This document shows, piece by piece, positions 1 through 64,000 of a DNA stretch of 64,000 nucleotides (its first letter is position 1; every line of letters starts with the position of its first letter). The stretch comes from Candidatus Rhodoblastus alkanivorans (lineage in GTDB: Bacteria; Pseudomonadota; Alphaproteobacteria; Rhizobiales; Beijerinckiaceae). The notes below the pieces were generated by a model. The model was not told where the DNA came from. It was given only the letters and a program-made list of their open reading frames with translations, and did not search any database. The position numbers and the translations under genes are program-made. The stretch is from NCBI RefSeq assembly GCF_022760755.1, contig NZ_JAIVFP010000001.1, positions 885,501-949,500 of the forward strand, given 5' to 3'.

Positions 1-646
1 GCGCGGTCGCGGCCAAGGCGCCCGGCGCCGGGACGGCGACGGCCGCCGCGACCGCGACGATGACGAGCGCGGCCGACAGGGTCGCGCGTTGGCGCAAATG
101 GGTCGCGGCGAGCGCCGGCCACAGCAGCAGCAGCGCCGCGTCCATCCCGATGCCGAGATTTTCCCTGGCTTCCGTCTCGACGCCGTCGGACAGGAGGGGC
201 GTGGCGAGGATCAGCGCCCCGACCGCGGTCAAAGCGACGCCGAGCGGCAGAAAATAGAGATTGGCGGCGCGGGTGCGCGCGGGGAGCGAGGCGGCGGCCG
301 GCAGGACGCAGGCGAGCGTCAGCAGCGCCTTGATCAGGCGCGGCGCGGCCTCGGAGGGGAAAGGCGTCCACAGCAGCGACAGCAGCATCCAGAAGGCGAG
401 AAAGGCCCCCGCGAGGCCGGGAGCGGACAGAAGAAAAGCGAAAATGTCCCGCGTCCTCATTCGGGGCGCCAATACGAGCCCGGCGCCCAGGATGAGCGCG
501 CCGGCGACCGGCGGCAGGATGAAGATCGCGCGCTGCGAGACGAGCTGGAAAAGGGGCGTCGCGATGAAGGCCGCCCCCACGCCGATTCTGAGCAGAAGAT
601 TGGCGGCGTCCTCCGACGCCTTGTCCTCAATGTTGCGGTCGATCAT
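1..646 (-). CDS. O-antigen ligase-like polytopic membrane protein (partial, C-terminus beyond window)
   Basis: The gene reads leftward off the window edge; about 215 N-terminal residues are visible from an ATG at 646. The reading frame stays open and encodes alternating hydrophobic helices (for example around residues 17-35, 40-58 and 68-95) separated by short Arg-rich loops. A Trp-Thr-Pro-x-Pro stretch after the fourth helix, followed by an Ala/Arg-rich loop, resembles the W-S/T-x-x-P loop of O-antigen ligase/polymerase (Wzy_C) proteins, which act in the inner membrane on lipid-linked polysaccharide. The periplasmic catalytic loop lies outside the window, so the family call is tentative; another polytopic membrane protein is possible. 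Confidence 0.55.
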   Translation of the reverse strand, partial: MIDRNIEDKASEDAANLLLRIGVGAAFIATPLFQLVSQRAIFILPPVAGALILGAGLVLAPRMRTRDIFAFLLSAPGLAGAFLAFWMLLSLLWTPFPSEAAPRLIKALLTLACVLPAAASLPARTRAANLYFLPLGVALTAVGALILATPLLSDGVETEARENLGIGMDAALLLLWPALAATHLRQRATLSAALVIVAVAAAVAVPAPGALAATA

Positions 647-783
647 CGGGTCTAAAATTCAGTCTCGAAAATGCTGGCGGCGCCGGCGAATCTCATATTA
701 GACAGAAAGCCGGCGCGGGGCTGTGGGCAATCGGCAACAGTTGCGCGCGATTCGCGGACCGGGGCCCGCGCGCAAGAGGGCGC

Positions 784-1206
784 ATGATCAGGATCACCCA
801 TTCCATCGCGCTGGACGAATCCGAATTGCGCGAGGATTTCATTCGCGCCTCCGGCCCCGGCGGGCAGAATGTGCAAAAGGTTGAATCGGCGGTGCAATTG
901 CGGTTCAACGTGCTGGCTTCGCCGAGTCTGCCAGAGGCCGTGCGCGCGCGGCTGATCACTCTCGCCGGCCGCCGGCTCGCCGCCAGCGGCGATCTGATCA
1001 TCGCGGCGCAAAAATTTCGTAGTCAGGAGCGTAACCGCGCCGACGCTCTCGAGCGATTGATCGCGCTGATCCGCGAGGCGGCGCGCCCGCCGGCGCCGCC
1101 GCGCCGGCCGACCCGGCCGACGCTCGCCTCGAAAAAGCGCCGGCTCGACAGCAAAAAGCAGCGTGGCGCGGTGAAATCGTCGCGGGCGAAACCCCAACCG
1201 GACTGA
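784..1206 (+). CDS. arfB: Alternative ribosome-rescue factor ArfB (peptidyl-tRNA hydrolase)
   Basis: A 140-residue protein with the release-factor GGQ motif at residues 26-28 inside SGPGGQNVQKVES, the signature of the ArfB/YaeJ/ICT1 family. The C-terminal third is very rich in Lys and Arg (about residues 100-140), matching the tail that enters the empty mRNA channel of stalled ribosomes. The family hydrolyses peptidyl-tRNA on non-stop ribosomes in the cytoplasm. Length and architecture are normal for the family. It stands alone, divergent from the membrane protein at 1-646. Confidence 0.93.
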   Translation: MIRITHSIALDESELREDFIRASGPGGQNVQKVESAVQLRFNVLASPSLPEAVRARLITLAGRRLAASGDLIIAAQKFRSQERNRADALERLIALIREAARPPAPPRRPTRPTLASKKRRLDSKKQRGAVKSSRAKPQPD

Positions 1207-1298
1207 AGCGGGCGGGGCGCCTTGCCGGCCCGGGGCGGCGATGTTAGGGCTTGCGCGCCGCGCGCCGCGACAAGGCGCGGCGCGGGATGGAACGCGTC

Positions 1299-1928
1299 AT
1301 GACCATTCGCTTGCACCACGGCGACCTGCCCGATGACTACCAGCCGGGCACGAGCGTCGCCATCGACACCGAAACGCTCGGGCTCAATCCGCACCGCGAC
1401 CGGCTCTGTCTCGTGCAGCTTTCGCGCGGCGACGGCGAGGCGGATCTCGTCCAGATCGCCCGGAGCCAGATCGGAATGGGCCAGAGCGCGGCGCCCAATC
1501 TCGTCCGCATGCTCGCCGATCCGGCGGTGAGCAAGATCTTTCATTTCGCGCGCTTCGACCTCGCCATTTTGCAGAAAACCTTCGGTTTGCGCGTCGGCCC
1601 GGCCTATTGCACCAAGATCGCCTCGCGGCTGACCCGGACCTATACCGACCGCCACGGCCTGAAGGAACTCGTGCGCGACCTGCTCGGCGTCGAAATCTCG
1701 AAACAGCAGCAGACCTCCGATTGGGGCGCGGAGCGCCTCAGCGAGGCCCAGCTCGCCTATGCCGCCTCGGACGTTCTGCATCTCCACGCCCTGCGCGAGA
1801 AGCTCGATTCCCTGCTCGCGCGCGAAAATCGCGCCGCCATCGCCCAGGCCTGTTTCGATTTTCTGCCCACGCGCGCCGAACTCGACCTTCTCGGTTGGAC
1901 GGACGCCGACATTTTCGCGCATAGCTGA
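1299..1928 (+). CDS. Ribonuclease D-type 3'-5' exonuclease
   Basis: A 209-residue DEDD exonuclease. Exo I is AIDTETLGL (Asp23 and Glu25), Exo II is the HFARFDLAIL stretch near residue 85, and Exo III is YAASDVLHLHALREKL near residue 160. The protein consists of the nuclease domain only and lacks the HRDC domains of full-length E. coli RNase D, as is typical for the short alphaproteobacterial form that trims structured RNA 3' ends. The ATG at 1299 (MTIRLHHGDLP) was preferred over upstream starts because family members begin this way. The stop codon is followed at once by CGCCGG and a hairpin. Confidence 0.9.
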   Translation: MTIRLHHGDLPDDYQPGTSVAIDTETLGLNPHRDRLCLVQLSRGDGEADLVQIARSQIGMGQSAAPNLVRMLADPAVSKIFHFARFDLAILQKTFGLRVGPAYCTKIASRLTRTYTDRHGLKELVRDLLGVEISKQQQTSDWGAERLSEAQLAYAASDVLHLHALREKLDSLLARENRAAIAQACFDFLPTRAELDLLGWTDADIFAHS

Positions 1929-1930
1929 CG

Positions 1931-1972
1931 CCGGCCCTTCGCCATGCAAAGGCCGGATTGGAGCGGTTTTTT
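1931..1972 (+). terminator. Hairpin plus T-run after the RNase D gene
   Basis: CCGGCC at 1931-1936 pairs with GGCCGG at 1951-1956, with partial extension by TT and AA. A run of six T follows at 1967-1972, about ten bases after the stem. The gap before the T-run makes it a weak intrinsic terminator at best. Confidence 0.4.
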
Positions 1973-2035
1973 GGATTCAGATTACGTTCATTCGGCTTTT
2001 CTTGACCGGCTTCGCCACGAATTTGTCGAAAGGTC

Positions 2036-2776
2036 ATGTTGATGACGGCGGGCGCCGCGGCGGCGCAGGACAAGGTCATGGCGGGCGAAGGAGACAGGCA
2101 GATCGACGACGGCTTTTCCTCCGCCTCTTCGCGCCGGGCTCGCGCGTTCCGCGCGGCGGCGCGCCACAGCGCGCTGGTCAAATGGCTGCGCCGCGCCATC
2201 CTGATCGGCGCGGTGGGCGCGACCTTCGGGATTGTCTGGTATTCCTATTTCCGCACCGAGGACATGGAAAACTTTCATTTGTCGCTCGATCGTTTCGGCA
2301 TCAGCGGCGACAAGATCACCATGGAGCATCCCCGCCTGACCGGCCTGCGCCGCGACGGCAAGCCCTATGACGTCACCGCCGAATCGGGGGTGCAGAATCC
2401 CAAGGATCCGACGCGCACGCTGCTGACCAGGCTCGACGCCAAACTGCGCATGGCCGACGACAGCGAAACCCAAATCCTGGGCGACACGGGGACCTATGAC
2501 AGCACGGCGCAGGTGCTCAACCTGTCCGGCAATGTCCGGATCAAGGGCGCGAATTTCGTCCTGTCGCTGCGCAGCGCGACGATGAATTTCAAGACCAACA
2601 TCTTCCATTCGGACGAGCCGGTGCGGCTGGATTTCGCCAATGGCTGGGTCTCGGCGGATCACCTGCTATCGTCCGAAAATGGCGAACAGATCACATTTTC
2701 AGGCGATGTGAAATCCGAGTTCACCCAGCCGCCGCAACGGGCGCCGGGCGCGCCCCAAAAGGATTCGACGCAATGA
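2036..2776 (+). CDS. lptC: LPS export ABC transporter periplasmic protein LptC
   Basis: A 246-residue single-pass inner-membrane protein, followed directly by lptA and lptB. LptC links the LptB2FG transporter to the LptA bridge that carries lipopolysaccharide across the periplasm. One transmembrane helix (about residues 52-70, ending in VWYSYF) is followed by a beta-rich periplasmic domain. The cytoplasmic N-terminus of about 50 residues is longer than in E. coli LptC. The AAGG at 2029-2032 is better spaced for the in-frame ATG at 2042 than for 2036, so the true start may be six bases downstream. The stop overlaps the lptA start (ATGA). Confidence 0.88.
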   Translation: MLMTAGAAAAQDKVMAGEGDRQIDDGFSSASSRRARAFRAAARHSALVKWLRRAILIGAVGATFGIVWYSYFRTEDMENFHLSLDRFGISGDKITMEHPRLTGLRRDGKPYDVTAESGVQNPKDPTRTLLTRLDAKLRMADDSETQILGDTGTYDSTAQVLNLSGNVRIKGANFVLSLRSATMNFKTNIFHSDEPVRLDFANGWVSADHLLSSENGEQITFSGDVKSEFTQPPQRAPGAPQKDSTQ

Positions 2777-3390
2777 AACGTCTGGGCTCCCGCGCGGCGA
2801 AAGCCGTCTTTTTCGCTGCGGCCCTCGCCGCCGCGCCAGCCTGCGCCGCGCCGCAAAAGGAGCCGGATCAAGGATCGGCGCTGCTGCTGCCGGGGGCGTC
2901 GAGCCGTGAGCCGATCCATATTTCCGCCGACAAGCTTGATTATTTCGACAAGCAGCAAAAGGCGATCTACACCGGCAATGTCATCGCCGTGCAGGGCGAC
3001 ACGCGGCTCAAGGCCTCGTCGCTGCTCATCTTCTTCGACAGCAAGCCGGGCGCCGCCAAGAAAGAGACGGTGGGACCCGGCGCCGCCGCCAATTCCGGCC
3101 TGCGCCGCATGGAAGGCAAGGGCCCGATTGTGATCACCAACAAGGATCAGGTCGGAACCGGCGATTCGCTGCTCTACGACAAGCCGGCCGACAAATTCTA
3201 CCTCATCGGCCATGTCATGCTCTCCCAGGGCGAGAACGTGACGCGGGGCGACAAGCTCACCTACGACCTCGCGACCGGGCAGGCGGTGGTGTCCTCGAAA
3301 GGGCGGGTCCGCAGCCTGATCGTCCCCGGCGACCAGGGCCAGAAGCCGGGCGCGCCGCAGCCCGCGGCGCCGGCCAGGCGCGCGCATTGA
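2773..3390 (+). CDS. lptA: Lipopolysaccharide transport periplasmic protein LptA (OstA-like)
   Basis: A 205-residue secreted protein with an N-terminal signal peptide (Ala-rich hydrophobic core at residues 8-24, cleavage near ACAA). The rest is an OstA/LptA beta-jellyroll: ISADKLDYFDKQQKAIYTGN early on and a repeat-like GDKLTYDLATGQAVV near the end. LptA oligomers form the periplasmic bridge for LPS between LptC and LptD. The start overlaps the lptC stop, and lptB begins 27 bases downstream, so the three are probably one transcript. The C-terminal tail is Pro/Ala-rich and probably disordered. Confidence 0.9.
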   Translation: MKRLGSRAAKAVFFAAALAAAPACAAPQKEPDQGSALLLPGASSREPIHISADKLDYFDKQQKAIYTGNVIAVQGDTRLKASSLLIFFDSKPGAAKKETVGPGAAANSGLRRMEGKGPIVITNKDQVGTGDSLLYDKPADKFYLIGHVMLSQGENVTRGDKLTYDLATGQAVVSSKGRVRSLIVPGDQGQKPGAPQPAAPARRAH

Positions 3391-3417
3391 CGGCTTAGGC
3401 CAGCGATCGGCGGATTC

Positions 3418-4134
3418 ATGCTCAACGTCCATCATCTCGGAAAAAGCTACAAGGCCCGCCGCGTCGTGGAGGACGTGAGCCTCAACGTCCGCCGTGGCGA
3501 GGCCGTCGGCCTGCTCGGCCCGAACGGCGCCGGCAAGACCACGGTCTTTTACATGATCACCGGGCTGATCAAGCCCGACAAGGGGATGATCGAACTCGAC
3601 GGCCATGACGTCACCGGCCTGCCGATGTATCGTCGCGCGCGCCTTGGCATCGGCTATCTGCCGCAGGAAGCATCGATTTTCCGGGGCTTGAGCGTCGAGG
3701 ACAATATTCGCGCGGTGCTGGAGATCGCCGACCCCGACCGCGACCGCCGCGCCCAGCAGCTCGAAGCCCTGCTGGAGGAATTCGACATCAAGCGCCTGCG
3801 CAAGTCGCCTTCGATCGCGCTTTCGGGCGGCGAGCGGCGCCGCTGCGAGATCGCGCGCTCGCTCGCCAGCAATCCCTCCTTCATGCTGCTCGACGAGCCC
3901 TTCGCCGGCATCGACCCGATCGCGGTCGGCGACATCCAGGATCTGGTGCAGCATCTCAAAGGGCGCGGCATCGGCGTGCTTATCACCGACCATAATGTGC
4001 GCGAGACTTTGGGCCTGATCGATCGCGCCTATATCATCCATTCCGGCCATGTGCTGACCGAGGGCGATCCGGACGCCATCGTCGCCAATCCGGACGTGCG
4101 CCGATTGTACCTCGGCGAGAGCTTCCGAATGTAA
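3418..4134 (+). CDS. lptB: LPS export ABC transporter ATP-binding protein LptB
   Basis: A 238-residue ATPase that powers LPS extraction from the inner membrane with LptF and LptG, which are not encoded here. Walker A is GPNGAGKT (residues 34-41), the signature is LSGGERRRCEIA, Walker B ends in LLDEPFAGID, and the H-loop lies in ITDHNVRETL. The PMYRRARLGIGYLPQE stretch is characteristic of LptB. It is the last gene of the lptCAB group. A 10-bp inverted repeat begins right after the stop codon. Confidence 0.96.
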   Translation: MLNVHHLGKSYKARRVVEDVSLNVRRGEAVGLLGPNGAGKTTVFYMITGLIKPDKGMIELDGHDVTGLPMYRRARLGIGYLPQEASIFRGLSVEDNIRAVLEIADPDRDRRAQQLEALLEEFDIKRLRKSPSIALSGGERRRCEIARSLASNPSFMLLDEPFAGIDPIAVGDIQDLVQHLKGRGIGVLITDHNVRETLGLIDRAYIIHSGHVLTEGDPDAIVANPDVRRLYLGESFRM

Positions 4135-4183
4135 AACGACGCCGGAACAGAAGCTTGTTTGGCGTTGGCCGATCGGCGTCGTT
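4135..4183 (+). terminator. Long-arm inverted repeat between lptB and rpoN
   Basis: AACGACGCCG (4135-4144) and CGGCGTCGTT (4174-4183) are perfect 10-base inverted arms separated by 29 bases. The repeat starts one base after the lptB stop codon. No T-tract follows directly, although a run of T lies near 4198-4204. It could reduce read-through into rpoN or protect the lpt transcript 3' end. Confidence 0.4.
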
Positions 4184-4295
4184 CGGAATTGCGCTAATTT
4201 TTTTCGTGGCCGTCTTCTGAAAAACAGTGTATGCAAAAAACAGGCCGCGTCCCGTGGGCGCGTGAGGGGCCTGGGCGTCGAGTTGCGAGTTGGGT

Positions 4296-5858
4296 ATGGC
4301 TCTATCCGCCAAGATGTTGCTTCGACAGGGCCAGTCCCTGGTCATGACGCCGCAATTGTTGCAGGCGATCAAGCTGTTGCAATATTCCAGCGTGGAACTC
4401 GCCGCTTTCGTTGAGGAGGAGCTTGAGCGCAACCCTCTCCTGGAGCGCGCCGAAGAAGGGCCCGATCCGACGCCGACCGGCATAGACGCCCCCGTGGCGC
4501 CCGCCGCCGGCGAAATGACGGCGGAATTTGCCGCAGATCCGGGCGAGGGCGACTGGGCCACGCCCGAATTCGCCACCACCTCCGAGGGATTGACGGAAAG
4601 CCTCGGGTCCGAGATTGAGAACGCCTTCGACGGCGACCGCGACCTCAGCCCCGCCGCGGAGCAGAACAAGCTCGAAGCCATGGGCCTGTCCGATTCGGCC
4701 TGGTCGGGCGTCGGCGGCGGAGAAGCGGCGGGCGAAGCTTCGAACATCGAGGCCTATGTCGCCGGCCAGAGCACTCTGGCCGAGTTCTTGAGCGAACAAT
4801 TGGCGCTTGCGACCGACGATTCGGTCGAAAGGATGATCGGCCTCGCGGTGATCGACGCCATCGACGAAGCCGGCTATTTGCGCGAGAGCGCCGGAGAAAT
4901 CGCCGAAAGGCTGGGCGCGCCGCTGGAGCGGGTCGAGAAGGTGATCTTCCTCGTCCAGACTTTCGAGCCGACCGGCGTCGGCGCGCGCGATCTGGCCGAA
5001 TGTCTCGCCCTGCAATTGCGCGAGCAGGACCGCTTCGACCCGGCGATGGAGGCCATGGTCGCCAATCTGCCTCTGGTCGCGCGCCGCGATTTTCCGGCGT
5101 TGCGCAAGATCTGCGGGGTGGACGACGACGATCTCAAGGACATGATGGCCGAAATCCGTCGTCTCGATCCCAAGCCCGGCCGCGCCTTCGGCGGGGCGCC
5201 GATCCAGCCGGTCGCGCCCGACGTCATCGTGCGCGCGGCGCGCGACGGTTCATGGCTGATCGAGCTGAATTCCGAAGCTTTGCCGCGCGTTCTCGTCAAC
5301 CAGGCCTATGTCGCGACGGTGTCGCGCAAGGGGGGGGCCGAAGAAGACAAGAGCTATATGTCGCAATGTCTGCAAACCGCCAACTGGTTGACCAAGAGCC
5401 TGGAGCAGCGGGCGCGGACGATTCTCAAGGTCTCGACCGAGATCGTGCGCCGGCAGGACGCCTTTCTCGCTCATGGCGTCGAACATCTGCGGCCGCTCAA
5501 TCTGAAAAACATCGCCGACGCCGTCGGCCTGCACGAATCGACGGTTTCGCGGGTCACCTCCAACAAATATATGGCGACGCCGCGCGGCCTGTTCGAGCTG
5601 AAATATTTCTTCACCGCCTCGATCGCGGCCCATGGCGGCGGCGACGCCCATTCGGCGGAAGCGGTGCGATTCAAGATCAAGCAGATGATCGACGCGGAAA
5701 CCGCCGACGCCATTCTGTCCGACGACGCCATTGTCGAAAGGCTGAAAGCGCAGGACATCGACATCGCCCGGCGCACGGTCGCGAAATATCGCGAGAGCCT
5801 GCGGATTCCATCCTCCGTCGAACGGCGGCGCGAGAAACAGGCGCCCTCGGCCTTCTAA
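4296..5858 (+). CDS. rpoN: RNA polymerase sigma-54 factor RpoN
   Basis: A 520-residue sigma-54. The Gln/Leu-rich region I at the N-terminus (QSLVMTPQLLQAIKLLQYSS) contacts bacterial enhancer-binding proteins. An acidic linker covers about residues 50-130, the core-binding region follows, and the C-terminal RpoN box ARRTVAKYRE recognises the -24 element. The ATG at 4296 was chosen over the in-frame TTG at 4290. Its place after lptB and before hpf and ptsN is the conserved proteobacterial order. It is expected to direct transcription of nitrogen-related and other enhancer-dependent genes. Confidence 0.96.
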   Translation: MALSAKMLLRQGQSLVMTPQLLQAIKLLQYSSVELAAFVEEELERNPLLERAEEGPDPTPTGIDAPVAPAAGEMTAEFAADPGEGDWATPEFATTSEGLTESLGSEIENAFDGDRDLSPAAEQNKLEAMGLSDSAWSGVGGGEAAGEASNIEAYVAGQSTLAEFLSEQLALATDDSVERMIGLAVIDAIDEAGYLRESAGEIAERLGAPLERVEKVIFLVQTFEPTGVGARDLAECLALQLREQDRFDPAMEAMVANLPLVARRDFPALRKICGVDDDDLKDMMAEIRRLDPKPGRAFGGAPIQPVAPDVIVRAARDGSWLIELNSEALPRVLVNQAYVATVSRKGGAEEDKSYMSQCLQTANWLTKSLEQRARTILKVSTEIVRRQDAFLAHGVEHLRPLNLKNIADAVGLHESTVSRVTSNKYMATPRGLFELKYFFTASIAAHGGGDAHSAEAVRFKIKQMIDAETADAILSDDAIVERLKAQDIDIARRTVAKYRESLRIPSSVERRREKQAPSAF

Positions 5859-5959
5859 GCCAGGCGTTTCCGGGTAAGCCCCCGCTCCAGGGCCGGTCGG
5901 CGCGAGGCTTCTGTTTTGCGGCGCAAATCCCGGGCGGCGGCCGCGCCCGAGAAGCATTA

Positions 5960-5988
5960 TTGACTTCGGTCGCGGAGGCTTCTAACCC
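5960..5988 (+). promoter_or_regulatory. Possible promoter upstream of hpf
   Basis: TTGACT at 5960-5965 is followed after 16-17 bases by CTAACC/TAACCC. The -35 match is good and the -10 match poor. It lies about 115 bases before the hpf start in the 245-base gap after rpoN. Confidence 0.25.
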
Positions 5989-6103
5989 TTGGGGGATTGC
6001 CCGGGCTCGACCCCGGACCTCGCGCGGCGGCGGCGCCCGCCCCGCCGCACGGAGCCATGGGAGAGCTCCGGCAGAAGGCTTTGAACAAGAATTGGAACAA
6101 CGG

Positions 6104-6697
6104 ATGCCCCTGCGGATCTCAGGCAAGAATATTAATATCGGCGAGGCTCTGCGCACGCATGTTTCCGAGAAGCTGAATGCGGCGACCGGCAAATATTTCG
6201 ACGGCTCCGTCACCGGCCACGTAACGATCGAGCCCGAGGGCTCCGGCTATCGCACCGATTGCACGCTGCATCTCGCCTCCGGCGTCACCCTTCAGGCGGA
6301 AGGTCGCGCCCAGGAGGTTTACGCCAGCTTCGACCAGACCGCAGCGCGCATCGAAAGTCGCCTGCGCCGATACAAGCGTAAGCTGAAGGACCGTTCGGCC
6401 TCGTCGCGCGAGGCCGCGCCGATCGGCGAGCCGATCCGCTACACCGTTCTCGGCGCCCTCGACGAGGCCGAGGAGGCGCCCGCCGAAAATGATTTCAAAC
6501 CCGCCGTCATCGCCGAATCGGAAAAGCTGCTCCACGAATTTTCGGTTTCGGCCGCCGTGCTCGAACTCGACCTGACCGGCGCGCCCGTCCTCGTCTTCCG
6601 CCATGCGACCACCGGCCGCGTGAACGTCATCTACCGGCGGCTCGACGGCAATATTGGCTGGATCGATCCAACCGCCGGTGAAAAAGGCTCCGCGTGA
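6104..6697 (+). CDS. hpf: Long-form ribosome hibernation-promoting factor HPF
   Basis: A 197-residue protein with the two-domain layout of long HPF. The N-terminal S30AE/RaiA-like domain (residues 1 to about 100, starting MPLRISGKNINIGEALR) binds the 30S subunit. The C-terminal dimerisation domain (about 135-197) contains the conserved VVYRR-like segment NVIYRRLDGNIGWIDP. Long HPF joins two 70S ribosomes into inactive 100S dimers in slow growth. The start at 6104 matches the family N-terminus; longer in-frame extensions upstream lack family similarity. The rpoN-hpf-ptsN order is conserved in Proteobacteria. Confidence 0.93.
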   Translation: MPLRISGKNINIGEALRTHVSEKLNAATGKYFDGSVTGHVTIEPEGSGYRTDCTLHLASGVTLQAEGRAQEVYASFDQTAARIESRLRRYKRKLKDRSASSREAAPIGEPIRYTVLGALDEAEEAPAENDFKPAVIAESEKLLHEFSVSAAVLELDLTGAPVLVFRHATTGRVNVIYRRLDGNIGWIDPTAGEKGSA

Positions 6698-6844
6698 TCG
6701 CGGTTCATTTTTTGCTTGGGGCGACGGGGACGCCTTCGTGCGGAACCCGCGCCGCCGTTCGCGATTTCATGAGCGCCGGCGACGCCGGCGCGGATTTTGC
6801 TCTGGCGGGCGTCGTGATCGGCGTCTTGACGGAAAACGACCCTC

Positions 6845-7315
6845 ATGCCGCTTGATAATCTTCTGGCTCCCGAGGCTATTTTGCCTTCGCTGCGGGTGAA
6901 CGGCAAAAAGCAGGCCCTGCAGGAACTGAGCGAAAAGGCGGCGGAGGTCTCCGGCCTTCCGGCGCGCGAGATTTTTGACGCCTGGATGCAGCGGGAAAAG
7001 CTGAATTCGACGGGATTGGGCGAAGGAATCGCGATTCCGCACGGCAAATTGCTCCAGGCGCCGCGCATTTTCGGCATTTTTGCCCGTCTGGAGCGCGGAA
7101 TCGATTTCGAGGCCCTCGACGGCCAGCCAGTCGATCTGCTGTTCGGGCTGATCGCTCCGGAAAACGCCGGGGCGGACCATCTCAAGGCGCTGGCGGTGAT
7201 CGCGCGCCTGCTCAGAAATCCGGCAGTGCTGGCCAAGATCCGGGCGACGCGCGATGCTCCGGCGCTTTATGCTATCCTGACCCAGGCCTCATCATCTTCG
7301 GACGCGGCGGCCTGA
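6845..7315 (+). CDS. ptsN: Nitrogen-PTS EIIA protein PtsN
   Basis: A 156-residue EIIA(Ntr) domain protein. The phosphorylated histidine is His66 in GIAIPHGK. Family members receive phosphate from PtsP via NPr and regulate potassium transport, sigma-54-linked and stress functions rather than sugar uptake. The ALLSEREKLNSTGLGEG-type segment before the active site is preserved (residues 47-61). It follows hpf by 147 bases, and no npr or ptsP gene lies within the window. Confidence 0.95.
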   Translation: MPLDNLLAPEAILPSLRVNGKKQALQELSEKAAEVSGLPAREIFDAWMQREKLNSTGLGEGIAIPHGKLLQAPRIFGIFARLERGIDFEALDGQPVDLLFGLIAPENAGADHLKALAVIARLLRNPAVLAKIRATRDAPALYAILTQASSSSDAAA

Positions 7316-7343
7316 CCCCGCGCTTACCGTTTCAGGCGCCCCG

Positions 7344-8051
7344 ATGATCAACGACGCCGTCGCCAGTCTCCGCGACATGTTCTCGTCGCCGTTCCGCACG
7401 GTGCTGTTCAAGTCGCTCGGCCTCACCCTGCTCCTGCTCGCCATGCTGTGGCTGGCGCTGGAGCGGTTCGCGATCTGGGCGGCGACCGGCGGCGCGCCAT
7501 GGTTCGCAGGCGCGCCCTGGCTCAAGACCGTGATCGAGGTCGCGGCGGGGCTCGGGCTTTTCGTGGGCCTGATCTTTCTGATCGCGCCGGTCGTGCTGCT
7601 GGTTGCCGGGTTTTTCCTTGACGAACTCGCCGATCACGTCGAGGCCAGGATTTACCCTGACGGCCGGCGCGGGCACGCGGTTCCGCCGCTGACTTCGATG
7701 GTTCTGGCGATCAAATTCTCCGGCGTCGCCTTGCTGGTCAATCTCCTCGCCTTCGCCCTCTGGCTGCTGCCCGGCTTCAACGCCTTGGTCTTTTTCGTCG
7801 CCAACGCCTATCTGTTCAGCCGGGAATATTTTCAGCTCGCGGCGATGCGCTTCCAGCCGCTCGAAGACGCGCGCGCCTTGCGCCGCGCCAACAGGTTGAT
7901 GATTTTCGTCGCCGGCCTCATGATCGCGCTGTTCGTTGCCACGCCGGTGCTCAATCTGCTCACGCCTTTGTTTGGCGTGGGCTTGATGGCGCGGGTATAC
8001 AAGAGGCTGACAGACCCACGAACGGCCCCGCGCGCCGTCGCGCCCCGATAG
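7344..8051 (+). CDS. CysZ/EI24-family integral membrane protein
   Basis: A 235-residue membrane protein with about four hydrophobic segments (roughly residues 25-45, 60-90, 115-155 and 185-210). The AANLLAFALWLLPG-type segment and the motif FSREYFQLAAMRF are typical of EI24/CysZ proteins, some of which mediate sulfate uptake. It starts 28 bases after ptsN and could be co-transcribed. No sulfate-assimilation genes are nearby, so the substrate cannot be inferred. Confidence 0.75.
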   Translation: MINDAVASLRDMFSSPFRTVLFKSLGLTLLLLAMLWLALERFAIWAATGGAPWFAGAPWLKTVIEVAAGLGLFVGLIFLIAPVVLLVAGFFLDELADHVEARIYPDGRRGHAVPPLTSMVLAIKFSGVALLVNLLAFALWLLPGFNALVFFVANAYLFSREYFQLAAMRFQPLEDARALRRANRLMIFVAGLMIALFVATPVLNLLTPLFGVGLMARVYKRLTDPRTAPRAVAPR

Positions 8052-8097
8052 CGCGACCGTGCTAACATGCCCCTCTCGGATTTGGGCGGCGATTGCG

Positions 8098-8442
8098 ATG
8101 CGGCGACTTGGATCGATCGATTTCAGACGACGCTTCATCGGATTCGTTGGTCCGGCCGCGCTGGCCCTTGTTTATTCCACCGGCGCCCGAGCCGGTGACG
8201 ACCGCTGGGGCTGGAACTATTGCGCGCCTCCCTATCGGCCGAGCTGCGTCGAACCGGACAAGTTACGAAAAGCGATCGACGAATCGTGCAAGAAATCGGT
8301 CGAAGCCTATGTGGCCGCGGTTTTTCGCTACCGGACCTGCCTTGCCAAGGAATCGGAACGCGCCGTCCGCGAGGCCAACGAGACGATCGACCGAGTCAAA
8401 TGCCTGATGGACGAGCATAATTGTCCCGGTGAGAAACATTGA
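8098..8442 (+). CDS. Small secreted six-cysteine protein of unknown function
   Basis: A 114-residue protein with an Arg-rich N-terminus, a hydrophobic core (about residues 12-26) and a likely Sec cleavage site after ARA. The mature part, about 83 residues, has six cysteines spaced C-x7-C-x13-C-x16-C-x20-C-x6-C within mostly helical, charged sequence, which suggests disulfide bonds in the periplasm. The ATG at 8098 gives a proper signal peptide; the GTG at 8059 would add 13 residues. No family is recognised. Confidence 0.6.
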   Translation: MRRLGSIDFRRRFIGFVGPAALALVYSTGARAGDDRWGWNYCAPPYRPSCVEPDKLRKAIDESCKKSVEAYVAAVFRYRTCLAKESERAVREANETIDRVKCLMDEHNCPGEKH

Positions 8443-8475
8443 CGGCGGGCGGCGCGAACAAACGGCGACGCGGCG

Positions 8476-9480
8476 TCACACCGCGCGCTGGCCGGCATAT
8501 TGGCCCGTCTTGCGGAAGCGGTAGAGATAGCTCGGGACAACCGCCTCGATCGATTCGGGCGTGATTCCGAGGCCGGCGAGGGTGCGGCCTTCGGCTTCGG
8601 CCTGTTGCGAGACGACATTGTCGTGCTTCAGCAATTCGACCTGGTCGGCGGTGAAGACGAAATCCGCCGGCAGGGCGCCGAGCAGCAATTTGTTCGCAAT
8701 CGACATCATCGAGCCCAAAGCGGCGGCGGCGGCGAAAGGCAGCGGCGTCAGCAGGCGGCGGCGGTGGATCGTCGCCAGGGTGAATTCGAGCAATTCCTTC
8801 ATGGTTCGGACCGCCGGACCGCCGAGCTCATAGGTCGCGCCGTTCTGGCCCTCGCCGCGCAGCAGGCGGGCGCCGGCTTCGGCGAGGTCGCCGACATAGA
8901 CCGGCTGCAATTTCGTCTGGCCTCCGCCGATCAGCGGCAGGGCGGGCATGAGCCGCGCCATGGTGGCGAAACGATTGAAAAACTGGTCCTCGGGGCCGAA
9001 CACGACCGAGGGACGCAGGATTTTCGTCGAGGGCAAGGCGGACAAAACGGCGGCCTCGCCCGCAGCCTTGGTGCGGGCATAGGCGGATTTCGAATCGGCG
9101 TTGGCGCCGATCGCCGAGACATGGACGAAATTGGCGATTCCAGCGTCGGCGGCCGCCTTGGCGACGGCGCCGGCGCCTTCGGCCTGGACCGAGTCGAAAG
9201 TCTGCTTGCCCCAGGGCGCCAGAATGCCGACCAGATTGACCGCCGCCTCGGCCTCGCGCAGGGCGGCGGCGAGCGAGTCCGGATAGCGGATATTGGCCTG
9301 GACGGCGTTGATCTGGCCGACGCGGCCGAGCGGCTGGAGGTGGAAGGCGAGGTCGGGACGTCGGGTCGCGACGCGGATGCGCCAGCCGTCGCGGGCAAGC
9401 GCCCGGATGAGATGGCGGCCGATGAAGCCGGAGCCGCCGAAGACGGTGATAATGCGATTCTGGGGCTGAAAGTCGGTCAT
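8476..9480 (-). CDS. NDUFA9-like NAD(P)-binding epimerase/dehydrogenase family protein
   Basis: A 334-residue atypical short-chain dehydrogenase. The nucleotide-binding motif is GGSGFIG (residues 15-21). The VHVSAIGANADSKSAYARTKAAGE region and the LRPSVVFGPEDQFFNRFA stretch are hallmarks of the alphaproteobacterial homologues of the complex I accessory subunit NDUFA9/39 kDa. The usual YxxxK pair is present as YARTK. Bacterial members are often annotated as complex I NDUFA9 subunit family; their reaction is not settled. It lies 89 bases downstream of the dehydratase gene on the same strand and may share its transcript. Confidence 0.82.
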   Translation of the reverse strand: MTDFQPQNRIITVFGGSGFIGRHLIRALARDGWRIRVATRRPDLAFHLQPLGRVGQINAVQANIRYPDSLAAALREAEAAVNLVGILAPWGKQTFDSVQAEGAGAVAKAAADAGIANFVHVSAIGANADSKSAYARTKAAGEAAVLSALPSTKILRPSVVFGPEDQFFNRFATMARLMPALPLIGGGQTKLQPVYVGDLAEAGARLLRGEGQNGATYELGGPAVRTMKELLEFTLATIHRRRLLTPLPFAAAAALGSMMSIANKLLLGALPADFVFTADQVELLKHDNVVSQQAEAEGRTLAGLGITPESIEAVVPSYLYRFRKTGQYAGQRAV

Positions 9481-9569
9481 GGATACAGGCCTCCGGATCG
9501 AGCGACGGCGCGGACGTCGTCTGGATAGTCAAATCGGCGCCGCGCGTCCATCCGACTCTTCGCCGTAGC

Positions 9570-10001
9570 TCAAGGTCGCGGCTTGGCCGCGGGGGCGAGG
9601 CGGGCCTCGCCCATCAGCGCCGGGGCGCCGCTTTCGGTCTGGGCCACCAGCCGCACCACCGCGATAAAGCGGGCGCCGTCCCCTTCGATCTTGGCGACGC
9701 GCGCGGTCAAGAGCGCCTTCTGCCCTTCGAGCACCGGGGTGAGGAACTGGCCGCGCAGGTCGAGAAGGACGAGATCGGGCCGCCAATCGGCGAGCAAGGG
9801 CTCGAAAGCGGCGAGCAGCCGCATGCCGTGAACCGGGCGGGCGGGAAAGCCGAAGCCGCGGGCGAAGGCGGGATCGAGATGGAGGGGATTGCTGTCGCCC
9901 GACGCTTCGGCATAGCGGGCGAGATGGTCGGCGGAGAACGGGCCGATGGTCAAGGCGGGGAGTTTTTCGCCACAACGCGGCGCGACGCATTCGGCGATCA
10001 T
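9570..10001 (-). CDS. MaoC-type (R)-hydratase/dehydratase, catalytic hotdog subunit
   Basis: A 143-residue single-hotdog protein. The hydratase 2 signature is present as SGDSNPLHLDPAFARGFGFP followed by PVHGM, giving the catalytic Asp and His of MaoC/(R)-enoyl hydratases, which hydrate or dehydrate (3R)-hydroxyacyl thioesters. The ATG at 10001 overlaps the stop of the preceding gene by four bases (ATGA). That gene looks like a non-catalytic hotdog partner, so the two probably form a heterodimer like mycobacterial HadAB. They sit downstream of an ACP and a ketosynthase. Confidence 0.78.
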   Translation of the reverse strand: MIAECVAPRCGEKLPALTIGPFSADHLARYAEASGDSNPLHLDPAFARGFGFPARPVHGMRLLAAFEPLLADWRPDLVLLDLRGQFLTPVLEGQKALLTARVAKIEGDGARFIAVVRLVAQTESGAPALMGEARLAPAAKPRP

Positions 10002-10408
10002 GGTGCGTCCTCCGGCGGCAGGGGCGGGACCGATTGGGGATCGATCAGCCGCAAAGTCGATATGACCCGGGCGACGAAGGCCCCGGAAAGGTCGAAGACC
10101 TCCGCCGTGGCGATCAGCCGCATCGGATCGCTTTCGCGCCGCAATTCGAGCATCAGATCGTAGGAGGCGTCGGTTTCCAGCGGCCGGACATAGTCGAAAT
10201 GCTGCGCCTCGTGGACGGGAAGGCCAACTTCCTGCGCGGCGGCGCGGATCGGCTCGCCGATTTCCGGCAACCGCATCCACACGACCGGGAAGCTCGCCGG
10301 CGGCGGCCCGTTCTCGTCGCGCCAGCCGGTCTCGCGACGGAAGGCGCGCACCGCCTCGGCGGGGGTGAAAACGCGAAGGGGGCCGGCGCGCTGCACGGGC
10401 GGCGTCAT
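9998..10408 (-). CDS. MaoC-like hotdog partner subunit (FAS1-type dehydratase N-terminal-like)
   Basis: A 136-residue protein that looks like the N-terminal, non-catalytic half of double-hotdog dehydratases: an AFRRETGW start region, SFPVVWMRLPEIG, then VHEAQHFDYVRPLETDA. It lacks the D-x4-H hydratase motif found in its downstream neighbour, so it probably completes the substrate tunnel rather than doing catalysis. It starts 10 bases after the ketosynthase stop and overlaps the catalytic subunit by ATGA. The partner role is inferred from this context. Confidence 0.65.
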   Translation of the reverse strand: MTPPVQRAGPLRVFTPAEAVRAFRRETGWRDENGPPPASFPVVWMRLPEIGEPIRAAAQEVGLPVHEAQHFDYVRPLETDASYDLMLELRRESDPMRLIATAEVFDLSGAFVARVISTLRLIDPQSVPPLPPEDAP

Positions 10409-10418
10409 GGCGTCGACC

Positions 10419-11639
10419 TCAGGCCGCGTCGAAGGGCGTGACGATCAGCGAGGCGTTGATGCCGCCGAAGGCCAGGGAATTGGACAAAACCGCCCGGATA
10501 TTCGTCTTCACCGCCTCCGGGCCGACCAGACGGATCAGGCATTTGGGGTCCTGGATTTCGGTGTTGAGATTGGGCGGCGCGATCTGTTCGCGCAGGGCCA
10601 TGATCGAGATCACGAGCTCCAGCGCCCCCGCCGCGCCGAGGCCGTGGCCATGGACCGGTTTGGTCGAGGAGACGAGCAAATTGTCGCAATGGCCGTCGAA
10701 GGCCATGTTGAGGCCCTGCGCCTCGGTGACGTCGTTCATCACCGTCGCCGTGCCATGGGCGTTGACATAATCGATGTCCTGCGGCGCGAGGCCGGCGTCT
10801 TCCAGAGCCATGGCCATGCAGGCGGCGGCCGACGTCGCGTCGGGCCGCACCGGGTCCAGCGCGTCGCTGTTGGTGCCATAGCCGGCGATGACCGCGAGCG
10901 GCTCGGCGCCGCGCGCCAGGGCGGCGCCCTCGGCTTCGAGCACGAACATGGCGGCGCCTTCGCCCAGCACCATGCCGTTGCGGTTCTTCGCAAAGGGGCG
11001 GCAGAGATCGGGAGTCAGCACCCGCAGGCACTCCCAGGCGCGCATCGAGCCATTGGTGGCGCAGGCCTCGGAGCCGCCGACGATGGCGCGGTCGATCATG
11101 CCGGCGCGGATCATCTGCGTCGCGAGCCCGACCGCCTGGCTGCCCGAGGAACAGGCGCTGGCGAGGGCGAAACAGGGCCCGGTCGCGCCATAGCGCATGG
11201 AGAGCATGGATGGGCCGGCGCTTGGAATGAGCTTGGGCACGGTCAGCGTCTCGGGCCGCTTGTTGGCGAAATAGACGCTGTAAATGCCGTCGTCGATCGT
11301 CTTGAGGCCGCCGATTCCGGTGCCGAGCAAAGCCGCGCAACGCGGTCCCTGACGCTCCTTGGGGTCAAGCCCGGCCTGGGCGATCGCCTCGTCGGCCGCG
11401 ACCAGGGCGTAAGCTGTGAAGGCGTCGGCGAAAGGCGCGATCTGCGGTCCGAGCCGGGCCTCGATGTCGAAATCGCGCACCTGGGCGGAAATCCTGATGC
11501 GGCCGCCATAGGGCTGGCGCACCTCCAGCGGCCCGATGCAGGGTTTTCCGTCACGCGCGGCATGCCAGAGGAGGTCGGCGCCGACGCCGGCCGCCGAAAC
11601 GGCGCCCATCCCCGTGACGACGACGCGTCGGGAAGTCAT
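10419..11639 (-). CDS. Beta-ketoacyl-ACP synthase (NodE/FabF-like)
   Basis: A 406-residue condensing enzyme of the FabF/NodE group. The Cys-His-His triad is complete: Cys163 in ASACSSG, His295 in NAHGTAT and His330 in KPVHGHGLGAAG. It elongates an acyl chain with malonyl-ACP. Its partner is probably the dedicated ACP encoded just upstream, whose stop overlaps this ATG, rather than the housekeeping AcpP. The pairing resembles nodF-nodE, but no other nodulation gene is present, so a role in a special lipid or secondary acyl chain is more likely. Confidence 0.88.
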   Translation of the reverse strand: MTSRRVVVTGMGAVSAAGVGADLLWHAARDGKPCIGPLEVRQPYGGRIRISAQVRDFDIEARLGPQIAPFADAFTAYALVAADEAIAQAGLDPKERQGPRCAALLGTGIGGLKTIDDGIYSVYFANKRPETLTVPKLIPSAGPSMLSMRYGATGPCFALASACSSGSQAVGLATQMIRAGMIDRAIVGGSEACATNGSMRAWECLRVLTPDLCRPFAKNRNGMVLGEGAAMFVLEAEGAALARGAEPLAVIAGYGTNSDALDPVRPDATSAAACMAMALEDAGLAPQDIDYVNAHGTATVMNDVTEAQGLNMAFDGHCDNLLVSSTKPVHGHGLGAAGALELVISIMALREQIAPPNLNTEIQDPKCLIRLVGPEAVKTNIRAVLSNSLAFGGINASLIVTPFDAA

Positions 11640-11881
11640 TTGTCGGCTTTTTCCTTGAGGATATGGGCGCTGATCGCCTCGACCAGGTCTTTCAGATCCT
11701 TGGCCTCCTGAAACGAGCCGTCCATCGGGATATAGACGTCGAACTTCTCTTCAATGGCCGTCAGGATCATCACGAGATCGATGGACTTGAGGCCGAGGCT
11801 TTCGATGGTGGCGTCGTCCTGTAGCTTGTCACGAGGAATCATGCCCTCGGTGGCGATCACGTCGAGGATCTGGTCGATCAT
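11636..11881 (-). CDS. Dedicated acyl carrier protein
   Basis: An 81-residue acidic carrier protein with the phosphopantetheine serine at Ser33 in LGLKSIDLVMIL. The usual Asp before the serine is replaced by Lys, unlike housekeeping AcpP (DSL). The C-terminal half, AIEEKFDVYIP, fits helix III. The ATG at 11881 is taken as the start. An in-frame TTG at 11911 has a better AGGGG ribosome-binding site and would add ten residues. It heads the ketosynthase-dehydratase operon, with ATGA overlap to the ketosynthase. Confidence 0.82.
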   Translation of the reverse strand: MIDQILDVIATEGMIPRDKLQDDATIESLGLKSIDLVMILTAIEEKFDVYIPMDGSFQEAKDLKDLVEAISAHILKEKADK

Positions 11882-12120
11882 CGTCTGCTGGTCATTCGAA
11901 ACCGAAGTCAATGGCGCACCCCTGGTTGCGTTCGGCCGTCCCGTCCGCGCTCTGGCCGCCGAAAAGGCGCATGCCGATGTCGTCGGGAGCGGCGTCGGTC
12001 GGAAATATTGAATCCCGGCGCACCTCCATGTAGCAAAGTGTCCGAGCCAACGCCAAACCAAATTTTCGCGCCGCCGCCCCGTGGCGTCGGCGCGTCTGAA
12101 ATTCGTCCGAGGACAATGAC

Positions 12121-12570
12121 ATGCCACACCCTCTCGCCATCCGCTCGGCGGATTTCGAGGAGCCGCCGCAAGGCCTGACCGAGGAAATGATGGCGCGTTT
12201 GGTGCGGGAATTCTATACCCGCGCCCGCGCCGACCCGGATCTCGGTCCGATTTTCGAAGAAAAGCTCGCCGGCCATTGGGAGGAGCATTTCTCGAAGCTG
12301 ACCGATTTCTGGTCGCAGATCGGCCTGCGGACCGGGCGCTACAATGGCCGGCCCCTGCCGGCCCATGCGGCGCTCGGCCTCGAGCCGCATCATTTCAAGG
12401 CCTGGCTCGACCTCTTCGCGGCGACCGCGCGCGACGTCCTGGCCCCGGAGGCGGCGCGCTTCTTCGTCGCCCGCGCCAATCGCATCGCCGAAAGCTTTCA
12501 GATCGGCCTGAACATCGGCGACAAGGCGATTGCTTTTCGCGCGGCGCAGGCGGCGCGCGATTCGGAATAG
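12121..12570 (+). CDS. Group III truncated haemoglobin
   Basis: A 149-residue globin. A truncated-globin B-helix (LVREFYTRARADPDLGPIF) is followed by the E-helix region FWSQIGLRTGRYNGRPLPAH. The proximal haem-binding histidine is expected at His91 in LEPHHFKAWL. This arrangement is specific to group III truncated haemoglobins, cytoplasmic haem proteins linked to oxygen or nitric oxide chemistry. It is divergent from the ACP operon. The ahcY regulatory palindrome begins two bases after its stop codon. Confidence 0.88.
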   Translation: MPHPLAIRSADFEEPPQGLTEEMMARLVREFYTRARADPDLGPIFEEKLAGHWEEHFSKLTDFWSQIGLRTGRYNGRPLPAHAALGLEPHHFKAWLDLFAATARDVLAPEAARFFVARANRIAESFQIGLNIGDKAIAFRAAQAARDSE

Positions 12571-12571
12571 T

Positions 12572-12593
12572 CATATAAAGACTTGCTTATATG
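12572..12593 (+). promoter_or_regulatory. Palindromic operator upstream of ahcY (SahR-like)
   Basis: CATATAA (12572-12578) and TTATATG (12587-12593) are perfect inverted arms around an 8-base centre. The position just upstream of the ahcY promoter and the AT-rich CATATAAAG core resemble operators of SahR, the ArsR-family regulator of the S-adenosylhomocysteine cycle in Proteobacteria. The regulator assignment is an inference; no sahR gene lies in the window. Confidence 0.55.
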
Positions 12594-12597
12594 TTTA

Positions 12598-12626
12598 TTG
12601 CCTTGTGCGCCTCGCGCTGATATAGA
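12598..12626 (+). promoter_or_regulatory. Probable ahcY promoter
   Basis: TTGCCT (12598-12603), a 17-base spacer and TATAGA (12621-12626) make a good vegetative promoter. The upstream palindrome ends five bases before the -35 element, so a bound regulator could block polymerase. Confidence 0.5.
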
Positions 12627-12655
12627 AGCCGCACGTCGCAACAGGATGGGAAGTC

Positions 12656-14068
12656 ATGAACGTCAGCCATCTCACCCATGATTATGTCGTCGCCGACATC
12701 GGGCTCGCCGATTGGGGCCGCAAGGAAATCGCCATCGCCGAGACCGAAATGCCCGGCCTGATGGCGACCCGCGCCGAATATGGCTCCGCCCAGCCGCTCA
12801 AGGGCGCCCGCGTCGCCGGCTCCCTGCACATGACCATCCAGACCGCGGTGCTCATCGAGACCCTCCAGGCGCTCGGCGCCGAGGTGCGCTGGGCCTCCTG
12901 CAACATCTATTCGACCCAGGACCATGCGGCGGCCGCGATCGCCGCGCACGGAACCCCGGTATTCGCGGTCAAGGGCGAGAGCCTTGAGGAATATTGGGAA
13001 TTCACCCATCGCATCTTCGAATGGGGCGACGGCGGCACGCCGAACATGATTCTTGACGACGGCGGCGACGCCACCCTTCTCATTCATCTGGGCCTGCGCG
13101 CCGAGCAGGGCGACGTCGCCTTTCTCGACAAGGCGACGAATGAGGAAGAGGAAGTCCTGTTCGCCGCGATCAAGAAGCGTCTCAAGGGCAATCCCGGCTT
13201 TTACGGCCGCTGCGCCATGGCGATCCGGGGCGTGACCGAGGAAACCACCACCGGCGTCCACCGTCTCTATATCATGGAGAAGGAAGGCAAGCTGCTGTGG
13301 CCGGCGATCAACGTCAACGATTCGGTCACCAAGTCCAAGTTCGATAATCTTTACGGCTGCCGCGAATCTTTGGTGGACGGCATCCGCCGCGGCACCGACG
13401 TGATGATGGCCGGCAAGGTGGCGATGGTCGCGGGCTTCGGCGACGTCGGCAAGGGCTCGGCGGCGAGCTTGCGCAACGCCGGCTGCCGCGTGCTGGTGTC
13501 GGAAATCGACCCGATCTGCGCGCTGCAGGCGGCGATGGAAGGCTATGAAGTGACGACGATGGAAGACGCCGCGCCGCGCGCGGATATTTTCGTCACCTCG
13601 ACCGGCAATGTGGACGTCATCACCATCGACCACATGCGCGCCATGAAGGATCGCGCCATCGTCTGCAATATCGGCCATTTCGACTCCGAAATTCAGGTCG
13701 CGTCCCTGCGCAACCTGAAATGGAGTAATGTGAAGCCGCAGGTGGACGAGATCGAATTCCCCGACGGCAAGCGCATCATCCTGCTGTCCGAAGGGCGTCT
13801 GGTGAATCTCGGCAACGCCACCGGCCATCCGTCCTTCGTGATGTCGGCCTCCTTCACCAACCAGACCTTGGCCCAGATCGAGCTGTGGACCCGCCAGGGC
13901 CATTACGGCAAGAAGGTCTATACTTTGCCCAAACATCTCGACGAGAAGGTCGCCAAGCTTCATCTCGACAAGATCGGCGTGAAGCTCACGATCATGAACC
14001 AGAAGCAGTCGGACTATCTGTCGGTGCCGGTCGAGGGGCCGTTCAAGCCCGATCATTACCGCTACTGA
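12656..14068 (+). CDS. ahcY: S-adenosylhomocysteine hydrolase (adenosylhomocysteinase)
   Basis: A 470-residue NAD-dependent enzyme that splits S-adenosylhomocysteine into homocysteine and adenosine, relieving product inhibition of methyltransferases. The NAD-binding motif is [14 protein letters not shown] near residue 260. The substrate residues are carried in [13 protein letters not shown] and [14 protein letters not shown]. The C-terminus KPDHYRY is the canonical end, which contributes a Lys and Tyr to the cofactor site. It contains the roughly 40-residue insertion typical of the long bacterial form. It is followed by a strong terminator. Confidence 0.97.
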
Positions 14069-14146
14069 CGCCGGCTAGCGCCCTCGCTTTCAAGCGAGTG
14101 CCAATTTAAGAAATCCCGCGCGCTGTGGCGCCTATGCCAATCTCGA

Positions 14147-14175
14147 ACGCCTTCGGCGCCGCCGGAGGCGTTTTT
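14147..14175 (+). terminator. Intrinsic terminator after ahcY
   Basis: An 11-bp stem (14147-14157 with 14161-14171, one G-T pair) with a three-base loop is followed by a run of T reaching 14175. A separate small hairpin, CTCGCTT-TC-AAGCGAG, lies upstream in the same gap, within 14083-14100. Confidence 0.82.
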
Positions 14176-14268
14176 CATTTCGTTCCCCTTTCTTAACCAT
14201 GAATCGAGAAGGTACATTGAGATGATTCGCGCGGGGCGGCGGCCCCAAAAGGCGAGGGAAGGCCGTTC

Positions 14269-16776
14269 ATGCCGCAACGAGGAAGGAAGACCGATTCGCG
14301 TCGCGCCGCGCGTCTGCGCCTCGCGTCCGGCTTGGCTTCGGCGCCGCTCCTCCTCCTCGCCGGCGCGAGCGCGCGCGGACAGGCGATCGCCGGCTTTGCC
14401 GGCGCCGACGCCGCGATCGGCCTGTCGCTCGGCGCGGGGCTCGTCGTTTTCGCCACCATCACCGCTCTGCTGCATCTCGCCGGCCGGCAGCGCTGGTCGC
14501 GGCGCGAGACCGAACTCACCGCCGAAATCGAGCAATTGCGCCAGAAGGTCGAGCGCGCCCGCGCCTTTCTGGCCTCGGAGACCCAATTCGTCGTGGTCTG
14601 GGGCGGGGCGCATGGCGAGCCGGAGATCGAAGGCGACGTCAGCCTGGTGCTCGACGCGCCCGTGCCGCGCCGAGTGCTTGGCTTCGGCGCCTGGCTGCCG
14701 CCCGATCAGGCCCAGGCGCTCGAAGCCAATGTCGCGCTTCTCCGCGAGCGCGGCCAGGGGTTCAGGCAGGACCTCGTCAGCCAGAGCGGCCGTCATCTTG
14801 AAGCCGAGGGCCGGGCGATCGGCAGCCGCGTCGTCATGCGGGTGCGCGACGTCTCTGGCGACCGGCTCGAACTGATGCGGCTGCGCAAGGTCCAGGCCGA
14901 GCAGAACGCCCAGCTCGAGGTGCTGCGCGGCCTGCTCGACCTGAGCAATCATCCGGTGTGGACGCGCGGCCCGGACCAGGCGCTCGACTGGGTCAATGCG
15001 GCCTATGCCCGCGCGGTGGACGCCAAGAACCCGCAGGACGCGGTGGCGCGCGGGCTGGAGCTGCTCGACCGTCCGGCGCGCGAGGCGGCGGCCCGCGCGC
15101 GCCAGGCCGGCAATGTCTGGCGCCGGCGCGAGCATGTCGTGGTCGAGGGGGTTCGCCGGCTGGTGGACGTGCTCGATGCGCCGCTGCCCGGCGGCGGCGG
15201 CGGCGTGGCCGACGATCTCGCCGAGCTCGAGGCCCTGCGCGCCGACCATGCGCGCCAGGTCGAATCCCATATCCGCACGCTCGACCAGATCGCCACCGCG
15301 GTGGCGATTTTCGACCGTTCGAAAAAGCTCGTCTTCGCCAACGCCGCCTATCGGCATCTCTGGGGGCTCGACCAGGCCTTTCTCGAACAGGGGCCGTCGG
15401 ATTCCGAAATTCTCGACCGCCTGCGCGCCGCGCGCCGCCTGCCCGAACAGGCCGATTATCGCGGCTGGAAGACGGCGCTGCACAGCGTCTATCAGACGTT
15501 GGAGCCGGCGCCGCAGGTCTGGCACCTTCCCGACGGCCGGACCCTGCGCGTCGCCTTCGACCCCAATCCGCAAGGCGGGGTCACATATCTGTTCGACGAC
15601 GTGACCGAGCGCTTCGCGCTCGAGTCGCAATATAATTCGCTGGCGCGGGTGCAGAGCGAGACGCTCGACGCGCTGCAGGAGGGCGTTGCGGTGTTCGGCG
15701 CCGACGGCAGGCTGAAATTCTGCAATCCCGCCTTCATCCGCCTGTGGCGCCTGCCGGCGAACGTGGTCGCGGAGCGGCCCCATATCGACACGATCACCGC
15801 CGCCTGCAGCCCGCTTCTGGCCGACGATGGGGTCTGGTCCGAACTGCGCACGGCGGTCGCCGGCCTCCATTCGGTGCGCATGGGTTTCGAGCGGCGCATG
15901 AGCCGCAGCGACGGCGCCGTCGTCGATTGCGCCGTCGCGCCGCTGCCCGACGGCGGCACGCTGCTCACCTTCATCGACGTGACCGACGGCGTGAATGTCG
16001 AGCGGGCGCTGAAGGAGCGCAATCAGGCGCTGCTCGCAGCCGAGCAATTGCGCAATGATTTCGTGCATCATTTCTCTTACGAGTTGCGCTCGCCGCTGAC
16101 CAATATCATCGGCTTCATCCAGCTCCTCGGCGACAACAGCGTCGGCCCGCTCAACGAGAAGCAGCGTGAATATGCCGGCTATGTCATGAAATCCTCCGCC
16201 GCGCTGCTCGCGATCATCAACGATATTCTCGATCTCGCGACCATCGACCGCGACGCCATGGAGCTGCAACTCGGCGACGTCGATATCCAGCGCGCCATGC
16301 GCGAGGCCGTGGAAGGCCTCCAGGACCGGCTGGCGGAATCCCATGTCGAATTGTCGATCGTCGCCGCGCCGGACATCGGCTCCTTTCGCGCCGACGGCCA
16401 GCGCATCCGCCAGGTCCTGTTCAATTTGCTCTCCAACGCCATCGGCTTTTCCGAGCCGGGCCAGGTCGTCACCCTCGCCGCATTGCGCCGCGACGGCGAG
16501 ATCGTGTTCAAGGTCACCGATCGCGGCCGCGGCATCCCGCCGGAACTGCTCGACAAGGTGTTCGGCCGATTCGAGAGCCATACCGTCAATTCCCGCCATC
16601 GCGGCGTCGGCCTCGGCCTGTCGATCGTGCGCGCCTTTGTCGAACTGCATGGCGGCCAGGTCCATATCGATTCCGCGCCGGGAGAAGGGACGGTCGTGAC
16701 CTGCATTTTCCCTACTCGGGGCGGCCAGATTGAATGCCGCCCGAACGACGAAGCAAAGGCGGAGGGGCGGGCATGA
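14269..16776 (+). CDS. PAS-domain histidine kinase-like protein lacking the phospho-acceptor His
   Basis: An 835-residue protein. Hydrophobic segments at about 15-35 and 44-67 anchor it to the membrane. A coiled linker follows (70-95), then PAS-like domains (about 335-440 and 460-565), and a HisKA/HATPase module (about 590-820). The ATPase boxes look usable: NLLSNAIGFSE (N box), DRGRGIP (G1) and GVGLGLSIV (G2). The H box reads FSYELRSPLTN, so Tyr604 stands where SHELR places the phosphorylated His. It may signal without autophosphorylation or act as a scaffold. Its stop overlaps the tsaE-amgK start by ATGA, so the genes are probably co-transcribed. Confidence 0.85.
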   Translation: MPQRGRKTDSRRAARLRLASGLASAPLLLLAGASARGQAIAGFAGADAAIGLSLGAGLVVFATITALLHLAGRQRWSRRETELTAEIEQLRQKVERARAFLASETQFVVVWGGAHGEPEIEGDVSLVLDAPVPRRVLGFGAWLPPDQAQALEANVALLRERGQGFRQDLVSQSGRHLEAEGRAIGSRVVMRVRDVSGDRLELMRLRKVQAEQNAQLEVLRGLLDLSNHPVWTRGPDQALDWVNAAYARAVDAKNPQDAVARGLELLDRPAREAAARARQAGNVWRRREHVVVEGVRRLVDVLDAPLPGGGGGVADDLAELEALRADHARQVESHIRTLDQIATAVAIFDRSKKLVFANAAYRHLWGLDQAFLEQGPSDSEILDRLRAARRLPEQADYRGWKTALHSVYQTLEPAPQVWHLPDGRTLRVAFDPNPQGGVTYLFDDVTERFALESQYNSLARVQSETLDALQEGVAVFGADGRLKFCNPAFIRLWRLPANVVAERPHIDTITAACSPLLADDGVWSELRTAVAGLHSVRMGFERRMSRSDGAVVDCAVAPLPDGGTLLTFIDVTDGVNVERALKERNQALLAAEQLRNDFVHHFSYELRSPLTNIIGFIQLLGDNSVGPLNEKQREYAGYVMKSSAALLAIINDILDLATIDRDAMELQLGDVDIQRAMREAVEGLQDRLAESHVELSIVAAPDIGSFRADGQRIRQVLFNLLSNAIGFSEPGQVVTLAALRRDGEIVFKVTDRGRGIPPELLDKVFGRFESHTVNSRHRGVGLGLSIVRAFVELHGGQVHIDSAPGEGTVVTCIFPTRGGQIECRPNDEAKAEGRA

Positions 16777-18305
16777 GCGAGCCGATCTGGCGGGTTGAGC
16801 TGCCCGACGAAGCGGCGACGCGGGCGCTGGCGCAGGAGGTGGCCGGCATGGTCGGCGCCGGCGATCTGGTCACTTTGAGCGGCGACCTGGGCGCCGGCAA
16901 GACCACTTTCGCCCGCGCCCTGATCCGTGGCCTTGCGGGCGATTCCGAGCTTGAAGTCCCGAGCCCGACCTTCACCCTGATGCAGGTCTATGGCGCCGAG
17001 GCTTTTCCCATCGTCCACGCCGATCTTTACCGGGTGAAGGACCCCTCCGAACTCGCCGAACTCGGCTGGGACGAGGCGGCCGAGGGCGCGCTGGTGATCG
17101 TCGAATGGGCCGAGCGCGCCGGCTCCGCGCTCTCGGCGGACCGGCTCGACGTCGCCCTCTACGCGGATATGAAGCGCGGACCGGATTACCGCCGCGCCGA
17201 AATCGTCGGCCATGGCGACGCCGCGAGCCGCCTGATCCGCCTGCGCGGCGCGCAAAACCTTCTCGAACGCTGCGGCTGGGACGACGCCGAGCGCGAACAC
17301 ATGCAGGGCGACGCCTCGACCCGCGCCTATGAAATGCTGATCAAGCCGGACGGCGACAAGGCGGTGCTGATGATCATGCCGCCGCGCACCGACGGCCCGC
17401 CGGTCAAGGGCGGCAAGCCCTATAGCGCGATTGCTCATCTCGCCGAAAATATCCGGCCGTTCATCGCCATGGACGAGGCACTGATCGCGCAGGGGTTTTC
17501 CGCGCCGCGCCTTTTCGCCGCCGATTTCGCCGCCGGCCTCGCCGTATTGGAATATCTCGGCGACGAGGGCATGGTCGGCGAGGGGGGGCCGCGCCCGGAG
17601 CGCTATTCCGAGGCCATCCGCCTTCTCGCCCAGCTGCATGGGCGGAGCCTGCCGGAGGAGATCGCCTTTTCCGGCGGGACCTATCGCCTCCCGCATTACG
17701 ATCTCGACGCCTTTCTCATCGAGGTCGAACTGCTGCTCGAATGGTATGCGCCCCATATTCTCGGCGTCCAGCTCGCCTCCGGCGCGCGGGCGCAATTCGA
17801 GAACGCCTGGCGCGCGCTTCTTGCGGGCCCGGTGGCGGCGCCGACAACCTGGACCTTGCGCGACTATCATTCGCCGAATCTGCTCTGGCTTGCGAACCGC
17901 AGCGGCCCGCAGCGTGTCGGCCTGCTCGATTTTCAGGACGCCGTGCTCGGGCCGCCGGCCTATGACCTCGTCTCGCTGCTGCAGGACGCCCGCGTGACCG
18001 TGCCGGACGAACTGGAGCTGAAGCTGCTCGGCGCCTATGCCTTCATCCGCAAGAACGCCGAGGAAAATTTCGACGTCGCCGCCTTCACCACATCTTACGC
18101 GATCATGGGGGCGCAGCGCGCGTGCAAGATCCTGGGCATTTTCGCCCGGCTCGACAGGCGCGACGGCAAGCCCGCCTATCTCGCCCACATGCCGCGGGTG
18201 AAAAACTATCTCAAGAAGGACCTCGGCCACCCGGCGCTCGCCGATCTCAAGGCGTGGTTCGACCAATATCTGCCGCTTCTGTTCGCAGAGGAGGCGGTCG
18301 CGTGA
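16773..18305 (+). CDS. Fusion of TsaE and AmgK (N-acetylmuramate/GlcNAc anomeric kinase)
   Basis: A 510-residue two-domain protein. The N-terminal part (about 1-155) is TsaE, the ATPase of the t6A37 tRNA-modification complex, with Walker A GDLGAGKT at 37-44 and the PSPTFTLMQVY segment. The C-terminal part (about 165-510) is an aminoglycoside-phosphotransferase fold kinase with LRDYHSPNLLWL and LLDFQDAVLGPPAYDL as catalytic and metal-binding motifs, matching AmgK. AmgK phosphorylates recycled MurNAc at C1. The next gene is murU, the following step, which supports the kinase call. The start at 16773 has a GGAGGGG ribosome-binding site. Confidence 0.9.
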   Translation: MSEPIWRVELPDEAATRALAQEVAGMVGAGDLVTLSGDLGAGKTTFARALIRGLAGDSELEVPSPTFTLMQVYGAEAFPIVHADLYRVKDPSELAELGWDEAAEGALVIVEWAERAGSALSADRLDVALYADMKRGPDYRRAEIVGHGDAASRLIRLRGAQNLLERCGWDDAEREHMQGDASTRAYEMLIKPDGDKAVLMIMPPRTDGPPVKGGKPYSAIAHLAENIRPFIAMDEALIAQGFSAPRLFAADFAAGLAVLEYLGDEGMVGEGGPRPERYSEAIRLLAQLHGRSLPEEIAFSGGTYRLPHYDLDAFLIEVELLLEWYAPHILGVQLASGARAQFENAWRALLAGPVAAPTTWTLRDYHSPNLLWLANRSGPQRVGLLDFQDAVLGPPAYDLVSLLQDARVTVPDELELKLLGAYAFIRKNAEENFDVAAFTTSYAIMGAQRACKILGIFARLDRRDGKPAYLAHMPRVKNYLKKDLGHPALADLKAWFDQYLPLLFAEEAVA

Positions 18306-19024
18306 GCGGGGGACCGGAAAAGGCTTTGGTCTTTGCGGCGGGCCTTGGAACCCGGATGAGGCCGATCACCTTGTCGCTGCCGAAGCCCTTGGTGCGCATC
18401 GGCGGCAAGGCGATGATCGACCATGTGCTCGACCGGCTCGAAGAGGGCGGCGTCGAAGAGGCCATCGTCAATGTCCATTGGCTCGCCGACCAGATCGAGG
18501 ATCATCTCCGGGGGCGACGCATTCCCAGGATCGCCATTTCCGACGAGCGCGACCTGCTGCTCGACCAGGGCGGCGGCATCGTCAAGGTTTTGAAGGCGTT
18601 CGGCGGAAAACCGTTTTTCATCTGCAATACCGACGCTTTGTGGATCGACGAGCCGGAGCCGCAGGTCGCGCGCCTCGCCCGCGCCTGGGACGGCGCGAAA
18701 ATGGACGTGCTCCTGCTGCTCGCCGATAGGAAGACCAGTCTCGGGGTCGAGGGACGCGGCGATTTCTTCCGCGACGCGCAGGGGCGGCTGTCGCGGCCCG
18801 CGCCGGGCGAAAGCGCGCCTTACGTCTATAGCGGCGTCGGGATCGTGAAATCGTCGCTGTTCGAGGGCTGCCCGCTGGAGCCGTTCCGGCTCGCGCCCTT
18901 CTTCTTCGCGGCGGCGGAGCGGGGCCGCCTGTTCGGTCTGCCGCTCAAGGGCCGCTGGCTCCATGTCGGCGCGCCCGAGACCGTCGAAAAGGCGGAACGG
19001 ATTTATCGGGCGGCGGTCGCCTGA
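18302..19024 (+). CDS. murU: MurNAc-1-phosphate uridylyltransferase MurU
   Basis: A 240-residue nucleotidyltransferase that makes UDP-MurNAc from MurNAc-1-phosphate, bypassing MurA/MurB in peptidoglycan recycling. The activation loop AAGLGTRMRPIT (residues 12-23) and the SLPKPLVRIGGK lysine motif are present. NTDALW near residue 105 provides the metal-binding Asp. It begins with GTG at 18302, overlapping the stop of tsaE-amgK (GTGA), so it is translationally coupled to the kinase that makes its substrate. It is shorter than glucose-1-phosphate thymidylyltransferases, as expected for MurU. Confidence 0.88.
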   Translation: MSGGPEKALVFAAGLGTRMRPITLSLPKPLVRIGGKAMIDHVLDRLEEGGVEEAIVNVHWLADQIEDHLRGRRIPRIAISDERDLLLDQGGGIVKVLKAFGGKPFFICNTDALWIDEPEPQVARLARAWDGAKMDVLLLLADRKTSLGVEGRGDFFRDAQGRLSRPAPGESAPYVYSGVGIVKSSLFEGCPLEPFRLAPFFFAAAERGRLFGLPLKGRWLHVGAPETVEKAERIYRAAVA

Positions 19025-19133
19025 CCCCGAGCCGCAAGGAGCGCCCGATGCCTGAGATCGCGCAGGTTTTTTCGCCTTTGCGGCGCCAAAAGTCATAAGA
19101 CAAGCAGTTTCCGGTCGTTCGGAATCGGAAGAA

Positions 19134-19142
19134 TGCTATACT
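19134..19142 (+). promoter_or_regulatory. Possible extended -10 promoter for addB
   Basis: TGCTATACT at 19134-19142 matches an extended -10 element (TGn-TATAAT type). No good -35 is visible. It lies 79 bases upstream of the addB start in an AT-rich gap. No LexA-type palindrome was seen. Confidence 0.35.
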
Positions 19143-19220
19143 TCATTGTTTTAACGCGTATTTTTGTCAAAAAGTCTGCAGCTTTTCGAAAATGTGCACT
19201 AGAACCAGGGTCGAACAGCC

Positions 19221-22200
19221 ATGCCGTGCGTCTTCACCATTCCTCCCGGCGCGCCGTTCCTCGAAACCTTCGCAAGCGCGTTGCTCGACGGCCGGGTCGT
19301 TCCCGGCCTGTCGCGCGAATCCGGGCCGCTGGCTCTTGCGAAGACGACGATCTATGTGCCGACGCGCCGCGCCGGCCGCGCGCTCGCCGCCGAGCTGGCC
19401 CGCCAAAGCGACAATCCCGCCATTCTCCTGCCGCGCATCCTGCCGCTCGGCGCGCTCGACGGCGAGCGCGACGAGACGGCTTTCGACAATCCGCTCGATC
19501 CGGCTTTGCCCCGCGCGGCAGGCGACATCGAGCGGCGGATGATTCTGGGCGATCTCATTCTCGCCTGGGCGCGCAACTTGAGCCAGGCGATCGTCTCGAT
19601 CGACGCCGACGGCGCCATCCGCCATGCGCCGGAAAGCCTGCTGGTGGCCGCCCATCCCGCCGACGCCTGGCGCCTCTCGGGCGATCTCGCCGCCCTGATC
19701 GACGAAATGATCATCGAAAATATCGACTGGGCGCGCCTGAAAAATATCAACGGCGAATTCGACGAATATTGGCGGATCACGCTCAACTTTCTCGACATTG
19801 CGATGAGGGCCTGGCCCGCCGTCCAGCAGGAGCGCGGCTTCGTCGACAAGGCGGCGCGCCAGCAGGCCTTGATCGCGCGCGCGATCGAAAAGGCGGCGCA
19901 TGAAAGCGATCCTGTGATCGCCGTCGGTTCGACTGGGTCCAATATCGTCACCGCGCGTCTCTTGAAGGCGATCGCTTATGCGCCCCGGGGCGCGGTCGTC
20001 CTGCCGGGGCTCGATCTGCGCCTTGACGAAGAATCCTTCGCCGCCATCCGCAACGGCGACGAGCCCTGCGCCACCCATCCCCAGGCCTTTCTCGCCCGGC
20101 TGATCGAAACCATCGGCGTGACGCGCGCCGAAATCGTCACGCTCGGCGAAGCGCAAGGCGCGCAGGCCGCGCGCGACGCCTTTTGCTCCGAAGCTTTTCG
20201 GCCCGCCGACAGCACCGATCTGTGGCCGCGCTGGCGCGCCGCGCAAGAGCCGGGCGCGCTGGAGGCGGCGCTGGCCGGCGTGACGCTCGTCGAGGCGGCG
20301 GACGAGCGCGAGGAGGCTCTGGCCATCGCGGTCATTTTGCGCGAGGCGCTCGAACATGACGGCCTCACCGCGGCTCTGGCGACGCCGGATCGCGGCTTGG
20401 CGGAACGGGTGCGCGCCGAACTCTTGCGCTGGAATGTCGAGATCGACGATTCGGGCGGCGCTCCGCTCGCCGCTTCGCCCGCCGGCGCGCTATCGCGGCT
20501 GATCCTGCTGGCGCTCAAAGGCGCGGGCGCCGATTGGGCGGCGCTGGTTTCCCATCCCGCTTTCTCGCTCGGCCTCGGCGCAGAGGCCGAGCGGCTGGCG
20601 CGCCTGTTCGAGATTGGCGTGTTGCGCTGCGATGCAGCCGGCGATTTCTGGCGCGACCACATCGCGCCCGCGCGCGCGGCGGCCGGGGGCGAACACGCCC
20701 ATCCGCGCCAGAGGGAAATTTCGGACGCCGACTGGGAAGCGCTCGAAAATTTCGCGGAAAAACTCGACGCCGCTTTCGCGCCCCTGCGCGCGCTCGCGCA
20801 AGCCGGCGAAACCGATCTAAAACCCTGGCTCGCGGCCCATCGCAAGGCTTTGGGCCTGATCGTCGCCGGCGATGAAAGCGTGCTGCCCGCGGGCGACGAC
20901 GGCGCGGCGCTCGAAAGGCTTTTTGCCGAACTGGAAACTTCGGCCAACGCCACATTCACCTTTCACGCCGAGAGCTATGCGGCCTTTTTTGACGCCCTGA
21001 TCGGCGAGCAGGTTTTACGCGGCGCGGCCCGCGCCCATCCGCGCCTCAAGATTCTTGGCCTGCTGGAGGCGCGCCTCATCGGGGTCGATCGACTTGTCAT
21101 GGCGGGATTGGACGAGACGATCTGGCCGCCGCGCGGCGAGACCGACTGTTTCCTCAATCGGGCGATGCGCGCGCAACTCGGCCTGTCGTCGCCGGAGCGG
21201 CGGATCGGTCAGACCGCCCATGATTTCGTGCAGGGATTCGGAGCGCCGGAAGTGGTGTTGAGCCGGGCGAAAAAGCGCGGCGGCGCGCCGGCCACGCCCT
21301 CGCGCTTTCTTCAGCGCATGGAGGCGCTCGCCGGCGCCCCGATCTTCGAGGAGCTGCGCGCGCGCGGCGCCCGCTGGCTCGAACTGGCGCGCCAACTCGA
21401 CGCTGCGCCGCTCGCGCCGCCTTTACGGCGGCCCGCGCCCGTACCGGACCTCGCTCTGCGCCCGAAAAAATTGTCGGTGACGCGAATCGAAACCTTGCGG
21501 CGCGATCCCTATGCCATCTATGCGGAGTTCATCTTAAGACTTCTAGCCCTGCCAGAGCTCGATCAGGAGTATGGCGCGCGGGAAATCGGTACGGCCCTGC
21601 ATGAGGCGCTGGAGGAGTTCTGCCGGCGCCACCCCGCCGGACCTTTGCCGGAACATGCGCGCGACGAGTTGATCGGGCTGGCGCGGGACCGGCTCGCAGC
21701 CTTCGGTGCCGACCCGGAATTTTTGGCGTTCCGCTGGCCGCGCCTGCTGCAGGGGCTCGATGTTTTTCTCAGCTTTGAGGCGGAGCGGCGTCCTCTCATC
21801 GAGCGCGTCGAGGTCGAGCTTGGCGGACGCCTGCAAATTCCGCTCGGCGACGGTTCGGAATTCACCCTCACCGCCAAGGCTGACCGCATCGAACTGCTCA
21901 AGGACGGAACGGCGGCGGTCGTCGACTACAAAAGCGGGCGTGCGCCCTCGAACAAGGAAGTCGGCGCGGGCTGGTCGCCGCAACTCACCCTGGAGGCGGC
22001 CATGCTGTCGCAAGGCGCCTTTCACGGCGTGAGCATGCGCGAGGCAGCCGACGCCTTTTATGTTCCGCTTGGCGGCGGCAAGGACAAGGCGCGTCGGGTC
22101 GCCAATGGCAAGGGTGAGCCGTTGGGCGACCTCATCGCCGAACATTATGAAGCGCTCATCGAATTGCTGAACGATTTCCGCGATCCGAAAAAGGGCTATC

Positions 22201-22307
22201 CGGCGCGGCCGTTTCCGCAATTCGCCCTGCGCTATAATGATTACGACCATCTCGCGCGGACCCGCGAATGGTCGGCAGCGGGCGGTGAAGGCGGGGACGA
22301 TTCATGA
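19221..22307 (+). CDS. addB: Double-strand break repair protein AddB
   Basis: A 1028-residue AddB of the alphaproteobacterial type, a subunit of the AddAB helicase-nuclease that resects double-strand DNA ends for RecA loading. Its N-terminal nucleotide-binding region has degenerated (PPGAPF instead of a Walker A lysine motif). The C-terminal PD-(D/E)XK nuclease is intact, with VVDYKSGRAPS near residue 905. Length and start (MPCVFTIPPGAPFLE) match the family. The stop overlaps the addA start by ATGA. Confidence 0.93.
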   Translation: MPCVFTIPPGAPFLETFASALLDGRVVPGLSRESGPLALAKTTIYVPTRRAGRALAAELARQSDNPAILLPRILPLGALDGERDETAFDNPLDPALPRAAGDIERRMILGDLILAWARNLSQAIVSIDADGAIRHAPESLLVAAHPADAWRLSGDLAALIDEMIIENIDWARLKNINGEFDEYWRITLNFLDIAMRAWPAVQQERGFVDKAARQQALIARAIEKAAHESDPVIAVGSTGSNIVTARLLKAIAYAPRGAVVLPGLDLRLDEESFAAIRNGDEPCATHPQAFLARLIETIGVTRAEIVTLGEAQGAQAARDAFCSEAFRPADSTDLWPRWRAAQEPGALEAALAGVTLVEAADEREEALAIAVILREALEHDGLTAALATPDRGLAERVRAELLRWNVEIDDSGGAPLAASPAGALSRLILLALKGAGADWAALVSHPAFSLGLGAEAERLARLFEIGVLRCDAAGDFWRDHIAPARAAAGGEHAHPRQREISDADWEALENFAEKLDAAFAPLRALAQAGETDLKPWLAAHRKALGLIVAGDESVLPAGDDGAALERLFAELETSANATFTFHAESYAAFFDALIGEQVLRGAARAHPRLKILGLLEARLIGVDRLVMAGLDETIWPPRGETDCFLNRAMRAQLGLSSPERRIGQTAHDFVQGFGAPEVVLSRAKKRGGAPATPSRFLQRMEALAGAPIFEELRARGARWLELARQLDAAPLAPPLRRPAPVPDLALRPKKLSVTRIETLRRDPYAIYAEFILRLLALPELDQEYGAREIGTALHEALEEFCRRHPAGPLPEHARDELIGLARDRLAAFGADPEFLAFRWPRLLQGLDVFLSFEAERRPLIERVEVELGGRLQIPLGDGSEFTLTAKADRIELLKDGTAAVVDYKSGRAPSNKEVGAGWSPQLTLEAAMLSQGAFHGVSMREAADAFYVPLGGGKDKARRVANGKGEPLGDLIAEHYEALIELLNDFRDPKKGYPARPFPQFALRYNDYDHLARTREWSAAGGEGGDDS

Positions 22308-25300
22308 GCGGCGCGCGGAAAATTCCCGAGGCGACCCGGGCGCGGCAGGCTCTGGCGTCGGACCCTAAGAATTCCGCCTGGGTCTCCGCCAATGCCGGTT
22401 CCGGCAAGACCCATGTGCTGGCGCAAAGGGTCATCCGCCTGCTGCTCGCGGGCGTCGCGCCGGGGCGCATCCTGTGCCTGACTTTCACCAAGGCGGCCGC
22501 CGCCAATATGGCCGCGCGCGTGTTCCAGACGCTCGCGAAATGGACGGCGCTCGACGACGAGGCTCTGCGCGAGGCGATTGGCTCGACCGGCGCCGGGCGC
22601 CCGCGCGAGCGAAACGAACTCGATTTCGCGCGCAAACTTTTCGCCCGCGCCGTCGAGACGCCGGGCGGGTTGAAAATCCAGACCATCCACGCCTTCTGCG
22701 AGCGCGTCCTCCATGCCGCGCCCTTCGAGGCCAATGTCGCGGCCGGCTTTGCCGTGGTCGAGGATGTCGAGCAGCAGCAATTGATCGCGCGCGCCCGCCG
22801 CGAAACGCTGCGCCAGGCCGAACATGACCAAAGGCTCGGCGCGGCGCTGGCGCGCGTCGCGCAGGACGCAGGCCTCGTCTTCGACAAGCTGCTCAATGAG
22901 GCCCTTTCGCGCCGCGCCGCGTTCCGCGCCGCCGCGCCCGGGGCTTTGAGCGCTGCGCTCGGCGTCGCGCCCGGAGAGACGCCGGAAGCCTTGCGCGGCG
23001 CGATGCTGGAACAGGGCGTCGGACCGCGACGCTGGCTCGATTTCGCGGCTTTCCTGCGTGGCGGCAAGAAGACGGATGCGGCGAACGCCGAGGCCTTCGA
23101 GCAGGCGCATCGCGCATGGAAGGCCGGCGCGTTCGATGCGGCGCGGGAGGCCTTGTTCACCGTCTTCTTCACCCTCAAGGGCGAGCCGGCGAAAAAATTG
23201 CTGACCGCCGATCTGGCCAAAGCGCGGCCCGATCTCCTCGACGAACTCACACGCGAGCAAGACCGGCTGAACATGCTGCGTGGAAAAATCAAGGCGGCGG
23301 AAACCGCCGAGCGCAGCCTTGCCTTGATCGTCGTCGTCAACGCCATTCTCGACCGCTATGAATCGATCAAGGCCGAGCGGCAGATTCTCGATTTCGAGGA
23401 TCTCATCGCCCGTACGGGCGAGATGCTGAAGCGCTCCTCGGCGCGCTGGATATTGCAAAAACTTGACGCCGGGATCGACCATATTCTGGTCGATGAAGCG
23501 CAGGACACCAGCGCCGCGCAATGGGACATTCTCGATCTGCTGTCGGGGGATTTTTTCGCCGGCGCGGGTCAGGCGCGCCGCCTGCGCAGCTTTTTCGCGG
23601 TGGGCGACGAGAAGCAGTCGATCTTTTCCTTTCAAGGCGCCGAGCCGAAACTGTTCGCGACGAAGAAGGCGGAGTTTCAGAAACGCGCGAAGGCCGCGCA
23701 AATGCCTTTCGAGCCGGTTGAATTGACGCTCTCCTTCCGCTCGGCGCCCGGCGTGCTCGAAGCCGTGGACAAGGTGTTCGAGAAGCCGGAGCATTTTCGT
23801 GGCCTGTCGGCGCAGGAAGACCATGTCCGCACCGTGCATGAGGCGCTCAAGCGCGACCTGCCGGCGCGGATCGAAATCTGGAATGTGATCGAGCCCGGCG
23901 AAAAGGAGGAAAGCCGCGACTGGCGCCTGCCGCTCGATTTTCGCGACGAGGCCGATCCGCCCGTCGCCGACGCGCGGCGCATCGCCGAGACGATCCGGCT
24001 CTGGCTCCAGCCCGGTTCCGGCGAGACCGTTCACGAAGACGGCGCGCGCCGCGCGCTCAGGCCCGGCGATATCATGATCCTGGTGCGCCGCCGCGACGCC
24101 TTTTTCGACGCCATGATCCGCGCCCTGCGCGAAAAAGGCGTGCCGGCGGCGGGCGCCGACCGGCTCCAGCTCGCCCAACATATCGCCGTGATGGACCTCG
24201 TCGCCATTGGCCGCGCGGCGCTGCTGCCGGAGGACGATCTGACCCTCGCCACAGCGCTCAAGACACCGGTCTTCGGTTTCGATGACGAGGATCTGCTTTG
24301 TGTCGCGCCTTTGCGGCGCGGCGCGCTGCAAGAGGCTTTGCGCGCGTCCGGCGAAAAGCGATTTCAGGAGGCCTGCGCCCGACTCGATCTGTTGCGCCGC
24401 CTCGGCCGCGCCCTGCCGCCCTTCGCCTTTTTCGCGCGTCTCCTCGGCCCGCTCGGCGCCCGTCGCGCCTTTCTGTCGCGGCTCGGCCCGGAGGCGGGCG
24501 ACGCGCTCGACGAATTCCTCAATCTGGCTTTTGCCCACGAGCGCGCCCGCGCGCCTTCGCTCGCCGCTTTTCTCGGCGAGGTCGCGGGCCTCGACGTTTC
24601 GATCAAGCGCGACATGGACCTCACTTCTTCCTTCGTGCGGGTGATGACGGTCCACGCCGCCAAGGGACTGGAAGCGAAAATCGTCTTTTTGCCGGACGTC
24701 TGCGGCGCGCCCGCCGCCAATCAGGACGGCGCGCTTTTCCCTCTGGCGACCGCGAAAGGCGATCAGCTCGCCTGGTCGCCGAAAAAGGATTTCGATTGCG
24801 CCGCGGTGGCGGATGCGCGCCAAAAACGGCAGGAACTTGCGGGCGAGGAATATCGCCGGCTGCTCTATGTCGCGATGACCCGGGCCGAGGAGCGCCTCTA
24901 TGTCGCGGGCCATCGCGGCGCCCGCGCGATTGCGCCGGAAAGCTGGCGGGCGATGATCGAGAACGCTCTGGGGGAAGGCGCCGTCGAGGCTCCCGCGCCC
25001 TGGGGTGGGGACGAGAAGGTTATGCGTTTCGGGCCGCCGGAAACGGTCCTGGAAGCGCCCGCCGCCGCGCCGGCTCGGGAGGAAACGCGCGCCGCCCCGC
25101 CGCCGGCCTGGCTGTTCGCGCCCGCCGCCGCCGAACTTGCCGCGCCGCCGCCGCTGCGGCCTTCGAGCGCGTTCGAGGGCGCCGACCAGCGCGCGGCGGA
25201 GGCCGCACCCTCGCCGCAGCGCGCGCAGGCCCTGGAAGAAGGGCGTCTCGTCCATCGCCTGCTGCAATTCCTCCCTGACCTGCCCCGGGACGCCCGCCGC

Positions 25301-25747
25301 GCGGCCGCGCTGCGCGACCTTGCGGCGCAGGGGCCTGGCGCCGGGCGCGTGGAAAAACTTGTCGCGGCGGCGATCGCCGTGCTGGACGATCCGCGGCTTG
25401 AGCCCCTGTTCGGGGCAAGGTCGATCGCCGAAGCGCGCATCGCCGCGCGCCTCGAAAAGCCCGGCGGCGGCTTTGTCGAAATCGTCGGCGCCATCGACCG
25501 CATGGCGGAAACGGAAGACGGCGTGTGGCTCGCCGACTACAAGACCGGCGCGCCAAGCCCGGAGCGCCGTCCGGCTCATGTCGCCCAGCTTGCGCTTTAT
25601 CGCGCCGGCGCGGCGCGGCTCTATCCGGGGAAACGAGTGCGCTGCGTCCTGATTCATGCCGGCGGGCCCGTGGTGGAGGAAATTCCCGCCGCCGAACTCG
25701 ACGCGGCCCTGGAGGCCGCCCTGCGCCTCCCCGGCAAATCGAATTAG
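22304..25747 (+). CDS. addA: Double-strand break repair helicase-nuclease AddA
   Basis: A 1147-residue SF1A helicase with C-terminal nuclease. Walker A is NAGSGKTHVLAQR near residue 30, motif II includes LVDEAQDTSAAQW near 395, and motif V/VI includes VMTVHAAKGLEAK and LLYVAMTRAEERLY. The C-terminal RecB-like nuclease carries LADYKTGAPS near residue 1080. With AddB it processes broken DNA ends until Chi-like sites are met. Its TAG stop codon lies inside the Irr-box-like palindrome preceding the iron operon. No trxA follows, unlike in some relatives. Confidence 0.95.
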   Translation: MSGARKIPEATRARQALASDPKNSAWVSANAGSGKTHVLAQRVIRLLLAGVAPGRILCLTFTKAAAANMAARVFQTLAKWTALDDEALREAIGSTGAGRPRERNELDFARKLFARAVETPGGLKIQTIHAFCERVLHAAPFEANVAAGFAVVEDVEQQQLIARARRETLRQAEHDQRLGAALARVAQDAGLVFDKLLNEALSRRAAFRAAAPGALSAALGVAPGETPEALRGAMLEQGVGPRRWLDFAAFLRGGKKTDAANAEAFEQAHRAWKAGAFDAAREALFTVFFTLKGEPAKKLLTADLAKARPDLLDELTREQDRLNMLRGKIKAAETAERSLALIVVVNAILDRYESIKAERQILDFEDLIARTGEMLKRSSARWILQKLDAGIDHILVDEAQDTSAAQWDILDLLSGDFFAGAGQARRLRSFFAVGDEKQSIFSFQGAEPKLFATKKAEFQKRAKAAQMPFEPVELTLSFRSAPGVLEAVDKVFEKPEHFRGLSAQEDHVRTVHEALKRDLPARIEIWNVIEPGEKEESRDWRLPLDFRDEADPPVADARRIAETIRLWLQPGSGETVHEDGARRALRPGDIMILVRRRDAFFDAMIRALREKGVPAAGADRLQLAQHIAVMDLVAIGRAALLPEDDLTLATALKTPVFGFDDEDLLCVAPLRRGALQEALRASGEKRFQEACARLDLLRRLGRALPPFAFFARLLGPLGARRAFLSRLGPEAGDALDEFLNLAFAHERARAPSLAAFLGEVAGLDVSIKRDMDLTSSFVRVMTVHAAKGLEAKIVFLPDVCGAPAANQDGALFPLATAKGDQLAWSPKKDFDCAAVADARQKRQELAGEEYRRLLYVAMTRAEERLYVAGHRGARAIAPESWRAMIENALGEGAVEAPAPWGGDEKVMRFGPPETVLEAPAAAPAREETRAAPPPAWLFAPAAAELAAPPPLRPSSAFEGADQRAAEAAPSPQRAQALEEGRLVHRLLQFLPDLPRDARRAAALRDLAAQGPGAGRVEKLVAAAIAVLDDPRLEPLFGARSIAEARIAARLEKPGGGFVEIVGAIDRMAETEDGVWLADYKTGAPSPERRPAHVAQLALYRAGAARLYPGKRVRCVLIHAGGPVVEEIPAAELDAALEAALRLPGKSN

Positions 25748-25758
25748 AAATTTTCTAA
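25744..25758 (+). promoter_or_regulatory. Irr-box-like palindrome upstream of ftrABCD
   Basis: TTAGAA-ATT-TTCTAA at 25744-25758 is a perfect inverted repeat. It fits the ICE/Irr box (TTAGAA-N3-TTCTAA type) known for iron-responsive genes in Rhizobiales. It overlaps the addA stop codon and lies 65 bases before the iron-uptake operon. Control by Irr is inferred. Confidence 0.6.
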
Positions 25759-25823
25759 ACAAGCGGGATTTGATTGCGCGATGGCGGCCGATAAAGAAAC
25801 TCGGCGGCATTGGAGGTCGAAAC

Positions 25824-26372
25824 ATGAAGAAACTGCCGTCCCGCGCCCTGCTCGCCGCCGCCGTCCTTCTCGGCGCGGAAACCCTTGCCTTGGCCAAGGA
25901 AACACCGGTTGGCGCGCCGCAAATCATCGGCGGCATGGAGGTCGGCGCGGTCTATCTTCAGCCGATCGAGATGGATCCGCCGGGGATGATGCTCCCGGTC
26001 AAGGAGTCCGACATCCATCTCGAAGCCGATATCCATGCGACCAAAAACAATCCCAATGGTTTTGCGACGGGCGACTGGATGCCCTATCTCGTCGTCAAAT
26101 ACCAGCTGACCAAGGAAGGCGCGGCCGAGAAACGCGCCGGCGACCTCATGCCGATGACGGCGTCCGACGGCCCGCATTATGGCGACAATGTCAAGCTGAT
26201 GGGGCCAGGCCGCTACAAGCTCGTCCTCCATATCGAGCCGCCGAGCGACAATCCCCGCGTTCATTTCGGCCGCCATGTCGACAAGGAAACCGGGGTCGGG
26301 CCCTGGTTCAAGCCCTTCGACGCCACATTCGAATTCACTTATGCCGGAACGGGTAAGAAAGGCGCCTATTGA
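25824..26372 (+). CDS. ftrA: Periplasmic iron-binding protein FtrA (P19/FetP family)
   Basis: A 182-residue secreted protein with a Sec signal peptide (about residues 1-24). The mature protein is a P19/Tpd-type domain: EMDPPGMMLPVKESDIHLEADIHA near the start carries the Met, Glu and His ligands, with more His in DGPHYGDNVKLMGPG and VHFGRHVDK. P19 proteins bind Fe2+ (and Cu2+) in the periplasm and hand it to an FTR1 permease. The ATG at 25824 was chosen because it gives the signal peptide. It is the first gene of a four-gene ftr operon. Confidence 0.9.
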   Translation: MKKLPSRALLAAAVLLGAETLALAKETPVGAPQIIGGMEVGAVYLQPIEMDPPGMMLPVKESDIHLEADIHATKNNPNGFATGDWMPYLVVKYQLTKEGAAEKRAGDLMPMTASDGPHYGDNVKLMGPGRYKLVLHIEPPSDNPRVHFGRHVDKETGVGPWFKPFDATFEFTYAGTGKKGAY

Positions 26373-26373
26373 C

Positions 26374-26709
26374 ATGAAATCCGGCGCTCTGCTTTGCCTG
26401 ATCGTTCTTCTCGGCGCGCCCGCCGGCGCCGCGCGCGCCGACGATGCGCCGACCTTCCGCATCGAATTCGCCGACGGCAAGTTCGAGCCGCGCCGGCTCG
26501 AAGTGCCGGCCAACAAGACCTTCGAGATCGAGTTGGTCAACAAGGGCAAGGGGCCGGCGGAATTCGAGAGCAAGCAATTGCACAAGGAAAAGGTGCTGGC
26601 GCCCGGCGCGACCACCACGATGGTCATTCGCAATCTCGACCCCGGCGAATATGATTTTTTCGACGATTTCCATCCGGAAACGCCGCCCGCCGTGCTGGTC
26701 GCGAAATGA
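26374..26709 (+). CDS. ftrB: Cupredoxin-domain protein FtrB
   Basis: A 111-residue protein with a signal peptide (about 1-23, ending ARADD) and a cupredoxin-like beta domain. KGPAEFESKQLHKEKVLAPG matches the family around its metal site, and the C-terminal DDFHPETPPAVLVAK lacks a classical Cys-His-Met blue-copper motif. In FtrABCD systems of Bordetella and Brucella the cupredoxin partner is thought to oxidise Fe2+ before transport. It starts one base after the ftrA stop. Confidence 0.85.
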   Translation: MKSGALLCLIVLLGAPAGAARADDAPTFRIEFADGKFEPRRLEVPANKTFEIELVNKGKGPAEFESKQLHKEKVLAPGATTTMVIRNLDPGEYDFFDDFHPETPPAVLVAK

Positions 26710-26733
26710 GCTTTGGCCGGGGAGGAGTCTGAA

Positions 26734-27567
26734 GTGGGTCAGTACGGCAATATCGTCTTCATCGTCTGGCGCGAGAGCATCGAAGCCTTGCTGGTCATCG
26801 GCATTCTACAGGCCTGGCTCGGACATCAAGGCGAGGAAGGGCGCACGCGCGGCCGCCTTTTTTTGTGGGCGGGCGTCGGCGCCGGCCTGCTCGGCGCGGC
26901 GGCGCTCGGCGCGACGATCATGCTGTTCGGCGACGAACTCGACGACGACAAGCAACAGATGTTCCAGACCGGGCTGATGCTGCTGGCCTGCGTCCTGATC
27001 GTGCAGATGGTGTTCTGGATGCGGCGGCACGGCCGCACCCTCAAGCGCGACCTCGAAACCGCGCTCCAGAAGGCCGCCGACAATTCCAACTGGTGGGGCG
27101 TCTTCACCCTTGCGGCCATCGCCGTGGCGCGCGAGGGCGCCGAAACCGTGGTCTTCCTCGCCGGCACGCTTTCCGCCGCGCGCGGGACGGCGCTGATCTC
27201 GGCGGGCGTCGCCGTCCTGGGCGGCTTCGCGCTCGCGGTCCTGACCTATGCCGCTTTGCAATGGGGCAGCCGCATCCTGTCATGGCGGCTGTTCTTTCGG
27301 ATCACCGAGGTCATGCTGCTCCTGCTTGCCGGTTCGCTGCTGCTGAATTCCGCCGACAATCTCACCTCCCTTGGCTTGCTGCCGCGCCTCTCCGGCCATT
27401 TGTGGGACGCCTCCGCCTGGCTTTCGGACGGCGGCGGCTTCGGCGGCCTGTTCTCCTCGCTCACCGGCTGGCGGGCGCGGCCGGATCTCACCGAACTCCT
27501 TGTGTTCCTTAGCTATTGGATCGCCATAGCATGGTTGTTGTATCGACCTCGGACCGCGTCGCAGTGA
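26734..27567 (+). CDS. ftrC: FTR1-family iron permease FtrC
   Basis: A 277-residue polytopic membrane protein of the OFeT/FTR1 family with about seven helices. Both iron-binding motifs are present: RESIE at residues 13-17 and REGAE at 133-137. The GTG at 26734 was chosen as start because GGGGAGGAG lies at the right distance upstream; the in-frame TTG at 26713 would put extra residues before the first motif. It moves iron across the inner membrane together with FtrA, FtrB and FtrD. Its stop overlaps the next reading frame. Confidence 0.93.
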   Translation: MGQYGNIVFIVWRESIEALLVIGILQAWLGHQGEEGRTRGRLFLWAGVGAGLLGAAALGATIMLFGDELDDDKQQMFQTGLMLLACVLIVQMVFWMRRHGRTLKRDLETALQKAADNSNWWGVFTLAAIAVAREGAETVVFLAGTLSAARGTALISAGVAVLGGFALAVLTYAALQWGSRILSWRLFFRITEVMLLLLAGSLLLNSADNLTSLGLLPRLSGHLWDASAWLSDGGGFGGLFSSLTGWRARPDLTELLVFLSYWIAIAWLLYRPRTASQ

Positions 27568-28970
27568 GCGCCGCGCTCCAACAACCTTCCCGGATCGACG
27601 CCGCTTTGGCCCGGCTCGGGATCTGGCTGCGCGATCATCAAAAACTCATCCGCCGCCTGCAATGGGCGGTGGTTGGCGTCTATGCCGTGCTGCTGGTCGT
27701 CCCCGCCGTGCTGCCGCTGCCCCAGGGCGCCGCCCATATCTGGAACAACGCCACCTTATTCGCGCAATTCGCGTTCTGGGGCGTCTGGTGGCCCTTCGTC
27801 CTCATCTCGATGGTGCTGGTCGGGCGGCTGTGGTGCGGGCTCTTGTGCCCGGAAGGGGCGCTGACCGAGCGCGCGGCCGAACATGGGCGCGGCGGCGCCA
27901 TCCCGCATTGGCTGCAATGGAAGGGATGGCCCTTCGTCGCTTTCGTGCTGACGACGGTCTATGGCCAGATGACCAGCGTCTATCAATATCCCGGCCCCGC
28001 GCTGCTGGTGCTCGGCGGCTCGACATTCGCCGCGATCGGCGTCGGCTATTTCTGGGGCCGCAGCAAGCGCGTGTGGTGCCGTTTCCTGTGCCCGGTCAAC
28101 GGCGTCTTCAACCTGCTCGCCAAATTGGCGCCGGTGCATTTCCGGGTCGATCGCGAGGCTTGGGCCCATTGGCCGAAACAGCGCGGCGACCATTCCGCGG
28201 CGCTGAATTGCGCGCCTTTGGTTCCGGTGCGCGCCATGCGCGGCGCCGGAACCTGCCATATGTGCGGGCGCTGCAGCGACTATCGCGGCGCGGTGACCCT
28301 CGCGCGGCGCTCGCCCAACCACGAGATCGTCCATGTCGCCGGGGACATGACCAATCCCTGGCAGAGCGCGCTGATCCTGTTCGGCCTGCTCGGCGTCGCC
28401 GCGGCCGCTTTCCATTGGACCAATTCCGATCTCTATGTCTCGATAAAGCAATTTCTCGCCGACCGGCTCGCCAGTCACAATCTGATCTGGCCGATGGAGC
28501 CGGTCCTGCCCTGGTATGTGCTGACCAATTATCCCCAGATCAACGACACGATGACCCCGCTCGATGGCGTGACGCTGTTCATCTATATCGGCGCCATCAC
28601 CTTGGCGATGGGATTTGCGTTGAGCTTTTTCCTCGCTTTGGCGGCGCGGGCCTGCGGCCCGTGGTCGTCCAAGACCTTCCATCATTTCGCGCAAGGCCTG
28701 ATCCCCGTCGCCGGCTGCGGCGTCTTCCTCGGACTGTCCTCGCTCACCGTGACCATGCTCAAGGCTGAGGGAATCGTTCCGCCCTTCCTCGACGCCCTGC
28801 GCGCCATGCTGCTGATCGGCGCGGGCGTTTGGTCGCTGTGGCTCGCCTGGAGCATCGCGCGGACCAAGACGACAGCGCTCGCGCGCCAGCTTGCCGCGAC
28901 CTTCGCCTTTGCCGGCGCGACCTCTCTGGGCTGCCTCGTCTGGGCGTCGCTGTTCTGGAAACTCGTCTAG
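27531..28970 (+). CDS. ftrD: Polyferredoxin-type membrane protein FtrD (NapH-like)
   Basis: A membrane protein of up to 479 residues with about six helices and three cysteine clusters: CGLLCP (Cys102, Cys106), CRFLCP (Cys183, Cys187) and CHMCGRC (Cys242, 245, 248). This is the NapH/RdxA-like arrangement that binds [4Fe-4S] clusters and moves electrons across the membrane. In FtrABCD systems FtrD is thought to return electrons from the ferroxidation step. The start is uncertain: ATG 27531 overlaps ftrC by 37 bases, while GTG 27564 would give a GTGA overlap and a protein 11 residues shorter. Confidence 0.85.
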   Translation: MVVVSTSDRVAVSAALQQPSRIDAALARLGIWLRDHQKLIRRLQWAVVGVYAVLLVVPAVLPLPQGAAHIWNNATLFAQFAFWGVWWPFVLISMVLVGRLWCGLLCPEGALTERAAEHGRGGAIPHWLQWKGWPFVAFVLTTVYGQMTSVYQYPGPALLVLGGSTFAAIGVGYFWGRSKRVWCRFLCPVNGVFNLLAKLAPVHFRVDREAWAHWPKQRGDHSAALNCAPLVPVRAMRGAGTCHMCGRCSDYRGAVTLARRSPNHEIVHVAGDMTNPWQSALILFGLLGVAAAAFHWTNSDLYVSIKQFLADRLASHNLIWPMEPVLPWYVLTNYPQINDTMTPLDGVTLFIYIGAITLAMGFALSFFLALAARACGPWSSKTFHHFAQGLIPVAGCGVFLGLSSLTVTMLKAEGIVPPFLDALRAMLLIGAGVWSLWLAWSIARTKTTALARQLAATFAFAGATSLGCLVWASLFWKLV

Positions 28971-28981
28971 CGCCGCTGCGA

Positions 28982-30352
28982 TCACGCCTCGTTATTTGGG
29001 TCGGGACCCGCCTGCGAAAGCCGAACGGCGAGCCCGCCCAAAGTGGAACGCGAAAAGTCCATGCGCCAGCCATAGGCGTCGAGAATGTCCGTCGCGATCG
29101 CGAGACCGAGACCGGCGCCGCCGCCCTGGTCAAGTCTTCCGCCGCGCCGGCGCGCGATTTTCTCAAGCGCGGGATCGAGGCCTGGCCCGTCGTCTTCGAT
29201 CCTTATCGAGGGGCCCGAAACTTCGCTGCTCCAGGACACGCGGACTTGCGACGCCGCGTGCCGGGTCGCGTTGTCGAGCAGATTGCCCAGGAGTTCGGTG
29301 AGGTCCAGACGCTCGAATGGCGCCGATACGCTGGGCCCGATCGCGTTTACATAGGCGATCTTTTCCCCTTTTTCGGTGCGGCCCAAGGTTCGGATCAAGG
29401 CGTCCACAACCTCTTTCAACGGCGTCGCGCAGCGCCCGCTCCGCGTTGCGGCGGCGCCGATGCGCGCGCGCGCCAGTTCGCGCTCGATATGGCGCCGCAT
29501 CGTCTCGCCGATCGAGTCCAGGGCGTCGGCGATTTCCGCGTCGCCTTTGCGTCGCAAGGTTCGCGCCTCGCCGGCCAGACCCGCCAGCGGCGTCTTGAGG
29601 CCGTGGGCGAGATCGGCCGCGCGGCTGCGCGCGTGCTCCAAGGCGCGTTCCTGAGCGGACAGCAATTGATTGACCTCGCGAACCAGCGGCATCACCTCGT
29701 CCGGGGCGTCCTCGGCAAGACGGTGGCGTTGGCCGGCGACGGTTTCGGCGATTTGCTGTCGCAGGCGCCGCAGCGGACGCAGGCCCAGGCTGAGCTGAAG
29801 CCATGTCGCGAGGCCGAGAAAGAGGGCGAGCGCGGCCAGGCTCAGGACCAGATCGGCGACGAAAGCGTCGCGGGCCTGGCGCAGGCGCGTGAGGTCGCTG
29901 GCGACGATGACGCGGGCGGCGAGCCGGCCTCGCGGCGTCGGAACCAGGATGCGTCGCTCGACGAGCAGCAGAAGCTTGCCGCCCGGCCCCTGAACCTGGT
30001 GATAATGGGTCAGGCCTTCGCTCAGCCGGTCTTGCGGGGGCGTAAGAGTCGTGTCCCAGAGCGAGCGCGAGCGCAGCAGCGCGCCTTCCGAGCTGACCTG
30101 CCAATAGAGCCCTGAGAGGGGCTCGTCGAAACGCGGATTCTGAGGCGCGCGCGCCATGACGAGCTTGCCGGCGGCGTCGATTTCGAGTCCGCCGATGAGC
30201 TGGCGGAGATCGGTTTCGAGGTCGTCGGACAAAGTGCGATAGACATGGCGCTCGAACAGAAACGTCAGGCCCGCGCCCGCGGTCGCGAGCGCCAGGCAGA
30301 TCGCCAAGGCCCCGGCGAGTGCGAGGCGAAGTCGGAGCGAGCGCCGCGTCAC
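28982..30352 (-). CDS. Membrane sensor histidine kinase (PhoQ/TctE-like)
   Basis: A 456-residue kinase. TM1 is at about residues 8-30, a periplasmic sensor domain of about 115 residues follows, and TM2 is at about 148-170. The HAMP-like linker leads to a DHp helix with phospho-acceptor His in DLAHGLKTPLAGL, then the ATPase boxes NLLDNATRHA, EDDGPGLDP and GAGLGLAIA. The GTG at 30352 overlaps the response-regulator stop (GTGA); an ATG at 30403 is less likely. It is the third gene of a PepSY-regulator-kinase operon convergent with ftrD. Confidence 0.88.
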   Translation of the reverse strand: MTRRSLRLRLALAGALAICLALATAGAGLTFLFERHVYRTLSDDLETDLRQLIGGLEIDAAGKLVMARAPQNPRFDEPLSGLYWQVSSEGALLRSRSLWDTTLTPPQDRLSEGLTHYHQVQGPGGKLLLLVERRILVPTPRGRLAARVIVASDLTRLRQARDAFVADLVLSLAALALFLGLATWLQLSLGLRPLRRLRQQIAETVAGQRHRLAEDAPDEVMPLVREVNQLLSAQERALEHARSRAADLAHGLKTPLAGLAGEARTLRRKGDAEIADALDSIGETMRRHIERELARARIGAAATRSGRCATPLKEVVDALIRTLGRTEKGEKIAYVNAIGPSVSAPFERLDLTELLGNLLDNATRHAASQVRVSWSSEVSGPSIRIEDDGPGLDPALEKIARRRGGRLDQGGGAGLGLAIATDILDAYGWRMDFSRSTLGGLAVRLSQAGPDPNNEA

Positions 30353-31014
30353 CCTGGATTTTCCGGCATCAGATAACCAAAGCCCCGCCGGGTCTCGATC
30401 CATTTGCCGCCTATCTTGCGGCGGACCCGGCCGACCAGGACCTCTATGGCGTTGGAGGATTGTTCGTCCTGTCCGTAGACGTTTTCGAGCAGCTCCTGCT
30501 GGGGCACGACGCGCCCCCGGCGCAGCATGAGATAAGCCACCAGCCGGTATTCGAGCGGCGACAGATCGACCGGCGCGCCGCCGAGGCTCAATTTCATCGC
30601 GCGCTCATCGAGGATGAGTTCGCCGACCGAAGCGATCGAGGACGCATGGCCGGCGGATCGCCGGATGATCGAGCGCAGGCGCGCCAGCAGTTCCTCCATG
30701 CGGAACGGCTTGGCGAGATAATCGTCCGCCCCGGCGTCGATGCCCTCGACCTTTTCGCTCCATGAGCCGCGCGCCGTCAGCACCAGAACGGGCGTCGTCC
30801 GGCCATTCTCGCGCCAGCGTTTCAGCACCGCCAAACCGTCCATGCGCGGCAAGCCGAGGTCGAGCACGACGGCGACATAATCCTCGGTATCGCCGAGGAA
30901 CCAGGCGTCCTCTCCGTCCTTGGCGCGCTGCACGACATAGCCGGACGCCGTGAGGGCGTGGGCGACGTCTCCGGCGATCCGGTCGTCATCCTCGACGAGC
31001 AGGATGCGCATCAA
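30349..31014 (-). CDS. OmpR/PhoB-family response regulator
   Basis: A 221-residue regulator with an N-terminal receiver domain (phospho-acceptor Asp52 in VLDLGLPRMDG, Lys in LTARGSWSEKV) and a C-terminal winged helix (about 125-218), ending with RVRRKIGG..TRRGFGYLM. It overlaps both neighbours by four bases. Its cognate kinase is encoded downstream. Direct repeats of GCTGAC with 11-base spacing in the divergent promoter region are candidate binding sites. Confidence 0.93.
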   Translation of the reverse strand: MMRILLVEDDDRIAGDVAHALTASGYVVQRAKDGEDAWFLGDTEDYVAVVLDLGLPRMDGLAVLKRWRENGRTTPVLVLTARGSWSEKVEGIDAGADDYLAKPFRMEELLARLRSIIRRSAGHASSIASVGELILDERAMKLSLGGAPVDLSPLEYRLVAYLMLRRGRVVPQQELLENVYGQDEQSSNAIEVLVGRVRRKIGGKWIETRRGFGYLMPENPG

Positions 31015-31337
31015 TGGTCTCCCTCATTCGTGACTTCGCCCGTGGCCGCGTCGACCTCGATCTCGCGCAAACTGCCCTGGCCATCGATGACGCGGAATTC
31101 GTAAACCCAGACGCCACGCTCGTGTTCGAGCTTCACTTTGACGATCTCGCCGGGCAGGCGTCCCTTGAGCCGGACGAGAATGGTTTCGAGCGGCAGGATG
31201 GCGCCTTTTTCGACGGCGGCGCGCGCGTCGTCCTGGTCGGGACGACCCGCTTCCGCCGCCGCCGGAACAGGCGCGGCAGGAAAAAGCGGCAAAGCGAATA
31301 GCGCCAAAGCGAATAGCGCCGGGTGCGCGCGCGACAA
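31011..31337 (-). CDS. PepSY-domain periplasmic protein (operon with the two-component system)
   Basis: A 108-residue protein with a strong signal peptide (LFALALFALPLFPAAPVPA) and one PepSY domain: AVEKGAILPLETILVRL, then GEIVKVKLEHERGVWVYEFRV and a closing EIEVDAATGEV. PepSY domains are thought to modulate peptidases or sensor partners in the periplasm. The TTG at 31337 is preferred as start because GGAGG sits eight bases upstream; the ATG at 31406 would put 23 charged residues before the signal peptide. It overlaps the response-regulator start (ATGA). Confidence 0.82.
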   Translation of the reverse strand: MSRAHPALFALALFALPLFPAAPVPAAAEAGRPDQDDARAAVEKGAILPLETILVRLKGRLPGEIVKVKLEHERGVWVYEFRVIDGQGSLREIEVDAATGEVTNEGDH

Positions 31338-31380
31338 GATAGAACCCTCCTCAGTCCATTCATGATCATCGCCGATCGAA

Positions 31381-31418
31381 GCTGACAAGTCGCTGACGAC
31401 GATCATCAGCCGGCTGTC
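31381..31418. promoter_or_regulatory. Direct repeats in the divergent PepSY promoter region
   Basis: GCTGAC at 31381-31386 and 31392-31397, plus GCTGTC at 31413-31418, give spacings of 11 and 21 bases. This is the helical phasing used by OmpR/PhoB-family regulators. The repeats lie between the two divergent PepSY genes, one of which is in the response-regulator operon. Confidence 0.4.
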
Positions 31419-31486
31419 ATGCGGCCTCCCCCATAACTCCCGCCATCGCCCGGCGACATCGGACCGGGCGCATGAAAGGGACACAG

Positions 31487-31816
31487 ATGCGCAAATTGAC
31501 CGTTCTCGCGAGCATTGCCGCCCTGGCTGGCGGCGTCGGCGCCGCCCAGGCCGAAAGCCTCGGCCGCCCTTGCACCGACAAGCCGGCGCAGGCCTATCTC
31601 TCGCTCGACGCATTGAAGGCCAAGGTGACCGAACAAGGCTATCAGATCCGTGACGCCGAAATCAAAAAGGCTTGCGGCGAATTCTACGTGATCGACAAGA
31701 CCGGCAAGAAGGGCGAGCTTTTCGTCGACCCGACGACGGGCGTGATCGTCGCGGGCGGCGATGCCTCGGGCGTCGCCAAGGAGGCCGGCAAGTCCGCGGA
31801 AAAGGACGACGATTGA
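31487..31816 (+). CDS. Second PepSY-domain periplasmic protein
   Basis: A 109-residue protein with a signal peptide (MRKLTVLASIAALAGG, cleavage near AQA) and one PepSY-like domain of the form YLSLDALKAKVTEQGYQI followed by EIKKACGEFYVIDKTGKKGELFVDPTTG. The ATG at 31487 has AAGGGA seven bases upstream, so it is preferred over the ATG at 31472. Its stop overlaps the start of the cytochrome gene by one base (TGATG), and PepSY plus b-type cytochrome is a recurring pair. It is divergent from the PepSY-regulator-kinase operon. Confidence 0.82.
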   Translation: MRKLTVLASIAALAGGVGAAQAESLGRPCTDKPAQAYLSLDALKAKVTEQGYQIRDAEIKKACGEFYVIDKTGKKGELFVDPTTGVIVAGGDASGVAKEAGKSAEKDDD

Positions 31817-32397
31817 TGGCCGCTCCGGCGATGACCGGGCAGGCCGGCGGCGTGACGCCGCCGGCCACGGTCGCGGTGTGGGACCCTTTCGTCCGTCTGT
31901 TCCATTGGAGTCTCGTCGCGCTGTTCACGATCGCCTTCGTGACCGGCGACGAAATCGCCTGGCTCCACCTATGGGCAGGCTATGCGATCGCGTCGCTCGT
32001 GATCCTGCGGATTATCTGGGGCTTCGTCGGGCCGCGCCATGCGCGTTTCGCCAATTTCCTGCGACCGCTCGGCGACGTTCTGGCGTTCCTGCGCCAGAGT
32101 CTGCGTCTCAAGGCTCCACGCCATATCGGGCACAATCCCGCCGGCGGATATATGATCCTCGTCATGTTCGGCCTGCTGACCTATCTGACCATGACCGGCA
32201 TGTTGTTGACAACAGACGCTTTTTGGGGGTCGCATCTGTTGAAGGAGGCGCATGAGGCCGGCGCTTACGCCATGGTCGGCCTTGTGGCGCTCCATCTTGC
32301 GGGCGTCGCGCTCGCAAGCGTCGAGCATGGCGAAAACCTCGTCCGCGCCATGGTCACCGGCCGGAAGCGCGCGCCGGACGAGAAAACCATTCGTTGA
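31816..32397 (+). CDS. Cytochrome b561-type di-haem membrane protein
   Basis: A 193-residue four-helix membrane protein of the prokaryotic cytochrome b561/Ni-Fe hydrogenase b-subunit family. Likely haem-ligating histidines are in WDPFVRLFHWSLVA, LHLWAGYAI and GLVALHLAGV. The ILRIIWGFVGPRHARFANF segment is characteristic. Such proteins pass electrons across the inner membrane; the donor and acceptor here are unknown. Translation is coupled to the upstream PepSY gene. Confidence 0.88.
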   Translation: MAAPAMTGQAGGVTPPATVAVWDPFVRLFHWSLVALFTIAFVTGDEIAWLHLWAGYAIASLVILRIIWGFVGPRHARFANFLRPLGDVLAFLRQSLRLKAPRHIGHNPAGGYMILVMFGLLTYLTMTGMLLTTDAFWGSHLLKEAHEAGAYAMVGLVALHLAGVALASVEHGENLVRAMVTGRKRAPDEKTIR

Positions 32398-32512
32398 CCT
32401 CGCGATCGCCGCCGCGTCCACAAATATCGCGGCGGCGAGGGCCAGGAAGGCGTTTTTGCGCTAGAATGCATCCGGGAGACGCAAAGGTCCCCATCCGAGC
32501 GAGGAGGCCGCA

Positions 32513-32887
32513 ATGTTCCGCACGATCGAGGGGCTTCCCCCCGGCGTTCTGGGCCTTGAGGCCCATGGGCGCGTGACCCATGCAGATTATCGGGATTCCT
32601 TGACCCCGCAACTGGAGGCGGCCGCGGCCCATGGTCCGGTCAGCATGATCTACGCCATCGCCGAGGATTTCGAGGGGTTCGATCTCGAAGCCATGTGGGA
32701 CGACGCCAGCGTCGGCCTGCGCCACTGGAAGGATTTTCGCCGCGTGGCGGTGGTGGCCGATCAGGCGTGGCTGCGAACCGCCGTAAGCCTGTTCGCGCCG
32801 ATCTATCCTTGCGAATTCCGGCTGTTCAAGCGGTCGGAGCTCGCGGCGGCCAAGGACTGGAACGCCCGGCCGCCGGAGACGAAGTGA
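32513..32887 (+). CDS. SpoIIAA/STAS-like family protein
   Basis: A 124-residue soluble protein with the start GLPPGVLGLEAHGRVTHADY and the middle segment WKDFRRVAVVADQAWLR, typical of the SpoIIAA-like family (STAS-like fold). Some members bind lipids or nucleotides, but a general function is not established. It is convergent with the coiled-coil gene at 32906 and separated from it by 18 bases. Confidence 0.82.
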   Translation: MFRTIEGLPPGVLGLEAHGRVTHADYRDSLTPQLEAAAAHGPVSMIYAIAEDFEGFDLEAMWDDASVGLRHWKDFRRVAVVADQAWLRTAVSLFAPIYPCEFRLFKRSELAAAKDWNARPPETK

Positions 32888-32905
32888 CCGCGCGGGCCAG
32901 GGACG

Positions 32906-33202
32906 TCAGGATTTCTTGAGCGCGTCCGAATCGACGCTGGCGTTGATAGTCGACATTTCATTCATCATCGCTTCATAGTCGCGCCACAGCTCGGCCTTGA
33001 CGAAGCCCCAGGAATCCTTGTTCTGGGCGGCCTTCGAAATTTTGGCGCGCAGGGCGTCGTTTTTCTTTTCGATGTCATTGGCGAATTTGCGCCGCAGATC
33101 GGAGAAGCTGCCGGTTTCCTGGAATTCACGGGTGCGCTTGCGCAAAGCTTCGGTAAGCTTTTCGAGCTTTTCGTTGAGCTGCTGAATTTCTTTGTCCGGC
33201 AT
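32906..33202 (-). CDS. Coiled-coil protein of unknown function
   Basis: A 98-residue, highly charged protein predicted to be almost entirely helical: EIQQLNEKLEKLTEALRKR forms heptad-like repeats and the rest is rich in Lys, Glu and Ala. There is no signal peptide and no cysteine. The ATG at 33202 has GGGAGG eight bases upstream; the longer open frame upstream to 33553 lacks protein-like composition. No family is recognised. Confidence 0.65.
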   Translation of the reverse strand: MPDKEIQQLNEKLEKLTEALRKRTREFQETGSFSDLRRKFANDIEKKNDALRAKISKAAQNKDSWGFVKAELWRDYEAMMNEMSTINASVDSDALKKS

Positions 33203-33422
33203 CGCAAGCGCCTCCCGTAACTCATTGATCTGCGCGGGCCGTCCCAGCGGATTCGCCTCGCCGATGGCTCGGCCGGTCCACACATCCGACATATAGGTCG
33301 GGGAGCGGGCACGGGCAACGCCGTTGCGCATTGGACTTCCGAATTGGAGGCGACGCGCCGGCGCAAAATCGACATAATGGCCAGCGAATCTTTCAGCCCT
33401 CTTTTCCAGAGGCTCCCTGGCA

Positions 33423-35297
33423 TTGTTGAAACATCTCACCGTCACGCGGCGCGCCGCCATGTTTTCCGCCGCCGCTCTGCCCCTGTTCGGCCTGTCCGCG
33501 CGCGCCGACGACGCCAAGATTTCGCCCGCGCCTTCGTCGGAAAGCTGGCGCAAGTCCTATGGCCTGTCGTCCTTCGGCGATCTGAACCTGGCCGAGAATT
33601 TCCCGAATTTTCCCTATGCCGAACCTGGCGCGCCCAAGGGCGGTCAATTGCTGATGGAGGCGGTGGCGAATTCCTATGATTCGCTCAACGGCTATATTTT
33701 GGCGGGCAATCCGGCGATCGGCCTGTCGATCGTCAACGACAGCCTGATGGCCGGCAGCCTGGACGAGGACAATGCGCTTTACGGCCTCGTCGCGCGCGCG
33801 GTCGAGATTTCCGCCGACAAACGCCAATATCGTTTCCACTTGCGGCCCGAGGCGCGGTTTCACGACGGATCGCCGATGACCGCGCAGGACGTTGTCTTTT
33901 CGCTCAATATTTTGCGCGAAAAGGGCCATCCCCTGATCCAGCAATTGCTGCGCGACCTCGACAAGGCCGAGGCCGAGGCCAACGACGTCGTTCTCGTGTC
34001 CCTCCACGAAAATTTCGGGCGCGATTCGATCCTCAATATCGCCGGCCAGCCGATCCTGTCCGAGGCTTACTACAAGGTCCACGACTTTTCCCGCTCGGGC
34101 ATGCAGCCGCCGCTCGGCTCCGGCGCTTACAAGATCGGGGCCTTCGAACAGGGCCGTTACATCGCCTATGCGCGGGTTCCCGATTATTGGGGCAAGGATC
34201 TTCCGGTCAATGTCGGCCAGAACAATTTCGATCTCATTCGTTACGATTATTTCGGCGAGCGCGCGGTCGGCTTCGAGGCTTTCAAGGCGGGAACCGTGAA
34301 CCTCCACGAGTCCTCGACCGCTTCCGAATGGGCGACGGGCTATGATTTTCCCGCAGTGCGCGACGGCCGCGTGATCAAGATGGAGATTCCCGATCGGCGC
34401 AGCCCCGGATTTCAGGGCTTTTTCTTCAATCTGCGCCGTCCCGTCTTCAAGGACCCCCGCGTGCGCGAGGCGCTCGGCTGCTGTCTCGATTTCGAATGGG
34501 ACAACCGCAACCTGTTCTACGGCGCCTATAAGCGCACGGTGAGCTATTTCGAAAACACCGACATGAAGGCGGTCGGCCTGCCTTCGCCGGAAGAGCTCAA
34601 AATCCTGGAGCCGTTGCGTGGAAAAGTTCCCGACGAGGTGTTCGGCCTGCCCTTCGTCCCGCCGGTTTCCGACGGCTCCGGCCAGGATCGCACTTTGCTC
34701 AAGCGCGCCTATGAGCTTCTCAAAGCCGCCGGCTGCAAGCGGCAGGGCGGGCAATTGCTGCTGCCCGACGGGGCGCCGCTCGCCTTCGAATTTCTGGAAA
34801 CGACGACCGCTTTCGAAAAGGTCGCGCAGCCCATGTTCAAGAACATGCAGCTGCTTGGCGTCGCGCCGCGCATGCGGATCGTCGATTCCGCGCAATATAA
34901 GCAGCGGCTCGACACGTTCGATTTCGACATGATCGTGGACCGCAAGATGATCGGCGGCGTGCCCGGCGACGAATTGCTGGCCTATTTCGGCTCCAAATCG
35001 GGCAAGACCCAGGGCGGACTGAACCTCGGCGGCATCGACGACGCGGCGGTCGATATTCTCGTCGACAAGGCGCTCAAGGCCCAGTCGCGCGCCGAACTGA
35101 CTGTGACCTGCTGCGTGCTCGACCGGGTTTTGCGCGCCGGGCGCTATTGGATTCCGAACTGGTATTCGCCCTATCGCCGCATCGCCGCATGGAATGATTT
35201 CGGCCGGCCCAAGGAGACGCCCAAGCTCGATCTCGGCATCTCCTCTCTGTGGTGGTGGGATGCGGAAAAGGCCGCGGCGACAAAGGCCAAGGGCTGA
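33423..35297 (+). CDS. Extracellular solute-binding protein of a YejABEF-like peptide ABC transporter
   Basis: A 624-residue family 5 solute-binding protein. The N-terminus LTVTRRAAMFSAAALPLFGL has a twin-arginine-like signal with cleavage near ARA. The body shows the YejA-type hallmarks KGGQLLMEAVANSYDSLNGY, RFHDGSPMTAQDVVFSLNIL and MIVDRKMIGGVPGDELLAYF. It captures oligopeptides (microcin C-type in E. coli YejA) for the membrane genes that follow. The start is TTG at 33423; no ATG lies upstream in frame before a stop. It is coupled to the permease by TGATG. Confidence 0.85.
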   Translation: MLKHLTVTRRAAMFSAAALPLFGLSARADDAKISPAPSSESWRKSYGLSSFGDLNLAENFPNFPYAEPGAPKGGQLLMEAVANSYDSLNGYILAGNPAIGLSIVNDSLMAGSLDEDNALYGLVARAVEISADKRQYRFHLRPEARFHDGSPMTAQDVVFSLNILREKGHPLIQQLLRDLDKAEAEANDVVLVSLHENFGRDSILNIAGQPILSEAYYKVHDFSRSGMQPPLGSGAYKIGAFEQGRYIAYARVPDYWGKDLPVNVGQNNFDLIRYDYFGERAVGFEAFKAGTVNLHESSTASEWATGYDFPAVRDGRVIKMEIPDRRSPGFQGFFFNLRRPVFKDPRVREALGCCLDFEWDNRNLFYGAYKRTVSYFENTDMKAVGLPSPEELKILEPLRGKVPDEVFGLPFVPPVSDGSGQDRTLLKRAYELLKAAGCKRQGGQLLLPDGAPLAFEFLETTTAFEKVAQPMFKNMQLLGVAPRMRIVDSAQYKQRLDTFDFDMIVDRKMIGGVPGDELLAYFGSKSGKTQGGLNLGGIDDAAVDILVDKALKAQSRAELTVTCCVLDRVLRAGRYWIPNWYSPYRRIAAWNDFGRPKETPKLDLGISSLWWWDAEKAAATKAKG

Positions 35298-36397
35298 TGG
35301 CGGCCTATGTCGCGCGGCGCATTCTGCTGATGATCCCGACCCTGTTCGGGATTTTGGCTTTGTCGTTCGTCATCGTGCAATTCGCTCCGGGCGGGCCGGT
35401 CGAGCGGGTCCTGGCGCAAATCCAGGGGCAGGATTCCGGCGCGACCGCGCGCTTCGGCGGGGCCAACAGCGCGATCGCCGCCGGGCGCGGCGGCGCAGCC
35501 TCGGAATTTTCCGGCAAATATCGCGGGGCTCAGGGGCTCGACCCCAAATTCATCAAGGAGCTGGAAAAGCAGTTCGGCTTCGACAAGCCGCCGCTCGTGC
35601 GTTTCTGGCTGATGATCCGCAATTACGCGACGTTCAATTTTGGCCGCTCCTATTTTCGCGACGAGCCGGTGATCACTTTGATCAAGGAAAAGCTGCCGGT
35701 TTCCATGTCGCTCGGCCTGTGGATGACTTTCCTGTCTTATGTGATCTCGATTCCGCTCGGCATCGCCAAGGCCAGGCGCGAGGGCGAGGCCTTCGACATC
35801 TGGACGTCGGCGGTCATCATCGTCGGCTACGCCATTCCGAGCTTTCTCTTCGCCATTCTGCTGATCGTGCTGTTCGCGGGCGGCTCGTTCTGGCAGATTT
35901 TTCCTCTGCGCGGCCTCACTTCCGATTATTTCGCGCAGCTCACTTTGTTGGGCAAGGTCAAGGATTATCTCTGGCATATCGTGCTGCCGGTCTCGGCGCT
36001 GACGCTCGGCGCCTTCGCCACCACCACTTTCCTCACCCGCAACGCCTTCATCGACGAAATCCGCAAACAATATGTCATCACCGCGCGGATGAAGGGCCTG
36101 ACCGAGCGGCGCGTGCTTTACGGCCATGTCTTCCGCAACGCCATGCTGATCGTGATTTCCGGCTTTCCCGGCGCCTTCCTCTCGGCCTTTTTCACCGGCT
36201 CGCTGCTGATCGAAACGATCTTTTCGCTCGACGGACTCGGGCTGCTCTCCTTCGAATCCACCCTCAACCGCGACTATCCGGTGGTCTTCGCCAATCTCTA
36301 TATTTTCGCTCTGCTCGGCCTCGTCATCAATCTGATCTCCGACCTGACCTATGCGTGGATCGACCCGCGCATCGATTTCGAGACGCGGGAGACGTGA
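35297..36397 (+). CDS. Peptide ABC transporter permease (YejB-like)
   Basis: A 366-residue permease of the DppB/YejB class. TM1 is in the opening MAAYVARRILLMIPTLFG, followed by a long periplasmic insert rich in Gly (residues 40-75), then five helices. The EAA loop lies near VITARMKGLTERRVLYGHVFRNA. The ATG overlaps the upstream stop (TGATG), as does its own stop with the next gene, so the operon is tightly coupled. Confidence 0.9.
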   Translation: MAAYVARRILLMIPTLFGILALSFVIVQFAPGGPVERVLAQIQGQDSGATARFGGANSAIAAGRGGAASEFSGKYRGAQGLDPKFIKELEKQFGFDKPPLVRFWLMIRNYATFNFGRSYFRDEPVITLIKEKLPVSMSLGLWMTFLSYVISIPLGIAKARREGEAFDIWTSAVIIVGYAIPSFLFAILLIVLFAGGSFWQIFPLRGLTSDYFAQLTLLGKVKDYLWHIVLPVSALTLGAFATTTFLTRNAFIDEIRKQYVITARMKGLTERRVLYGHVFRNAMLIVISGFPGAFLSAFFTGSLLIETIFSLDGLGLLSFESTLNRDYPVVFANLYIFALLGLVINLISDLTYAWIDPRIDFETRET

Positions 36398-37493
36398 TGT
36401 TCGCGCTTTCGCCGATCAGCCGCCGCCGCCTTGAGGGTTTCAAGCGCAACCGGCGCGGCTATTTCTCGTTCTGGTTGTTCCTGATCGCCTTTATCCTGTC
36501 GCTCGGCGCCGAATTCATCGCCAACGACAGGCCGATCCTCGCCTCCTACAAGGGCGAGTTGCTGTTTCCGACTTTCATCAACTATCCGGAAGACAAATTC
36601 GGCGGCTTCCTGGCCGAGACCGATTATCGCGATCCGGTGATATTCAAGGAAATCGAGGCCCATGGCTGGCTGATCTGGCCGCCGGTCCGCTATTCCTACG
36701 ACACCCATAATTTCGCGCTGCCCGTGCCGGCGCCCTCGCCGCCGACCTGGATGCTGACCAACAAGCAATGCGCCCAAGGCAAGACTTTTTCGGGCGGGAA
36801 GGCGCAAAATTGCAGCCAGATCGAATGGAACTGGCTCGGCACCGACGACCAGGGCCGCGACGTCGTCGCGCGGCTGATCTATGGCTTCCGCATTTCGGTG
36901 CTGTTCGGCCTGCTGCTCGCGGGCATATCCTCATTGGTCGGCGTGACCGCCGGCGCGATCCAGGGCTATTTCGGCGGCTTGACCGATCTTCTGTTCCAGC
37001 GCTTCATCGAAATCTGGTCGTCGCTGCCGAGCCTCTATCTGCTCATCATCCTCTCGGCCATCGTCACGCCGAGCTTTTTCGTCCTGCTCTTCATCCTGCT
37101 CGCCTTTTCCTGGGTCAATCTGGTCCATGTCGTGCGCGCCGAATTTCTGCGCGCCCGCAATTTCGATTATGTCCGCGCCGCCCGGGCGCTCGGCCTTCCC
37201 GATCGCAAGATCATGGTCAAACACGTCCTGCCCAACGCCATGGTGGCGACTTTGACCTTCCTGCCCTTCATTCTCAGTTCCTCGATCATCACGCTGACCT
37301 CTCTTGATTTCTTGGGCTTCGGCCTGCCGCCCGGCTCGCCCTCGCTCGGCGAACTCCTGTTGCAGGGCAAGAGCAATCTCCAGGCGCCCTGGCTCGGCCT
37401 GTCGGGCTTCGCGGTGATCGCGGTCACTTTGTCGCTGCTGGTCTTCACCGGAGAGGCTTTGCGCGACGCTTTCGATCCGAGAAAGGGCTTTTG

Positions 37494-37494
<1 letters not shown>
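36397..37494 (+). CDS. Peptide ABC transporter permease (YejE-like)
   Basis: A 365-residue permease of the DppC/YejE class, with a long N-terminal periplasmic segment (about residues 45-155) between TM1 and the core domain, as in YejE. The motif IEWNWLGTDDQGRDVVARLIYG precedes the core helices, and the EAA loop FDYVRAARALGLPDRKIMVKH is conserved. It forms a heterodimeric channel with the YejB-like protein. Both flanking junctions are TGATG overlaps. Confidence 0.9.
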
Positions 37495-39149
<1,655 letters not shown>

Positions 39150-39245
39150 CGGCGATGGTCGTCGGTCTCGCGTGCGCCGCGCCGTCGCAGCTGTTCCAGA
39201 CGCGGCCGTTCGATGGAGAAGGCTATTGGGACGGCGTGACCGCGC

Positions 39246-40214
39246 TCAAGCCACGCCCGCGCGCAAAAGATCGTGGATGTGCAAAATGCCGGCCGGCTTG
39301 CCGTCTTCGACGATGAAGAGCACCGTGATCTTGCGCCGGTTCATGGTCTCCAGAGCGGAAGAGGCCAGAGCGCCGCGCGGCGCGGTCAGCGGCGCGCGGG
39401 TCATGATCTCGCGCGGGGTCTTGTCCTGGAGCAGATCGCTCCAGTGACGGCGCAGATCGCCGTCGGTGATGATCCCGGAAAGCCGGCCTTTGTCGTCCAC
39501 GAGTCCGACGCAGCCGAATCTTTTTCCGGTCATCGTCAGGATCACCTCGCTCATGGCGGCGCTCTCGGACAGGAGCGGCATGTCCTCGCCGGCGTGCATC
39601 AGGTCGTCCACCTTGTGCAGCCGCGCGCCGAGCTTGCCGCCGGGGTGGAACTGGCGGAAATCCTGCGCCGAAAAGCCGCGATCCTCGATCAGGGCCACGG
39701 CGAGGGCGTCGCCCAGCACAAGCTGGATGGTGGTGGAAGTCGTCGGCGCGAGGCCATTGGGGCAGGCCTCCTCGACCTGCGGTAATTCCAGCAGAATGTC
39801 GGCGGCGCGCCCGAGCGCACTGTCGCGCCGCGAGGCGGCGGCAATCAGCGGAATGGCGAAACGCTTGGCGTATTCGATGAGGTCGGCGAGTTCCACTGTC
39901 TCGCCCGACCAGGAAAAGGCGAGCACCACGTCGTCCTGGGTCACCATGCCGAGGTCGCCGTGGCTCGCTTCGGCCGGGTGCAGGAAAAAGGCGGGCGTTC
40001 CGGTCGAGGCCAGGGTCGCCGCGACCTTGCGTCCGATATGGCCGCTCTTGCCCATGCCGCTCACGATCACGCGCCCGCGCGCCGCGCGGATGGTCGCGAT
40101 CGCCTTTTCCAGCGCCGCGCCCAGTTCGCCGTCGAGCGCGGCGCGAAGGCTGGCGACGCCGGCTGCTTCGATTTCGACGCTTCTTTGGGCGGCTTCGAGC
40201 GCGATGCTGTTCAT
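39246..40214 (-). CDS. kdsD: KpsF/GutQ-family D-arabinose-5-phosphate isomerase
   Basis: A 322-residue enzyme that converts ribulose-5-phosphate to arabinose-5-phosphate, the first step towards Kdo for lipopolysaccharide. The SIS domain spans about 40-180 with VSGMGKSGHIGRKVAAT and LHPAEASHGDLGM. Two CBS domains follow (about 205-320), including MTGKRFGCVGLVD and MNRRKITVLFIV. The ATG at 40214 has a GAGG site at normal spacing. It stands alone, convergent with the ABC operon, but links functionally to the lptCAB genes. Confidence 0.93.
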   Translation of the reverse strand: MNSIALEAAQRSVEIEAAGVASLRAALDGELGAALEKAIATIRAARGRVIVSGMGKSGHIGRKVAATLASTGTPAFFLHPAEASHGDLGMVTQDDVVLAFSWSGETVELADLIEYAKRFAIPLIAAASRRDSALGRAADILLELPQVEEACPNGLAPTTSTTIQLVLGDALAVALIEDRGFSAQDFRQFHPGGKLGARLHKVDDLMHAGEDMPLLSESAAMSEVILTMTGKRFGCVGLVDDKGRLSGIITDGDLRRHWSDLLQDKTPREIMTRAPLTAPRGALASSALETMNRRKITVLFIVEDGKPAGILHIHDLLRAGVA

Positions 40215-40278
40215 GCAGGCCTCTTTTCGTTGAGGCCGCGATCCGTATAACATTGAGGCTGGAACGGCAAATTCAGCC

Positions 40279-40647
40279 ATGACTTACGACGAATATAACG
40301 CCTTCTGCGCTTCCCTGCCGGCGACGACCCATGTCGTGCAATGGGGCGGCCATCATGTCTGGAAGGTTGGCGGCAAGGTCTTTTGCATCGGCGGAGGCAC
40401 GGAAGAGGCGCCGGCTTTTTCCTTCAAGGCGAGCGAAATCGCTTTCATGGTTCTCCCCGAAAGGCCCGGCTTTCGGCCCGCGCCCTATCTCGCCTCGCGC
40501 GGACTGAAATGGATTCAGGCGCAGGGATTCGACGTGGACGGAGAAGAATTGCGCGATCTGATCCGCGCGTCCTATGTTCTCGTCGCCGCGGGACTGAGCC
40601 GCAAGAAGCGGCTGGAGCTGGGGTTAGACAATGCCGCCGGCTCTTGA
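40279..40647 (+). CDS. MmcQ/YjbR-family protein
   Basis: A 122-residue protein with the family pattern: MTYDEYNAFCASLPATTH, a VQWGGHHVWKVGGKVFC strand pair and RPAPYLASRGLKWIQ. YjbR-type proteins adopt a double-wing DNA-binding-like fold; the function is unknown. It is divergent from kdsD. Confidence 0.85.
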   Translation: MTYDEYNAFCASLPATTHVVQWGGHHVWKVGGKVFCIGGGTEEAPAFSFKASEIAFMVLPERPGFRPAPYLASRGLKWIQAQGFDVDGEELRDLIRASYVLVAAGLSRKKRLELGLDNAAGS

Positions 40648-40727
40648 AGAGGGCGGAGGGCATCCGCGCCGACCGGCGCCGGCGGGCGCCCTTGCCTATG
40701 CAAGGGCAAATAATTTAAGGACAGGCC

Positions 40728-41276
40728 ATGGCCAAGAGGCACGAGGCGATCGACGAAAATCTGCGCTCCTTCATGGCAGGGCAACAAATCTTTTTCGTCT
40801 CCACCGCCGGGCCTGAGGGAAGGGTCAATCTCAGCCCCAAAGGGCTCGACGGGACTTTCGCGATGCTCGGGCCGCGCCGCGTCGCCTTTCTCAATCTCAC
40901 CGGCAGCGGCAACGAGACCGCCGCCCATCTGCGCCTCAACGACCGAATCACTTTGATGTTCTGCGCCTTTTCGGGCCCGCCCAATATTCTGCGGCTTTAC
41001 GGCAAGGGCAAAGCGATCGGCGTCGGCGGTCCCGGCTGGGACGAACTGGCGCCTTTTTTCGCGGACCTGCCGGGCAGGCGGCAGATCGTGGATGTCGCGG
41101 TGGAGGAGATCATCACCTCCTGCGGCTATGGCGTGCCGCTGATGGATTTCGCCGGCCAGCGCGACACGCTGGTGAAATGGGCCGAGCGCAAGGGCGACGA
41201 GGGCATTCGCGCCTATTGGCGCGAGAAGAACAGCTTGAGTTTCGACGGCCTGCCGACCGGCGTGCTGGAGGAATGA
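40728..41276 (+). CDS. Pyridoxamine 5'-phosphate oxidase family flavoprotein
   Basis: A 182-residue split-barrel FMN-binding protein. The start AIDENLRSFMAGQQIFFVST and the segment GRVNLSPKGLDGTFAMLGP match the PNPOx-like family that includes many non-PdxH reductases. The sequence CAFSGPPNILRLYGKGKAI is typical. It lacks the C-terminal residues of true PdxH, so vitamin B6 synthesis is not implied. A perfect palindrome follows the stop codon. Confidence 0.85.
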   Translation: MAKRHEAIDENLRSFMAGQQIFFVSTAGPEGRVNLSPKGLDGTFAMLGPRRVAFLNLTGSGNETAAHLRLNDRITLMFCAFSGPPNILRLYGKGKAIGVGGPGWDELAPFFADLPGRRQIVDVAVEEIITSCGYGVPLMDFAGQRDTLVKWAERKGDEGIRAYWREKNSLSFDGLPTGVLEE

Positions 41277-41278
41277 CG

Positions 41279-41302
41279 CCGGTTCTCGTTAACGAGAACC
41301 GG
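41279..41302. repeat. 24-bp perfect palindrome at a convergent gene junction
   Basis: Positions 41279-41302 are a perfect palindrome with arms CCGGTTCTCGTT and AACGAGAACCGG, three bases after a stop codon. As RNA it forms a 10-bp stem with a TTAA loop on either strand, but no T-tract follows. It could be a bidirectional terminator or part of a dispersed intergenic repeat. Confidence 0.6.
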
Positions 41303-41340
41303 TCAGGAGCGAATGCGACGCCGAGCTGATGCGAGGGATT

Positions 41341-41368
41341 CATTGATCGCGACGAGTCGCGATCAATG
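41341..41368. repeat. 13-bp-arm inverted repeat at the glyS 3' end
   Basis: CATTGATCGCGAC (41341-41353) and GTCGCGATCAATG (41356-41368) are perfect inverted arms separated by GA. It ends 20 bases before the glyS stop codon on the other strand and has a short A/T-rich flank on its right side. It may stop transcription from both sides. Confidence 0.6.
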
Positions 41369-41387
41369 AGAAACAACATGAATCCGT

Positions 41388-43625
41388 TCAGCCGCCGATC
41401 TTCGAGAAATCGGCGACGCTGTGGATGGCGCGGCGCAGTTGCGCGAGCATTTGCAAGCGGTTGCGGCGCAGATCGGGGTTTTCCGAATTGACCGTGACCT
41501 TGTCGAAAAAGCCGTCGACCGGCGCGCGCAATTTGGCGAGTGCGCGCATGGCGCCCTCATAATCCTCGGCCTTCACCGCCTCCTGCGCCTCGCGCTCGGC
41601 GCGGTCGAGCGCGGCGGCCAGAACATGCTCCTCATGCTCGATGCGCAAATTGGGCTCGGGATGTTTTTCGAAGGCGCCGGCGCCGTCCTTCTTCTCCTCG
41701 GCCTTTAGAATATTGGCGGCGCGCTTGTAGCCGGCGAGGAGGCTCGCGCCGTCCTCGGTCTTGAGGAAATTTTCCAACGCGTCGATGCGGGACTTGATCA
41801 TGACCAGATCATCCTCTCCCAGAGCGAAGACGGCGTCGAGCAGGTCGTGGCGCGCGCCGCGGTCGCGGAGATAGATCTTGAGGCGGTCGGCGAAGAAATT
41901 TAACAAATCGACAGTCTTTGAATCTGCCTCGTATGGCGAATATTTTTCTCGGGCTTCTTCTGATGGTGTGGGATCTACTGGCACACCGCCGAGTGCGAAT
42001 ATACGAGCATTATTTTCTACAGATTCTTGGCGCTGCAGTATCCACGTGAATGAATGGAGGCCTCCATTTATCCAATATCCAAGCTTCAGCCGCAGCCCGT
42101 TCTCGAGAATAATCCGGATCACCCCCAACGCCGCACGCCGCAAAGCAAACGGATCCTTGGAGCCGGTCGGCTTTTCGTCGATCGCCCAGAAGCCGACGAG
42201 CGTGTCGAGCTTGTCGGCGAGCGCAACCGCGATGCTCACCGGCGCGGCGGGAATCAGGTCGTTCGGGCCTTGAGGCTTGTAATGGTCCTCGATCGCGGCG
42301 GCGAGTTCGCCATCCTCGTTTTGCAGTTCGGCGTAATAGCGGCCCATCAGGCCCTGGGTCTCGGGGAATTCGCCGACCACTTCAGTAACCAGATCGGCCT
42401 TGGCCAATTCGGCCGCCCGGGCCGCCTTTTCGGGATTGGCGGCGACCAAAGGCGCCAGTTGGCGCGCTAGCGCGACGATCCGGTCCACCCGCTGCCCCTG
42501 CGTGCCGAGCTTCTGGTGAAACACGATGTTCAGCGCCCGCAATTTCGCGAGGCGCTGGTCGAGCGGCTTGCCTTGGTCCGAAAAGTCCGGCAAAGGCGCC
42601 TGATCGGTCTGCCAGAAATAGAGCGCATCCGAAAGGCGCGCGCGCACGACGCGCGCATTGCCGGCGGCGATCGCCTTGCCGCCGTCGCTCGCAATCACAT
42701 TCGACACCAGCAGGAACTTGTTGGCGAGACGCGCCGTCTCGGGGTCGCGCAGGACAAAACATTTCTGGTTGGCGCGGATGGTGGCGCGGATCACCTCGTC
42801 GGGAATGTCCAGAAAGCTCTTGTCGAACTCGCCCGTCAGCACGACCGGCCATTCGACGAGGCCCGCAACTTCGTGCAGCAGGCCTTCGTCCTCGACCAGC
42901 TCCAGCCCTTGTGCGAAGGCGTGGTCCTTGCAGTCATGCAGGATGATGTCGCGTCGCCGCGCGGGGTCGAGCACGACTTTGGCGGCCTGGAGCCCTATAA
43001 GATAATCATGGAAGCGCCGCACCTTGATCGGCTGCGGCGCCATGAAGCGATGGCCGTAAGTGACATTGCCGGAAGCAATCCCGCCGATTTCGAACGGCAC
43101 GATCTCCGGGTCTTCGGTTTCCGGCCCGAAAGTCGCGACAATGGAATGGAGCGGGCGCACCCAGCGCAGGGCGGTCGGCTCGGCCGACAGCGCTCCCCAG
43201 CGCATGGATTTGGGCCATGGGAAATTTTTCACGACGTCGGGAAGGATTTCGGCCAGCACGTCGAGCGTCGCCCGGCCTTCGCGCTCGATCACGGCGAGAT
43301 AGAACTGGCCGCCCTTCCTGTCGGTCTCGATCCTGGCCTCGTCCAGAGAGGCCAGCCCGGCGCTTTTCAAAAAGCCCTGGATCGCGGCGTCGGGCGCGCC
43401 GACGCGCGGGCCTTTCTTTTCCTCGCGCTGGTCGGGCTGTCGCGCGGGCAGGCCGACGACATTCAGCGCCAGACGTCGCGGCGTGACGAAACTTTCCGCC
43501 GCCTCAAAAGTCAGGCCGCGTTCGATCAATGCGCCGGTGACGAGTTTTTTCAGGTCGGCGGCGGCCTGCGCCTGCATTCGGGCCGGAATTTCCTCGGAGA
43601 AAAGTTCGAACAGAAGGTCGGACAT
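41388..43625 (-). CDS. glyS: Glycyl-tRNA synthetase beta subunit
   Basis: A 745-residue beta subunit of the alpha2beta2 bacterial enzyme that charges tRNA-Gly. The N-terminus [15 protein letters not shown] and the segments [38 protein letters not shown] and [15 protein letters not shown] are conserved. The C-terminal anticodon-binding domain is complete. A stretch encoded by about 41895-42090, a variable linker following the [12 protein letters not shown] segment, has visibly lower GC and unusual codons compared with the rest. It lies downstream of glyQ on the same strand, with 121 bases between. Confidence 0.96.
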
Positions 43626-43746
43626 GACGGACTTTACGAAAGGAAGGGGAGGCGGGTGGGCGGCTTTTCGGGAGCGAATGCGACTTCCGGTCTGGTGACG
43701 TCCATCTTGCGAAGGGCTATGGCCGAGCCGTCGCGAGGGGTGGACC

Positions 43747-44682
43747 TCAAAAACCTCCGCCCTCGGTTTTCATCCAGGCGGCGCCGCAGGCCTTGGCCAG
43801 TTCGCGCACCCGCAGAATATAGCTCTGCCGCTCGGTCACCGAGATCACGCCGCGCGCGTCGAGCAGGTTGAAGGCGTGGCTCGCCTTGACGCACTGATCG
43901 TAGGCTGGCAGCACCATGAGATGATGCTTGGCGTCGCCTTGTTCGCCGAAGGCGAGCAGCGCCTTGCATTCTTCTTCGGCGCGGGCGAAATCGCCGAACA
44001 GCTTTTCGACATTCGCGGCTTCGAAATTATGGCGCGAATATTCCTGCTCGGCCTGCAGGAACACGTCGCCGTAAGTGATGCGGTCGTCGCCGTCGAGGCC
44101 GTTGAAATTCAGGTCATAGACGTTCTCGACGCCCTGCACATACATGGCGAGGCGCTCCAGCCCATAGGTCAACTCGCCCGAGACGGGAGCGCATTCGACG
44201 CCCGCGACCTGCTGGAAATAAGTGAACTGCGACACTTCCATGCCGTCGCACCAGCATTCCCAGCCGAGCCCCCAGGCGCCCAGGGTCGGGCTCTCCCAAT
44301 CGTCCTCGACGAAGCGGATGTCGTGAAGCGCGGAATCGACGCCGATCGCGGCGAGCGATAGCAGGTAAAGCTCCTGCAGATTGTCCGGGCTCGGTTTGAG
44401 GATGACCTGATATTGATAATAATGCTGGAGGCGGTTCGGGTTCTCGCCATAGCGGCCGTCCTTGGGGCGGCGCGAGGGCTGCACATAGGCCGCTTTCCAC
44501 GGCTTTTTGCCGAGCGAGCGCAGGGTTGTGGCCGGGTGAAAGGTGCCGGCGCCGACTTCCATGTCATAGGGCTGAAGGATGACCGCGCCCTGCCGCGCCC
44601 AGAAATTCTGCAGGGTCAGGATCAGTCCCTGAAAACTCTTTTTCGGGTCGAGTGAGGGGTTTTCGGCGGCAGTCTGGCTCAT
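43747..44682 (-). CDS. glyQ: Glycyl-tRNA synthetase alpha subunit
   Basis: A 311-residue catalytic subunit of the bacterial heterotetrameric glycyl-tRNA synthetase. The class II motifs are in [40 protein letters not shown] and [16 protein letters not shown]. The ATG at 44682 matches the usual start; the longer frame to 44760 is rejected. It precedes glyS. Confidence 0.96.
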
Positions 44683-45075
44683 TGCGCGGTCCAAGGCTCG
44701 CTTTGGGGCCCATTTGGGTTGGCCGCGCAACCTAAAGGGAGGGGCAGGGCCGGTCAACACAGGCGCGGCGCGGCGCTTTTCCTAAAATTTATTTCATTGT
44801 GGAACAGCGATATAGGACCTGCGTTGGGACCGCGGCGGCGGCCGGCGCCGGCACGTTTGCGAATATTGCCGACGTCGCCGCGCCGGGCGACGATCGTCGC
44901 CCGGGTCGATACCCAACTTTGGCGGCGTCCAGGCTCTCGGGCGGGGCGCCGCCCCTTCCGCCGGAATCCACGCCTCCTGCGCGCCTCCGGGAACGAAAGC
45001 GTGGCCGTTGCGTTCAGGTCTGGTTCAGGGGCGCCAGCACATGGTCCCGTGAATCGGGTTCGAGGAGGTTTCGCT
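44683..45075. other. 393-base gap between glyQ and the Gly/His-rich gene
   Basis: This divergent intergenic region has a short AT-rich patch near 44780-44815 (TTTCCTAAAATTTATTTCATTG) and otherwise GC-rich sequence without a convincing ORF, RNA structure or promoter pair. It must hold promoters for glyQ (leftward) and for the gene at 45076 (rightward), but I cannot place them. A strong ribosome-binding site, GAGGAGGT, ends it at 45062-45069. Confidence 0.5.
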
Positions 45076-45517
45076 ATGGCGTTATCGAACAAATTGATCA
45101 AAGCGGCGTCGCTGGCGGCCATGACGGCCGGCGCGCTCCTGCTCTCCGAACCGGCCTTCGCCTTTCATGGCGGGGGCTTCCATGGCGGTGGTTTCCATGG
45201 CGGTGGTTTCCACGGTGGCGGCTTTCGCGGCGGCGGTTTCCGCGGTTGGCATGGCGGCGGCTTTCGTGGCGGCGGTTGGCGCGGCGGCGGCTGGGGCGGC
45301 GGCTGGGGCGGCCCCCGTTTGGGGCGGCGCGGTGATCGCTCCGGCCTTGGGTTGGGGGTACCGGCTGGGGTTGGGGGCCGGCTGGGGTTGGGACGACGAC
45401 TATTACGACGCGCCCGTATACAGCGCTCCGATCTATGTCCATTGCTACATCCGCCGCGTGCGCGTCCATACGCGCTATGGCTTGCGCTGGCGCCGGGTGC
45501 GCTACTGCTATCAATGA
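45076..45517 (+). pseudogene. Gly/His-rich secreted protein with an apparent +1 frameshift
   Basis: The ATG at 45076 (ribosome-binding site GAGGAGGT) opens a signal peptide ending near PAFA, then tandem HGGGF/RGGGF/RGGGW units (about residues 32-78). Around 45311-45315 the frame is lost: a run of five C continues frame one into Arg-rich sequence. The plausible C-terminus (DDDYYDAPVYSAPIYVHCYI and a Tyr/Arg-rich end, stop at 45515-45517) lies in the +1 frame. Removing one C joins the parts into a protein of about 146 residues. It may be a sequencing error, a real null allele, or frameshifting at CCC-C. No function is assigned. Confidence 0.6.
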
Positions 45518-45531
45518 AATGAGCTGTCGCG

Positions 45532-45553
45532 AACCGGCCTGCGGGCCGGTTTT
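45532..45553. terminator. Bidirectional intrinsic terminator
   Basis: AACCGGCC (45532-45539), loop TGCG and GGCCGGTT (45544-45551) form a perfect 8-bp stem followed by TT. It lies between two convergent genes and could serve both strands. Confidence 0.65.
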
Positions 45554-45557
45554 CGAT

Positions 45558-46319
45558 TCAGTCCGGAAATATCCGCCGGCCTTGCCGGTGGATTGCGGCC
45601 GCCGCTGGCGTGAACCGCCCGTCGGCCTCGTGCAGGACGAGGCCCGGCAGGAGGGCAAGCGGAGCCTTCGAGCCTTTTCGCCCGCGCAGGATCACCCGAA
45701 CCGCCTTTTCGCCTTCGCGTGGAAAAATCGGCAGTACGCGCAGTTCGCCGAGCCGCCCCTCGAGCGCGGCCAATAGATCGGCGAGCGCGTCGGCGCGATG
45801 AATGGCCACGAAAATTCCGCCGGGGCGCAGCAGGGCGAGCCCGGCGCGCAGCCATTTTTCCGCCCCGCCCTCGTCCAGCATATGGGCCATGGCGCGATCG
45901 GAATCGGGCGAGGACCGCGCCGCGCCGCAGGCAAGATAAGGCGGGTTGGTGACGACCAGATCGGCGGCCTCGGCGAGCCCCTCGGCCTTGCGCGCAGCGA
46001 CGTCGAACAGGTCGGCCTCGACCACGCGGGCGCGGCCCTCCAATCCGTTGAGCGGTATGTTTTGCCGGGCGAGCGCGGCGGCGGCGGGGTTCTTTTCCAG
46101 AAGCGCCGCCTGCGCCAGCGGGTTCCATAGCGCGAGGGCGAGGCCGACGGCGCCGACGCCCGCGCCGGCGTCCACGATGAGGCCGCGCGGGACGGCGGGC
46201 GCGGCGGCGGCGAGCAGAACCGCATCCGCCCCGACGCGATGGCCGCGCGCCGGCTGATGCAACAGAAGGCCGCCGTCGAACAGGCCGTCCGGGTCAGGCC
46301 TCGCGCAATTCGTCGCCAA
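45558..46319 (-). CDS. TrmN6-like N6-adenine tRNA methyltransferase family protein
   Basis: A 253-residue SAM-dependent methyltransferase. The SAM-binding motif I is VDAGAGVGAVGLALA (about residues 49-63). The catalytic NPPY motif at 125-128 is the mark of N6-adenine methyltransferases. The opening GLLLHQPARGHRVGADAVLL is typical of the tRNA1(Val) adenine-37 methyltransferase YfiC/TrmN6 group. The exact substrate cannot be read from sequence. Its start overlaps the 3' end of the DUF2007 gene by 26 bases. Confidence 0.85.
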   Translation of the reverse strand: MATNCARPDPDGLFDGGLLLHQPARGHRVGADAVLLAAAAPAVPRGLIVDAGAGVGAVGLALALWNPLAQAALLEKNPAAAALARQNIPLNGLEGRARVVEADLFDVAARKAEGLAEAADLVVTNPPYLACGAARSSPDSDRAMAHMLDEGGAEKWLRAGLALLRPGGIFVAIHRADALADLLAALEGRLGELRVLPIFPREGEKAVRVILRGRKGSKAPLALLPGLVLHEADGRFTPAAAAIHRQGRRIFPD

Positions 46320-46518
46320 AACCCGCCTCCCGCAGCAGGCGCCGCGCCCTGTCCGCCTCGTCGTCGGCGACGCAAACCCGGCGTTGCAGGAAGCCGGCGG
46401 AGCCCTCGAGCACGCTCATGTTCTGGTCGGCGACGAAATAATAGACGCCAGCTTCGCGCAGCAGGGCCTCGATGGCGGAAATCAGCACGATGTCGTTGGT
46501 GCGCAGCAGTTCGATCAT
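46294..46518 (-). CDS. DUF2007-family small protein
   Basis: A 74-residue protein starting MIELLRTNDIVLISAIEALL, with the conserved DQNMSVLEGSAGFLQRRV segment of DUF2007 (putative signal-transducing, GlnB-like fold). The ATG at 46518 fits the family start; an in-frame ATG at 46542 adds eight unconserved residues. It overlaps the methyltransferase gene by 26 bases, and the pair is common in Alphaproteobacteria. Confidence 0.85.
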   Translation of the reverse strand: MIELLRTNDIVLISAIEALLREAGVYYFVADQNMSVLEGSAGFLQRRVCVADDEADRARRLLREAGFGDELREA

Positions 46519-46675
46519 TTCGCGGCCCGATGAGGTCGCCAAATTTTAGGACGGGGCGAAGAGGCTGGCAATATCCGGCGGCGAGGCTTGCCGCCCTCTT
46601 CGTGGCGAAAAAGCGGCTTTCCCTTTTTCGCCCGGCGCACTATGGTCGCGCCCGCTGCAGAGTGAGGAACGCGCC

Positions 46676-47689
46676 TTGGGTCTGGTCATACCTTTCGACG
46701 AAAAATCCAGCGAATCCGGTCTGGAGCGGCTCGCCGCCCTCGTCGCGCAGGATATGAACCGGGTCAACCAGACCATTCTCGCGCGCACCGGCTCCGACGT
46801 CGCGATGATCCCGGAAGTGGCCAAACATCTGATTTCCTCGGGCGGCAAGCGCCTGCGGCCGATGCTCACGCTCGCCGCGGCGGGTCTTTCCGGCTATCGA
46901 GGCGAAGGCCACGTCAAACTCGCGGCGGCGGTCGAATTCATGCATACCGCGACCCTGCTCCATGACGATGTCGTGGACCAGAGCGACATGCGCCGGGGAA
47001 AACTCGCGGCGCGCATGCTGTGGGGCAACGAGGCGAGCGTGCTCGTCGGCGATTTCCTCCTCGGCCAGGCTTTCCGCATGATGGTCGAGGTCGGCTCGCT
47101 CGCCTGTCTCGACGTGCTCTCGGTCGCCGCAACCGTCATCGCGGAAGGCGAGGTGATGCAGCTTTCCGCCGCCAAGGACACCCAGACCACCGAGGACGCC
47201 TATCTCGCGGTGATCCGCGCCAAAACCGCGGAGCTGTTCGCCGCGGCCTGCGAGGTGGGCCCGACCGTCGCAACCAGGCCCAAGGCCGAGATCGAGGCCT
47301 GCCGCGCCTATGGCATGAATCTCGGCATCGCCTTCCAGCTCATCGACGACGCGCTCGATTACGGCGGCCAGTCGGCCAAGCTCGGCAAGAATGTCGGCGA
47401 CGATTTCCGCGAGGGCAAGATCACTCTGCCGGTGGTCCTCTCCTTCCGGCGCGGCTCGGAATCCGAGCGCGCCTTCTGGAAGCGGGCGCTGGAAGAGGGC
47501 CAGAGCGCCGAAGGCGATCTCGAAAATGCGCTGGCGCTGATGAAGAAGCATCGCGCGCTCGAGGATACAGTCGAGCGCGCCCGTCATTACGGCGCCATGG
47601 CCCGCGACGCCCTCGGGATATTCAATGATTCTCCCTGGAAGAAGGCGCTGCTCGACGCGGTCGATTTCTGTATCGGCCGGGCGCACTGA
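46676..47689 (+). CDS. ispB: Long-chain polyprenyl diphosphate synthase (IspB type)
   Basis: A 337-residue trans-prenyltransferase that builds the isoprenoid side chain of ubiquinone. The first Asp-rich motif is LLHDDVVDQSDMRRG near residue 98 and the second is QLIDDALDYGG near 225. SSGGKRLRPML lies before them. Small residues before the first Asp motif fit a long-chain product, but the exact length cannot be read. It starts with TTG at 46676, preceded by GAGTGAGGA at suitable distance. It is divergent from DUF2007-trmN6 and convergent with glnK. Confidence 0.92.
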   Translation: MGLVIPFDEKSSESGLERLAALVAQDMNRVNQTILARTGSDVAMIPEVAKHLISSGGKRLRPMLTLAAAGLSGYRGEGHVKLAAAVEFMHTATLLHDDVVDQSDMRRGKLAARMLWGNEASVLVGDFLLGQAFRMMVEVGSLACLDVLSVAATVIAEGEVMQLSAAKDTQTTEDAYLAVIRAKTAELFAAACEVGPTVATRPKAEIEACRAYGMNLGIAFQLIDDALDYGGQSAKLGKNVGDDFREGKITLPVVLSFRRGSESERAFWKRALEEGQSAEGDLENALALMKKHRALEDTVERARHYGAMARDALGIFNDSPWKKALLDAVDFCIGRAH

Positions 47690-47690
47690 C

Positions 47691-47778
47691 GCCGGTTTCG
47701 TTTGTTGCGCCGCTTCGCGGCGAAGGACGTTCCAAACACGAAATCGGCTGGTTTCGGGACAGTCGGCGAAATGCCGAC
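47691..47778. terminator. Structured convergent junction between ispB and glnK
   Basis: GCCGGTTTCGT (47691-47701) pairs with ACGAAATCGGC (47738-47748) with one G-T pair. A smaller hairpin nests inside (CGCCGC-TTC-GCGGCG, 47708-47722), and a third follows (GTCGGC-GAAAT-GCCGAC, 47762-47778). No T-tract is seen. It fills the gap between two convergent genes. Confidence 0.45.
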
Positions 47779-47789
47779 GACCGCCGCCC

Positions 47790-48128
47790 TCACAGCGCCG
47801 CCTGATCCGTTTCGCCGGTGCGGATGCGATAGGCTCGCTGGACGTCGACGACAAAGATCTTGCCGTCGCCGATCTGGCCGGTGCGCGTGGTTCGCATGAT
47901 GGTTTCGACGATGGCGTCGGCCTGCTCGGCCGCAACCGCTATCTCCACTTTGAGCTTGGGGATTGTCTCGACGTAATATTCCGCGCCGCGATAAATTTCC
48001 TTGTGCCCCTTTTGCCGTCCGTAGCCCTTCACCTCGCTGACCGTCATTCCCGTGACCTGGTGCGCGGTCAGGGCCGCATGCAGCTCTTCCAGCTTGAAGG
48101 GTTTGATGATGGCAATGATCAGTTTCAT
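47790..48128 (-). CDS. glnK: PII nitrogen regulatory protein (GlnK-like)
   Basis: A 112-residue PII trimer subunit. The T-loop carries GYGRQKGHKEIYRGAEYYV with the uridylylation site Tyr51. The start MKLIIAIIKPFKLEELH and VEIAVAAEQADAIVETIM are closer to GlnK than to GlnB. PII proteins read 2-oxoglutarate and glutamine levels and control glutamine synthetase adenylylation, AmtB and NtrB. No amtB or glnA is adjacent, so the GlnK label is tentative. No convincing sigma-54 promoter was found in the 168 bases upstream. Confidence 0.9.
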   Translation of the reverse strand: MKLIIAIIKPFKLEELHAALTAHQVTGMTVSEVKGYGRQKGHKEIYRGAEYYVETIPKLKVEIAVAAEQADAIVETIMRTTRTGQIGDGKIFVVDVQRAYRIRTGETDQAAL

Positions 48129-48296
48129 GGCGCCGCTCCTAACGTAACGCCAAGGTTATGCCTGCATTCTCGCCGCCGGATATTTGTTGATCCTGCTCTC
48201 AAATATATGAAAACGCAATTTTTTTGGCATAAGATTCAAATAAGCACGGATTTGTGCGGCAATGAATTCCTCGGCGCCGGGATAGGCCGGCAAATC

Positions 48297-50219
48297 CTAT
48301 ATTTCGGAGGCCCTGAGCAGCGCCTCGTCGCGGTCGTGGCGGATGTCTTCCGCCTCAGGCGCGGTCACCGCCGGCGCCGCCTCCTCCGGCGAAGCCTCGG
48401 CTTCGTCCCGTTCGCGCAACTGGCGGCGCCACAGCGCGGCATAGGCGCCGTCGAGGGCGAGGAGGCTTTCGTGGCTGCCGCGCTCTACGATCTTGCCCTT
48501 GTCGAGCACCAGGATTTCGTCGGCATGGACGATGGTCGACAGGCGATGGGCGATGACGATCGTGGTCCGCCCGCGCGCGGCTTCGTCGAGCGCGCCCTGG
48601 ATGTCCCGCTCGGTCACGGTGTCGAGGGCGCTCGTCGCTTCGTCGAGCACGAGGATCGGCGGCGCCTTGAGCAAAGTGCGGGCGATGGCCACGCGCTGCT
48701 TTTCGCCGCCGGAAAGTTTCAGGCCGCGCTCGCCGACCTGGGCCTCATAGCCGCCCGGCGCGCTTTCGATGAATTTGTCGATCTGGGCGAGGCGGGCGGC
48801 CTCGCGCATCTCCTCTTCGGTCGCGTCGGGACGGCCATAGAGGAGATTGTAGCGGACGGTGTCGTTGAACAGCACATTGTCCTGCGGCACCATGCCGAGC
48901 GCGCCGCGCAGCGAGGCGAGCGAGACTTTGGCTATGTCCTGGCCGTCGATCAGGATGCGGCCGTGCTGGGGGTCGAAGAAGCGGAAGATCAGCCGTGAAA
49001 TCGTCGATTTCCCGGCGCCCGAGGCGCCGACGAGGGCAAGGGTGCGGCCGGCGGGAACCTCGAAACTGACGCCGCGCAGGATGGCCCGCGCCGGATCATA
49101 GGCGAAATGGACGTTCTCGAAACGCAGGACGCCTGAAGTCACCCGCAGCGGCGGCGCGTGGGGCGCCTCGGCGATTTCGTTGGGCTGTTTCAGGATTTCG
49201 AACATCATGTCGATGTCCACGATCGCCTGTTTTACCTCGCGATAGAGCAGGCCCATATAATTGAGCGGCTGGTAGAGCTGGATCAGCATGGCGTTGAGCA
49301 TGACGAAATCGCCGACGCTGTATCGCCCCGCGCGGATGCCCGTCACGCTCAGCGCCATCAGCGAAACCATGCCGAGGGTGAAGATGAAGGCCTGGCCGAA
49401 ATTGAGCACGGCGAGCGAGACATAGCTTTTCACGCTGTTGCGCTCGTAGCGCGCCATGGAGCGGTCGTAGCGCGCGGTCTCGCGCCGTTCCGCGCCGAAA
49501 TATTTGACCGTCTCGTAATTGAGCAGCGAATCGATCGCCTTGGAATTGGCGTCGGAATCGCTTTCGTTCATCGAGCGGCGGATGCCGATGCGCCAGTTGG
49601 TGGCGAGCCGGGTGAAGCTCAGATAGGCGGCGATGGTCGCGAGCGTGATCGCCGCATAGCGCCAGTCGAAATGGAACAGCATCACCCCGAGAATGAGCGT
49701 GAATTCCAGCGCCGTCGGCAGGCCGTTGAGCGTCACCATCCGCGTGAGCGTCTCGATGGCGTTGCGGCCGCGCTCCAGCACGCGGGTCAGCGCGCCGGTC
49801 TTGCGCTCGAGATGGAAGCGCATCGACAGGGCGTGGAGGTGGACGAAGACATCCGCCGCGAGACGGCGGACGGCATTCATCGCGACATCGGCGAAAACCC
49901 CGTCGCGCGCCTGGGTCAGGCCGGCCATGACCACGCGTAGCGCGCCATAGAGGAAGGTCAGCGCGATCGGGCCGGCGAGGGTCTTGGCGGAAGCGCCGCC
50001 TTTCGTCATCGCGACCAGGGCGTCTATCGCCCATTTGAAGGCGAAAGGCGTCGCCACCGTCGCGAATTTGGCGAGAACGAGCAGGCCGAGAGCCACGAAA
50101 ATCCGGCGCCGCAGATCGGGACGCCCGCTCGGCCAGACATAGGGCCAGAGTTCGCGGAGAACCGGCGCGAGCCGGACGCTTCTGTCTGCAATCGGCGCCT
50201 GCTGGCCTTGCCTTCGCAT
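48297..50219 (-). CDS. Atm1-like ABC exporter (heavy-metal/iron-sulfur type, permease-ATPase fusion)
   Basis: A 640-residue half-transporter with six N-terminal helices (about 30-330) and a C-terminal ATPase. The ATPase has Walker A VGASGAGKST, signature LSGGEKQRVAIART, Walker B ILVLDEATSALD and H-loop VIAHRLSTI. The NDTVRYNLLYGRPDA and GERGLKLSGGEKQR segments match the Atm1/ABCB7 group, which exports glutathione-linked sulfur or metals. The ATG at 50219 was preferred over 50324. It is upstream of glnK on the same strand, 168 bases away. Confidence 0.9.
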   Translation of the reverse strand: MRRQGQQAPIADRSVRLAPVLRELWPYVWPSGRPDLRRRIFVALGLLVLAKFATVATPFAFKWAIDALVAMTKGGASAKTLAGPIALTFLYGALRVVMAGLTQARDGVFADVAMNAVRRLAADVFVHLHALSMRFHLERKTGALTRVLERGRNAIETLTRMVTLNGLPTALEFTLILGVMLFHFDWRYAAITLATIAAYLSFTRLATNWRIGIRRSMNESDSDANSKAIDSLLNYETVKYFGAERRETARYDRSMARYERNSVKSYVSLAVLNFGQAFIFTLGMVSLMALSVTGIRAGRYSVGDFVMLNAMLIQLYQPLNYMGLLYREVKQAIVDIDMMFEILKQPNEIAEAPHAPPLRVTSGVLRFENVHFAYDPARAILRGVSFEVPAGRTLALVGASGAGKSTISRLIFRFFDPQHGRILIDGQDIAKVSLASLRGALGMVPQDNVLFNDTVRYNLLYGRPDATEEEMREAARLAQIDKFIESAPGGYEAQVGERGLKLSGGEKQRVAIARTLLKAPPILVLDEATSALDTVTERDIQGALDEAARGRTTIVIAHRLSTIVHADEILVLDKGKIVERGSHESLLALDGAYAALWRRQLRERDEAEASPEEAAPAVTAPEAEDIRHDRDEALLRASEI

Positions 50220-50292
50220 TCCCGCCTTCTGGTTGGAGGAGATCGTTGTGCTCCGCCATATAAGACCAGTTTGGCGCGGCGCCAAAGTCGGC

Positions 50293-51408
50293 TTACGCCG
50301 TGCTGCGGGCGCGCCAACCGGCAAAGCCGCCGCGGAGCCGTTCGAAAAGCCGCTCGGTCGCCTCGGCCGGAACGGCTTTCCAGTTCAGGGCGCGCCTTTC
50401 AACCAGATGCCACGACAGAACCGCGCAGGTCAGCGCGAGGGCCGAGGCATAGAGATTGAGTTGCATCGCGGTGACGCCCGGAATGGCGGCGACGAGGCTC
50501 TGCTGGATCGGAAAGGCGTATATGTAGAGGCCATAGGAATAATCGCCGAGGCGGTTATAGGCGCGGATCGGGCCGCCGAACAGATAAGCGAAATGGAGCG
50601 TGAGCGGGCCGAGCGCCGCCAGATAGACGAGGAAAAAGGCGCCGCTGTTCAAGGCGGCGACGCCGAGCGCGGCGAGGATGAGGCCGAACCGGAAATAGGA
50701 CAGCTTGATCCGGGCGCGCCACATCTGCAGGGCGGCGCCATAAAAGAACATCGCTTGCGGGACCAGCGCGCCCGCCCGCGCGCCATTGTGGAAAAAGGCG
50801 CGCGTGACGACAAAAGCCAAAGCCAGGGCGACGGCGGGCGTCGCATAGCGGAAGAAGGGAATCCGCCATGCGGGCTTCAGCGCCAGCACGACCCATCCGG
50901 CGGCCAGATATTCGTAAAGCCGCCATTCGACCGGCAGGGTCCAAAGCGATCCATTGACCACGCCGGGATAGGGATTGGTCAGGAACAGGCCGGGAAGATA
51001 GAATTTGACGCCATTAATCAGGGTCGCGCCGTGCCGGAGATAGTCGCGGGTGATTGGCGACGAGAAAAATTCCGTCGCCGGCAAGGGCCCGACGAACAGG
51101 CCGAGAACGGTCACGGTGACGATCATCATCAGCCACAGGCCGGGAAACACGCGTAAGGCGCGCGCCCAGGCGAATTCGAAAATATTGGCGCGGGAAATCA
51201 GGCTGCCGGCGACCAGAAAGCCGCTGGTGAAGAAAAAGACGTCGACGGCGACGGCGCCAATGGTGAAATCGCGGACGCCCGCCAGATTCGCGAATCCGCC
51301 GCCGCCGGAAAGAGCCTGGCTGTGGACGAAAAGAACGACGAAGGCCGCGGCGATGCGGATCAGGTCGAAATTATTGTCCCGTCCACGCGCTTGCCCCAAA
51401 AGAATCAT
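50293..51408 (-). CDS. Acyltransferase 3 family membrane protein
   Basis: A 371-residue polytopic protein (about ten helices) of the OafA/NodX acyltransferase 3 family. The N-terminal active-site region NNFDLIRIAAAFVVLFVHSQ carries the conserved His; PVEWRLYEYL and a C-terminal YSYGLYIYAFPIQQ are also typical. Such enzymes put acetyl or other acyl groups on surface polysaccharides or small molecules. There is no SGNH domain. The substrate is unknown. The ATG at 51408 was chosen because family similarity begins just after it. Confidence 0.88.
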   Translation of the reverse strand: MILLGQARGRDNNFDLIRIAAAFVVLFVHSQALSGGGGFANLAGVRDFTIGAVAVDVFFFTSGFLVAGSLISRANIFEFAWARALRVFPGLWLMMIVTVTVLGLFVGPLPATEFFSSPITRDYLRHGATLINGVKFYLPGLFLTNPYPGVVNGSLWTLPVEWRLYEYLAAGWVVLALKPAWRIPFFRYATPAVALALAFVVTRAFFHNGARAGALVPQAMFFYGAALQMWRARIKLSYFRFGLILAALGVAALNSGAFFLVYLAALGPLTLHFAYLFGGPIRAYNRLGDYSYGLYIYAFPIQQSLVAAIPGVTAMQLNLYASALALTCAVLSWHLVERRALNWKAVPAEATERLFERLRGGFAGWRARSTA

Positions 51409-51493
51409 ATTCTGGCGGCTCCCTTCGGCTCCATCGCCAAGGTCATAAAAATTCTTGTTCGCATCGGCAAGCTTGGCTGGCTGGCGGGCCGGT

Positions 51494-51949
51494 TCAATCG
51501 TGCAGGCCGGGCGCGGCGGCCAGCGCCGGCGCCGGCCGGGCCTGCGGACGTTTGCGGCCGAATTCGCCCTTGAAGGCCTCGCGCCAGATCGCGATCGCCT
51601 CCGCTTCGCTCGCCGCGGTGACGAAGCGGGGCTCCGTGGTGGGCAGGCCATCACGGTCGAAGCAGGCCACCAGGAACAATTGGAGATGGCGGGGATTGGT
51701 CGCCCGCGCCTCGCGGAGGAAATCGGCGGCGTCGCAGATCGAGTCCTGAAGGCGGACGAGGTCGGCTTTTTTCGTTTCGGCCGCGCCGTCGATCGCCTCG
51801 GCCCAAAGCGCGAGGCTCGCCGCCTCGTAGAGGTCGCCCGCGAGCTTGCGCGCCCGCGAGAGCGGCATGGTGAGGCTCAGGCTGCTGGCCCAACGTTGCT
51901 TGGGCCGTGCGGGCGCCGCGTTTTTGGGGGTCTTGGTCTTCTTGGCCAT
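51494..51949 (-). CDS. Conserved-looking hypothetical protein
   Basis: A 151-residue soluble protein with a Lys/Pro-rich start (MAKKTKTPKNAAPARPKQR), a helical centre (RARKLAGDLYEAASLALWAEA, then LQDSICDAADFLREA) and a Pro/Ala-rich tail. No catalytic motif, signal peptide or family is recognised. It lies between the acyltransferase and the MetX-like gene on the same strand. Codon pattern and GC look like its neighbours. Confidence 0.6.
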   Translation of the reverse strand: MAKKTKTPKNAAPARPKQRWASSLSLTMPLSRARKLAGDLYEAASLALWAEAIDGAAETKKADLVRLQDSICDAADFLREARATNPRHLQLFLVACFDRDGLPTTEPRFVTAASEAEAIAIWREAFKGEFGRKRPQARPAPALAAAPGLHD

Positions 51950-52012
51950 GGTGAAACTGGTCTGCTCGAACCTTCGCCTCGGGCCCGTCCCGGTCCGGCC
52001 GCGGACTATGCC

Positions 52013-53146
52013 CTAAATCGGGCGCGCGAGGAAATCGGCGATCCGGTCGGCGGCCTGGGCGATCTGCATGACGCCGTTGTAATGGCCGTATGGGCCGGAA
52101 AGCTTAGCGGTTTCGACCGCCACGCCCTGGCTGCGCAAGGCCGCTTCCGTCGTCTCGACCCATTCGGGGAGGAAAACCAGATCGTCGGGCGCGTGGATCA
52201 GCAGGGTCGGCGCCTTGATTCGCGCCACCCCCTCGGCGACGCTTCGCGCGCCGGCCCCAGCGCCGGGAATAAAGGTCTGGTTGGCGCGCGCGAGATAAAG
52301 CATGTGATTGGCGTCGCCGAACGGCGATCGCGCCCGGACGGCCTCTTCGAGGGTCTTCTCGATGGCGAAGGGCAGGGCGGCGATGTCGGCGGAATTGGCG
52401 CCCGCCGCCAATGCGCGGCCGCCTGCGCCGTCGGCCCAGGCGCTTTGCAGGGCGTGCAGGGTCATCGCCCGCATCGCGGCCTCAAGCCCCGCGCTCGGCG
52501 GCGCGCCGTCGTAAAAGGCGCCGCCGCGCCAGTTCGGGTCGAGCCGGATCGGCTGGGTCCAGATCGACAGCCAGGCCGTAAGCCAGCCGGTGAAATGGGG
52601 CGTCGAAATCGCCGGGATGATGCGCTCGACGGCTTCGGGATAGGAGGCTGCCCATTCGAAAGTCTGAAGCCCGCCCATCGACGGGCCCATCACCGCGCGC
52701 AGCCGCGTGACGCCAAGCGATTCGACCAGCGCCTTTTGCGCGCGGACGAAATCGGCGATGGCGACCGCCGGGAAGCTCAGGCCATAGGGTTTTCCGGTCG
52801 CCGGATCGCGGCTGGCCGGTCCGGTGGAAATGACATCCGGGTCGTTGGCGTTGAGATTGACCAGCGTGTCCGAGGAAATGACGAAATAACGATTGGTGTC
52901 CACCGCCTTGCCCGGCCCGATGATCGCGTCCCAATAGCCGGGCAGGGGGTCTTCCGGCCGATAGCGGCCGGCGGCATGGCTTGTGCCGGAAAAATAATGC
53001 GCGACCAGAATGGCGTTGTCGCGCGCCGCGTTCAGGGCGCCGTAAGTCTCGTAGCCGATGGCGACATTGCGGATGGTCGCGCCGCCGACGGTGCGCAATT
53101 CGGACAGTTCGAAGCGTTGCTTGGTAGTAAAAAGCTGTTCCGCCAT
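52013..53146 (-). CDS. MetX-like alpha/beta hydrolase (homoserine O-acetyltransferase family)
   Basis: A 377-residue alpha/beta hydrolase of the homoserine acetyltransferase group. The nucleophile Ser156 sits in MGPSMGGLQTFEWA. The acid is in IHAPDDLVFLPEW, and the catalytic His is in SGPYGHYNGV. True MetX has a GHDAFL-type motif at the last position and two extra substrate loops, so this may be a paralogue acting on another substrate. The oxyanion region SGTSHAAGRY fits the family. It is divergent from the phasin-like/LuxR gene. Confidence 0.78.
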   Translation of the reverse strand: MAEQLFTTKQRFELSELRTVGGATIRNVAIGYETYGALNAARDNAILVAHYFSGTSHAAGRYRPEDPLPGYWDAIIGPGKAVDTNRYFVISSDTLVNLNANDPDVISTGPASRDPATGKPYGLSFPAVAIADFVRAQKALVESLGVTRLRAVMGPSMGGLQTFEWAASYPEAVERIIPAISTPHFTGWLTAWLSIWTQPIRLDPNWRGGAFYDGAPPSAGLEAAMRAMTLHALQSAWADGAGGRALAAGANSADIAALPFAIEKTLEEAVRARSPFGDANHMLYLARANQTFIPGAGAGARSVAEGVARIKAPTLLIHAPDDLVFLPEWVETTEAALRSQGVAVETAKLSGPYGHYNGVMQIAQAADRIADFLARPI

Positions 53147-53280
53147 GATTTTCTCCGATCCTCCTTCGTTTCGGCGCAGGCCGCACTATATCTTTTTCAG
53201 GCGCGCGGAAAGCCAGTCTCGCAATTTTCGAAGACGGCTTTTTGAGAGGGTCGAAAGTACAATGGCCCCGCGAGAAGATT

Positions 53281-53295
53281 TGCTGCATTGCAACA
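53281..53295. promoter_or_regulatory. PhaR-like operator, copy 1
   Basis: TGCTGC-ATT-GCAACA at 53281-53295, an imperfect inverted repeat (one mismatch between arms). It matches the CTGC-N3-GCA type reported for the polyhydroxyalkanoate regulator PhaR. It lies 81 bases before the phasin-like/LuxR start. Confidence 0.55.
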
Positions 53296-53311
53296 TAGAA
53301 ATGTGGAAGCG

Positions 53312-53326
53312 TGCTGCGGCGCAACA
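53312..53326. promoter_or_regulatory. PhaR-like operator, copy 2
   Basis: TGCTGC-GGC-GCAACA at 53312-53326 has the same arms as copy 1 and a different centre. It begins 31 bases after copy 1, about three helical turns, so two repressor units could bind on one face of the DNA. Confidence 0.55.
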
Positions 53327-53361
53327 AACGCCGTCCTTTCCGTTCATTGCAGGATCAATCT

Positions 53362-54093
53362 ATGGCGAGCTACAAGGAACCCCAAGGGCAGCCTGAGAGT
53401 TTCGCGCCGTGCGAAACGCCGGCGGCGGACGAGGAACGCGCCGCGGACGACCTTTCCGGGCCCTCTGCGCCGATATCCGAAACCAATGGCGTGGACAGCC
53501 TGTTCGCGCGCCAGACGCGCATGGTCTTCGACCTGTTGCAGACAGCCGTCGAAGAGGCGGCGGAGACGGCGGAAAGCCGGAATGTGAAGGTCGCGGCGGA
53601 ACTCCACGATCTCCAGTTGCGGGCGTTGCGCTCGCTGCACGAAAGCGCCCTCGCGACGGTCGAATTGTTCGAGGCGCTGAGCGCGGCGCAGACGCCCGGC
53701 GAGTTGGCGAGGCGCCAGATCGCTCTGGCGCGCCGCCAGGGCGAGTCGGTGAGCGAACGGCTCCAGGAATTCTTCCTCTCGGCGCGCAAGATCGCCACCG
53801 CGATGACGGCGCCGCCCACGCCGGCAGATCGCGGGCCGGCGGAAAAGGACGACAATCTGTTCACGCGCCTCGACCGGCTGACCGCGCGGCAGAAAGGCGT
53901 GCTGGAGTTGCTGGCGCAAGGCCTGCCGAACAAGGTGATCGCGCATCGGCTCGGCATCAGCGAGACAACCGTCAAGGCCCATGTCGGCGAGATTTTGCGC
54001 AAGCTGAAGGTCTATAATCGCGCCCGGGCGATCGCGATGCTCGCCCAGATCGACGCGACGCGGATCGGCGCCGTGCCGGACGGCGAGGCTTGA
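53362..54093 (+). CDS. Phasin-like domain fused to a LuxR-type HTH regulator
   Basis: A 243-residue protein. Residues 1-45 are polar and disordered. About 47-148 form a long amphipathic helical region with the phasin pattern: SLHESALATVELFEALSAAQ, then TPGELARRQIALARRQGESV, ending in LQEFFLSARKIA. About 173-232 are a LuxR/FixJ-type HTH (LTARQKGVLELLAQGLPNKV, then HRLGISETTVKAHVGEILRK). No receiver or autoinducer domain is present. The ATG at 53362 has AGGA seven bases upstream. Two PhaR-like sites precede it. The inference is a DNA-binding regulator that can sit on polyhydroxyalkanoate granules. Confidence 0.75.
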   Translation: MASYKEPQGQPESFAPCETPAADEERAADDLSGPSAPISETNGVDSLFARQTRMVFDLLQTAVEEAAETAESRNVKVAAELHDLQLRALRSLHESALATVELFEALSAAQTPGELARRQIALARRQGESVSERLQEFFLSARKIATAMTAPPTPADRGPAEKDDNLFTRLDRLTARQKGVLELLAQGLPNKVIAHRLGISETTVKAHVGEILRKLKVYNRARAIAMLAQIDATRIGAVPDGEA

Positions 54094-54102
54094 CGCGCGC
54101 CG

Positions 54103-54468
54103 TCAGCTCTTCTCGTCGCCGAGGGCGCGCGCGGCCGTCTCGACCTGTTCGGCCGCCTCGTTGAGCGCCTCGGCGGCCCGCTCCGCCCATTCCGCCTCGC
54201 GGCGGCGCAATTCTTCGGCTTCCGCCCGCGCCCGCGCCGCCGCCTCATTCCCGGCCGCGAGCTGTTTCCGGGCGCTGACCAGTTCGTCGGCGATGGTCAG
54301 CGCGGCCATGACCGTGATGCGCTGGTCGCCGATCTCGCCGAAGGCGCCGCGCAGCTCCGCGATTTTGGCGTCCACGATCTGGGCGAGGCCTTCGATATGC
54401 GGCTCCTCGCCCTCGTCGCAATTCATGCGATAGGTCCGGCCCGCAATGGTGACGACGGCCTGGGCCAT
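54103..54468 (-). CDS. zapA: Cell division protein ZapA
   Basis: A 121-residue ZapA. The N-terminal domain VVTIAGRTYRMNCDEGEE followed by RITVMAALTIADEL is typical, and the C-terminal half (about 65-118) is a long coiled coil rich in Ala and Glu. ZapA stabilises FtsZ filaments at the division site. The ATG directly follows the stop of the upstream DUF4164 gene (TGAATG). Confidence 0.93.
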   Translation of the reverse strand: MAQAVVTIAGRTYRMNCDEGEEPHIEGLAQIVDAKIAELRGAFGEIGDQRITVMAALTIADELVSARKQLAAGNEAAARARAEAEELRRREAEWAERAAEALNEAAEQVETAARALGDEKS

Positions 54469-54945
54469 TCACGCCTCCCCGAAGGACGTGGATGAATCTG
54501 GCTCGCTCTCTCCGGCGTCCGCCGAAGGATCGCGGGATTGGTGGGAAGAATCCGCGATTATGGCGCGGACGGCCGCCGCGGCGCGCTCGATCCGTCGCGA
54601 CGCCTCGCCATTGGCGGCCTCCAGCGCCCGCGCGCGCCGGGCCGCGGCGTCGAGCTCGATCGCGAGCCGCGAACGGTCGTCCTGCAGCGCCGAATATTCC
54701 GCGAACTGATCCGCCTGTTCGCCGGCGCGCTCCGCCTGCCGGCTGATGGCGGCGTCGAGCGCGTCGAACGCCGCGCGCAGCCGCCGGCGCGCGGCGTCGT
54801 ATCGATCCTGCCCGCTTGCGCCATCGCCGCGTCCGACCGCCTGATCGGGAGCGGCGTCGGGCGGTGTCTGTTCGTTCAGCGTCGGGGACAAAGGGATGCT
54901 TTCACTCGCGCGCCAGGAGAACGGACGATCGTTACAATCTATCAT
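54469..54945 (-). CDS. DUF4164-like coiled-coil protein upstream of zapA
   Basis: A protein of up to 158 residues. The core (about 55-140) is a coiled coil of the DUF4164 type: RLRAAFDALDAAISRQAERA, then EYSALQDDRSRLAIELDAAA. The C-terminus is acidic. The start is uncertain: ATG at 54945 is used here, but similarity to the family begins later. Its stop touches the zapA start. A role with ZapA in division is suggested by this conserved pairing, not by sequence motifs. Confidence 0.75.
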   Translation of the reverse strand: MIDCNDRPFSWRASESIPLSPTLNEQTPPDAAPDQAVGRGDGASGQDRYDAARRRLRAAFDALDAAISRQAERAGEQADQFAEYSALQDDRSRLAIELDAAARRARALEAANGEASRRIERAAAAVRAIIADSSHQSRDPSADAGESEPDSSTSFGEA

Positions 54946-55284
54946 TGTCCCGCGCGCCGCCAAGACCCTGACGGCTAAGACCACAGGAAAAGAAGCGGGG
55001 CCGGGCGCCGTCCTTTCCGCGCCCGTTTCGTCCGCCTCCGCGGCAAATCGCCACATTCGGCGCGAAATCGCCAGCGCGGCGCCGCGGCGCCCGTCCGCGA
55101 AGCCTGGATGTCGCCAGGAATATAATACGAAGGTCGCAGATTCGGCTTGCGCGTAGTTGCGTTGGCGGCGGGAAACAGATTAAAGGGTCACCTACGAAAT
55201 CCGGCGACAAAAATATGCCGGAATTTGGGGGAGCGACAAAAACGCCGTCTTTTTTGGATGGAACGAACCAAGGAGCGCATCGAA
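54946..55284. other. 339-base gap between DUF4164 and gap
   Basis: This divergent region holds the promoter for gap. A perfect TATAAT lies at 55121-55126, but no good -35 is seen at 16-18 bases upstream. The part at 55040-55100 is GC-rich with short inverted repeats. I looked for a 6S RNA, which neighbours zapA in many relatives, and could not identify one. Confidence 0.45.
55121..55126 (+). promoter_or_regulatory. Possible -10 element for gap
   Basis: TATAAT, an exact consensus hexamer, 159 bases before the gap start. Without a clear -35, the call is weak. It would imply a 5' leader of about 150 bases. Confidence 0.3.
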
Positions 55285-56292
<1,008 letters not shown>

Positions 56293-56301
56293 ACGAACCC
56301 G

Positions 56302-56332
56302 GGCGCGCTTCACGAGAAGCGCGCCTTTTTTT
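56302..56332 (+). terminator. Strong intrinsic terminator after gap
   Basis: GGCGCGCTTC (56302-56311), loop ACGA and GAAGCGCGCC (56316-56325) form a perfect 10-bp stem, followed by seven T (56326-56332). It ends 24 bases before the pgk start, so pgk needs partial read-through or its own promoter. Confidence 0.92.
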
Positions 56333-56355
56333 CGTCTTTTTCGCCAGAGGCCGCC

Positions 56356-57549
56356 ATGTCCGCCTTCCGCACCCTCGATTCCGCCGAACTCAAGGGCAAG
56401 CGCGTGCTTGTCCGCGTCGATCTCAACGTGCCGATGGAAAACGGCAAGGTGAGCGACGCCACCCGCATCGACCGCATCCTGCCGACCTTGAACGAAATTT
56501 CCGGCAAGGGCGGCAAGGTCATCCTGCTTGCCCATTTCGGGCGCCCCAAGAACGGTCCCGACGAAGCCAATTCGCTGAAGCCCGTCGCCGCCGCCCTGGC
56601 CGAGCGCCTCGGCAAGCCGGTCGCCTTCGCCAATGACTGCATCGGCGCCCCGGCCGCGGCCGCCATCGTCAAGATGGCTGACGGCGACATTCTGCTGCTC
56701 GAAAACACCCGGTTCCACAAGGGCGAGGAGAAGAACGATCCGGCGATCGTGGACGCGCTCGCCGAACTCGGCGACGTCTATGTCAACGACGCCTTTTCCG
56801 CCGCCCATCGCGCCCACGCCTCGACCGAAGGCGTGGCGAAAAAGTTGCCGGCCTATGCCGGCCGGACGATGCAGGCGGAAATCGAAGCCCTGTCCAAGGC
56901 GCTCGAAAATCCGGCCCGCCCGGTGGCGGCGGTGGTCGGCGGCGCCAAGGTCTCGACCAAGCTGGAGCTGCTCGGCAACCTTACGAAAAAGGTCGATTTC
57001 CTGATCATCGGCGGCGGCATGGCCAACACCTTTCTCGCCGCCCAGGGCAAGAAGGTCGGCAAGTCGCTGTGCGAGCACGACCTGCTCGACACCGCGCGCG
57101 AAATTCTGAAGACGGCGGCCGAAAACAAATGCCAGATCGTGCTGCCGGTCGACGCCGTCGTGGCGCAGGAGTTCAAGGCCCATGCGCCGTCCCATGTGAT
57201 CAGCGTCGATCATGTCGGCGACGCCGATATGATTCTCGACGCCGGGCCGAAATCGGTCTCGGAAGTCGAGAGCGTCCTCACCGCCTGCAAGACCCTGGTG
57301 TGGAACGGCCCCTTCGGCGCCTTCGAACTGGAGCCCTTCGACGCCGCGACCAATGCCGTCGCCCGTTTCGCCGCGCGCCTGACGGGCGAAGGCAAGCTGT
57401 TGTCGGTCGCCGGCGGCGGCGATACGGTGGCGGCGCTCAATCATGCTGGCGTCGCCGAAAAATTCACTTATGTATCGACTGCGGGCGGCGCCTTCCTCGA
57501 ATGGATGGAAGGCAAGGTTCTGCCGGGCGTCGAGGCTCTTCGCGCCTGA
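56356..57549 (+). CDS. pgk: Phosphoglycerate kinase
   Basis: A 397-residue enzyme that transfers phosphate between 1,3-bisphosphoglycerate and ADP. The N-terminal substrate loop [18 protein letters not shown], the segment [10 protein letters not shown], the hinge region and the C-terminal nucleotide site ([15 protein letters not shown]) are present. The length is normal for the family. It sits between gap and fba. Confidence 0.97.
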
Positions 57550-57602
57550 CATCGAGCGATGTCCCGCGCTTCCGGCCCGCCGGAAGCGCGGGCGCAAGTC
57601 TT

Positions 57603-57638
57603 TTTTCACAAGGACGGAAATTTTCACAAGGACGGAAA
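57603..57638 (+). repeat. Tandem 18-bp duplication carrying the fba ribosome-binding site
   Basis: TTTTCACAAGGACGGAAA occurs twice in direct tandem at 57603-57620 and 57621-57638. Each copy holds the Shine-Dalgarno-like AAGGA. The second copy ends one base before the fba ATG. Confidence 0.85.
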
Positions 57639-57639
57639 C

Positions 57640-58707
57640 ATGGCCCGCATCACGCTTCGCCAGTTGCTCGACCACGCCGCCGAACATGATTATGGCGTGC
57701 CGGCCTTCAATATCAATAATATGGAGCAGGCTCTGGCCATCATGGCCGCGGCTTCGGCGCTCGATGCGCCGGTCATCATCCAGGCCTCGCGCGGCGCCCG
57801 CCAATACGCCAATGACGTCATGCTCAAGCACATGATGGACGCTTTGGTCGAAATCTATCCGCAGATCCCGGTCTGTGTGCATCAGGACCATGGCAACAGC
57901 CCGGCGACCTGTTTCTCCGCCATGCAGGCGGGCTTCACCTCGGTGATGATGGACGGCTCGCTGAAAGAGGACGCCAAGACGCCCGGCGACTGGGACTATA
58001 ACGTCAATGTCACCAAATATGTCGCCGACATGGCCCATCTTGGCGGCATATCGGTCGAGGGCGAGTTCGGCGTGCTCGGCTCGCTCGAAACCGGCATGGG
58101 CGAGAAGGAAGACGGCCACGGTTTCGAGGGCAGTCTGTCGCACGACCAGCTCGTCACCAATCCCGACGACGCGGTGAAATTCGTCAAGGAAACCAGGGTG
58201 GACGCCCTCGCCATCGCCATGGGCACCTCGCATGGAGCATATAAGTTCTCGCGCAAGCCCGACGGCGCCATTCTGGCGATGAATGTCATTGAGGAAATCC
58301 ATCAGAAAATGCCGGGCCTGCATATGGTCATGCACGGCTCGTCCTCGGTGCCGCAGGAATTGCAGGACATCATCAACGCCTATGGCGGCAAGATGCCGCA
58401 GACCTGGGGCGTGCCGGTCGAGGAAATCCAGCGCGGCATCAAGCATGGCGTGCGCAAGATCAATATCGACACCGACAACCGCATGGCGATCACCGGCGCG
58501 ATCCGCAAGGTGTTCGCCGAGCAGCCGGCCGAATTCGATCCGCGCAAATATCTCAAGCCGGCGACCGAGGCCATGACCCGGATCTGCCGCCAGCGCCTCG
58601 AAGAATTCGGCACGGCCGGCCAGGCCTCGAAGATCAAGAAAGTTTACACGCTTGCCGAAATGGCCAAGCGCTATGCCTCGGGCGAACTGGAGCCCAAGGC
58701 CGCCTGA
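57640..58707 (+). CDS. fba: Class II fructose-bisphosphate aldolase, Calvin-cycle subtype
   Basis: A 355-residue zinc-dependent aldolase starting [20 protein letters not shown]. Metal and substrate residues are in [26 protein letters not shown] and [10 protein letters not shown]. This form is the CbbA/Calvin subtype rather than the E. coli FbaA type. It can act in glycolysis, gluconeogenesis and carbon fixation; no RuBisCO gene is in the window. The ATG at 57640 is chosen over upstream codons because it is the family start and follows a duplicated ribosome-binding site. Confidence 0.95.
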
Positions 58708-58730
58708 TCGGCGCCGGATTTCCGGTTTCG

Positions 58731-58761
58731 ATGGGGCTGCGGCGTCCGTGGCCCCATTTTT
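58731..58761 (+). terminator. Intrinsic terminator after fba
   Basis: ATGGGGC (58731-58737) pairs with GCCCCAT (58751-58757), extended inward by partly wobble pairs, and is followed by a T-run ending at 58761. Confidence 0.8.
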
Positions 58762-58880
58762 GCCGTCAAAATTCGACACGCCTCTCATTCCCTCTCCCCG
58801 CATGGTCCGTCGAAAGGTGGGCGCCCTATGCGGGGAGCGGAGGCGCCGATGTCCAGGCGTCGTGCTGTATTGCCGAGTTC

Positions 58881-59516
58881 ATGAACGATTTCATCAAACC
58901 GCGCCTCTATCTCATCACGCCGCCGGCCGCCGAGGCCGACGCCGTCGCCCCGGCCGTGGAGGCCGCTTTGGGCGCGGGCGACGTCGCCTGCGTGCTGCTG
59001 CGCTTCGCGATTCTCGACGAGGGCGCGCGCAAGAAAATCGTCAAGGCGCTCGCGCCGATGGTCCAGGGCGCCGGCGCGGCTTTGCTGGTGCCTGACGACG
59101 CCGCCCTCGCGGCGCGCGCGGGCGCCGACGGCGTCCATGTCGAGGGATTTGGCGACAATTTCGCTGCGGCCCTCGAAAGCCTCAAGCCCGAACGCATCGT
59201 CGGAATCGGCGCGCTGGCCAGCCGCGACGAGGCGATGCTGGCGGGCGAGAGCGACGCCGATTATCTGATGTTCGGCGCGCTCGATCCCGGCGCCGACAGC
59301 GCCGCCGCGACCGCCGAGCGCGCGTCCTGGTGGGCTGAACTTTTCAACGTTCCCTGCGTCGCGGTCGCCCATGAGACGGCGGATGTCGAGACTTTGGCGC
59401 GCTCGGGAGCGGAATTCGTCGCGCTGGGGCCGAAATTCTTTGCCGATCCGCGCGGGATTGCCGCCGCCGTCGCTGAGGCCCAGGCGGCGCTCGACCGCGT
59501 GGAGGCCAAGGCGTGA
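58881..59516 (+). CDS. Thiamine-phosphate synthase family protein (ThiE-like)
   Basis: A 211-residue TIM-barrel protein of the ThiE/TenI superfamily. RLYLITPP opens it; LLVPDDAALAARAGADGVHV and ADYLMFGALDP are typical; the phosphate-binding end is GAEFVALGPKFFADPRG. The LRF segment replaces the LR(E/D)K loop of standard ThiE, so catalysis is less certain. The ATG at 58881 fits the family start. Its end overlaps the Sel1 gene start (GTGA). Confidence 0.8.
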   Translation: MNDFIKPRLYLITPPAAEADAVAPAVEAALGAGDVACVLLRFAILDEGARKKIVKALAPMVQGAGAALLVPDDAALAARAGADGVHVEGFGDNFAAALESLKPERIVGIGALASRDEAMLAGESDADYLMFGALDPGADSAAATAERASWWAELFNVPCVAVAHETADVETLARSGAEFVALGPKFFADPRGIAAAVAEAQAALDRVEAKA

Positions 59517-60430
59517 GGCGCCGGCTCGTCCGCCTGGCGCTGGCCGTCGCCGCCGTTCTCGTCGCCGGCCCGTCTTACGCGCGCCTCGCGCCGGGTGAGC
59601 CCGATCTCGCCTATGGCGCCTATCAGCGCGGCTATTACCGCACCGCCTTCGAGGAGGCGATGAAGCGCGTTCAGGCTGATCCCCATGACGGGGCGGCGAT
59701 GACCCTCATCGCTGAATTGTTCGAACAGGGCGTCGGGGCGCCGCAAAATGTCGCCGAGGCCATGAATTGGTACAAGCTTAGCGCCGAACAGGGCGACAGG
59801 AACGCCGAATATTCGCTCGGCAATGCTTATTTTACCGGCAAGGGCGAGACCAAGGACGTGGCCAAGGCGGCCTTCTGGCTCGAAAAGGCCGCCGCGCAGG
59901 ATCACGCCGGCGCCTGGTTCAATCTCGGGGTCATGGCGCTCGAAGGCAATGGCGTCGCCTCCGATTTCCCGAAAGCCGCGGCGGACTTCCGCCACTCGGC
60001 CGAACTCGGCTTTCCCGACGCCGCTTACGCGCTCGCTTTGCTTTATCGCGAGGGCAAGGGCGTCGAGAAGGATCGGACCCGGGCGACGGAATGGCTCAAG
60101 CGCGGGGCGGAAGAAGGTTTCCTCGCGGCGGAAGTCGAATATGGCATCGCTCTTTTCAATGGCGACGGCGTTCCGGCCGACGAGGCGAGCGGAGCGAATT
60201 GGCTGTTGCGCGCCGCCAACCGCAACAACGCCATCGCGCAAAACCGTGTCGCGCGCATGTATTTCGCCGGTCGCGGCCTGAAACAGAATCGCATCGAGGG
60301 CGCGAAATGGGCGATTCTTTCCGCCGCGGCGGGCTTGCGCGATTCCTGGCTCGACGCCCAGACCAACAAGCTGACGCCGGACGAGCGCAAGAAAGTGGAG
60401 CAGGAGATCAGGTCCTATCTGGGCAAATGA
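59513..60430 (+). CDS. Secreted Sel1-repeat (TPR-like) protein
   Basis: A 305-residue protein with an N-terminal signal peptide (LVRLALAVAAVLVAG, cleavage near SYA) and five or six Sel1 repeats of about 36 residues, seen as A-x-x-x-L-G-x-x-Y-x-x-G-x-G-V patterns (for example AEYSLGNAYFTGKGETKD and AAYALALLYREGKGVEKD). Sel1 repeats are protein-binding scaffolds. The GTG start at 59513 overlaps the ThiE-like stop. It is convergent with the UvrD-like helicase. Confidence 0.88.
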   Translation: MRRRLVRLALAVAAVLVAGPSYARLAPGEPDLAYGAYQRGYYRTAFEEAMKRVQADPHDGAAMTLIAELFEQGVGAPQNVAEAMNWYKLSAEQGDRNAEYSLGNAYFTGKGETKDVAKAAFWLEKAAAQDHAGAWFNLGVMALEGNGVASDFPKAAADFRHSAELGFPDAAYALALLYREGKGVEKDRTRATEWLKRGAEEGFLAAEVEYGIALFNGDGVPADEASGANWLLRAANRNNAIAQNRVARMYFAGRGLKQNRIEGAKWAILSAAAGLRDSWLDAQTNKLTPDERKKVEQEIRSYLGK

Positions 60431-60442
60431 TCCCTGCCGCGT

Positions 60443-62521
60443 TCAGCGCCACATGCCGCGCATGCGCGCGCCGAGATCGACGCGAAGCTGGGGCCGGGGG
60501 CCGGAAGCAGCGCCCTCCGCGGCGATCCGGGGCCAGGCGACTTTTTTGAACAAAGGCGTGAGTTCGTCGGGCAGAAAACGGCTGCGCGCGGCATAGACGT
60601 GGCGGTCGCCGCGCGCATGCTGGCCATGGGTGAAGAAGCGCTGCGGGATCATCAGATGGAGACGGTCGCGGGCGCGGGTCATCGCGACATAAAGCAGGCG
60701 GCGCTCTTCCTCGATTTCGGCGCTGGTTCCGGTCGCGAGGTCGGAGGGGATGCAGCCGTCGACCACATTGAGCAAGAATACCGATTTCCATTCCTGCCCC
60801 TTGGCGGAATGGATGGTCGAAAGGATCAGAAAGTCCTCGTCGACCAGCGGAGGGCCGGCCTCGCCGCTGGTCGCCTGGGGCGGGTCGAGCGTCAATTCGG
60901 TCAGGAAACGCTCGCGCGAGGGATAGGTCGCGGCGATCTGTTCGAGCTGGACGAGGTCGATCTGGCGGGTGGCGAAATCCTCGTGCAGACGTTCGAGATG
61001 CGGCTCATACCAGGCGCGGGCGCGGGCGATTTCCGCTGGCCAGCCGGATTGGCGCCGGCCGATATCCGTCATCGCGGCGACGAAATCCGGCCAGTGATCG
61101 CCCGATTTGGCCGGCGCCGGCAAAGCGGCCAGCGCCGCGAGCGGCTCGCTTTCCCCGCCGATTTCGTCGAGCGCGCGCCGGGCGGTCGAGGGGCCGACGC
61201 CCGGAAGAAGCTGGAGCAGGCGGAAACCGGCGACCCGGTCGCGCGGATTCTGGGCAAAGCGCAAAAGAGCCAGCAAATCCTTGACATGGGCGCTATCGAG
61301 AAATTTCAGGCCGCCAAATTTGACGAAAGGAATGTTGCGCCGGGTCAATTCGACTTCGAGCGGGCCGCTGTGGTGGGCGGCGCGGAACAGAACCGCCTGG
61401 CTTTTGAGCTTTTCGCCGGCCTCGCGCGCCTCCAGCACCTGTTCGACGATATAAGACGCCTGGCTTGCTTCGTCAGCGACCACGACCTGGGCGGGAAGCT
61501 CGGCCGAGAGGCGGTCGGTCCATAGGTTCTTGGTGAAGCGCTCTTTGGCGTAAGCGATCACGCCATTGGCGGCGGCGAGAATCGACCGGGTCGAGCGGTA
61601 ATTGCGCTCCAGGGTGACGATTTCGGCCGGCGGCGAGAATTTCGAAGGAAAATCGAGAATGTTGCGCACTTCCGCCGCGCGGAAGGAATAGATCGACTGG
61701 GCGTCGTCGCCGACGACCGTCAGGCCGCGCCCGTCGGGCTTGAGGCCGAGCAATATCGCGGCCTGGAGGCGGTTGGTGTCCTGATATTCGTCGACCAGCA
61801 CATGGTCGAAACGCGCGCCCAATTCGCTTCCGAGCGTCGGTTCCGCGGCCATCTGCGCCCAATAAAGCAGCAGATCGTCGTAATCGAGCACGTTTTGCGC
61901 CTGTTTGGCCTCCACATAAGACGCGAACAGCGCGCGCAGTTCATCGCTCCAGCCCGCGCACCAGGGGAAATGCCTCGCCAACACCTCGTCGAGCGGCGCT
62001 TGCGCATTGACGGCGCGGGAATAGATGGCGAGGCAGGTCGCCTTGGTCGGGAAGCGCTTCTCGGTTTTGGACAAGCCGAGGTCGTGGCGCGCGAGATTGA
62101 TGAGGTCGGCGCTGTCCTCACGGTCGTGGATGGTGAAATCCGGGTCGAGGCCGATCAGCGGCGCATATTCGCGCAATAGCCGGGCGCCGATGGAATGGAA
62201 GGTGCCGGCCCAGTGGAGGGCGTCGGTCAAGGCTCCGGCCTTGCCGCCCAGCGCCTCGGCGCAGATGCGGCGGACGCGACCGCACATTTCGGTCGCCGCG
62301 CGGCGTGAAAAAGTCATCAGCAGAATGCGGCGCGGATCGGCGCCCGAGGCGATCAGAAAGGCGACGCGATGGGCGAGCGTATTGGTCTTGCCGGAGCCCG
62401 CGCCGGCGATGATCAGCAATGGCCTGTCCGCCGCGCCTTCGGCGGCCTGGCGCTGCGCTTCGTTGAGTTTGCCGAGAAAAGCGGCGGCGCTCACTTTCTT
62501 CTCCGATCCCGCGAATCGCAT
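60443..62521 (-). CDS. UvrD/PcrA-like superfamily 1 DNA helicase
   Basis: A 692-residue SF1A helicase. Walker A is IAGAGSGKTNTLAHR (residues 38-52), motif II is VLVDEYQDTNRLQA, motif III is VVGDDAQSIYSFR, and motifs V-VI are STIHSAKGQEW and LLYVAMTRARDRLHL. It is shorter than typical UvrD and lacks the C-terminal extension, similar to the short helicases found in Alphaproteobacteria beside a full UvrD. Role inferred: DNA repair or fork processing. The start could be GTG at 62494, which has GGAG seven bases upstream. Confidence 0.9.
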   Translation of the reverse strand: MRFAGSEKKVSAAAFLGKLNEAQRQAAEGAADRPLLIIAGAGSGKTNTLAHRVAFLIASGADPRRILLMTFSRRAATEMCGRVRRICAEALGGKAGALTDALHWAGTFHSIGARLLREYAPLIGLDPDFTIHDREDSADLINLARHDLGLSKTEKRFPTKATCLAIYSRAVNAQAPLDEVLARHFPWCAGWSDELRALFASYVEAKQAQNVLDYDDLLLYWAQMAAEPTLGSELGARFDHVLVDEYQDTNRLQAAILLGLKPDGRGLTVVGDDAQSIYSFRAAEVRNILDFPSKFSPPAEIVTLERNYRSTRSILAAANGVIAYAKERFTKNLWTDRLSAELPAQVVVADEASQASYIVEQVLEAREAGEKLKSQAVLFRAAHHSGPLEVELTRRNIPFVKFGGLKFLDSAHVKDLLALLRFAQNPRDRVAGFRLLQLLPGVGPSTARRALDEIGGESEPLAALAALPAPAKSGDHWPDFVAAMTDIGRRQSGWPAEIARARAWYEPHLERLHEDFATRQIDLVQLEQIAATYPSRERFLTELTLDPPQATSGEAGPPLVDEDFLILSTIHSAKGQEWKSVFLLNVVDGCIPSDLATGTSAEIEEERRLLYVAMTRARDRLHLMIPQRFFTHGQHARGDRHVYAARSRFLPDELTPLFKKVAWPRIAAEGAASGPRPQLRVDLGARMRGMWR

Positions 62522-62759
62522 CGCGCTTGCCTGAACATATTACGAACGCAAAGGCGCAGGAAGCGTCCGGCTCGCGCCGGTGGCGGATTGAGCCCGGGGG
62601 GCGTCAATCGCGGCAGGTTTTTTGCTTATCATGCATGGGCGCCTGAGCGGCGTGCGAAAGGGCACGCGGAATTGATCGCGAAAGCGCCGCGAAACCATGC
62701 GATTGTAAGTCGCTCGCGGTTCGATCGGGTCGCGAACGGTTGCGGAGGCGGCGATCACC

Positions 62760-63581
62760 ATGATAAGCGAGCAAATCTCCATTCTGGTTCTGGGGCTGGG
62801 ACCCCTGGCTTCCGCGGCGGCGCGGCTGCTGTTCCTCGCCGGCAATGCGGTGGCCATGCATCAGTCCGGCGACCCGAAGGTCCTGCGCCGGAAAATGTCC
62901 TTCGCTGACGCGTGGTCGGATGGCGACGCCGTTCTCGACGGCGTCGAGGCGCGCGTAACCGGACGCGCCGACGAATTCCTGGCGGGAATGCGCCAGCAGA
63001 ATTTCATCCCCGTCCTGACCCATCGGGTCGCCAGCACGGTCGAGCGCTGGCCCTGGGACATTGTCTTGGATGCGGCAGGCGAAAGCGGCGGCGCGCAGGA
63101 TGGGAAATTCAACGCGCCCCTGCGCATGGGTCTCGGATCGGGACCGGTCGCGGGAGAGGATTGCGATCTTGTCATAGCGACCGAAGGGCTCGATCCGGGC
63201 GCCGTGATCCGCAAGGGAAGCGCGCCCGCCGACGCCTCCCGGGCGGAGATCGGCTTCCATTCCGCGGGCCTGTCCCTCGCGCCGCACGACGGACGCTTCC
63301 GCGCCGCGCGCGACATCGGGGCGAGGATCGGCAAAGGCGATCTTCTCGGCCATGTCGGGGCGACGCCCATCGTCGCGCCGCGCGCCGGGCGGTTGATCGG
63401 CCTGCGCCGGCCGGGCGCCGTCGTCGCGCGGGAGGAAAAGCTGGCCGAGGTCGCGCTCGATCCACGGACGCCCTTTTCGGACGTCGGCGCGAACGAACAG
63501 GCCGTCGCCCGCGCGGTCCTGCTGGCGGCGCAGATGGAAGTGAACGGTTGGGAGCCGGTCAAGCTCAAGGGCCTGGTCTGA
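62760..63581 (+). CDS. YqeB-like protein (molybdenum hydroxylase accessory family)
   Basis: A 273-residue protein resembling YqeB/EF2563 proteins of selenium-dependent molybdenum hydroxylase systems: ILVLGLGPLASAAARLLFLA, a VLRRKMSFADAW segment, VEARVTG, then VIATEGLDPGAVIRKGS and HVGATPIVAPRAGRLIGLRR. The usual GAGDLATG start is altered to GLGPLASA. No selenium or molybdenum hydroxylase gene is nearby. The function is therefore open. It is divergent from the helicase. Confidence 0.65.
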   Translation: MISEQISILVLGLGPLASAAARLLFLAGNAVAMHQSGDPKVLRRKMSFADAWSDGDAVLDGVEARVTGRADEFLAGMRQQNFIPVLTHRVASTVERWPWDIVLDAAGESGGAQDGKFNAPLRMGLGSGPVAGEDCDLVIATEGLDPGAVIRKGSAPADASRAEIGFHSAGLSLAPHDGRFRAARDIGARIGKGDLLGHVGATPIVAPRAGRLIGLRRPGAVVAREEKLAEVALDPRTPFSDVGANEQAVARAVLLAAQMEVNGWEPVKLKGLV

Positions 63582-63668
63582 GCCGGCAAGAGCGGAAATC
63601 CGAGGGTTGAAGCGCTCGAATGCGCTCCTTATCGTTGCATCGGCTCATGAGAGCCGAGGCGCAGGGGC

Positions 63669-64000
63669 ATGGCGGTTTCGTTCCGGGGACGAATGGCGGG
63701 AGGCGGTCTTTGGCTCAGCGCGCTGATCGCCACGACTGGCGTGGCCGCCGCCGCCGAGAGGATTGAGACGGTCAAATTCAAGCCGGGCTCCATATCGGCG
63801 ACGGTCTCCGGCAAGATCAAGGGCTATGACGGCGTCAAATATCTGTTCGAGGCCCGGGCCGGGCAGGCCATTTCGATCCTGTTCGCGCCGAAAAACACGG
63901 CCTGTTATTTCAATGTCTTCGCCCCGGGCGCGGCAATGGCCGTTCATACCGGGTCGATCAATGGCAATGAATTCGCCGCCAATCTCACGGCGAACGGGGA
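63669..64000 (+). CDS. PliG-like secreted lysozyme-inhibitor family protein (partial)
   Basis: The first 110 residues of a gene that runs off the right edge. A signal peptide (about 1-29, WLSALIATTGVAAAA) is followed by VKFKPGSISATVSGKIKGYD, then YLFEARAGQAISILF and CYFNVFAPG. This order (K-P-G-S..A-T-V-x-G..I-K-G-Y, A-R-A-G-Q, Y-F-N-V) matches the inhibitor of g-type lysozyme (PliG) group. Family members protect the cell wall from lysozymes, and a more general periplasmic role is possible. The ATG has AGGGG just upstream. Confidence 0.65.
   Translation, partial: MAVSFRGRMAGGGLWLSALIATTGVAAAAERIETVKFKPGSISATVSGKIKGYDGVKYLFEARAGQAISILFAPKNTACYFNVFAPGAAMAVHTGSINGNEFAANLTANG

Follow-up and report, generated by a model that had tools for sequence, protein, structure and literature searches.

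A predicted phasin-LuxR fusion protein encoded behind PhaR-type twin operators in Candidatus Rhodoblastus alkanivorans, a possible granule-coupled regulator

Organization of the locus

The window analysed here, a 64,000-nucleotide stretch of the Candidatus Rhodoblastus alkanivorans genome, contains a gene that encodes a fusion of a phasin-like half and a LuxR-type helix-turn-helix (HTH) and is preceded by two PhaR-type operators (Table 1). The earliest start in the open reading frame list is the GTG at 53311; the ATG at 53362 was preferred because it is preceded by AGGA and because the starts of four aligned proteins coincide with it (MASYKE, MASYRD, MTSYRD, and MASLND).

In the Pfam search, Phasin_2 (PF09361) was matched at residues 65-151 (E = 8.2e-7, 29.6 bits, cut-off 24.9) and GerE at residues 172-226 (E = 8.6e-20, 70.6 bits, over the cut-off). 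Both domains that an earlier note had read from the letters of the DNA, a phasin pattern at about residues 47-148 and a LuxR-type HTH at residues 173-232, were thus recovered, and the predicted helices (42-149 and 166-229) agree with them. The absence of a receiver or ligand domain was likewise borne out: no such domain was matched at E ≤ 1 in Pfam, and the protein therefore falls outside the two-component response regulators, which carry Response_reg. PF05597 and PHB_acc_N were also absent at E ≤ 1, leaving Phasin_2 as the sole phasin family matched.

An AlphaFold model based on a seven-sequence alignment comprises a disordered tail, two helices (42-108 and 112-149), a short linker, and the HTH. 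As a single chain, the model has a mean pLDDT of 69 and a pTM of 0.30, which counts against the regulatory reading preferred below; because of these values, the placement of the parts relative to one another is not fixed by the model.

Table 1. Features of the fusion gene and its upstream region (positions in the window)
Feature	Position	Strand	Basis
Conserved element GAAAGTACAATGG, promoter part or candidate protein-binding site	53253..53265	+	Lies 15 bp before operator 1
PhaR-type operator 1, TGCTGCATTGCAACA, core 53284-53292	53281..53295	+	Agrees with the YGCRNYGCR core of the S. meliloti PhaR box
PhaR-type operator 2, TGCTGCGGCGCAACA, core 53315-53323	53312..53326	+	Exact match; 31 bp from operator 1
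AGGA, likely ribosome-binding site	53351..53354	+	Sequence; 7 bases 5' of ATG 53362
Predicted phasin-LuxR fusion CDS, 243 aa	53362..54093	+	ORF list, Pfam; in 7/11 genus genomes including its own
Residues 1-41, disordered fast-evolving tail	53362..53484	+	pLDDT <50 (residues 1-40); 1/41 columns invariant; dN/dS 0.51 / 0.81
Residues 42-150, putative phasin half, two long amphipathic helices	53485..53811	+	Phasin_2, predicted helices, helical moment; profile finds phasins
Residues 166-231, LuxR/NarL helix-turn-helix	53857..54054	+	GerE 70.6 bits, 1je8 superposition, 50/66 columns invariant (seven proteins)

Distribution and selection

Full-length homologues were identified in 7 of the 11 genus genomes, in which all candidates were scored, and in 12 of 397 family genomes belonging to three genera (the present genome is included in both counts), so the same domain pair is found in related genomes, as the earlier note had envisaged. 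In the wide genome searches, a subset of each genome's candidates was scored (7 of 63 for the present genome), and the absence of the fusion outside the family is therefore not proven. Plasmid records gave no match to the fusion at E ≤ 1e-10. A second LuxR protein, 39% identical and with a related N-terminal half, is encoded in genome G304 (L078, contig C32), which also has an orthologue; this relative and the 12 full-length proteins form the 13-protein set used below.

The zapA gene adjoins the fusion gene in all six orthologue contigs, and metX, on the opposite side, is complete in four of them and represented by a short match in two. In the fusion-less genus genomes, metX lies elsewhere, and the synteny comparison there says nothing. 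Among seven aligned proteins, invariant columns number 50 of 66 in the HTH and 34 of 109 in the phasin half. The dN/dS values in two close pairs were 0.05 and 0.25 for the phasin half and 0 and 0.06 for the HTH. Both halves of the fusion are under purifying selection.

PhaR-type operators

The sequence TGCTGC-N3-GCAACA occurs exactly at the two operator sites and nowhere else in the window, confirming the twin copies described in the earlier note. PhaR is a regulator that binds both poly-hydroxybutyrate (PHB) and DNA (PMC12542648, available text). The S. meliloti PhaR box, WNWD2NYGCRNYGCRNH2WNW, is supported by EMSA and point changes, and the two phasin promoters of that species each contain two copies of the box, according to the same text (PMC12542648). 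Both sites of the window fit its YGCRNYGCR core, as well as the looser GCN3GC core reported for Bradyrhizobium PhaR in the portion available of PMC10888616. The present genome contains one PhaR gene (PF07879, 103.3 bits), which adjoins a thiolase-like gene (by eye).

The spacing of the two boxes was compared with that in a set of phasin promoters comprising 30 loci from 60 family genomes, some of them close relatives; because the best-scoring loci were kept, the set favours one phasin type. A core was found within 350 bp in 28 of the 30 loci, and a pair spaced by 30-33 bp in 25, with 31 bp being the commonest distance. Among 1024 control tiles, which represent the two strands of the same DNA, 5 had such a pair, and shuffles had one in 0.2% of cases. 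The assignment of the sites to the PhaR type therefore holds for spacing as well as for sequence. In the present genome, the pair spacing is 31 bp at one phasin locus (L001), 18 bp at another (L002), and 19 bp at a gene pair (L005/L004), and one phasin locus (L003) is without a pair. Phasin promoters appear to fall into two spacing classes: 30-33 bp in the best-scoring phasins (25/30), and 17-19 bp in the phasins nearest to the N-terminal half of the fusion (23 of 29, L177-L205, and the present genome's L002 and L005).

When the genome was scanned for TGCTGCN3GCANCA, four of the places listed ended in GCAACA, including both operators. Zero-mismatch matches at C1:245790, within atpG, and at 1986234 and 3419602, within two tuf copies, were set aside (by eye); others lie directly 5' of an alpha/beta-hydrolase-like ORF (1120414, by eye) and 5' of a phasin gene (2137477). 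A single box with one mismatch is common, with 166 rows on both strands versus 82 for a control pattern. Cores spaced by 30-33 bp occur at three places in the window, and the strict form TGCRNYGCA is present at both cores only upstream of the fusion gene. This strict pair, TGCRNYGCA-N20-24-TGCRNYGCA, was found at 7 places in the present genome versus 0 for the reversed pattern, and at 28 places versus 3 over the 11 genus genomes. Of the seven places, one is that of the fusion gene and another, C1:2137480, belongs to the best phasin gene. Three more, C1:640595, C1:3806247, and C2:24468, are at copies of mmgR (RF00519, Makes More Granules Regulator RNA). The remaining two are at a Peptidase_S15 ORF and, within coding sequence, in a TPR-like ORF (by eye). 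Of the 21 strict pairs in the remaining ten genomes, 17 were read by eye: 9 lie in front of a phasin-like ORF and 8 in front of an mmgR-like sequence, and the one mmgR-like sequence submitted to Rfam was matched. In this genus, the strict pair mostly marks polyhydroxyalkanoate (PHA) genes, and the fusion gene is among those carrying it. The proposed association of the motif with PHA genes thus stood for the twin form, which is rare and has four of its six other places at a phasin gene or mmgR; it did not stand for the single one-mismatch box, which is common.

Two observations on other carriers of the strict pair are added here. Since the pairs lie directly 5' of mmgR at three loci (L171, L173, and L174, with an extra copy at positions 1145-1220 of L173), this PHB regulator RNA is present in several copies behind PhaR boxes in the genome. 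At C1:564084 (L170), a strict twin box lies approximately 115 bp 5' of the Peptidase_S15 hydrolase ORF, with a spacer lacking TTGAC; this ORF is a possible candidate PhaR target.

A PhaR core was found 76-112 bp 5' of the chosen start codon in 12 of the 13 genes of the set, including the present one and proteins with identities down to 32%. In G492, the flank of the gene differs; for the G304 relative, no PhaR core was found upstream in a gene that reaches the contig edge. Two points count against full equivalence with phasin promoters. The remaining fusion genes carry a single box or, in the case of G425, two boxes 87 bp apart, and none has a 31-bp pair; and the spacer in the window lacks the TTGAC found in most strict-pair promoters of phasin and mmgR genes. 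The motif as a chance occurrence was rejected by the genome counts, the twin-box control, and conservation. The sequence comparisons support the view that the fusion gene carries a twin operator of the PhaR type, like that of phasin genes, and is a putative member of the PhaR regulon.

Conserved element upstream of the operators

Within the conserved element, GAAAGTMCWATRG was found at the same place in 8 of the 12 promoters compared, namely those of seven members of the Rhodoblastus group (the present one included) and that of G492. Of its 17 places in the 11 genomes, 7 belong to the fusion gene, 8 lie 5' of a NosR-like gene, and 2 are elsewhere. Seven of the eight NosR-like loci were read into the ORF, the remaining one (L222, at a contig edge) was placed by its matching leader, and one protein was matched to NosR. 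That copy lies at C1:1691791 of the present genome (L228), before a gene whose product scores 267.8 bits to NosR (cut-off 1000). All 4 fusion-less genus genomes have GAAAGTMCWATRG 5' of the NosR-like gene. Because of this second location, the element is not specific to the fusion and was rejected as the fusion's own target. The CrbR sites given in the available part of PMC5715377 do not resemble it, and nothing resembling it appears in the text consulted on RpuR (PMC9100948), which does not give a full site sequence. Only unrelated titles were obtained among the matches listed when its letters were searched in literature text. A consensus scan found no sigma-70-like promoter. Following the element over the 11 genus genomes led to no assignable site as the DNA target of the fusion, which counts against a regulatory role.

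Relationship of the N-terminal half to phasins

The Phasin_2 signal of the fusion is low, 28.6 bits in the scan of its own genome versus 51.7 to 82 for the five other genes over the cut-off. The NCBIfam phasin_2 model matched residues 50-151 with 21.2 bits, and since the equivalog cut-off is 99.7, the fusion lies outside that equivalog. A home-made profile of 35 phasins gave 18.0 bits, compared with 9.9 for the best of 1000 shuffles of the N-terminal part (979 gave a score), and 14.3 to 20.8 bits for five of the six other genus members. Several results with this profile count against a phasin origin: the best shuffle of the sixth member, G302, exceeded the protein itself (12.2 versus 11.6 bits); scores of 2.9 to 9.8 bits, at noise level, were obtained for four of the five distant proteins; and the proteins of G492 and the G304 relative gave no match. 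With Pfam, Phasin_2 was matched at E ≤ 0.1 in 8 of the 13 proteins and GerE in all 13.

When the 12 N-terminal halves were aligned with the 35 phasins as profiles (HHalign), the score was 33.2 with a probability of 57%, compared with a maximum of 14.4 for column-shuffled phasins (90 results) and 11.6 for reversed phasins; in each set, between 7 and 11 of the 100 shuffles yielded nothing and were left out. The probability decreased to 44% for the seven genus members alone, which also counts against the preferred reading, and the five distant proteins alone gave a score of 22.3 versus 12.4 in the control, with a probability of 5%. In the opposite direction, a profile made from the N-terminal halves only matched 98 of 397 genomes of the order. 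Its second match in the present genome is a phasin at C1:2590216, and 29 further loci that were read encode phasin-like proteins of 114-181 aa without an HTH (by eye); Pfam gave 57 to 76 bits to Phasin_2 for five of these and for the phasin at C1:2590216.

The mean helical moment is 0.391 for helix 42-108, a value reached by 0 of 2000 shuffles, and 0.446 for helix 112-149, reached by 3.4% of them; the hydrophobic moment of these helices resembles that of the five phasins measured. The earlier note had also considered homologues with an unrelated N-terminal domain, and none emerged among the 12 full-length proteins, which keep the phasin-like half (weakly so in the case of the five distant proteins), while the wider relatives of the HTH carry a receiver. 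Taken together, these sequence data support the assignment of the N-terminal half as a phasin domain, with a weak signal, especially in the five distant proteins. Separately, the phasin-like half of the distant homologues L081, L082, and L083 of genus g145 includes a stretch rich in cysteine, CPRD(I/V)TCLHLGDWNRCNSC, which might bind metal or sense redox.

The HTH half and its origin

The HTH superposes on the NarL-DNA complex 1je8 with 1.0 Å over 61 columns (48% identity). Receiver-LuxR regulators of the NarL/ErdR type are its best family, PDB, and genome matches. In a Foldseek search, the 50 matches listed were all LuxR-type or response-regulator structures, with no phasin by title, which counts against the reading preferred below. 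A search of the class (385 genomes, E ≤ 1e-19, 57 matched) gave, besides the fusion gene, only matches that start at a model position of at least 118. Fourteen ORFs containing relatives of the HTH were read from the order and class searches, a selection that does not include some order matches starting at query residue 88. By eye, the fourteen have receiver sequence, and Response_reg plus GerE were confirmed in 2 of them with Pfam; the partial HTH matches read were thus rejected as further fusions. Because the relatives read are receiver-LuxR regulators, the simplest history, judged from relatedness, would be the replacement of the receiver by a phasin in a NarL/LuxR-type regulator. The NarL type of the HTH and its invariant columns suggest that it recognizes a fixed target sequence.

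Comparison with known systems

PhaR/AniA (PF07879), a PHB-binding repressor whose operator is found here, resembles the fusion in coupling a response to PHB with DNA binding. The fusion differs in lacking PHB_acc_N, its predicted polymer-binding part being a phasin and its DNA-binding part a LuxR HTH, and phaR is present separately in the genome. PhaF of Pseudomonas, which we take to be a member of PF05597, and PhaM of Ralstonia combine, like the fusion, a granule-type domain with a DNA-binding part. Their DNA-binding parts are non-specific or histone-like, whereas that of the fusion is a NarL-type HTH, and neither PF05597 nor a histone-like tail was found in it. Deletion of phaF alters the transcription of phaC1 and phaI (PMC9049629, available text). 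Receiver-LuxR response regulators of the NarL/ErdR type share the HTH, but the fusion has a phasin half in place of their receiver. The Phasin_2 phasins (PhaP) of this genome and family share the helical phasin domain and the twin PhaR box, whereas the phasins of the order that were read lack an HTH. The part available of one review names PhaR, PhaF, PhaM, and PhaQ as granule-bound links of PHB stores to transcription (PMC9049629). No description of a phasin-LuxR fusion was found in the literature searched (titles and abstract openings, with subscription literature mostly outside).

Possible function of the fusion

The fusion may be a PhaR-controlled, granule-coupled one-component LuxR regulator with a phasin as its input domain, a reading to which we give an even chance. 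We infer its granule binding, DNA targets, and release switch as follows. PhaR would repress the gene until PHB granules titrate it away, as S. meliloti PhaR is reported to be drawn off its promoters by granules (PMC12542648, available text), and the fusion would therefore be made, together with phasins, when granules exist. Its phasin half would settle on the granule surface through the amphipathic helices, and the state of that surface would control the HTH. Aeromonas PhaP is reported to be tetrameric in solution and monomeric on PHB (PMC5658603, partial text). If the same holds for this phasin half, the HTH would be kept apart from its partner as long as the protein is on the granule; once the granule surface disappears or becomes saturated, the released protein would form pairs and bind DNA. 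The phasin would then do for this HTH what the phosphorylated receiver does in its relatives, as a switch without phosphorylation. More tentatively, and with somewhat less than even likelihood, the signal would be the surface of the storage granule itself and not a phosphate or small ligand, with monomers on the polymer silent, oligomers binding specific promoters once exhaustion of the store or a full surface has released them, and PhaR setting the amount of the sensor in a two-layer granule-to-genome circuit.

The main rival is a tether of the PhaF/PhaM kind, in which the protein would occupy the granule through its phasin half and be anchored to the chromosome by the HTH, for granule positioning and sharing at division, regulation being secondary. 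DNA-binding phasins in such a role, namely Pseudomonas PhaF and Ralstonia PhaM, are described in the available texts (PMC5658603 and PMC9049629), and the operator resembles those of phasin genes. In the same texts, however, DNA binding by PhaF is non-specific and the C terminus of PhaM is histone-like with PAKKA motifs (PMC5658603 and PMC9049629), whereas the DNA-binding part here is a folded NarL-type HTH whose conservation suggests a fixed target; we regard a tether as unlikely, though well worth keeping in view. It is rather improbable that the protein is a LuxR-type regulator whose phasin-derived helices merely oligomerise or contact proteins, such as phasins, PhaC, or PhaR, without polymer binding. 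The divergence of the phasin half from the five other Phasin_2 genes would fit such a role, as would the coiled-coil sequences reported in most phasins (PMC5658603, partial text), but the hydrophobic moment of the helices is like that of the phasins measured and the PhaR-type operators link the gene to the presence of granules.

A non-phasin coiled coil whose score reflects composition, behind a box present by chance, would explain the modest home-made profile score, the noise-level scores of G302 and the distant proteins, and the limited HHalign probability; it is very hard to reconcile with the Pfam match over the cut-off, the 1000 shuffles beaten by the window protein, the far lower scores of column-shuffled and reversed profiles, the retrieval of phasins by the N-half profile, the box in 12 of 13 genes, and the rarity of the twin box in shuffles. 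A decaying or non-functional fusion, suggested by its absence from 4 of the 11 genus genomes and its presence in only 12 of 397 family genomes, is scarcely credible given the low dN/dS of both halves and the zapA neighbour kept in all six orthologue contigs.

For the granule-coupled regulator as proposed in the earlier note, the phasin and LuxR architecture, the twin operator, and the absence of a receiver thus stand, and the regulatory interpretation is supported in part, at the level of sequence. If it is true, the combination of a phasin with a sequence-specific HTH would be a direct reporter of granule state, an organelle-surface domain could take the place of a receiver, and the fusion would offer a modular part for storage-responsive promoters. 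Through this protein, the carbon store may act directly on gene regulation.
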